Positions 1-32,533 of a stretch of 32,533 bases of DNA are shown here, piece after piece. This DNA is from Burkholderiales bacterium (GTDB lineage Bacteria > Pseudomonadota > Gammaproteobacteria > Burkholderiales > UBA11063). The translations under genes and the position numbers were made by a program. The notes beneath the pieces were generated by a model that was given only the letters and a program-made list of their open reading frames with translations, ran no database searches and was not told the origin of the DNA. How positions within the stretch are numbered: position 1 is the stretch's first letter; each line of letters starts with the position of its first letter. The stretch lies in NCBI GenBank assembly GCA_019744945.1, contig JAIETT010000199.1:1-32533 (forward strand), in the 5' to 3' direction.

Positions 1-420
1 GGCGACACGCCAGTAACAATCCCAAATTGTAGCGGTATGCCTATCGGTGTACCATCATTTGCAACTGGTTATAAGGGTTTAGCCGAAGTTTTAAAAGACA
101 ATACCACGGCAACATATCCAACTAGTGTTGACATTAGCTCTTATGATCCTGTGTCGTATTATACGTATAACCGTTATTTGTTTAGAGCTAGTCAGCAATT
201 TTTAAAGCAAATGCAAGATTTAACCGTGATTGTTAATGGTGGTGCGCAGCCATCAATTAAAAATGCAGTAATGGTAACAAGTCTTATTTCATCAAATCCG
301 TATGTGGCAAGCGGCGAAAGTGTTACAATCACCGTGAGTTATACTATTTACGCTGGGGTTCCTGCTCCAATCGTTCCTGGTAACTATACTGCGTCATTTA
401 CTTGCAAAGCTAATTACTAA
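1..420 (+). CDS. C-terminal part of an unknown, possibly secreted or surface protein, truncated by the window start
   Basis: The frame of ORF 37..420 is open back to base 1 (GDTPVTIPNCSGMPIG...), so the listed start is probably internal; Thr/Ser/Tyr-rich beta-like composition. Confidence 0.6.
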   Translation, partial: GDTPVTIPNCSGMPIGVPSFATGYKGLAEVLKDNTTATYPTSVDISSYDPVSYYTYNRYLFRASQQFLKQMQDLTVIVNGGAQPSIKNAVMVTSLISSNPYVASGESVTITVSYTIYAGVPAPIVPGNYTASFTCKANY

Positions 421-435
421 TAAAACATCATCGAG

Positions 436-657
436 GTGGTAACGCCTCGTATCAATAAACATAAACCAATTATTAAGTCTAAAGAATCGAATAAAATGCC
501 TAATTTAAAGCCATTAATTGCAATTTCAAATAGTCAGCTTGCAAAATACTGCCTAGAATTCAACTGCAAGACGGCTGAGTGTATAGATCTCGAACATTTA
601 AAAACTTGGTTACATACACCTGAACAAGAAAATGAGGTAAAGGATGATAAGGATTAA
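436..657 (+). CDS. small hypothetical protein (start uncertain: GTG 436 or ATG 496)
   Basis: ORF overlapping the next ORF start. Confidence 0.45.
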   Translation: MVTPRINKHKPIIKSKESNKMPNLKPLIAISNSQLAKYCLEFNCKTAECIDLEHLKTWLHTPEQENEVKDDKD

Positions 658-1051
658 AGTCTTGATGGTTATATCAATGCTTGCAACTGTAGCATTCGCA
701 GATAATCAGGTATTAGAACAATACACAGTCAACAATCTTAACGTCAATGCTCAAACCGCTTCAATTGTACAAGGTATCCAAGAGTTTGGCGCAACTCAAG
801 TTCAAATTCAGTATGCCGGTGCATACATATTTTTAGCTAATGAAGTTATGGTTGGAATTACATCACAAAGTTCAGTTCCAGTCCAATTAGTACCACTCAA
901 TGCTTACTACACTTACAATAACGGTCAAATTACGGTAAGTCTAATTGGTGATCCAACCAAGCAATCTGGTAACGATACCAGTAATCAACAATCCAGTGGT
1001 AGTTTTTTTGATTATACTACCCCCGAGAGCGGATTTTTCTATAATCAATAA
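644..1051 (+). CDS. hypothetical secreted protein with N-terminal signal peptide
   Basis: MIRIKVLMVISMLATVAFA-DNQ signal-peptide-like start; followed directly by an intrinsic terminator. Confidence 0.7.
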   Translation: MIRIKVLMVISMLATVAFADNQVLEQYTVNNLNVNAQTASIVQGIQEFGATQVQIQYAGAYIFLANEVMVGITSQSSVPVQLVPLNAYYTYNNGQITVSLIGDPTKQSGNDTSNQQSSGSFFDYTTPESGFFYNQ

Positions 1052-1078
1052 AAAAACACCCTGAAAAGGGTGTTTTTT
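1051..1078 (+). terminator. intrinsic terminator
   Basis: AAAAAACACCCTgaaaAGGGTGTTTTTT. Confidence 0.9.
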
Positions 1079-1129
1079 GGCAGTGTTAAGAATGACGAAG
1101 TAAATCGCCAGTTGATTCACTAAATTTAA

Positions 1130-1252
1130 TCAGTGATTAGTTTTAGTTTTTGGATTTTCATTATCTTCTTTAAAGAAAGCAAGGCACAATACACCTAATA
1201 TGACTAAAATAAGGAATCCGGTAAAAAGCATTAATGGTCCATTACTCATCAT
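1130..1252 (-). CDS. 40-aa single-TM small protein, not in the supplied ORF track
   Basis: MMSNGPLMLFTGFLILVILGVLCLAFFKEDNENPKTKTNH*; its start overlaps the stop of ORF 1242..1442(-), compatible with translational coupling. Confidence 0.55.
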   Translation of the reverse strand: MMSNGPLMLFTGFLILVILGVLCLAFFKEDNENPKTKTNH

Positions 1253-1442
1253 GATTTAATCCCTCCACAAAGACAGCAAGAAACTGTAAAAAAATCCAGA
1301 AAATTAGAATTAATATGATTATACCATAAGTAAGACTATGGGTCAATTGGTGATAAATTGCACCTTGAGCCCAAGACAGCAGTCTTAATTGATCTGCAAT
1401 CTTGTCAAATAACTTAAGCTTAAATTTATACTTGAATTTCAT
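1242..1442 (-). CDS. small membrane protein
   Basis: 66-aa ORF with hydrophobic segment IIILILIFWIFLQFLAVF. Confidence 0.6.
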   Translation of the reverse strand: MKFKYKFKLKLFDKIADQLRLLSWAQGAIYHQLTHSLTYGIIILILIFWIFLQFLAVFVEGLNHDE

Positions 1443-1472
1443 AAGTACCTCACAAAAATGAGGCAGTTGTTC

Positions 1473-1498
1473 ACCAGAGGTGAAAAACCACCTCTGGT
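1473..1498 (-). promoter_or_regulatory. perfect 10-bp hairpin between minus-strand ORFs (leader structure or terminator)
   Basis: ACCAGAGGTG-aaaaac-CACCTCTGGT; a second small hairpin CCTCA-caaaaa-TGAGG follows at 1448-1463. Confidence 0.6.
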
Positions 1499-1509
1499 TA
1501 AATAATTTT

Positions 1510-1722
1510 TTATTGAATAGAATCTAATTTAGTTTTTAATTCAGCTAATTCAAATTCGTACTCTTCTAATTGATCTTGACTTTCAAAATATTCAAGCTGT
1601 CCAGGTCCAAATAAACCAAGTTCTTCAATTGAACTAATTTTATATTCAAGCTTGGATATTTTATTTTTAATTTCTAAGATTTCACATGGATACATAATAA
1701 TTCCTATAGTAAAAGAAATCAC
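1510..1722 (-). CDS. small coiled-coil-like hypothetical protein
   Basis: 70-aa charged, Leu/Glu/Lys-rich ORF. Confidence 0.6.
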   Translation of the reverse strand: MISFTIGIIMYPCEILEIKNKISKLEYKISSIEELGLFGPGQLEYFESQDQLEEYEFELAELKTKLDSIQ

Positions 1723-1733
1723 ACGATAAATCC

Positions 1734-1761
1734 CAACGGGATTACCGAAGCAATCCCATTG
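1734..1761 (-). promoter_or_regulatory. UUCG-capped leader hairpin, copy 1
   Basis: Minus RNA CAAUGGGAUUGC-UUCG-GUAAUCCCGUUG, 12 bp including wobbles. Confidence 0.65.
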
Positions 1762-1781
1762 TTATAAAATTTCACTAAACT

Positions 1782-2003
1782 TTAAAAAGCACACCCAGGA
1801 TCTACATCAACAACCTCTTTCTGAATACTGAAACTTTCTGGAAGTACACAATACTTAAAAGGCCGCCGATAATATTCATCTGTATTAACTCTACACTCCT
1901 CAGCTTCTTTCAAAGTTTCAAAAGTCTCAATGATACAAAAAACCTTTGGGTTTGCATTGTTAACAAATAACGGAAATTCTACTAAATAATAATTCTCAGC
2001 CAT
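1782..2003 (-). CDS. small hypothetical protein
   Basis: 73-aa ORF. Confidence 0.6.
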   Translation of the reverse strand: MAENYYLVEFPLFVNNANPKVFCIIETFETLKEAEECRVNTDEYYRRPFKYCVLPESFSIQKEVVDVDPGCAF

Positions 2004-2038
2004 AATAATTCCTTAAATATAAAGAATCGCATGATAAT

Positions 2039-2070
2039 CCCAATTGGATCACCGAAGCAATCCAGTTGGG
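2039..2070 (-). promoter_or_regulatory. UUCG-capped leader hairpin, copy 2
   Basis: Minus RNA CCCAACUGGAUUGC-UUCG-GUGAUCCAAUUGGG, 13 of 14 positions pair. Confidence 0.65.
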
Positions 2071-2149
2071 TTTTAGTTACATAATAGATGATACGTAATC
2101 TCATTTTAGAATTACTCAAAAATTTTTAAACTATTTTATATTTTTCCTC

Positions 2150-2196
2150 AAAATACGCGTTTTCGTTGGTATATTTTAATTTTATGATTGATAAAA
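2150..2196 (+). promoter_or_regulatory. dispersed promoter-like element, copy 1 (box plus -10-like TAAAAT)
   Basis: AAAATACGCGTTTCGTTGGTA (one T fewer than the other copies), 20-nt gap, TAAAAT. Confidence 0.55.
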
Positions 2197-2429
2197 TTAG
2201 CGCTTAATTTGTAACGCTATAGGGATAACAATCATGTCAGTACAATTTGGGTTCAATTTAGGCATTAGTAACATAGGGTGGGTGTAATGTATTATTGTCA
2301 AGTGTAAATTATTTTAAAGAAAGACTATTTATGAAAAAAATACTATTAATTCTTGCGGCTTCTTTGGCAATTGAATGAATATAAAACGTATCGGTATTAC
2401 CTAGATGAAATTTCTCGGAGGTTATAAAA

Positions 2430-2843
2430 ATGTTATATAAAGTCAAAAATATTAGCGAGTTCCTTAAAGATGGATACAAGATATTGCCGATTAATCTTGA
2501 TATAGGATTTTGCAATGAATCCAACGAAATTTTTATAAAACCAATGTCAATATGGTTTCAACTTAAACATTACAATAAAGGTTCAAGGCTTGATGAGAAA
2601 AGTAAGTATTTTTTTGGTAAGGCTTTATATGAGGAATGGGCTATTTTCTTGCAAAACTGCAAAATTGTAGCTAACAACAAAACTAAAATAATTGTAATTA
2701 AGCCAGCTAGTATTTTATATCAATTATACTATTTAGCAACCTTTGGTTATTTAAGGCAACAAAAAATTTTAACTGAAGATTACACTATAGCGCATCGAGT
2801 AATTGATTTTTTGCATAGTAAAAAATTTAGAAAGGGTGCGTAG
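2430..2843 (+). CDS. hypothetical protein
   Basis: 137-aa ORF preceded by a GGAGG-like RBS (tcggaggttataaaaatg). Confidence 0.65.
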   Translation: MLYKVKNISEFLKDGYKILPINLDIGFCNESNEIFIKPMSIWFQLKHYNKGSRLDEKSKYFFGKALYEEWAIFLQNCKIVANNKTKIIVIKPASILYQLYYLATFGYLRQQKILTEDYTIAHRVIDFLHSKKFRKGA

Positions 2844-2852
2844 TTAGCTGAA

Positions 2853-4091
2853 ATGAAACAACAACAACCATCATTATTTGATAACATTACTCAGGCGTAC
2901 TTAGGACGCGATGAGGTGTCAAATCAAGAACTTTATACTATATTGGCAGCCAAAGGTGTGGATAGTTCTGCGTTAGATAAGAAATCACCAGTTGGTAAAT
3001 CAGGATCGCAGCATAGTTTACTTAAACGTTCGATTCGATGGCAGCAGCAAACGCTAAAACAGTTAAATTTATTAGAGAAAGTTGCAAATAAGCGATCTAT
3101 TTGGAAATTAACAGATGGTGGTAAAAAGAAATTTTCGGCATTACATGAAATTAATGATGGGCACGTGGTGTTGGCATTTTCTACAACGCTTGGTTTGGCG
3201 CTTTGGGCAAACTGCAAAACGTTATTTTCAGCTATAAATGAACCGATTGCACTTAGTATTTCTTCTCCACCATACCCATTGAATAACCCTAAAGCATATG
3301 GCAATGTAAAAGAATCTGTATATGTTGACTGGATTTGCGAAGCTATAGAACCAATTGTTAAAAACTTAGTTAAAGGCGGCTCAATTGTTATTAATGTTGG
3401 CAATGATGTGTTTTTAAAAGGCTTACCAGCCAGATCCAATTATAGAGAGCGTATGGTTATAGCCTTTGAAGATCGTTTAGGGTTATTTAAAATGGATGAA
3501 ATTCCGTGGATAAACACGTCAAAAGCACCTGGTCCAATATTTTGGTCTAGTATAACTAGGCAGCAGCTTAATTCCGCGTGGGAGCCTGTTTATTGGTTTA
3601 CTAATGACCCCAAAAAATGTTTATCTAATAATAGAAGAGTACTACAAACACATTCTGAAAAACATTTGCAATGGTTAAAAAATAGATCCTTGACTGAAAC
3701 TGTAAGTGAGCGTGTAAACTCAGATGGCGCACATAAAGTAAGACGCGATAGTTACGCCAACATTACGGATGGAAAAATACCTAGAAATATATTTGTAAGA
3801 GGTCATCGATGCGTGGATCAGAATTTATATAAATCAAATTGTCTTAAATTAGGCATACAGCCTCATGGCGCGCCATTTCCACTTGAGTTAGCTAAATTCT
3901 TTATTGAGTTTTTAACTAAAGTAGATGATTTAGTTGTCGATCCTTTCGCTGGTAGCTTTACCGTTGCAAAAGCAGCAGAAACACTTGATCGAAAATGGAT
4001 CTGTACTGATATTATTTGGGAGTATTTACGTGGTAGCTATACAAGATTTGATAATGCGGTTATGAATAGTGAGTTTAGTTTTATTAATTAA
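2853..4091 (+). CDS. site-specific DNA methyltransferase (N4/N6 type) with N-terminal winged-helix-like region
   Basis: SPPY catalytic motif (LSISSPPYPLNN) and C-terminal DPFAGSFTVAKAAETLDRKWICTDI SAM-binding motif. Confidence 0.85.
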   Translation: MKQQQPSLFDNITQAYLGRDEVSNQELYTILAAKGVDSSALDKKSPVGKSGSQHSLLKRSIRWQQQTLKQLNLLEKVANKRSIWKLTDGGKKKFSALHEINDGHVVLAFSTTLGLALWANCKTLFSAINEPIALSISSPPYPLNNPKAYGNVKESVYVDWICEAIEPIVKNLVKGGSIVINVGNDVFLKGLPARSNYRERMVIAFEDRLGLFKMDEIPWINTSKAPGPIFWSSITRQQLNSAWEPVYWFTNDPKKCLSNNRRVLQTHSEKHLQWLKNRSLTETVSERVNSDGAHKVRRDSYANITDGKIPRNIFVRGHRCVDQNLYKSNCLKLGIQPHGAPFPLELAKFFIEFLTKVDDLVVDPFAGSFTVAKAAETLDRKWICTDIIWEYLRGSYTRFDNAVMNSEFSFIN

Positions 4092-4209
4092 TTATAGGTC
4101 TTATTTTAAAAAGGAACTACGAAAGGTTTAATTATGATCAATCAACACAGTAATTATATACTAAGTGAATCCGTGAGGGTTCTATAACAGATAACCTGCC
4201 AAGAGCACA

Positions 4210-4271
4210 ATTATATACTAAGTGAATCTAATTTGTTCACTCTTATAGTTAAAATAAACTCAAAATACGCG
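4210..4271 (+). repeat. 62-bp direct repeat copy A, ending inside a truncated dispersed element
   Basis: ATTATATACTAAGTGAATCTAATTTGTTCACTCTTATAGTTAAAATAAACTCAAAATACGCG; near-identical at 4668-4728; a 19-bp partial copy at 4153-4171. Confidence 0.85.
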
Positions 4272-4283
4272 GCCTTTTTTATG

Positions 4284-4634
4284 TCACATCTTTTTCTTTA
4301 TTTTATTGCACCCTGAATAAAAATATACCGCTGTAAATAATGCAGAAAATATTGTTCCTAGTATTGTCAAAATTAAAATCAATATTGTAAATGGAAAGAA
4401 CACAATTACCAGTATAATCCAAACCCAATTTGGAATATAGATATAGTTAAGTTCGTTTTTTCTTTTAGGATTTTCTCTAAAAAATATAAATGGATTTAGT
4501 TGTCTCAGACATAAAATCAACAAATACCTCCATGTAAAGGTATTATTCTGTTCTTCTTTTATAGTTTTAATAAATTCATCCACAACATACAAATCAATGA
4601 GAAAAACCCAAACCACCAAAAGTATATCTCCCAT
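4284..4634 (-). CDS. small multi-TM membrane protein, flanked by direct repeats
   Basis: 116-aa ORF with strongly hydrophobic segments. Confidence 0.55.
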   Translation of the reverse strand: MGDILLVVWVFLIDLYVVDEFIKTIKEEQNNTFTWRYLLILCLRQLNPFIFFRENPKRKNELNYIYIPNWVWIILVIVFFPFTILILILTILGTIFSALFTAVYFYSGCNKIKKKM

Positions 4635-4667
4635 ATTTTATTTCTTTCAAATAACTTTAACAGTTGG

Positions 4668-4728
4668 ATTATATACTAAGTGAATCTAATTTGTTCACGT
4701 TATAGTTAAAATAAACTCAAAATACGCG
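4668..4728 (+). repeat. direct repeat copy B
   Basis: See 4210-4271. Confidence 0.85.
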
Positions 4729-4766
4729 TTTTCGTTGGTGTTTTTATTATTTTGAAATTGTATAAT
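4719..4766 (+). promoter_or_regulatory. dispersed promoter-like element, copy 2 (box plus -10 TATAAT)
   Basis: AAAATACGCGTTTTCGTTGGTG, 20-nt gap, TATAAT; first gene begins at 4819. Confidence 0.7.
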
Positions 4767-4818
4767 TCTATTTCATTTGAACTTATAGCTATTTGTTTAC
4801 AATTAAGGAGTAACTAAA

Positions 4819-5631
4819 ATGTTAAATAAATTAGAGGCTGGTAATAAGATTTATAGGTATTGCAATAATCTAATAAATGTTGGCTGGTTCACTGGTTATA
4901 TTATTAACTTAAGCCCAGACCGTAAATCTTTTTATATTCGTCAATCTCGTTATGCGTCTCATCTATTTTTAGTTGAAATGGCGCATAATGATTTTTTGCC
5001 AAGTATTTTTAAAGAGGGCTCTGGAATCAAAATTATGGCACGCTTAATCCAGCACGACATTAATGGTATGAAATCTATAAAGCTATTGCCACTTTATGCT
5101 GAACGCGCCGCAAAAAGTCAATTACCTGACATTGATGACGTCAATACCGAAGACTCTCCAAAAGTGAAAACTTTCAACCCTTATTTTTCTTATAATCTTA
5201 CACCAGTTCCAGGCTCGGCCATTAATACCGTATTGGTTGCTGGATTCATTGATACACTTATTCATGACACGCATGAAAATGGCGAAGTTAAAGGTGATTG
5301 TTTGTTAATGGGATTAAGAACAGGGTTAAATGATGTTCTGCCGGTTAGGATATACGGAAATAGAGCGGCCTCTGAATTTAACACCATAAAAAGAACAAAA
5401 GACAAAGGTAAATTTCAACCAGTAGCTTTTGACACTCAGCTGCGGTCTAAAATAATCAAAATTGATGATCCTGAACAAGGGGAGTTGAATCATATTATCT
5501 CTTACGTCCACTCTAGTGTAATCACTACAATGGATCCAAATGATTGTGAAGAACATTTTCTTGGCACTCCAGATTGGTTTCTGCAGGTGCAAAAAGAGTG
5601 GTTAGCTCAGCAAACTGAAATTCAGAAATAA
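4819..5631 (+). CDS. hypothetical protein, first gene of the apparent transfer operon
   Basis: 270-aa ORF with RBS aaggag. Confidence 0.7.
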   Translation: MLNKLEAGNKIYRYCNNLINVGWFTGYIINLSPDRKSFYIRQSRYASHLFLVEMAHNDFLPSIFKEGSGIKIMARLIQHDINGMKSIKLLPLYAERAAKSQLPDIDDVNTEDSPKVKTFNPYFSYNLTPVPGSAINTVLVAGFIDTLIHDTHENGEVKGDCLLMGLRTGLNDVLPVRIYGNRAASEFNTIKRTKDKGKFQPVAFDTQLRSKIIKIDDPEQGELNHIISYVHSSVITTMDPNDCEEHFLGTPDWFLQVQKEWLAQQTEIQK

Positions 5632-5639
5632 ATCTAAAC

Positions 5640-6182
5640 ATGAGTAACTTTAGTTTGCAAGATTGGTATTTATCTGATAGTCAAATCAAATTGATTTCAG
5701 TTATTAAACATCATGTAAAAGCAATTTTAGTTACTCCTGGTGCAAAACAATTAAATAGTTTAACCTGGATGTTTGAAAATCATCAAATATTGGGACAGGT
5801 TTCTTTACAAGACTGTTGTTCAGCGTTGGAAATATCAATAAGTTTAATTCGCATTCGAATGCAATATGAAATATACGCAAATCACTTAAATTTAATTAAT
5901 CTTTTTAATAGTCAATTACCAGAGGTACTTTCAGAAGAGATTCTAGTTCATGTTGATATGGATTTAAATGCACTACGAGTAGCTAAATTAATTTGGAGTA
6001 ATCCTGGCGTTAACATGGAGCAACTCATTAAATTGACTGATTCAGACATTGGGTTAAGTATTCATTTAGAAAAGTTAAACAAATTTATTGCGAAACAAGA
6101 AAATCAGTACTATTTACCTGGTCGCAATATCTCTAATCATCAAAATATTAATTGGGCTAAATGCTGGAGCTTTTATGACTAA
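5640..6182 (+). CDS. hypothetical protein
   Basis: 180-aa ORF. Confidence 0.65.
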   Translation: MSNFSLQDWYLSDSQIKLISVIKHHVKAILVTPGAKQLNSLTWMFENHQILGQVSLQDCCSALEISISLIRIRMQYEIYANHLNLINLFNSQLPEVLSEEILVHVDMDLNALRVAKLIWSNPGVNMEQLIKLTDSDIGLSIHLEKLNKFIAKQENQYYLPGRNISNHQNINWAKCWSFYD

Positions 6183-7632
6183 ATATAAACACATAATCAA
6201 GTACAACCTAATAATTTATTTTGTAATTTATCTAGCTATTGCCATATGGTCATTTTTAGACAAACAAATACATATGGATGAATTAATAAATTCACTAGGC
6301 GGCGCAATGCTATTAATCATTGGAATAATTCCAACAGGCTTTGCTTCAACATTAGTTTTAATTACATTACAAAAAAAATATATAACCGATAAGCTATATA
6401 AACCTAGATCCAATGGGCGATATAGCATTACTCAAGGTGATTTGCCCGCTGTTGTTCAACATAAATTTACATCAGCAACATCAACTAAAAAATCTTTGAC
6501 ACCCAATATACTAACTTGGCTAACTAGCTTAGATGAAAGCCAATCTAAATACGCAGATCTATTTCTAACAATTGCTGGAATTTTGAAACAAAAGCGTAAT
6601 GCATTAGCTGAGTTAAACGAATCAGCTTTACTCTATACCCACAGTAAAAAAGTTACCGATGAAATTCTTAAACTCCAAAACTTAAGTGATGTTGAAGTGC
6701 AAAACCATTTTAAAAATGACGATAATTTTAAAAAACACTATCTCAATATTAGAGATGTTATAACCGCTTTACGTTCACCATTAATGGTGATAATCGGTTT
6801 ATGCCACGATGTTGGCAAATTAGACTCCCCATTATATTCAGGTCAAACATCATATCTATCAGACTTTGGTATTCGCGGAAGAAATTTATTAGCAAAACTT
6901 AAGGAAACATGGTTACTTCCTAAAGATGATTATAATGATTTATTTATTGTTATGGCAAACTATAGTAATTATGATAATGCACCTAAATTACTAAAGGATG
7001 GTGAATTAGTCGTTAAGTCCGTAAATGCAACATGCCTAACGGTAGTACTTTTGCATTGCCATGCTCTTGAGTTGAAAAACCCTTTACTAGATGAAGAAGA
7101 ACTAGATGACAACGAGCCTCTCGATTATGTAGAACCATGCTTACAATTAGCCACAGAGGTTCTCTTTACGACTAGCACAGCAGCTAAAACCAACGAATCA
7201 ATGGTTCAACCAGAACTTCAAGATGAGGAGCTTGTTGAACAATTTGAACAGATTATAACGATAGAGCAGATTCTTCCACCAACTAATGCTCCAGCTTGTA
7301 ATTTATTGACCGACGAAGAACTTCAATCTCATGAGCAAGAAATTAGCAATGTCTTGAATACAAAACGACTACATAAACAGAATCCATCTCGATGTAAATT
7401 ACCTGATGATAGGATGGAGGTAAGTAATTTATTTCCATCAAAAACACCTTCAGAGCCTTCTGTTAAAATTCAAAGATCACGCATCGGCGATGATCAACAA
7501 ATTCGCAAAAGTCTAAGGCAGACATATCAAGCATCTAAAAAACGCGAGACCAGTCCCAAATCATTTAGCATTCATAACCATATCAATAAAAAGCCAACGG
7601 AGAAATCTAATGAACAAACTGAGTCAATATAA
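6175..7632 (+). CDS. membrane-anchored HD-domain protein (possibly related to TraI_2/MobH-type HD proteins)
   Basis: ORF track begins at 6088, but ATG 6175 with upstream GGAG is more plausible. Two N-terminal TM segments, then LMVIIGLCHDVGKLDSPLYSG. Confidence 0.6.
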   Translation: MTKYKHIIKYNLIIYFVIYLAIAIWSFLDKQIHMDELINSLGGAMLLIIGIIPTGFASTLVLITLQKKYITDKLYKPRSNGRYSITQGDLPAVVQHKFTSATSTKKSLTPNILTWLTSLDESQSKYADLFLTIAGILKQKRNALAELNESALLYTHSKKVTDEILKLQNLSDVEVQNHFKNDDNFKKHYLNIRDVITALRSPLMVIIGLCHDVGKLDSPLYSGQTSYLSDFGIRGRNLLAKLKETWLLPKDDYNDLFIVMANYSNYDNAPKLLKDGELVVKSVNATCLTVVLLHCHALELKNPLLDEEELDDNEPLDYVEPCLQLATEVLFTTSTAAKTNESMVQPELQDEELVEQFEQIITIEQILPPTNAPACNLLTDEELQSHEQEISNVLNTKRLHKQNPSRCKLPDDRMEVSNLFPSKTPSEPSVKIQRSRIGDDQQIRKSLRQTYQASKKRETSPKSFSIHNHINKKPTEKSNEQTESI

Positions 7633-8419
7633 AGAATTTTGTACCACATTAAATCATTTAGTTATAACTAACGCGTCATTAGATAATATAGCAGAATTAG
7701 TATTTATTAATCGCTATTGTAATGGCTTATGCACTGGGGTTTCTCGTAAATTTAAGGTTCCAAAAGAGGACTTAATGGCAGAACTAATCTTTAAAATCTT
7801 AAATAACACATTATTAGATGCCGTTTTAAGTAAGCGTTGCGCTTTTAATGGTAGGGTATTTACATTTCAAGTTATGAATATTGCGCGATGTTTACAACGT
7901 AAAGAAAAACTGTATGACCCTCGGGATTTTAACTTAGATTGGATCGCTGCAGATGGTGACCTTGAATCTGATGTCATAGATAAACTTTCAGAAAATAAAT
8001 TAGATTTATCAATCGAAATGATTAAAATAAAGAAATTAAATGAGTTACAAGCGCTCTATGAAGATATTGGTATTAGAAAGATTAACATTAAGAATTTTTG
8101 CCAATCAATCGAGTTAAATATCTACCAATTAATGGTTCAACTTAAGATTGATAATCGGTATAAATTATTGAAACATCCTGAATGTTACACGGTTGAACTG
8201 CAAACTATTTTAAATGAATATATTGGATTATTTAACAAATGGTTTTTACAGATGGATTTATACATACAAGAACTTATTAACAAACATAATAGTTGGTTAG
8301 ATTTATATAATACACTCAAACCTAGATTGAGTTATGCGGTTTTTGTTCGAAATTACTCAGTGCCAACGATGTGGGATATGCCAGAACTTGAGTTAATGGT
8401 GGAGGGGTTAAATGTTTGA
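7610..8419 (+). CDS. hypothetical protein
   Basis: 269-aa ORF, start overlapping the preceding ORF. Confidence 0.65.
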   Translation: MNKLSQYKEFCTTLNHLVITNASLDNIAELVFINRYCNGLCTGVSRKFKVPKEDLMAELIFKILNNTLLDAVLSKRCAFNGRVFTFQVMNIARCLQRKEKLYDPRDFNLDWIAADGDLESDVIDKLSENKLDLSIEMIKIKKLNELQALYEDIGIRKINIKNFCQSIELNIYQLMVQLKIDNRYKLLKHPECYTVELQTILNEYIGLFNKWFLQMDLYIQELINKHNSWLDLYNTLKPRLSYAVFVRNYSVPTMWDMPELELMVEGLNV

Positions 8420-8744
8420 CTACTTCACTTTAAATTCAAACTGGGATATTAAAACGCTGATAGTTGGTGTGGTAATTATTATTTTGATTTATTTACTGCT
8501 TTTAGTTATACCTGGCGTTGGAGTTGTTGTCAAGCATATAACTCATACAATAACTAAATATGTGCTTCATCCACTATTTCACGCAACGGTGGTTGTAGTG
8601 GGAACTTGGATCTTACAATTTTTTTGGTTCTTGTTTAAGCATTTTCTATTTGCGGTCAAAGGTTATTGTTACCATTTAACCAGAACGCATGAAAAAATTT
8701 ATCCCAAATTGGCTAAAAAGAAAATTGGAGTTATTGATGAATAA
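8412..8744 (+). CDS. membrane protein
   Basis: 110-aa ORF with at least two hydrophobic segments. Confidence 0.65.
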   Translation: MFDYFTLNSNWDIKTLIVGVVIIILIYLLLLVIPGVGVVVKHITHTITKYVLHPLFHATVVVVGTWILQFFWFLFKHFLFAVKGYCYHLTRTHEKIYPKLAKKKIGVIDE

Positions 8745-9369
8745 AACACTATATTGTTTACTCATGATAATTGTGGCTAATCTTGCTATCTCTGAAGACC
8801 TAGGCATCATCGGTAAAACCTATCCAATTGGTGAACAAAATTTAATGGATTACATTAAATCGCGTGCAACAACATTAGTTAATAATGGCCAATGGGAAAA
8901 CTTACGCAAAAAAGCAGTAAGAGACACAGAAAACAAGATTGATCACCCACCTGTCATTGCTGGGATCTATCCAACCGTGGAGAGTTCGGTTCGCTATTAT
9001 GATCCAGCAGTAAGAATTAACCAGGATATTATTAATCCTTATGATAAGAGTATTATTGCTCGTAAAGGACAAATCGTAAACCCAACGATGTATATGTCAT
9101 TCAATAATGAGTTAATTTTCATTGATGGCCGAGATAAGAATCAAGTTGAATACGCATTGGCAGAAAGTAAGCGCTCTCCATTTCAAAGCAGTATTGTATT
9201 AATCGCTGCAAATAATTTTAGAGATTTATTACGACAAGAGCAACATTTATTTTTCTATGACCAAGGTGCCGCATTAACTAAGAAATTTAATATTCGTCAT
9301 GTACCAACAATAATTTATCAGGATCAAGTTAAACCAACAAAATTAAGAATTGAGGAAGTAAAGCTATGA
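8737..9369 (+). CDS. traW: type-F conjugative transfer protein TraW
   Basis: MNKTLYCLLMIIVANLAISEDLGIIGKTYPIGEQNLMDYI... signal peptide plus TraW-like GxxGxxYPIxE start; followed by traU and trbC as in F-type systems. Start moved from 8689 to ATG 8737 with GGAG RBS. Confidence 0.75.
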   Translation: MNKTLYCLLMIIVANLAISEDLGIIGKTYPIGEQNLMDYIKSRATTLVNNGQWENLRKKAVRDTENKIDHPPVIAGIYPTVESSVRYYDPAVRINQDIINPYDKSIIARKGQIVNPTMYMSFNNELIFIDGRDKNQVEYALAESKRSPFQSSIVLIAANNFRDLLRQEQHLFFYDQGAALTKKFNIRHVPTIIYQDQVKPTKLRIEEVKL

Positions 9370-9749
9370 AGTATTTTATATGCGCACTTTGTGCGTGTAC
9401 ACTTATTGGATGCTCAAAATTTGATAATGCAAAGCTAACCGAATGTGAATATAACAATAAAAACCTAGCTGAATCAAGTTTGACATATCAAACCAAATTA
9501 CTGGTTCAAACCAAAAAAAACATTGAGCTTGAATTTAAAATTGAATCCGAAGTTGAATCTAGGATGCATAAGCAAAAAATAGCTTTGGCAAACGAACGTG
9601 AAAGCATGATTGAAGAAAATAATCATGCTCGAGCAACTCTGCGGAGTATTTTTGGTTTGGCAGTACTTGGTCTATTAGTTGGCTTAGCAATGATTAACTA
9701 TTGGGTAATAACAAAATATTTAACAAGGAAGACTAAAGATGCAAAATAA
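9366..9749 (+). CDS. lipoprotein with C-terminal TM
   Basis: MKYFICALCACTLIGCSK lipobox. Confidence 0.65.
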   Translation: MKYFICALCACTLIGCSKFDNAKLTECEYNNKNLAESSLTYQTKLLVQTKKNIELEFKIESEVESRMHKQKIALANERESMIEENNHARATLRSIFGLAVLGLLVGLAMINYWVITKYLTRKTKDAK

Positions 9750-10782
9750 CCTCAATAAGATCTTAGTCTTGCTTTTATTGATGATTTCTGGACTAAGTAC
9801 CGCAACTGCTCAATGTGTTGGGAAGTGGGCGAATCCAATTACTGATATTTGTTGGTCTTGCATGTTTCCATTTATGATTGCAGGACTACAGATAGATAAT
9901 CTACGTGGTGAGCAACCCGCTGGTTCGTTTACTGCACCAGCAGTTTGTGCGGGGATGACACCAATTGGATTTAAAATAGGAATTGGTATGGACTTTTATG
10001 ACCCAAATCGAATTGTTGACGTAACTAGAACACCATATTGCATGGTCGGGCTTGGTGGCGTAAATATGAGCGCAGGCCTAGCTAATTTATATAAACGGGC
10101 TGGTACCGCCACGCAGGATGAAAAAATCAAGGTAAAGCAATTCTATCAGGCCCACACCTATATAGATCCATTGCTGTTTTTACTTGAGGTTCCAATTGAC
10201 ATGTCTTGCACGCAAGTAGCTGGATTTGATGTCGGTTACTTGACTGAGTTAGATCCATTATGGAATAATGACTCATTAACTTTTTTCCTAAATCCTGATG
10301 CAATTTTATATGCAAATCCAGCAACAGCAGTCACCTCGGCTTTGGATTGTGTAGCTAATTTACCTGGAGCTTGGAATGTTGCGAGTGGATTAGCGTACTG
10401 GAGTGCAGGATGCCAGGGTTCAATGTACCCATTAGATGGTAATTTACCAGGGGACACCTCAATTAATGATAGTGTTCTAACTATGGAGCGCCTATTACAT
10501 AAAAATCATCGTCAACTAATTGAATTTTCAACAGCAGGTCCATTAGCAATGTTTGCGGCTTTTGTACCTCAACCATTAATGAATAAAACAGAGTACAAAT
10601 ACAGCATGATTTACCCGATTGGATTTGTTGATCCGTTATCAGGAGGCAAATGTTGCTCACCATTTGGGCGAACAACTACAGGATGGAGCGCGGCGCATTC
10701 ATTTCCAACCATGGGTGAAGATTTTAGTTTCCATATATATCAACGTCGTGATTGCTGTAGCGGTATAACCATTCCTATGTAA
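9739..10782 (+). CDS. traU: conjugative transfer protein TraU
   Basis: Cys-rich periplasmic protein: CVGKWANPITDICWSCMFPFMIAG..., GGKCCSPFGRTTTGWSAAHSFP..., RDCCSG. Confidence 0.9.
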   Translation: MQNNLNKILVLLLLMISGLSTATAQCVGKWANPITDICWSCMFPFMIAGLQIDNLRGEQPAGSFTAPAVCAGMTPIGFKIGIGMDFYDPNRIVDVTRTPYCMVGLGGVNMSAGLANLYKRAGTATQDEKIKVKQFYQAHTYIDPLLFLLEVPIDMSCTQVAGFDVGYLTELDPLWNNDSLTFFLNPDAILYANPATAVTSALDCVANLPGAWNVASGLAYWSAGCQGSMYPLDGNLPGDTSINDSVLTMERLLHKNHRQLIEFSTAGPLAMFAAFVPQPLMNKTEYKYSMIYPIGFVDPLSGGKCCSPFGRTTTGWSAAHSFPTMGEDFSFHIYQRRDCCSGITIPM

Positions 10783-10815
10783 TATTCATGTTTTAGGTCT
10801 TAAAAGGAGAAATCA

Positions 10816-11211
10816 ATGTTTAACAGCTTTGTTCAATTTTGTCAATATACGGGAATAATTTTTCTATGTACCGGACTTGGTTTTAGATCATATATTTTTG
10901 CAATACTAGATAGAAGTATTGCGAATAAAGAGTTACCATCAGAACAAGAGATTAAATATTTAGACGTTTATAATTTTTTAAATTTGATTCTACTATTGTG
11001 GCTACCAATTACGCTTGTTTTATCGGAATTAAATCTTATAACACACACTCAAAATGGTATTGATATTAAGGCATTTATTGGATCATTAAAAAATTCAACT
11101 ACGCTATGGTTATTTTTAGGATTAGGGGTTTTACATATGACCGTAATAGCAACGCCATTGTCAAAAAAAATGCTTAACTTTCGTAAAGTTACTGGAGGTG
11201 ATGATGAATAA
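10816..11211 (+). CDS. membrane protein
   Basis: 131-aa ORF with several hydrophobic segments; gaps fit operon membership. Confidence 0.6.
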   Translation: MFNSFVQFCQYTGIIFLCTGLGFRSYIFAILDRSIANKELPSEQEIKYLDVYNFLNLILLLWLPITLVLSELNLITHTQNGIDIKAFIGSLKNSTTLWLFLGLGVLHMTVIATPLSKKMLNFRKVTGGDDE

Positions 11212-11977
11212 GGCTTATAGTAAAATATTTACGTGTTTGACGCTTGCAACAGCAATAAATTCATTTGCGGCTAACGTAAACTTATCGAATATTCAGGCTA
11301 AAAACGAAAGTCAGATTAACTTGATTGATACTAATTACCAAACGACTCAAGTAAGCAATAAATCATTTTTTGCGCAGAGCAATGTTGAGTCAATTCAACA
11401 AGGGAATAAAATAAAAATCAGCAATCTCAAAGTTATTCCGGGTAATATGCCAAGTATTGATTTAGCAACATTAATACCAAACAAATTACAACTTGACCAA
11501 CTTATTAATCAGTCACAGAAAGCGATAAGTGAAGTTCCAGAAAATAGCAATATAGCTTTATTTTTAAGTTTTACTACATTAGACAAAGACACTGTTTTAA
11601 TGTACGCAAAGCAAGCTGTAAAATATAATATTCCTATTGTGTTACGTGGTTTTATTAATAACTCATTTAAAGAAACAGGAACCTATATCAAAGTAATTCG
11701 AGAGCAATTTCCTGAGTTAACAATACTTATCGATCCGCCAGCATATGAAAAATATGACATTACAGTAATTCCTGCATTAGTGGTGTCTAAGTCTGCTGCT
11801 AACCCGATTAAAGATGGTTGTAATTCACCTGGTGATTACGTTAAAGTTTATGGAGAAATATCTATTGCTGGTATGTTAGATTATGTGCGATTTAATAGTA
11901 AAAATCCTGCATTAGTCATAGCTGCTAATAACAGTATCAATGGAATTCGTGCAAAGAGGTATTTTAAAAGTGAATAA
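11198..11977 (+). CDS. trbC: type-F conjugative transfer protein TrbC-like
   Basis: Signal peptide; IALFLSFTTLDKDTVLMYAKQAVKYNIPIVLRGFINNSF...ILIDPPAYEKYDITVIPALVV typical of the TrbC thioredoxin-like C-terminal region. Confidence 0.8.
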   Translation: MMMNKAYSKIFTCLTLATAINSFAANVNLSNIQAKNESQINLIDTNYQTTQVSNKSFFAQSNVESIQQGNKIKISNLKVIPGNMPSIDLATLIPNKLQLDQLINQSQKAISEVPENSNIALFLSFTTLDKDTVLMYAKQAVKYNIPIVLRGFINNSFKETGTYIKVIREQFPELTILIDPPAYEKYDITVIPALVVSKSAANPIKDGCNSPGDYVKVYGEISIAGMLDYVRFNSKNPALVIAANNSINGIRAKRYFKSE

Positions 11978-12344
11978 AGTATTAATTATGATTTTAACCA
12001 TCAGTAGCGCAGTTTCTTGGGCTGATACAGCTATGATAGTGAATAATCAACCATCTAATCAGCAAGCCATCGCAAATGTAGCCACAAGGATAAATCCAGC
12101 ACAGATCAAACATCAGCAATCTTTGCAAAACCAAGAAACTCAACTAGCCATGTATATTGATGAAATTACTCATATTCCCACATGGAGAAGTTTCAATTTA
12201 ATCAGAAACTCGAGAGTTAATGAAAAAATTAGCTCTGATCTATTAATTCAAAAGCTAAATAGTTATCTAGCGCAAAATAAGCACCCAATACTAACTAGTT
12301 CGCAGAGTATTCAAATAATTAAAGCAACCGACGCAGTAAATTAG
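11970..12344 (+). CDS. small secreted hypothetical protein (likely GTG start)
   Basis: VNKVLIMILTISSAVSWADTA signal peptide; AGAGG RBS upstream of GTG 11970. Confidence 0.55.
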   Translation: MNKVLIMILTISSAVSWADTAMIVNNQPSNQQAIANVATRINPAQIKHQQSLQNQETQLAMYIDEITHIPTWRSFNLIRNSRVNEKISSDLLIQKLNSYLAQNKHPILTSSQSIQIIKATDAVN

Positions 12345-12367
12345 GGCTTTCATTCATTCGTGTGAAT

Positions 12368-12468
12368 TTGGACTTTGTCCAACATGGAATAAACCATTAG
12401 CTGATTGTTGGATAATTCCCGTGGATAACTCGTTGAGTTAACCACCGGTTTACCCACATTGCAGCTAA
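12368..12468. other. nested inverted-repeat intergenic structure between convergent genes
   Basis: TTGGACtttGTCCAA; TTAGCTG...CAGCTAA (12397/12462) enclosing GTGGATAACTC-gtt-GAGTTAACCAC (12421-12445). Confidence 0.6.
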
Positions 12469-12548
12469 CCGCTTATTTCCATTAATTAACAATCATTTGA
12501 ATGAAATAATAGTAAGTTTTTTGGGTTTTCATGGCAGGATGACAAAAG

Positions 12549-14303
12549 CTATTTTTTTATTGGACGATCCAAGTTTTCATATTTGCTATCTTCTTCACTT
12601 AGTTCTCTCTGTAATTTAACCACATCAATATATTTTTTATAATTTAATTTGAGACTTAGCCCTTTTTCAGGAATATCAACGCCTAATCTATTCACTTGAA
12701 ATGGATGGTTGTGTTCCGAATTTACCATCGGCATTTGAAGGTGATAAATTTCTCTACCTCCAACGGTCAAAATGCATTCACCAATGCCAAGAGCTTCAAT
12801 TTGTGGTGCAGTGATGATATCTACATCTGATTCTTGATGACCATATGATTGCCCAGTACCATCGCCAGCGGTAGCGTTTGGAGCAACTTGCAAATTTTGC
12901 TTGCTTTGGCTATTGCTCTCAGTGTTGGTAAGCGTGTATTTTATTGATTTGGTTGTTCCAATGTTTTTAACAATACGTTCAGCGGTATCTAAGTCTCCAA
13001 CTTTAAGGTAAATTTTACTCCAGGAATTACCCTCGACAATTGAAAGTAGTTCAGGACTAATTTTCTTGTAATTTGCATCAGTTTGAACGGCTGGCATCAT
13101 CACAATTCTAGCCGAGCGAGCTTGTTCAAATAATCTACCCCAGGAATCATTAACATACGATCCAGCCTCATCCATTGAAGCGAGGAATAATGGACTAGGC
13201 TTCTTACTTTCAGGGAGTTTTAATACCCAAGATACAGCAGTCCTTAGATCTGAAACCAATATTTTACCGAATGCATTGGCCGCTTCAGTTTTACCAAGCG
13301 TTGGCAGCATGACCCACAGGATTTTATTTTGAGTTATTACATCAAATAACTTAATATCTGGATTATAGTTATTTGTAATCTCACCAAACTTATTTGTTCC
13401 CAGCATAAAAATACGCCCACCAACACCACCGAACATATCTTTTAACGCTTGACCGTCGATACGACCTTTTTTAATAAACTTACTTAGCAAGGTTTTAAAA
13501 TTAATTGCCGCCTCATGGTACTCATCAATAGCCGATAGTCTTTCGTCTAACTCCATTAGCGCCTTATCTGACATTAATAAAAGCGCCAAATCTATCATTG
13601 AATAAGCTAAACCAGCTTGTTGCAAAGCGCCAACAAAGATAGTTAAGGCAACTGTTGCTTCAGTTCTATAATGGTCCGAGCCTGGATTGTTTTCTGAAGA
13701 TGGAATTAAGGAAATAATCCGTGTAGCCACCTCATCAGGATCGCCATACAATATAGGATTGTAGGTGTTTGAAAGCTCTGGGAAGTCGATGTTTACGACT
13801 AAAACATCATCACCGCGACCAATGCTACACATCAAGCTGTAAAACTTTAAAAAATCCCCTTGGTCATTTTTACCATCAATGTGCATTAAACCACCTCCTT
13901 GTAGGGCATGCTGGAACAATATATTTCTAACCAATACGCTTTTACCAGTACCAGATTGTCCAATTATCATGATATGCCTAGTCATTATCTCAAAGTAAAG
14001 TCTAATCGAAACAGCTGTGTCCGATGTATAGCCAATTTCATAGCTTTTATAAATATCAACATTAACTGGTGGTGGGCTTGATTTGAACTTAGTGCTGGTT
14101 TCCAATTTATGAGCTCGTCGATATTCATCGAGCAAACGATACGATATGCCAATCATACCAATAAAAGACAAAAACGTCGTAAAAATATGAATTTTTGTAC
14201 TGTAGAATAGTGGTGTAATCATTATTATAGGTAATAAAACTAACGTGATACAAATTGTATCTTTATTACCACCAATTTGAATTTCATTTAATTTTTTTAA
14301 CAT
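12549..14303 (-). CDS. traD: TraD/VirD4-family type IV coupling protein
   Basis: Two N-terminal TMs, Walker A GQSGTGKSVLVRN, GGGLMHIDGKNDQGDF, FLASMDEAGSYVNDSWGRLFEQARSARI. Confidence 0.9.
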   Translation of the reverse strand: MLKKLNEIQIGGNKDTICITLVLLPIIMITPLFYSTKIHIFTTFLSFIGMIGISYRLLDEYRRAHKLETSTKFKSSPPPVNVDIYKSYEIGYTSDTAVSIRLYFEIMTRHIMIIGQSGTGKSVLVRNILFQHALQGGGLMHIDGKNDQGDFLKFYSLMCSIGRGDDVLVVNIDFPELSNTYNPILYGDPDEVATRIISLIPSSENNPGSDHYRTEATVALTIFVGALQQAGLAYSMIDLALLLMSDKALMELDERLSAIDEYHEAAINFKTLLSKFIKKGRIDGQALKDMFGGVGGRIFMLGTNKFGEITNNYNPDIKLFDVITQNKILWVMLPTLGKTEAANAFGKILVSDLRTAVSWVLKLPESKKPSPLFLASMDEAGSYVNDSWGRLFEQARSARIVMMPAVQTDANYKKISPELLSIVEGNSWSKIYLKVGDLDTAERIVKNIGTTKSIKYTLTNTESNSQSKQNLQVAPNATAGDGTGQSYGHQESDVDIITAPQIEALGIGECILTVGGREIYHLQMPMVNSEHNHPFQVNRLGVDIPEKGLSLKLNYKKYIDVVKLQRELSEEDSKYENLDRPIKK

Positions 14304-14316
14304 AAGGTCTCTTTCT

Positions 14317-14568
14317 ATGGTTAAAGCATTTATATTTTGTGGCTTATTGGGTGCATGGGCATTTTATATTTACCTTGGCGAATCTCCACAAACCAAGATA
14401 TATCGTGCATGCTATCCTATTGATGGGTTTACTCAAGTAGTTACGTTTGCAGCGTCAAAATGGAGCTCTGGTGCGGCTGATTCGGTAACCAAATGGGGAA
14501 CCTATGGAGTTCAATGGTGTCAGTATGGGTTAAATAAAACTATTTATGGCACGGTTGCTGTTGATTAA
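14317..14568 (+). CDS. small membrane/secreted hypothetical protein, divergent from traD
   Basis: 83-aa ORF with N-terminal hydrophobic segment. Confidence 0.5.
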   Translation: MVKAFIFCGLLGAWAFYIYLGESPQTKIYRACYPIDGFTQVVTFAASKWSSGAADSVTKWGTYGVQWCQYGLNKTIYGTVAVD

Positions 14569-14638
14569 CAATTTTTTTCTATCCTGCCATTTAAGAGTGA
14601 TTTCAATGGTAAATCACTCGAACCTCCTGTTCTTTAAT

Positions 14639-16018
14639 TTAATTAATTACACGCCATGCTCGCCAACCTTTCTGAATTTGATAAATCTTTAGACAACTCG
14701 GAATCTGGGTTAGGTTCCTCTCTACTAAATAATCAAAATGATATTTTTTTAACAATGTGCATGAAACACTGCCATCAATATCAATACTCTTCATCATTAT
14801 CTGAATATCCTGAACATTTGCTCCAATTTCCATCGCCGGCGCAATTTTGATGTTTGGACTGTAAAATGGCACATAGTAGTTTGATTGACTGGTACCAAGA
14901 ACAATTGACTTAACCGGTAACGTAAATTTAGGAATCATCCGGTAGTTATCGACAGCCATTGGCAAATAAATTGCCAAACAAAGCACTGCATAGCGCAATA
15001 ACTGAGGGATTTTAATATCATGACGATTTATTTCAATCGCCAGGATAAAGACAAATAATGCGCTGATTATAGCTGCGTATCGGATCATATTGATTGAGCA
15101 GAAAAATACTAATAGTAATGTAAACACGGTGGTTAATGAATTAGAGAAAATCCAATTAAACACGGTTCGTAAGTTATTTTGTAGATCCACTGAAATATGA
15201 TTCATTCTGAAACATTTAAGCTCTTTCAATAATTGATTTAGCTTATCTCTGTGTAAATAAACATAAAAGATAAAACCCATGCTGGTTATTGGCGAGAGTA
15301 ATACGATTAGGATAGTTTTATTTTCACCGACTATGGCTAATCGATTTAAATACATTTTTTTAAGGTCCAATACACTAGCTAGCCATTGACCATGTGAGTA
15401 CCATTGCCAAAATACGGCGGTTAGTACAATATACAAAATAGTAAAGCTTAGTTTAGTACTTCTATGATTGAACGCAAAAAATACAGCAGGAACATAGAAA
15501 AAAGCCAACCAATAAAATGGAATTAACACTAAACCAATTAAAAACCAGCATGCTTTAGCAATATAAGTATCCTTAGTAACTATCCCCCAAAGCACCCAGC
15601 AACTAAAAAACATCTCTGGGCGGCCAAGAACAAATCTCAGGGTTGTAAAATTATTTAATAGTAGCATTAGTAAAATAGCAATCCACAATGGCTTATCAAC
15701 AGATGGTTTAATCAATTTATTCAAGATGATAAGGCATGGCGTTATAAAAAAAAGCATACAAATTAATTGAATAATATGAGCCGTAATTACACGGTTAGTG
15801 AGTAGACTTAGATGGTGTAGAATCATGTCAAATAATATATACTGATTGTATTTGGCCATTAATGGCGCATAAACATATAAATTTGCATAATCATAGTTAT
15901 ATGAGCCTGCAACAATATCACGCATAAGATCATCTTGCGGCAATGGCAAATTCAGACCAAATATAATAAACACCATGGCAACATAAAGAACTAAAATACC
16001 ATAATTTTCTGCTTTCAT
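14639..16018 (-). CDS. polytopic membrane glycosyltransferase-like protein (GT-C type)
   Basis: 459 aa, many TMs, early acidic loop LPLPQDDLMRDIVAGSYNYDYA. Confidence 0.65.
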   Translation of the reverse strand: MKAENYGILVLYVAMVFIIFGLNLPLPQDDLMRDIVAGSYNYDYANLYVYAPLMAKYNQYILFDMILHHLSLLTNRVITAHIIQLICMLFFITPCLIILNKLIKPSVDKPLWIAILLMLLLNNFTTLRFVLGRPEMFFSCWVLWGIVTKDTYIAKACWFLIGLVLIPFYWLAFFYVPAVFFAFNHRSTKLSFTILYIVLTAVFWQWYSHGQWLASVLDLKKMYLNRLAIVGENKTILIVLLSPITSMGFIFYVYLHRDKLNQLLKELKCFRMNHISVDLQNNLRTVFNWIFSNSLTTVFTLLLVFFCSINMIRYAAIISALFVFILAIEINRHDIKIPQLLRYAVLCLAIYLPMAVDNYRMIPKFTLPVKSIVLGTSQSNYYVPFYSPNIKIAPAMEIGANVQDIQIMMKSIDIDGSVSCTLLKKYHFDYLVERNLTQIPSCLKIYQIQKGWRAWRVIN

Positions 16019-16647
16019 TATATTGCCGCCATTCTGACTAATTTAAACATATCCCAAAACTTTATTTTTTTACCAATTATTCGCGAGGTATAGCTGATTG
16101 GTACTTCAATTATAGGTACCTGAGCTTTTAAGCATAATTTATTGATTTCTGTTTCAAGTTCAAATCCAAGAGATGAGCATTGTTTTAATATTGCTAGCGG
16201 AACAATTCGCATTCCAGTTAAGCAATCATTGATTTTTTGTTTATACTTTAAATGAAGCATTAATTTAATGACCGCATTGGCCAGCTTGGAGCTGAATAGA
16301 AGATTGGAGCGAGGTCTTACACCGAGAATCATTCCTGGCTGATTTACCGCAGAATCTGTCAATGTTTTTATGCTCAGTGTATCATATTCATTATCTGCAT
16401 CATGCAGGATTACTGAGTCGGTTAAAATGCTACCTAATCCGCGTTTTATAGCATAACCTTTGCCGCGTAATTTTTCCTTAAGGTAGGTAACAGGGAAATT
16501 TTTTATTATTTCAGCAGATCCGTCATTAGAATTATTATCAACCACAATTATTTCAATATGTGGGTATGCTCGTGTAAGATTTTCAAGAACAACACCAATT
16601 GTTGGTGCTTCGTTGTAACATGGAATTAAAATAGTATAAGTTTTCAA
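16018..16647 (-). CDS. family 2 glycosyltransferase (DPM/GtrB-like)
   Basis: YTILIPCYNEAPTIGVVLENL...EIIVVDNNSNDGSAEII...HDADNEYD. ORF track begins at 16707, but that stretch contains the promoter-like element; TTG 16647 with RBS AGAGG is preferred. Confidence 0.85.
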   Translation of the reverse strand: MKTYTILIPCYNEAPTIGVVLENLTRAYPHIEIIVVDNNSNDGSAEIIKNFPVTYLKEKLRGKGYAIKRGLGSILTDSVILHDADNEYDTLSIKTLTDSAVNQPGMILGVRPRSNLLFSSKLANAVIKLMLHLKYKQKINDCLTGMRIVPLAILKQCSSLGFELETEINKLCLKAQVPIIEVPISYTSRIIGKKIKFWDMFKLVRMAAI

Positions 16648-16675
16648 TATAAATACCTCTAAATATTGTTTCTGA

Positions 16676-16723
16676 ATTATACAGAGGCACACAAAGTAAT
16701 TTACCAACGAAAACGCGTATTTT
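16676..16723 (-). promoter_or_regulatory. dispersed promoter-like element, copy 3 (box plus -10 TATAAT)
   Basis: Minus strand AAAATACGCGTTTTCGTTGGTA, 20-nt gap, TATAAT. Confidence 0.7.
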
Positions 16724-16789
16724 TAAATTTACTGTAAATTATTCTCCACAAAGTAGAATTTTACGCATCTATCCATTATCAGGCGGCAA

Positions 16790-17130
16790 ACCACAGCTTT
16801 AAACACTCAAAGATGTTTTATTACAGCTTGCACTAGATTTAAACATTGCAGGTGTGCGGTTTTAATATGTTTTAATACATGTTTAGCTGGTTATAACTAT
16901 TTACAATACCATACTACTCACTAAAAGTTTTCGATGATAAATTTAAGTAATGGGTTGATTTAAATTAATTAATTTTAATATATTGCATAATTATGAGCGC
17001 TGACGCATAAAGATGTTTAAATACATCTTAAAATATTTTAAAACACTCCAATACATTTGTTGACACATGTTTAATAGTGTGCTATAATGGTTTCTTACAG
17101 CTTAATACACTTTTAAACATTTAAAGGATT
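16790..17130 (+). promoter_or_regulatory. candidate parC-type centromere and promoter region upstream of the ParM-like gene
   Basis: Iterated TTTAAACA / ATGTTTTA / AATACATGTTTA / GATGTTTAAATACATC motifs, ACAGCTT three times, and a sigma70 promoter TTGACA(17060)-17 nt-TATAAT(17083). Confidence 0.6.
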
Positions 17131-17135
17131 TTATT

Positions 17136-18083
17136 ATGATTACAAAAAATGAACAAGAAAATGATTGCCAAGTAATTTGTATTGACCCAGGATTCGGAGA
17201 TTGTAAATGGTGGACAGGTGACAAATTTGGTAAATTCTCAACTTCAATCAAACGTGCAGATGCTAATGCTTTAAAATTTGATGTCAAGGGTGGGGATATT
17301 TCATTAAACACGAATGAGTATTTATTTAATGGTTCAAAGTGGTATGTCGGAAATACTATTGCTGAAATGGGTGCACTCTCAACTAGAGATTATTCTTTTA
17401 TAGAAAAATTTGCACCATTAATTACGTACAAGGCAATTATTGATGCTGGTCTTGATATTAAAAAACCTATCAAAATTAAAACGTGTCTGTCAATTATGAA
17501 TTATGAGCACAAAGACGAGTTTGCCAAGGCAATGTCAACAATTAACGTTAACAATAACGTGATCAACTGCGAGGTTGATGTAATTGCACAAGGTTTTGCT
17601 AGTTTTATCGATTATTTATCAAGTACTGGTGCAGATGTAAATGGAATCTATACCATTACAAACATTGGATTTAATACGATTGATTTTTGTGCCATTTCTG
17701 GTGGACAAGTAGTTTATTCAACGGCAAATCCAAATGGTTTAAATGAAATGGTTAAGGCACTTCGCCAAAGCTTAGAGCATAAGTTTAAAATTCATTTTAA
17801 TGAACAAGAAGTTAAGCAAATATTCTTGGATAAGCAAATTACTATATCAGGTAAGACTATTTCACTAGTTGAAGAAATCCAAGATATTAAAATTAATTAT
17901 TTTGATACATTTTTTTATAGCTTACCTGATGTTAAAGATTACTTACGCAAAGCAACCAAAAATATTTTTGCTGGTGGTGGCGCGTATTATCTAGAAGATG
18001 CCGTACTTGATGACAGCATGACCTTTGTGCAAAAACCATACGAGTATAGTGACGTTCGTGGAGTTAATGCGTATGAGCAATAA
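17136..18083 (+). CDS. parM: ParM/StbA-family actin-like plasmid segregation protein
   Basis: VICIDPGFGDCKWW..., ITNIGFNTIDFCAISGG, FAGGGAYYLEDA actin-fold motifs. Confidence 0.85.
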   Translation: MITKNEQENDCQVICIDPGFGDCKWWTGDKFGKFSTSIKRADANALKFDVKGGDISLNTNEYLFNGSKWYVGNTIAEMGALSTRDYSFIEKFAPLITYKAIIDAGLDIKKPIKIKTCLSIMNYEHKDEFAKAMSTINVNNNVINCEVDVIAQGFASFIDYLSSTGADVNGIYTITNIGFNTIDFCAISGGQVVYSTANPNGLNEMVKALRQSLEHKFKIHFNEQEVKQIFLDKQITISGKTISLVEEIQDIKINYFDTFFYSLPDVKDYLRKATKNIFAGGGAYYLEDAVLDDSMTFVQKPYEYSDVRGVNAYEQ

Positions 18084-18381
18084 TAATAAAATGCAAATTT
18101 TTCCAAGCGATGTAATGGCAGAAGCAATTAATAAGCTACCACGAGGAACCAAATCAAAATTTGTAAATCTGTGTGTAGAATGCGTCTTGGCTGATACAAA
18201 CCTACGAAATAAGGTCTTAGCTCAGTTAATGGGCTTTGACTTAAGTAGTGAACTGAAAACAAGCCCTATTGAACCAGTTAAACACACTGCTGACGTTGAA
18301 GTTCAGGATAATGTAACTGAACCAGCAACAGCAACAGATCCAAAAAAAATTACGCCCGGCACAATACGTTTTAACAAATAA
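18073..18381 (+). CDS. small protein downstream of parM, candidate ParR/StbB adaptor
   Basis: ATG 18073 overlaps the parM stop; position fits the partition adaptor. Confidence 0.5.
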   Translation: MSNNNKMQIFPSDVMAEAINKLPRGTKSKFVNLCVECVLADTNLRNKVLAQLMGFDLSSELKTSPIEPVKHTADVEVQDNVTEPATATDPKKITPGTIRFNK

Positions 18382-18397
18382 GTACAAGGAGCATCAA

Positions 18398-18721
18398 ATG
18401 TTAGATCAAACAATTTTTAACCAAGACAATCAAATTCAAAGTTTTGATAATGCGGGTAATTTAATCATAAATGGGGTTTTTGACTTAGGTCAAAACCGTG
18501 TGGTAATTAATGAGTTCAATATTTGTGAAGAGAACAATATAAACAACATAAAACAATTTATTAATGTTTGCAAATCAAAACGGATTGATCAAATTAGCTT
18601 TAATGTTCCAAATAACGCTCACGAATCTGATGAGCAGCAAGAGATTACTGATTTATTGAATGAGTCCGGTTTTACAGTCTCTGAGAACCAAGGTGTCATA
18701 GTCGGCAGCATTAATTTTTAA
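18398..18721 (+). CDS. hypothetical protein
   Basis: 107-aa ORF with AAGGAG RBS. Confidence 0.6.
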   Translation: MLDQTIFNQDNQIQSFDNAGNLIINGVFDLGQNRVVINEFNICEENNINNIKQFINVCKSKRIDQISFNVPNNAHESDEQQEITDLLNESGFTVSENQGVIVGSINF

Positions 18722-18798
18722 TGAGTTAAAAATGAACTGGTTTATAGAGAGAGAGATAATTATAACGGAAAAACATAAACGTGCATAACTATTAACAA

Positions 18799-18824
18799 AA
18801 AGCCAGCATTTGCTGGTTTTTTTG
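18799..18824 (+). terminator. intrinsic terminator
   Basis: AAAGCCAGCATTTGCTGGTTTTTTTG. Confidence 0.85.
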
Positions 18825-18829
18825 TTATC

Positions 18830-19450
18830 TAAATCGCTTCGCTATACAAATACCGATCTTGCGCCACCATCGAGGTGGTTTAGATCGAGCTGCGCCACTT
18901 TTACCCACCCCCAAACCCATAATGCTTGCACAACGCACCCCCTAAGAAAATCTACGCAATGAGCTACAGGACAGCTTACCTGCCTTGAAGTGTTTGGTCT
19001 GCGCTTTCCAGCACAGTCCATAAATTATGCTTGCTTTTTATTCGCTATTCAATAACCCCTGCCAATTAATTGTGCTGGGGTTATTTCACTTCACGCTCGC
19101 AAAATGCGCATAATTTAACTCACTAATCAAGCCAGGAACATTCAGCATTCAGGCAATGAAAATTGTGCCTGATTGCTTCATTCTTTTAAAGTGTAACTCA
19201 TTGCTAGGTTTTCTAATCCAAAAATTTTTTGTCACATTTTTTTGCGCGCAAATAAATGATGAAATAAATTTTAATGGACAAGGGGGGATGCTTGTTGTGC
19301 CGCTATATGGGTATGGGGGTGGGAAATACACAGACCCGCAAAGTTCTTTTACAAATTGGATTTTCGATTAACAAGCAGATTAATAGCTGACTACTTACGG
19401 CGGACGTGGCGAACCACTAATTTTACCGTGAACTGGTTAAGGGCTTGTGA
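18830..19450. other. non-coding inverted-repeat-rich region, candidate oriT/oriV or structured RNA
   Basis: Hairpins CGATCT-tgcgCCACCatcgaGGTGGttt-AGATCG (18854-18887), AATAACCCC...GGGGTTATT (19051-19085), ATTCAGG...CCTGAT (19147-19173); diverged G-rich inverted repeat 18900-18946 / 19281-19327. Confidence 0.5.
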
Positions 19451-19487
19451 AAGAACAACTTAAACAAACTTTAAAAAGGGATAAATC

Positions 19488-19877
19488 ATGAATGAGGTTT
19501 TAATTATTTTTGGTAACAACATTAAACAACAAAAATGTAATGTTGCAGAATTTTATAGAAAATTTAACGTTATTAATGAGATTGTAACAAACAAGGAAGA
19601 CTGGAATAATTTTTTAATCAAATCAAATTTGGCACTTGATTATATCCCAGACTATAACAAAAGTGGCTTTATAGTCGAACAACTTGAAGACCTTGAAAGA
19701 CTTGGATATATACAAGGAACAGAGTGTTATAGCTTGGATTGTTACAGCATTAATGGCTCAGTTTTTGCTAGTCAGTTTGAAGACCAAATAAATTCAGGTG
19801 AACATATTACCCAATCATGGCAATTGCTAATGGCATTTATTGAAAATCAAGAAAATTGTAATATTTATTTTAAGTAA
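19488..19877 (+). CDS. hypothetical protein
   Basis: 129-aa acidic ORF. Confidence 0.6.
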   Translation: MNEVLIIFGNNIKQQKCNVAEFYRKFNVINEIVTNKEDWNNFLIKSNLALDYIPDYNKSGFIVEQLEDLERLGYIQGTECYSLDCYSINGSVFASQFEDQINSGEHITQSWQLLMAFIENQENCNIYFK

Positions 19878-19887
19878 GGAGCACACT

Positions 19888-20382
19888 ATGCACAATATTC
19901 ATTTTGTTAAGGTTCAAGCTAAAAGTTGCAAGGACGCAATAAGCCAAGTTGATAACGGTATTAATATTGATAATGAAGTAGTTGATTATTATCGGGTAGT
20001 GGGAGCATTTAACTTAACCAATCCAGAAGATTATCATAATACTTTAGAAAGTAGTCATTTTAGTATTGATTCAATACTAGGTTGTAAGCCAGAACATTTT
20101 ATAAATAAAGTTCTTGACTGTTTAAATGCCGAAGTTAAACATCTTGATGAAATTAAACAAGAACTTATTGGGTTAATCAATCAAGTTAATGATAAAACCT
20201 TAAAAAGCCATTTACCGTGGCGAATATTTTTTAAAGCTAAGGCATTAACAGGGAATTATTTAGTAACTGATTTAATTAAACAAAATAAATTTAAAAAGGA
20301 ATGGGCAGAAATTGGGCTAACAGATTTAAACGATGATGGCGAAAACGTTACTCATCTGGTTTTAGTAGATTTTCATAGTTAA
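19888..20382 (+). CDS. hypothetical protein
   Basis: Start moved from 19840 to ATG 19888, preceded by AAGGAG. Confidence 0.6.
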   Translation: MHNIHFVKVQAKSCKDAISQVDNGINIDNEVVDYYRVVGAFNLTNPEDYHNTLESSHFSIDSILGCKPEHFINKVLDCLNAEVKHLDEIKQELIGLINQVNDKTLKSHLPWRIFFKAKALTGNYLVTDLIKQNKFKKEWAEIGLTDLNDDGENVTHLVLVDFHS

Positions 20383-20449
20383 TTATAAAGCTGGTTATTT
20401 CAACCAGCTATTAAATGATAAATTTTAATAACTAAAACATCATTAATTT

Positions 20450-20475
20450 AAGGCTGGTTAATACCAGCCTTTTTT
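20450..20475 (+). terminator. intrinsic terminator
   Basis: AAGGCTGGTtaatACCAGCCTTTTTTC; second hairpin AGCTGGTTatttcAACCAGCT at 20389-20409. Confidence 0.8.
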
Positions 20476-20491
20476 CATAAGGTACTTAATC

Positions 20492-21742
20492 ATGGAACAA
20501 AACAATAACCAGAAAAATCAAACGCTACCACTACATAAAATTGAGCAATTTATCGCAAATGTGCGAGTGCTCGAAGAGTTAGCCAAACCAAAGTCAAGCG
20601 CTGATGTTTTAAAGCAATATAAAGGTTTTGGCGGTTTAGGGCGCTGTTTTTGGGATAAACAGCTTTACGGGCAAATTATGCGTGCGATTAGGGCTAATTT
20701 TGGAGCGAGCAAAGAAAAAGAGGTTCTGGAAAATCTGCGCTTATCATCAAGCAGCGCATATTATACGCCTAAGGAAGTCATCAAATTCATTTACCGCTAC
20801 ATTGAGCAAGTTTGCGGATTTACAGGCGGAAATATTTTAGAGCCGTCATGTGGGAATGGTGCATTTTTTGAGCATATGCCAGAAACTATCAAGGCAAACA
20901 GCCAAATTACAGGCATTGAATACGACATTATAACCAGCAAGCTAGTTAGTTGTATTTATCCAGAAGTTAAAATCATTAATGACGGTTTACAACATATTGA
21001 TTTTAAAGCTGAAAAATTTGATTTGATAATTGGTAATCCGCCATATTCAGCTGAAAAAATGACTGATAAATTTATGCAAGATTTAAACGGCTGCACGATT
21101 CATCATTATTTTATTGCTAAGTGTATGCGCTTATTGAGCGATAACGGCATTTTAGCGTTCGTTATGCCATCTTTCTATATGGACATACCACGTAGTAACA
21201 CACGGCACATTATAGACGGCGAGAGCGTGATTATTGATGTTATTCGTCTACCTGAAAATTTATTTGAACAAGCAACCGTAACCGTTGATATTGTATTGCT
21301 GCGTAAAACAGGCAATAAAATACATGACATCGTTAAAACAACAACTTTGACGCAAGGCGAAGCCAGCGAGCAAATCAATGAATTTTGGATTAAAAATCCA
21401 CATCGTGTAATTGGTGAACTAAAGCTTAAATGGGTTAAGGCATATAATCGTTTTGTGCCAACTTGTGAAACCACAGACAAAGCTAAAACGCTTGATTATT
21501 TAGAACGTTGCCAGTTTGACAATTCAACTTTAGAAAACTATCAAAGCATCGTAAAAAGTGAAGCATTAGCTAATGATGAAATTTTTACAGACATTAATTT
21601 AATACAAGTTTTACATGATAATTTTATAGCCATTGAGCAGCTTGAGAGTGAAGCTAACAATATGAAAATCAAATTATCGAAGCTGCACAATGACACATGG
21701 GAAATCATCGAAAAACTACAAAAACGAATTGGCGAAATTTAA
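20492..21742 (+). CDS. N6-adenine DNA methyltransferase
   Basis: ILEPSCGNGAFFEHM motif I, LIIGNPPYSAEKM motif IV, N-terminal LKQYKGFGGLG resembling the YxGxGGL start of large plasmid helicase-methylase proteins. Confidence 0.85.
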   Translation: MEQNNNQKNQTLPLHKIEQFIANVRVLEELAKPKSSADVLKQYKGFGGLGRCFWDKQLYGQIMRAIRANFGASKEKEVLENLRLSSSSAYYTPKEVIKFIYRYIEQVCGFTGGNILEPSCGNGAFFEHMPETIKANSQITGIEYDIITSKLVSCIYPEVKIINDGLQHIDFKAEKFDLIIGNPPYSAEKMTDKFMQDLNGCTIHHYFIAKCMRLLSDNGILAFVMPSFYMDIPRSNTRHIIDGESVIIDVIRLPENLFEQATVTVDIVLLRKTGNKIHDIVKTTTLTQGEASEQINEFWIKNPHRVIGELKLKWVKAYNRFVPTCETTDKAKTLDYLERCQFDNSTLENYQSIVKSEALANDEIFTDINLIQVLHDNFIAIEQLESEANNMKIKLSKLHNDTWEIIEKLQKRIGEI

Positions 21743-21748
21743 CAACCA

Positions 21749-21771
21749 GCCGCCAATAATGGCGGCTTTTT
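21749..21771 (+). terminator. intrinsic terminator
   Basis: GCCGCCaataatGGCGGCTTTTT. Confidence 0.85.
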
Positions 21772-21785
21772 AAGGAGTATTTGCA

Positions 21786-22091
21786 ATGGAAATTAATTTT
21801 ATTAAGAGAGCTAGACGCAATAATGAAAGCTTGTATCTAGTGATTAACGACAAAGAAATAATTAACGGAACATGGGAACAGTTAAATCGTTATTTGCCAG
21901 CAGTAACAGGTCTAAATAATGAAATCATCAACGACATAGCAAATTATGGTGATTGTATGTTTAGCTATGGCAGCACTTCATTCAGAATTACCAACAATGA
22001 AACATTTTATAAATACATTGAGATTATTCACAATAAGGAAGTAAAACTAATTGCTGAGTATTTTAGTGAACATAAAATTGTTATATTGTAG
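21786..22091 (+). CDS. hypothetical protein
   Basis: 101-aa ORF, AAGGAG RBS. Confidence 0.6.
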   Translation: MEINFIKRARRNNESLYLVINDKEIINGTWEQLNRYLPAVTGLNNEIINDIANYGDCMFSYGSTSFRITNNETFYKYIEIIHNKEVKLIAEYFSEHKIVIL

Positions 22092-22122
22092 TTTTGTAAA
22101 AAGCCGCCGAATTCTCGGCGGC
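22092..22122 (-). terminator. minus-strand intrinsic terminator at the 3' side of the non-coding interval
   Basis: Minus strand GCCGCCGA-gaat-TCGGCGGC-TTTTTACAAAA; no T-run on the plus-strand side. Confidence 0.75.
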
Positions 22123-25100
22123 ACGTAGTTCATTTTTAAAAGCCAGTATCGGTTTAATTGTCGTACGCTCATTTTTCCCGACCCGCCCATGCGAAGTAGG
22201 ACAAAATTTAACCACCAACGATTGAGCTTTGCTGATCCGTAAAATTTAGCTTTTGACAAAATTTAAGACTTACTACCGTGCGCATAAATTTAGTAAATAA
22301 ATTTGTATCACTAATGCTTGAGCCATGGTGCTGTACCATGGCAACAATCATTTTCACGCGCTTCAAATTTACCAGCTATTTTACGTGATGATTTAATTCA
22401 GGTTATGAAATTGTACCTGAATTAAATCAAAAGAAGTTAGCTCAATATCCTTGGCGCTAATTTTGTGTTTGATTAAACCCAATGAGCGCACTGATAACCG
22501 CTTTTTAGGTTTCATTTTAAAGAAAACCTAAAAAACCAATGGGGCAGAAGCCCAAGTAATTCGCGCCGCTCATATTGATGTAAAACTAAGTTGTCTGATT
22601 GATAAAGAATAGACGGCTCCAAAAACACAAAGGGGCGTAACCCTTTTATTTTTTGTGAGCTAGGTGAGGACAGTATAGCTATTTGATTTACTCTAAAATG
22701 AAAGTGGCCAGTCTAAAAAGACTGGCACACGATGGTGTTTAATGTAGATCCTTTCATCTACAGTTAATAGCAATAAATTAATCATTGCTTAAGTTTTACA
22801 ATCCAACTAAATGGATTTAGTTGCCATGGCACAAAGTCCGATGGAGATTTAGTTTTTACTACGAATGCATTTTTATTTCCGCATTCTCAGTTATTAGATT
22901 TCAACACAACAAATGTATTGAACCGATTAAGTTAAGTAGCTTCAATTAAAAAGCTTAAGTCAAATCTATTAGCGCCAGAGTGGCTTAACGATTTTATGTT
23001 CATTTAGACAAGTACCCAATTGTGCATTGAATAAACATCCTCAAATGATTGGAAAGTTGCTCAAGTAAAATTTGTGTAATCAAACTTTACTCTTTCGACC
23101 GAAAACTCAACGCATCCTAAATAAATAGAATGGCCAGGGAACAGCGTTATCGAAATTAGAGAATTTACCTGTTGCGCGCGTACTAAAATTTTTGTTCATG
23201 AAGATTCCTAGAAAAAGGAACGCATCGAGTACCCACCACGGGAACACAAAGCATTCCGAGTGAGTACAAAAAAGATTAGCTGCACTAAATCCAAAAGATA
23301 CTATTATCCCATTCTCATCTTCATTTAAGAAAACAAGCTTTTCAAAAAATATTTCTAATTTTTGATTGGAATTTAATATTTCCTGGATCCGTACAAACTA
23401 TAATTGACGGAGATTTTTTTGAAAGTGAAACAGCTGCGACTAAACAACTGCCAACTTAATGACTCAAAAACCATTCCCCAAATCACGGTCACCCATGATT
23501 CTCATTCCTGTTTTTTGCTAAATTTCAAAAGCCAAAATGGCTAAATAGACTTAGACAATAACAGTTCCACCCCCAACTTTCGTTCACAACATGGCTTGGT
23601 GCCACCACATTGCTATCTGTTTCCGACCTAATTCTTGGTACCACCCAAGAAAAAAAAGTCTGCCGTATCAGAACCTACTCATCGAGTCTCCCACTCATAG
23701 ATCAGTGTAACTTCTTGCGACGTTACGTTTCACGCGATTAACGAATTGCTCTACAGCAATCCTACCACTTCGCATTACTCAAATCTTTAGAGCTTCCCCG
23801 CATAGTTATGATTTCTTTTTAATGCACTGTTTGCCGTCTTGCGATTATTTCACTTTGCACCTGATTTTTTGTCAAGGTGCAGATATGTGGGTTATAAGGT
23901 TCCTGGAAAGTTACCCCCATATCAGCTTAGTAATCGTATCAAGTCTCGCCTTATCGGCACGGACACATCCGCATCTTCCCACGATAGAACCCCAGGTGGG
24001 TCCATGTACATTCTTAAACTATGTCCAGCGATCCAACATTATTCCGCGACTCTGCGCGGTTTTTTGCTGGTACCAGTCAATCCAACAGCCTTTCGACCAT
24101 CTCATGACCCTGCGCCCTTTCGGAAGCGCCTCAGCAGCCTTGAATGTGTGGCTCAGTCACATAGGTTTCCCTACATTACTAGGTGGATTAGTGAGCTTGC
24201 CAGCTCACAGAACGTCTTTTAGGGTTTCCCCACATAGTTGTCCTTTGTCACCACTTTAATCATAACAGGCTCATCGCTTCAGTCGTGGCTCGCGCCCTTT
24301 ACTTTCACGATTAAGTTACATCAGTTATTGAACGTCATAGGTACCATTGGCACATAACATAACTCTTGTGTAACCAGTAGTTTCGACAAAATGTCTTATC
24401 TACCTGCCGGCTCACGGTCATCCAACCTGCACCCCAGGGTGCATAGTATCTTTTGGGATGTGGATAGATAGGGGGATGAACCCCTAGCCCCACTCGTAGC
24501 GCAGTGAACCACTCTTCGCGGTACTGCGCTTCGGCTTGAAGAACAACAACAGATTGGTGATCTGTGTTGTCTGGTGAATGTTGCAACTAAATAGAATTGG
24601 CGGTTCCATCTAGTTGCCAGTTTGAGTCATTAAGTTTTATAAATTCTGGTTGGTAACCAGAAATGAATTATTGAGTCCGCTAGTTTTCCTTTCTAGCTGC
24701 GGACATCAAAAACAAATTAAAATTTGAATAAATGGCTTCGCAGCTAGTTGGGTTAGTCGGCCCAATTTTGCTTTTACAAAATTAATTACTGATTGGCAAT
24801 CAGTTTATAGGAATCGCCGCAACTTTAGTTGCAGCTTCAAAGTAATCAAAGATTATTTTATCACAAAACCTAAGCCGGTCTTTGTGAAAAAATAATTTTG
24901 AGTTTGTGGGCTTACGCCCAGCATAGGAACCTTATATATGCAGCGTCGCCATTTTGCTTTGCAAAATTCAGCGACTAAGCAAAAAATTCATAAAAATAAG
25001 GTATTTACCTCAAATTGATCAAAAAACAGTGTTTTTTGCAATTTGATCTATTAAGAGTATTATTTTGCAATCCTAAAATTGCAAAATAATTTAAAAAAAA
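22123..25100 (-). ncRNA. extended hairpin-rich non-coding interval, candidate giant structured RNA or several RNAs
   Basis: No credible ORFs for ~3 kb and dense inverted repeats throughout, e.g. GATTTAATTCAGGT/ACCTGAATTAAATC (22390-22428), TTTTTAGGTTT/AAACCTAAAAA, GCCATGG/CCATGGC, CAACTAAA/TTTAGTTG, GTCGC/GCGAC, ACCTTAT/ATAAGGT. Ends are inferred. Confidence 0.55.
23453..24636 (-). ncRNA. core GC-richer ornate structured RNA domain, family unknown
   Basis: Closed by a perfect 16-bp long-range helix (23453-23468 with 24621-24636). Minus-strand hairpins with G.U pairs and GNRA loops: CAAUGUGG/CCAUGUUG (23587-23612), AAUCAUGG[GUGA]CCGUGAUU (23481-23500), AUGUAGG[GAAA]CCUAUGU (24159-24176), GGC[GCGA]GCC (24287-24296), CAACUAGAUGG/CUAUUUAGUUG (24584-24616). 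Confidence 0.75.
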
Positions 25101-25103
25101 TGA

Positions 25104-25151
25104 AAAATACGCGTTTTCGTTGGTATTTTTGTTTTTTAATTCCTTTAAACT
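25104..25151 (+). promoter_or_regulatory. dispersed promoter-like element, copy 4 (box plus -10-like TAAACT)
   Basis: AAAATACGCGTTTTCGTTGGTA, 20-nt gap, TAAACT; gene starts at 25179. Confidence 0.55.
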
Positions 25152-25178
25152 TATGTATTAATTAATGGAGTTAAATAC

Positions 25179-26018
25179 ATGAGTAAATATTCACATAAAG
25201 CTAATTTAGAAAATTTATATTTTATAACCACTTTAACTGGTTTTATGAAAGAAGTACAAAGACAAATACAAATTGGTTATAAGTATTATTTTGAAAATAA
25301 ATTTGAATATACAAAGCTTAAGGATGTTTTAGGTCGATTGGATGAAGATTATCATGTGTGTGAATCTTCTGATGACAGATGGCACAGACAACAAGAAAAT
25401 AAAGTTAGCGTTCAACTTATAATGTTTTACCACGGCGGAGATATGATTCACTTTGTGCTTTTGGCCAGAGAGGGAATCAATGGTTCAAAAAATCATAATT
25501 TTTTTAAGACCCTTAAACCTAAAGATGCAACTTTAGGACATCAACGATTTACACTGAATCAATATATGTTGATTCGATGCAATAAACAAAGTTATGAACT
25601 AAAAGATCAAAATATTAACGTTCCTGCCGTTGTCGGACAATGGAGTTATGGATTACAAAAAACTTATATTGATGAGATTAAACGTGACTTTCTTCAATAT
25701 CTAAAGTTGAATGATACCTACCGCCTCAATCAACTTTATAGAAGTTTGACCAAACTAATTGCATTCGGTAAAGTTAGAACTAATTATGTTAATTTGAGAA
25801 TATTTATGGCTAAAGAGATAAATATTAGACTTAAATCTGATAAGTTTTTTAAAACAACAATTGCTGGAGATTTTTATGGCATGCCAGAAAAATTGCCAAT
25901 ATTAAAAGGCATTAAAATCCCAACCATTACAGTTGCGGAACAAATTAAGCCAACTATTTTAAAAAAAATGACTCACCCAGAACTATCAAGAAAGACAATG
26001 ATTTTTAATGATGAATAA
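25179..26018 (+). CDS. hypothetical protein
   Basis: 279-aa ORF, first gene after promoter-like element copy 4. Confidence 0.7.
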   Translation: MSKYSHKANLENLYFITTLTGFMKEVQRQIQIGYKYYFENKFEYTKLKDVLGRLDEDYHVCESSDDRWHRQQENKVSVQLIMFYHGGDMIHFVLLAREGINGSKNHNFFKTLKPKDATLGHQRFTLNQYMLIRCNKQSYELKDQNINVPAVVGQWSYGLQKTYIDEIKRDFLQYLKLNDTYRLNQLYRSLTKLIAFGKVRTNYVNLRIFMAKEINIRLKSDKFFKTTIAGDFYGMPEKLPILKGIKIPTITVAEQIKPTILKKMTHPELSRKTMIFNDE

Positions 26019-26187
26019 ACATAGAGCAGAAATAAATGCTGAAATTAAATATTTTGAGCGAGAAATTAATAATTTAACGGCTATAAGTAAAATAAAACCA
26101 TCATTTATAAATAAAATTCCAAATCGAAATATTGCAGAAATTACTAGATTAACTATTAAATTAAACCATTTGAAAGCACCACAATGA
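26008..26187 (+). CDS. 59-aa hypothetical protein, not in the supplied ORF track
   Basis: MMNKHRAEINAEIKYFEREINNLTAISKIKPSFINKIPNRNIAEITRLTIKLNHLKAPQ*; overlaps the upstream stop and the downstream start (ATGA). Confidence 0.6.
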   Translation: MMNKHRAEINAEIKYFEREINNLTAISKIKPSFINKIPNRNIAEITRLTIKLNHLKAPQ

Positions 26188-26642
26188 AAACAACGTCTGC
26201 CGAAAATTTAACCATTTTCTTAGATTTTGATGGCGTTTTGCATCGGAAAATGATAGGCAATTTTGAGTTATTATCCAACTTTAATCAAGTATTAAATTTG
26301 TTTCCTAATATCAAAATTGTTATATCCAGCGATTGGCGCCACTCAATGAAGCTGCAAGATTATCAAGAGATTTTTGGCGAATATGCTAATCGCATAATGG
26401 GCAAAACGCCAATCATTACCGGTGTAATGTTCCTGCGTGAGTTGGAGATTTTAGCGTATGTAAGACAACACTCGATCCAGAAGTTTATCGCAATTGATGA
26501 TGATTGTAGAAATGAGTTATTTAACGCAAATTGTAATTGGCTTTTTAAAACCGATTATTTTCGAGGCTTAGATGTTGACGCTACAAATAATTTAATCAAG
26601 TTTATTCAAATCAAACTTGAAGAAAAAATAATACACAGATAA
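26184..26642 (+). CDS. HAD-like hydrolase domain protein
   Basis: IFLDFDGVLHR, IVISSDWR, FIAIDDDCRNE as in HAD-fold proteins, including the HAD domain of Swiss-Army-Knife RNA repair proteins. Confidence 0.75.
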   Translation: MKTTSAENLTIFLDFDGVLHRKMIGNFELLSNFNQVLNLFPNIKIVISSDWRHSMKLQDYQEIFGEYANRIMGKTPIITGVMFLRELEILAYVRQHSIQKFIAIDDDCRNELFNANCNWLFKTDYFRGLDVDATNNLIKFIQIKLEEKIIHR

Positions 26643-26664
26643 ATATATTTTGGAGGAACGATAA

Positions 26665-27069
26665 ATGAATTTAGAAGCTAGGTTAACACAGAAGTTTGTG
26701 GATGCTGTCTTAAGTAAAATAGTGGATTTATCTAAGTATGATAATAATCCCAAATTAGCAAACTTACACTACAAAAAGGCTAAGATGATTTTATTTTTAT
26801 GGGTTGGTGTGTTTTGTATATTTAATCTTTTTGAAAATAACACCTTGAATCTGGTTGGGTTTTTAATATTAATTTTTGGTGTATTATCGTATAAAGCTTT
26901 CGAACGTGTATTATTTCAAAAGGGTTTACTAGATTGGCTAGAAAACGAAAAATTACTGTATGAGCAGCGATTAAAACACAGCATGATATTTACTATATTA
27001 TTATTTTCACCTATTTTAATTGTGGTTTTGGCAATTCTTTCAGCCTTGCATAAATCAGGTGTTTTGTAA
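26665..27069 (+). CDS. membrane protein
   Basis: 134 aa, two hydrophobic regions. Confidence 0.6.
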   Translation: MNLEARLTQKFVDAVLSKIVDLSKYDNNPKLANLHYKKAKMILFLWVGVFCIFNLFENNTLNLVGFLILIFGVLSYKAFERVLFQKGLLDWLENEKLLYEQRLKHSMIFTILLFSPILIVVLAILSALHKSGVL

Positions 27070-27127
27070 ATCATACATAAAGAATTAAAAATTACTTTAA
27101 ATTAAACTTTTAATCAGGAAACATCAA

Positions 27128-28201
27128 ATGCATATCATTAATAAACACAACGTCAAAATTGATTTAAACTTATTTTGTAATACTTGTGGTGATTACAATG
27201 CTGTATTAGCTAGTAAATCTGGGATTGGTAAAACGACTTTAGTCGAGTATTTAATTAGAAATCAATTAGAACCAGTAGGAAAAGCTTTTATTATAGAAGA
27301 GGGGTGTTGTTATAAAAATTTATGTGATGAGCTAAGTGGAAATCATGTTGAATTCAATCTTCTCGCACCAGTTTGTATAAACCCATTTGCGTTTATTAAT
27401 TGGACGCACAATGAAGAATATATGTCACTAATGGAGTTTGAGGATTTGTTTTCTCATGAGATTTTTGCGATAACAGAAATTCTAGTATTAATGATAGGAC
27501 GTAAAAAACTAGATCAACATGATATTCAGATGTTAGAAATGGCAGTAATAAAGAGCGCTAAACAACAAAGAAAAGCCACGATTACCACCGTTGTTGAATA
27601 TTTATTAAGTTCAGATAATATATCGCAAGCTAGCAAAATGGTAGAGTGGTTACAACCATTCACCTCAACTGGAGAATATTCTGCTTTTTTTGAAGGTGAC
27701 GATACCCAAATAATTAAGAACCAACTAAATGTTTTCGAATTAGAAGGTCTTGGCAACTCACCACAATTACGTGATATTGTGCTTTGCACCCTGATCTTTA
27801 TTGTGAACGAAGTAATGGGATTTGAGCCAAGAAAATACAATATTTGTATTATTGAGGAATTATATAGTTTATTTGGAGCCAGTAATATTTCTAGCCAGTT
27901 TATTCAAGACTCTTTCAGGTTAGCTCGTTTAACTAATGGATCATTCATCAGTGTGACACAATCTATAGATGATTACTCAAGAAATGAAGCGATGGATTCA
28001 ATGTATACAAATTCAACTTGGAAATTATTACTGAGACATGAAAATTTAATTGAACTGTCAGAACGTTTGGATGTGGATAAGCTTCAGATGCTTCAATCAC
28101 TGAATGTACAGCGTAATTTTAGTGATTTAATGGTTATACATGGCAACGTCGATACTGATAGACTAACTTTAGTATTTAATAGCGATTCAAAAAGAGCATA
28201 A
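27128..28201 (+). CDS. TraC/VirB4-like ATPase, C-terminal ATPase domain only
   Basis: Walker A ASKSGIGKTTLVEYL, LLAPVCINPF, QLNVFELEGLGN, YNICIIEELYSLFG Walker B-like, SVTQSIDDY; only 357 aa. Confidence 0.75.
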   Translation: MHIINKHNVKIDLNLFCNTCGDYNAVLASKSGIGKTTLVEYLIRNQLEPVGKAFIIEEGCCYKNLCDELSGNHVEFNLLAPVCINPFAFINWTHNEEYMSLMEFEDLFSHEIFAITEILVLMIGRKKLDQHDIQMLEMAVIKSAKQQRKATITTVVEYLLSSDNISQASKMVEWLQPFTSTGEYSAFFEGDDTQIIKNQLNVFELEGLGNSPQLRDIVLCTLIFIVNEVMGFEPRKYNICIIEELYSLFGASNISSQFIQDSFRLARLTNGSFISVTQSIDDYSRNEAMDSMYTNSTWKLLLRHENLIELSERLDVDKLQMLQSLNVQRNFSDLMVIHGNVDTDRLTLVFNSDSKRA

Positions 28202-28304
28202 AAAACAAGTAATATTAGAACAACTGATATATTAGATAATGCTAAATACAAGTTGTATTAATAGGTAAAGGTTTGAAATATCTTAATAATGGGAGAGGTT
28301 AGTT

Positions 28305-28661
28305 ATGATAATAAATGTATGTATTATCGTTAGTGTATTTATATTATTTTGGGGATTTGCAACACTAGACAAAAAAATAACAATGGTCGGATTTGTAGTA
28401 ATGATAGTATTATTGTTATATATCATAAATACTCATGATCAATCACAATATATCCAAATCAAAAGAATTGACTCTAATAAATATATTCAATGTATGGAAA
28501 GCCAACAGTACATCGTTAGTTCATCAAGCTCTAGAAGTGCTGATGCGATAGCACCTCTGCTTGATGCAAATGGTAAGCCTATAAAGTGCAGCAATACAAT
28601 TTACACTCAAGAGCAAACAGAGCTGCCAATCAATAAAGATAAAGATTTTATAGTTAAATAA
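28305..28661 (+). CDS. membrane-anchored hypothetical protein
   Basis: 118 aa, N-terminal TMs. Confidence 0.55.
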   Translation: MIINVCIIVSVFILFWGFATLDKKITMVGFVVMIVLLLYIINTHDQSQYIQIKRIDSNKYIQCMESQQYIVSSSSSRSADAIAPLLDANGKPIKCSNTIYTQEQTELPINKDKDFIVK

Positions 28662-28674
28662 GGAGAGGTAAATC

Positions 28675-28995
28675 ATGATTTTTTTTAACATAGGTTGCGG
28701 CATATTAATATTTTCAAATTTTATGATATCGCTAATACCAAATAAAAACGCTATTAAAAGTAGGCGTAATCCAGAATTAATTAACAAATTTAATAATCAT
28801 GTAAACATCCTAAATATTTCATTAATACTTGCGTGTGTATTAGGAATTATTGGAGCAGACGTACATCTGATGCCGCTCATGCTTTCAAAAAATGATGTGT
28901 GGATCCATCTTATGTCTCCAGGTGCTTTTATTGCATTATTTGCGATTGCATTTATTAGAATTCATTTTAAGTTGATAAAAAAGGACGATAAATAA
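28675..28995 (+). CDS. membrane protein
   Basis: 106 aa, several TMs, AGGAGAGG RBS. Confidence 0.55.
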   Translation: MIFFNIGCGILIFSNFMISLIPNKNAIKSRRNPELINKFNNHVNILNISLILACVLGIIGADVHLMPLMLSKNDVWIHLMSPGAFIALFAIAFIRIHFKLIKKDDK

Positions 28996-29040
28996 CCATA
29001 ATCAATAATAATTATCTTACATTTAAAATAAGGAGTAACT

Positions 29041-31557
29041 ATGAAATTAATTATCGCGGAAAAACCCAGCATTGGACGCGCTATTGCAGGACACTTTGGA
29101 GTAACGTCTGAAAGAAAAACGCACATCGAGTGTCAAAATGGTTATGTCGTCACGTGGCTATTTGGACATGTTTTAAAACAGCTTGACCCAGAAGAATACA
29201 CTTCAGACTGGAAAAGTTGGCAATGTCCATTGCCAATGCGGCCACAAGTTTACAAGAATAAAATTCAGGATAGTGACAGCATCAAGTTTCAAGTTGGGGC
29301 AATTAATCAATTACTAAAGAACAGCTCTCAAGTAATTAATGCAGGCGATCCAGACCGTGAGGGGCAGCTATTAGTTGATGAATTATTAGATTATTTGCAA
29401 AACAATAAGCCTGTTTTAAGAATAATGTTAGCCGCAGTTGATGAAAAATCAATCGAGGCAGCATTTAAAAATATTCAGATGAATGAGAAATTCGTAGGCT
29501 TGAAATATGCGGCAGAAACTCGCCAAAGAGCTGATTGGTTAATCGGGATGAACTTCACTCGGGCGTTTACAAATAAGTTCCAGGAGAAAGGTTACTCGGG
29601 AGTTGTATCAGTTGGGCGAGTGCAAACGCCTACTTTAAAGTTAATTGTGGACCGTGATAATGAAATTAAAAAGTTCAAACCTAAGGACTTTTATGAGTTA
29701 AGTGCTGGATTTAATAATCAAGTGCCATTAATAAAATCCAAGTTAATAGTGCCAGATTTTATACAACAATTACTCGATGAAGACGGTCGATTACTCGATA
29801 AATCTCCTCTTGAAGAGATAGCTAAACACATTGTTAATCAACCAGCCAAGGTTGGAAGTTACTCAAAACAAAGCAAAACTACACGTCAACCGTTATTATT
29901 TAATCTATCAGAGTTACAGTCAGTGTCAAATAGAAAATTTGGTTATTCTGCGCAAATAGTTCTTGATGTGGCGCAAATTCTTTATGAAAACAAGCTAACG
30001 TCATATCCAAGAACTGATTGTCAGTACCTACCAGAATCACAATTTAATGGTTCTGCTAGTATTATATCTAGCTTGCTTGCGCTTTCAGAATATTCAAAAT
30101 TAACGCCTTCAGCAACAATAAAATCTCAAGCCTGGAATGATTCAAAGGTTACGGCGCATCATGGAATAGTACCAACTGGTGCGAATTTAGCCAATTTAGC
30201 AGGTGTATTCGCTAAAGCAGGCAAAAATAAAGAAGCTGCAGAAAATATATTTCACCTGATTTGTTTACAATATTTAGCGCAATTTTATCCGCCATTAAAG
30301 TATGACCAGGTTGATATTTACTTTGAAGTTGGCGAGTATTTAAATCAAGAAAACAGCATGAAAATGCCTTATCAATTTAAATCAACTGGTAAAACCATTA
30401 TTGATTATGGTTGGAAATCAATATTTTCTAACGATGAACCAGATGATGAAGCCGAATCAACTGAAGATGATCAATTATTACCAATATTAGTTAATGGACA
30501 AGTATTAACGTGTACAGAAACTAAGCTTATTGCAAAACAAACTCAAAAACCTAAACCATATACTGAGGGTACCATCATTAAAACGATGGCAAATATTCAC
30601 AATAAAATCCCTGAACTAGTTAAAAGCATGGGGTATGATCAAGCAAAAACAGTTAGACTAATTCAAGAATTCAGAAGTATTTTAAAAGAAACTGCTGGTT
30701 TAGGTACTGAAGCAACTAGGGCAAAAATACTAGAAACGCTGAAAGAGCGAGAATTTATTAAGCTTAGTGGTAAAAATCTTAGCGCAACAGCACTTGGGCA
30801 TGCGGTAATAAATGCAATTTGTGATATAAATTTACGTGATGAGTTATCCTTTTTAGCCAGTCCATTAACTACTGCAGAATATGAGCAATATTTTGATGAA
30901 ATTCAAAATACAGGGACCCAAGACGCAGTCGACAAATTTTGGTATAAGTTTGATCCGCAGCTCAATAAAATATCAGGCTTTTATAAATTACCAATTCAGG
31001 TTCAAATGAAGGCTGGTAGTATCGCATGCCCAATCTGTGAAAAAAAGAGTATCCAGGCTCCATTAAAATGTATCACTGGTAAAAATGGCAAGTTTTGGGC
31101 ATGCCAGGTGTGCAGTTCAAAGTTTAGTGACCTGGATGGTGTTCCAGTATTAACCACAGAGAAAGTAGAAGCTAAGTTAACAGGGGGTAAATGTCCTGAG
31201 TGTGATTCTGACTTAGTTGAAAAAGTTGGTAAGTTTGGACCATTCATTAGTTGCAGCAATTTTCCGAAGTGTAAATGGACTCCACCCAAGCCAGAAAAAT
31301 CAGTATCTGAATCAAATCCAACAGGGGAGAAATGCCCAGAGTGTAAATCAGATCTGGTTGAGAAAACAGGGCCATATGGTAAGTATATTTCATGTAGTGG
31401 ATTTCCAAAGTGTAAATGGAAACCGTCAAAGCCCAAGCCTCAATCTAGTGGTGAACGCTGTCCGAAGTGCGGTTCAGCCATGGTTATACGAAAATCAAAG
31501 AAAGGTGAATTTTTAGGGTGTTCGGCTTATCCAAGATGTGAGCACAAGGAGTGGTAA
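29041..31557 (+). CDS. topB: DNA topoisomerase III (type IA) with C-terminal zinc ribbons
   Basis: MKLIIAEKPSIGRAIAGHFG, NAGDPDREGQLLVDELL, SVGRVQTPTLKLIVDRD, LTSYPRTDCQYL, four C-terminal CxxC-type modules. Confidence 0.92.
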   Translation: MKLIIAEKPSIGRAIAGHFGVTSERKTHIECQNGYVVTWLFGHVLKQLDPEEYTSDWKSWQCPLPMRPQVYKNKIQDSDSIKFQVGAINQLLKNSSQVINAGDPDREGQLLVDELLDYLQNNKPVLRIMLAAVDEKSIEAAFKNIQMNEKFVGLKYAAETRQRADWLIGMNFTRAFTNKFQEKGYSGVVSVGRVQTPTLKLIVDRDNEIKKFKPKDFYELSAGFNNQVPLIKSKLIVPDFIQQLLDEDGRLLDKSPLEEIAKHIVNQPAKVGSYSKQSKTTRQPLLFNLSELQSVSNRKFGYSAQIVLDVAQILYENKLTSYPRTDCQYLPESQFNGSASIISSLLALSEYSKLTPSATIKSQAWNDSKVTAHHGIVPTGANLANLAGVFAKAGKNKEAAENIFHLICLQYLAQFYPPLKYDQVDIYFEVGEYLNQENSMKMPYQFKSTGKTIIDYGWKSIFSNDEPDDEAESTEDDQLLPILVNGQVLTCTETKLIAKQTQKPKPYTEGTIIKTMANIHNKIPELVKSMGYDQAKTVRLIQEFRSILKETAGLGTEATRAKILETLKEREFIKLSGKNLSATALGHAVINAICDINLRDELSFLASPLTTAEYEQYFDEIQNTGTQDAVDKFWYKFDPQLNKISGFYKLPIQVQMKAGSIACPICEKKSIQAPLKCITGKNGKFWACQVCSSKFSDLDGVPVLTTEKVEAKLTGGKCPECDSDLVEKVGKFGPFISCSNFPKCKWTPPKPEKSVSESNPTGEKCPECKSDLVEKTGPYGKYISCSGFPKCKWKPSKPKPQSSGERCPKCGSAMVIRKSKKGEFLGCSAYPRCEHKEW

Positions 31558-31967
31558 TGAAAAATAAATTATTACTAGTTATTGTGGCGGCATTAATTGC
31601 TGGGTGTGCGGATAAAGCAGAGTACGATAAGGCTTTAAAAGATCCGATTACATTGAATTTAGTGAAGCAATCAAGTTTAGATCAAGGACAATGTAATGGG
31701 TATATTTCACCATATAAATTTATTAATGGCTGTAACTTAGTTGAAAGGTCAATATGTGGTGGGAGTGTTCCATTATTACTTTTATTTAATTTTTCACAAA
31801 AACCAATAACTTGTGACGCATTAGATTTAAGATTAAAAAATCAAAATTATTATGCTCGGGCAGATGATTTAGTTAATTATTACCTACAAAAAGATTATGA
31901 GGAAAAGTCAGAATTTGACAGTACAGCTCGACAGACATTGATTCAAAACATGGCAAATGGGAAGTAA
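31551..31967 (+). CDS. lipoprotein
   Basis: MKNKLLLVIVAALIAGCADK lipobox. Confidence 0.65.
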   Translation: MVMKNKLLLVIVAALIAGCADKAEYDKALKDPITLNLVKQSSLDQGQCNGYISPYKFINGCNLVERSICGGSVPLLLLFNFSQKPITCDALDLRLKNQNYYARADDLVNYYLQKDYEEKSEFDSTARQTLIQNMANGK

Positions 31968-32041
31968 TTAAGGTACATTCACAGAGTGGTAGATATTTAC
32001 GCTATTCATATTTATAACTATTTTTTTAGTAGGTGCGCTTT

Positions 32042-32362
32042 ATGAAATGTATTGGTTTTATTATTTTGAACATGGCTGTATTTTTATATTCAATCTCCAT
32101 TGTTGGATTAAATCTAGAATCAAAAATTGCATTTGTTTGTTTTGTTTCTATAACATTTTTGCTATTTTCTGAGGATGCCCCTAAAAATGAATTAATACAA
32201 GCATTAGCTGCGTTTTGTACAGTTTATTACCTGTTGTTTTACGCTGCCGTCTTAATAATTAACGCTAAATATCAAAGTGAGACTAGAAATTACATTGATA
32301 GCCATCCTGAATACGTATGGAGTACAATTAAAGAAGGTGTGCTAAATTATTTTTACTTATAG
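32042..32362 (+). CDS. small membrane protein
   Basis: MKCIGFIILNMAVFLYSISIVG..., several TMs. Confidence 0.55.
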   Translation: MKCIGFIILNMAVFLYSISIVGLNLESKIAFVCFVSITFLLFSEDAPKNELIQALAAFCTVYYLLFYAAVLIINAKYQSETRNYIDSHPEYVWSTIKEGVLNYFYL

Positions 32363-32533
32363 CACTAAGTCGAAAATGGATGTTAGTCATCGTGAAAATG
32401 CTATTTGCAATGTTAATTGAGTCTTTTATTTAATTTTGAAAAGGAAAATTGAATCATGGGTATTTTAGCCCATCCCCCGAAATTGGCGGATTGGTTATAA
32501 ACTCTGTGCTTAAATTTAACGTTAATGTCCACG

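Follow-up and report, generated by a model that had tools for sequence, protein, structure and literature searches.

Large ribozyme classes are very few, and circularly permuted (CP) group II RNAs, also described as 'T-large' RNA (Roth et al. 2021; PMC8637638), form one of them; what they do is stated to be unknown (PMC8637638). They are relatives of group II introns of ~900 nt in which Domains 5 and 6 (D5 and D6) have been moved to the 5' end, and they occur on plasmids, beside an open reading frame (ORF) named acpG, some members having no acpG nearby (PMC8637638). Their published D5 signature comprises an AGC start, five pairs and a UN bulge, and the splice-site motifs NU and GGGCG are found around a linker of 15-86 nt (PMC8637638). 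Self-processing into a circle and a branched RNA has been demonstrated for five members; the tested members function as RNA, and expression in cells was observed for one of them (PMC8637638). Plasmid pPNAP05 of Polaromonas is named as a carrier, with the RNA located near the origin, and the main text of the same paper makes no mention of secretion systems or integrases (PMC8637638).

Here, we analysed a stretch of 32,533 nucleotides from a Burkholderiales bacterium (hereafter the window), within which the initial annotation had described positions 22092-25150 as an interval without credible genes that encodes a candidate giant non-coding RNA of about 3 kb on the minus strand, in the style of GOLLD, ROOL and OLE and with no known family signature. 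We conclude, with a probability of roughly 0.85, that the region encodes on its minus strand a divergent CP group II ribozyme, as regards both identity and chemistry. Profiles of 20 aligned RNAs, built before the CP group II identity was known, match positions 88-771 of pPNAP05 with E-values of 1.4e-62 and 1e-49; the window copy sits within the same collinear alignment as the profile RNAs, and an AcpG-type partner protein is also encoded on pPNAP05. Because of this match, the D5 signature, the order of D6, linker and D1, and the presence of AcpG, we assign the RNA to this known class, within which it is divergent. A first reading as a categorically new RNA class was dropped, PMC8637638 having shown the class to be known, and the initial impression of an RNA with no recognised family signature is thus not upheld. 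Searching the window with cmscan at Rfam cut-offs, as the initial annotation had proposed, returned no match; at E-values up to 10, only weak sub-threshold matches to unrelated families were found and none to GOLLD, ROOL or OLE, and the Rfam group II intron model matched neither the window nor the homologues. Since the published pPNAP05 member has no cmscan match either, Rfam release 15 is blind to this class. In substance, the objection that the RNA might be a known intron thus holds, even though cmscan is unable to reveal this.

The elements of the RNA follow one another along the minus strand in the order expected for the class. At the 5' end (24544-24815), there are hairpins with GCCAA/ACCAA-type apical loops, including the one at 24616-24584; similar hairpins with UGCCAA loops are present in several homologues, and by position the 5' hairpins would correspond to P1/P2 of the published RNAs (PMC8637638). 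The D5-like hairpin (24530-24498), one of the helices listed in the initial annotation, starts with AGC and has an 8-bp lower stem (AGC plus five pairs), a UC bulge and a GAAGA loop (AGCGCAGU..UC..ACUGCGCU), matching the description of D5 in PMC8637638, and it corresponds to a homologous block that reads 'GAAGCCGCRUGC..GGCUGGYRCGGCUAC' across the alignment. Directly 3' of it folds a D6-like hairpin (24493-24460), homologous to GGGCGCU..UUCGACCC of distant members, in which the bulged A within CUAUCC is a candidate branch point. A 34-nt linker (24457-24424) follows, flanked by CACAU, which resembles a 3' splice site, and GGAUG, which resembles a 5' splice site; the ACAU of the 3' site fits the NU motif, the linker length lies within the published range (PMC8637638), and the linker is predicted to become an RNA circle on excision. 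The alignments place the D1 to D4-like region from GGAUG at 24423 down to 23560, and this region includes a multibranched domain (24155-24003) captured by our covariance model R1 and supported by covariation. The 5' splice-site motif is GGAUG in the window copy, in the copy on a second contig of the same genome (C1) and in that of G016, a complete chromosome from this genus, whereas most distant members have GGGCG at the start of D1 together with ..AAU at the end of D6. Because of this replacement, the activity of the present lineage is uncertain.

If the window copy behaves like the published members, D5 and D6 would fold at the 5' end of the RNA, followed by D1-D4; the branch-point A in D6 would attack the 5' splice site where D1 begins, yielding a branched RNA and freeing the short linker between D6 and D1 as a circle. 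By the same analogy, the window copy would be catalytically active. Besides its collinearity with pPNAP05 and the 5' D5, D6, short linker and D1 arrangement, the RNA shares with CP group II members a core of ~0.9-1.1 kb, an adjoining and often divergent acpG, residence on both plasmids and chromosomes, and the lack of an intron-encoded protein. It differs from them in having GGAUG instead of GGGCG in this genus, a longer inner hairpin in the R1 domain, a possible long 3' extension and an activity that is so far predicted. The D5-, D6- and D1-like elements are also shared with canonical bacterial group II introns, so that the branching chemistry is presumably the same; unlike these introns, the window RNA has a permuted domain order, no reverse transcriptase gene and no Rfam match.

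Covariation in the R1 domain is strong, as a test on homologues suggested by the initial annotation revealed. In an alignment of 22 sequences, which was fitted to the structure, 98.5% of the cells pair, compared with 75.6% after shuffling and 29-41% when the partners were slid by 1-3 columns; both sides have changed in 29 of the 46 pairs, where shuffling gives a mean of 18.0, and covariation scores 0.524 compared with 0.160 after shuffling. An independent, unconstrained MAFFT alignment of 20 loci recovered the same collinear blocks upstream and downstream. The pair cells contain 186 G-U and 0 A-C combinations, and the minus strand is therefore the folded one, in support of the original argument that G.U pairs keep the helices continuous on this strand only. 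All seven helices quoted in the initial annotation were located on the minus strand at their coordinates, and its central proposal, a large and elaborately folded minus-strand non-coding RNA, stands, given strong covariation in an RNA without an Rfam match.

The absence of credible genes from 22092-25150 is likewise confirmed, the ORFs found there, including 23822-24259 (plus strand) and 24335-24586 (minus strand), being unsupported. Nor do the conserved copies point to a gene, since the indels between them have lengths other than multiples of three. The proposed extent of ~3 kb holds only in part: conservation is strong between ~24815 and ~23560 and weak in the 3' part. The conserved core of the CP group II-type RNA (23560-24815, minus strand), both ends of which are estimates from sequence, is delimited by homology to C1 and G016, by the alignment of 17 distant loci and by covariation. 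A putative 3' extension of the transcript (22629-23559, minus strand) is suggested by a layout common, by eye, to the C1 and G016 copies and by a terminator scan, which identified terminator-like hairpins at 22646-22629, the predicted transcript end, and at 22726-22707; up to the former hairpin, the 3' part shows this layout in the two close relatives and is weakly conserved. The suggestion that the RNA could exceed GOLLD, ROOL and OLE in size may accordingly hold for a putative transcription unit of ~2.2-2.5 kb, but the conserved ribozyme core measures only ~1.1 kb. Past the terminator lies a separate conserved non-coding element (22100-22610, minus strand), common to C1 only, which consists of an inverted repeat (TTTAGGTTTT..AAACCTAAA) followed by TTTRATCAAACACAAAATT and CATGGGYGGGT, and which is possibly a cis site such as oriT. 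Its counterpart is located at 8540-8830 of locus L015, and both elements of this genome have one past the RNA terminator. On the other side, a sequence of ~35-55 nt preceding the RNA (25137-25085, minus strand) recurs at 4706-4752, 16702-16743 and 2150-2184, as well as on other contigs and in related genomes of the genus; it is possibly a regulatory site or promoter element common to several places.

Homologues of the RNA are rare and scattered. Within the genus, copies were found in two of the 24 genomes, and among 399 genomes sampled from the phylum the window's own, an incomplete assembly, was the sole carrier; the 1.05-kb core is 80% identical in C1 and 74% identical in G016. The AcpG-type protein of the window shares 32-36% identity with the two other copies from the genus, the RNA thus being the better conserved of the two. 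In genome G000, contigs C4 and C1 each hold one of two related elements; the arrangement is the same in both (DNA methyltransferase, element, RNA, acpG), but their acpG proteins are only 32% identical. Searching phages and plasmids with the region by blastn yielded no match, an 18-base exact pattern found none in the genomes scanned, and viral scans gave chance-level matches only; because the RNA diverges fast, the covariance model and a short RNA motif were needed. Model R1, which covers a domain of 152 nt, found copies in other families of the order; scanning GTDB genomes for the RNA motif extended the set to Burkholderia, Dechloromonas and a Thiocystis MAG; and plasmid protein and DNA searches contributed E. 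coli, Pandoraea, Paraburkholderia, Ralstonia, Halomonas, Azotobacter, Thiothrix, Sulfuriferula, Burkholderia glumae and Gluconacetobacter. The homologues thus span Beta-, Gamma- and Alphaproteobacteria. A weak covariance-model match (G365/L034) was treated as doubtful. Plasmid pTunz1 of Thiothrix unzii carries two RNA copies (3491-3614 and 18888-19011), and the Gallionella copy adjoins a tRNA, where an apparent repeat came from overlapping windows only and was disregarded.

Divergent to the RNA, the window encodes a protein of 279 aa (25179-26018, plus strand) of the AcpG (TTHC007) type, homologues of which adjoin the RNA at most loci. Such a neighbour is frequent and not obligatory in the class. 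The partner proteins are ~210-280 aa long and usually divergent to the RNA, which fits AcpG/TTHC007, a protein of ~260 aa that adjoins CP group II RNA and has no known homology; tblastn with a partner homologue reaches Thermus plasmids. Near the RNA of Dechloromonas agitata (4932-4809 of its locus), acpG is absent, and the divergent position is taken by a 719-aa protein (5288-7447), by eye resembling a DNA cytosine methyltransferase. The AcpG of the window matched no Pfam or NCBIfam family. Of two AlphaFold models of AcpG, the first was poor (pLDDT 40), and the second (72.9) gave no significant match to the PDB or to a viral library; in the absence of a confident fold match in either, no nuclease fold was seen.

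Several other readings of the same locus were weighed. A new class of giant RNA in the style of GOLLD, ROOL and OLE, forming a scaffold or cage and unrelated to group II introns, would account for the size, the many hairpins, the GNRA-type loops, the mobile-element setting and the missing Rfam match. The window RNA does resemble GOLLD, ROOL and OLE as a very large, elaborately folded non-coding RNA, and GOLLD and ROOL are also found on mobile elements (PMC12286853). There is, however, no sequence or model match to any of the three, and none of them has the permuted ribozyme architecture; GOLLD and ROOL are known from phages and prophages near tRNA islands (PMC12286853), whereas none of our homologues comes from a phage record. 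A kissing interaction between the 5' UGCCAA-type loops and a UGGCA loop close to the 3' end is conceivable, but the published pseudoknot between the P1 loop and the 3' end would explain this complementarity. With the pPNAP05 homology, the D5/D6/linker/D1 order and AcpG also against it, kinship with these giant RNAs is not supported, and we regard such a class as very unlikely. The rarity and patchiness of the RNA would suit a misordered, decayed and functionless remnant of ordinary group II introns; strong covariation across three proteobacterial classes, a D5 signature that has been kept and an RNA better conserved than the adjoining protein make such decay scarcely credible. It is just as hard to believe that the folded strand that matters is single-stranded DNA, such as an oriT or leading-region fold: the mobile-element setting would be appropriate and G-T pairs form in DNA too, but the pair counts, while fixing the strand, fit RNA best, and the tested members of the class act as RNA (PMC8637638). 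The locus is thus best described as a CP group II ribozyme.

The elements that carry this ribozyme are of several kinds. The window element has F-type transfer genes, namely traU (9739-10782, plus strand; PF06834, E = 7e-81) and a gene for a type IV coupling protein-like ATPase (12549-14303, minus strand; Pfam TraG-D_C and TrwB_AAD_bind). VirB genes are present on the E. coli and Pandoraea carrier plasmids, MPF_T genes on Ralstonia pRP6297_1 and Gluconacetobacter pGDIPal5I, and MPF_F genes in Burkholderia glumae; the RNA is flanked by acpG on one side and the coupling-protein gene on the other in Pandoraea, Paraburkholderia, Ralstonia and Gluconacetobacter. No type IV secretion system (T4SS) was seen in the examined stretches of the Thiothrix, Novacetimonas, Gluconobacter and Azotobacter carriers. 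Other carriers are plasmids of 3-4 kb and integrase islands, such as a 5.7-kb island (G101) composed of an integrase, the RNA, acpG and two other genes and delimited by 17-bp repeats of a tRNA-Ser end. Island L032 also encodes a NucS-like PDC-S18 protein and island L033 an NTPase, but a defence role was rejected because such cargo varies from island to island. In E. coli, 22 RNA-bearing plasmids (seven of ~3 kb and 15 of ~30 kb) occur in 21 of 5,426 genomes; RepL was present on both of the two 3-kb plasmids examined, and over 705 nt the RNAs of a ~3-kb RepL plasmid and a 34-kb T4SS plasmid share 96% identity. A piece of ~180 nt from a 3-kb E. coli plasmid (L056) is also ~80% identical to three places on the 34-kb plasmid L057. 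Almost all carriers were typed as non-mobilizable: 29 of 30 AcpG-bearing plasmids, 25 of 25 RNA-bearing ones and 16 of 16 in another set found in the same way. These sets overlap, and the counts are not independent, as the AcpG plasmids include ten close relatives from E. coli; among the best-scoring 5,000 TraU-bearing plasmids, 159 were typed non-mobilizable and 4,640 conjugative. Relaxase families PF03432, PF08751, PF03389 and PF07514 were each found in none of ten carrier plasmids. Since MOB-suite misses new relaxases, the carriers possibly encode a relaxase of a novel family, perhaps AcpG itself.

Gene context tentatively suggests that the RNA and AcpG function in the transfer of mobile elements, a possibility we hold with low confidence. 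The carriers comprise T4SS plasmids that have no recognised relaxase, tiny plasmids and integrase islands. A mobilization module would be expected on elements of all three kinds, and the RNA and AcpG would take the position of such a module (relaxase and oriT). That they form an RNA-based module substituting for a protein relaxase is a more specific and unlikely proposal, in which the ribozyme, or a ribonucleoprotein with AcpG, would start or guide DNA transfer via the type IV secretion system and would act on DNA strands, like group II introns. Counted against a role in transfer are a possibly overlooked relaxase, the carriers in whose examined stretches no T4SS was seen, the lack of a nuclease fold match for AcpG, the chromosomal copy in T. 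thermophilus and the fact that a ~30-kb plasmid is co-resident in just one of the seven E. coli genomes with a ~3-kb plasmid. An action after entry or on expression, by which the RNA would regulate or protect the incoming element in the recipient or control conjugation genes, would suit its position beside acpG and the coupling-protein gene in the four genera named above, and canonical group II introns can target relaxase mRNA (Qu et al. 2018, as cited in PMC8637638); we consider it doubtful, the same RNA being present on elements without transfer genes. Control of plasmid replication or copy number is quite unlikely, despite the occurrence of the RNA on very small plasmids, its position near the origin of pPNAP05 (PMC8637638) and the broad transcription of pMtBL on both strands (PMC10033558). 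The replication unit of pMtBL that suffices in a plasmid-free strain spans 1918-2759 (PMC10033558); both the RNA (~3088-3897) and acpG (83-700) lie outside it, so that this self-sufficient origin excludes the RNA. Replication of pTT8 was likewise unaffected by deletion of most of the RNA (Aoki and Itoh 2007, as cited in PMC8637638), and the RNA accompanies unrelated replication proteins (RepL, TrfA and PF03090 types) and also resides on integrated islands. The presence of the RNA on pMtBL, an Antarctic expression-vector plasmid, partly explains the large unannotated region of that plasmid.

What is new here is the setting of the RNA, on T4SS plasmids and integrase islands that both lack a recognised relaxase, and on minimal plasmids; the ribozyme class itself was already known. 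As Rfam release 15 misses the class, such loci will go on being read as empty DNA or as an 'unknown giant RNA'. From the common setting, including the position between acpG and the coupling-protein gene, follows a concrete and testable proposal for the role of CP group II ribozymes.
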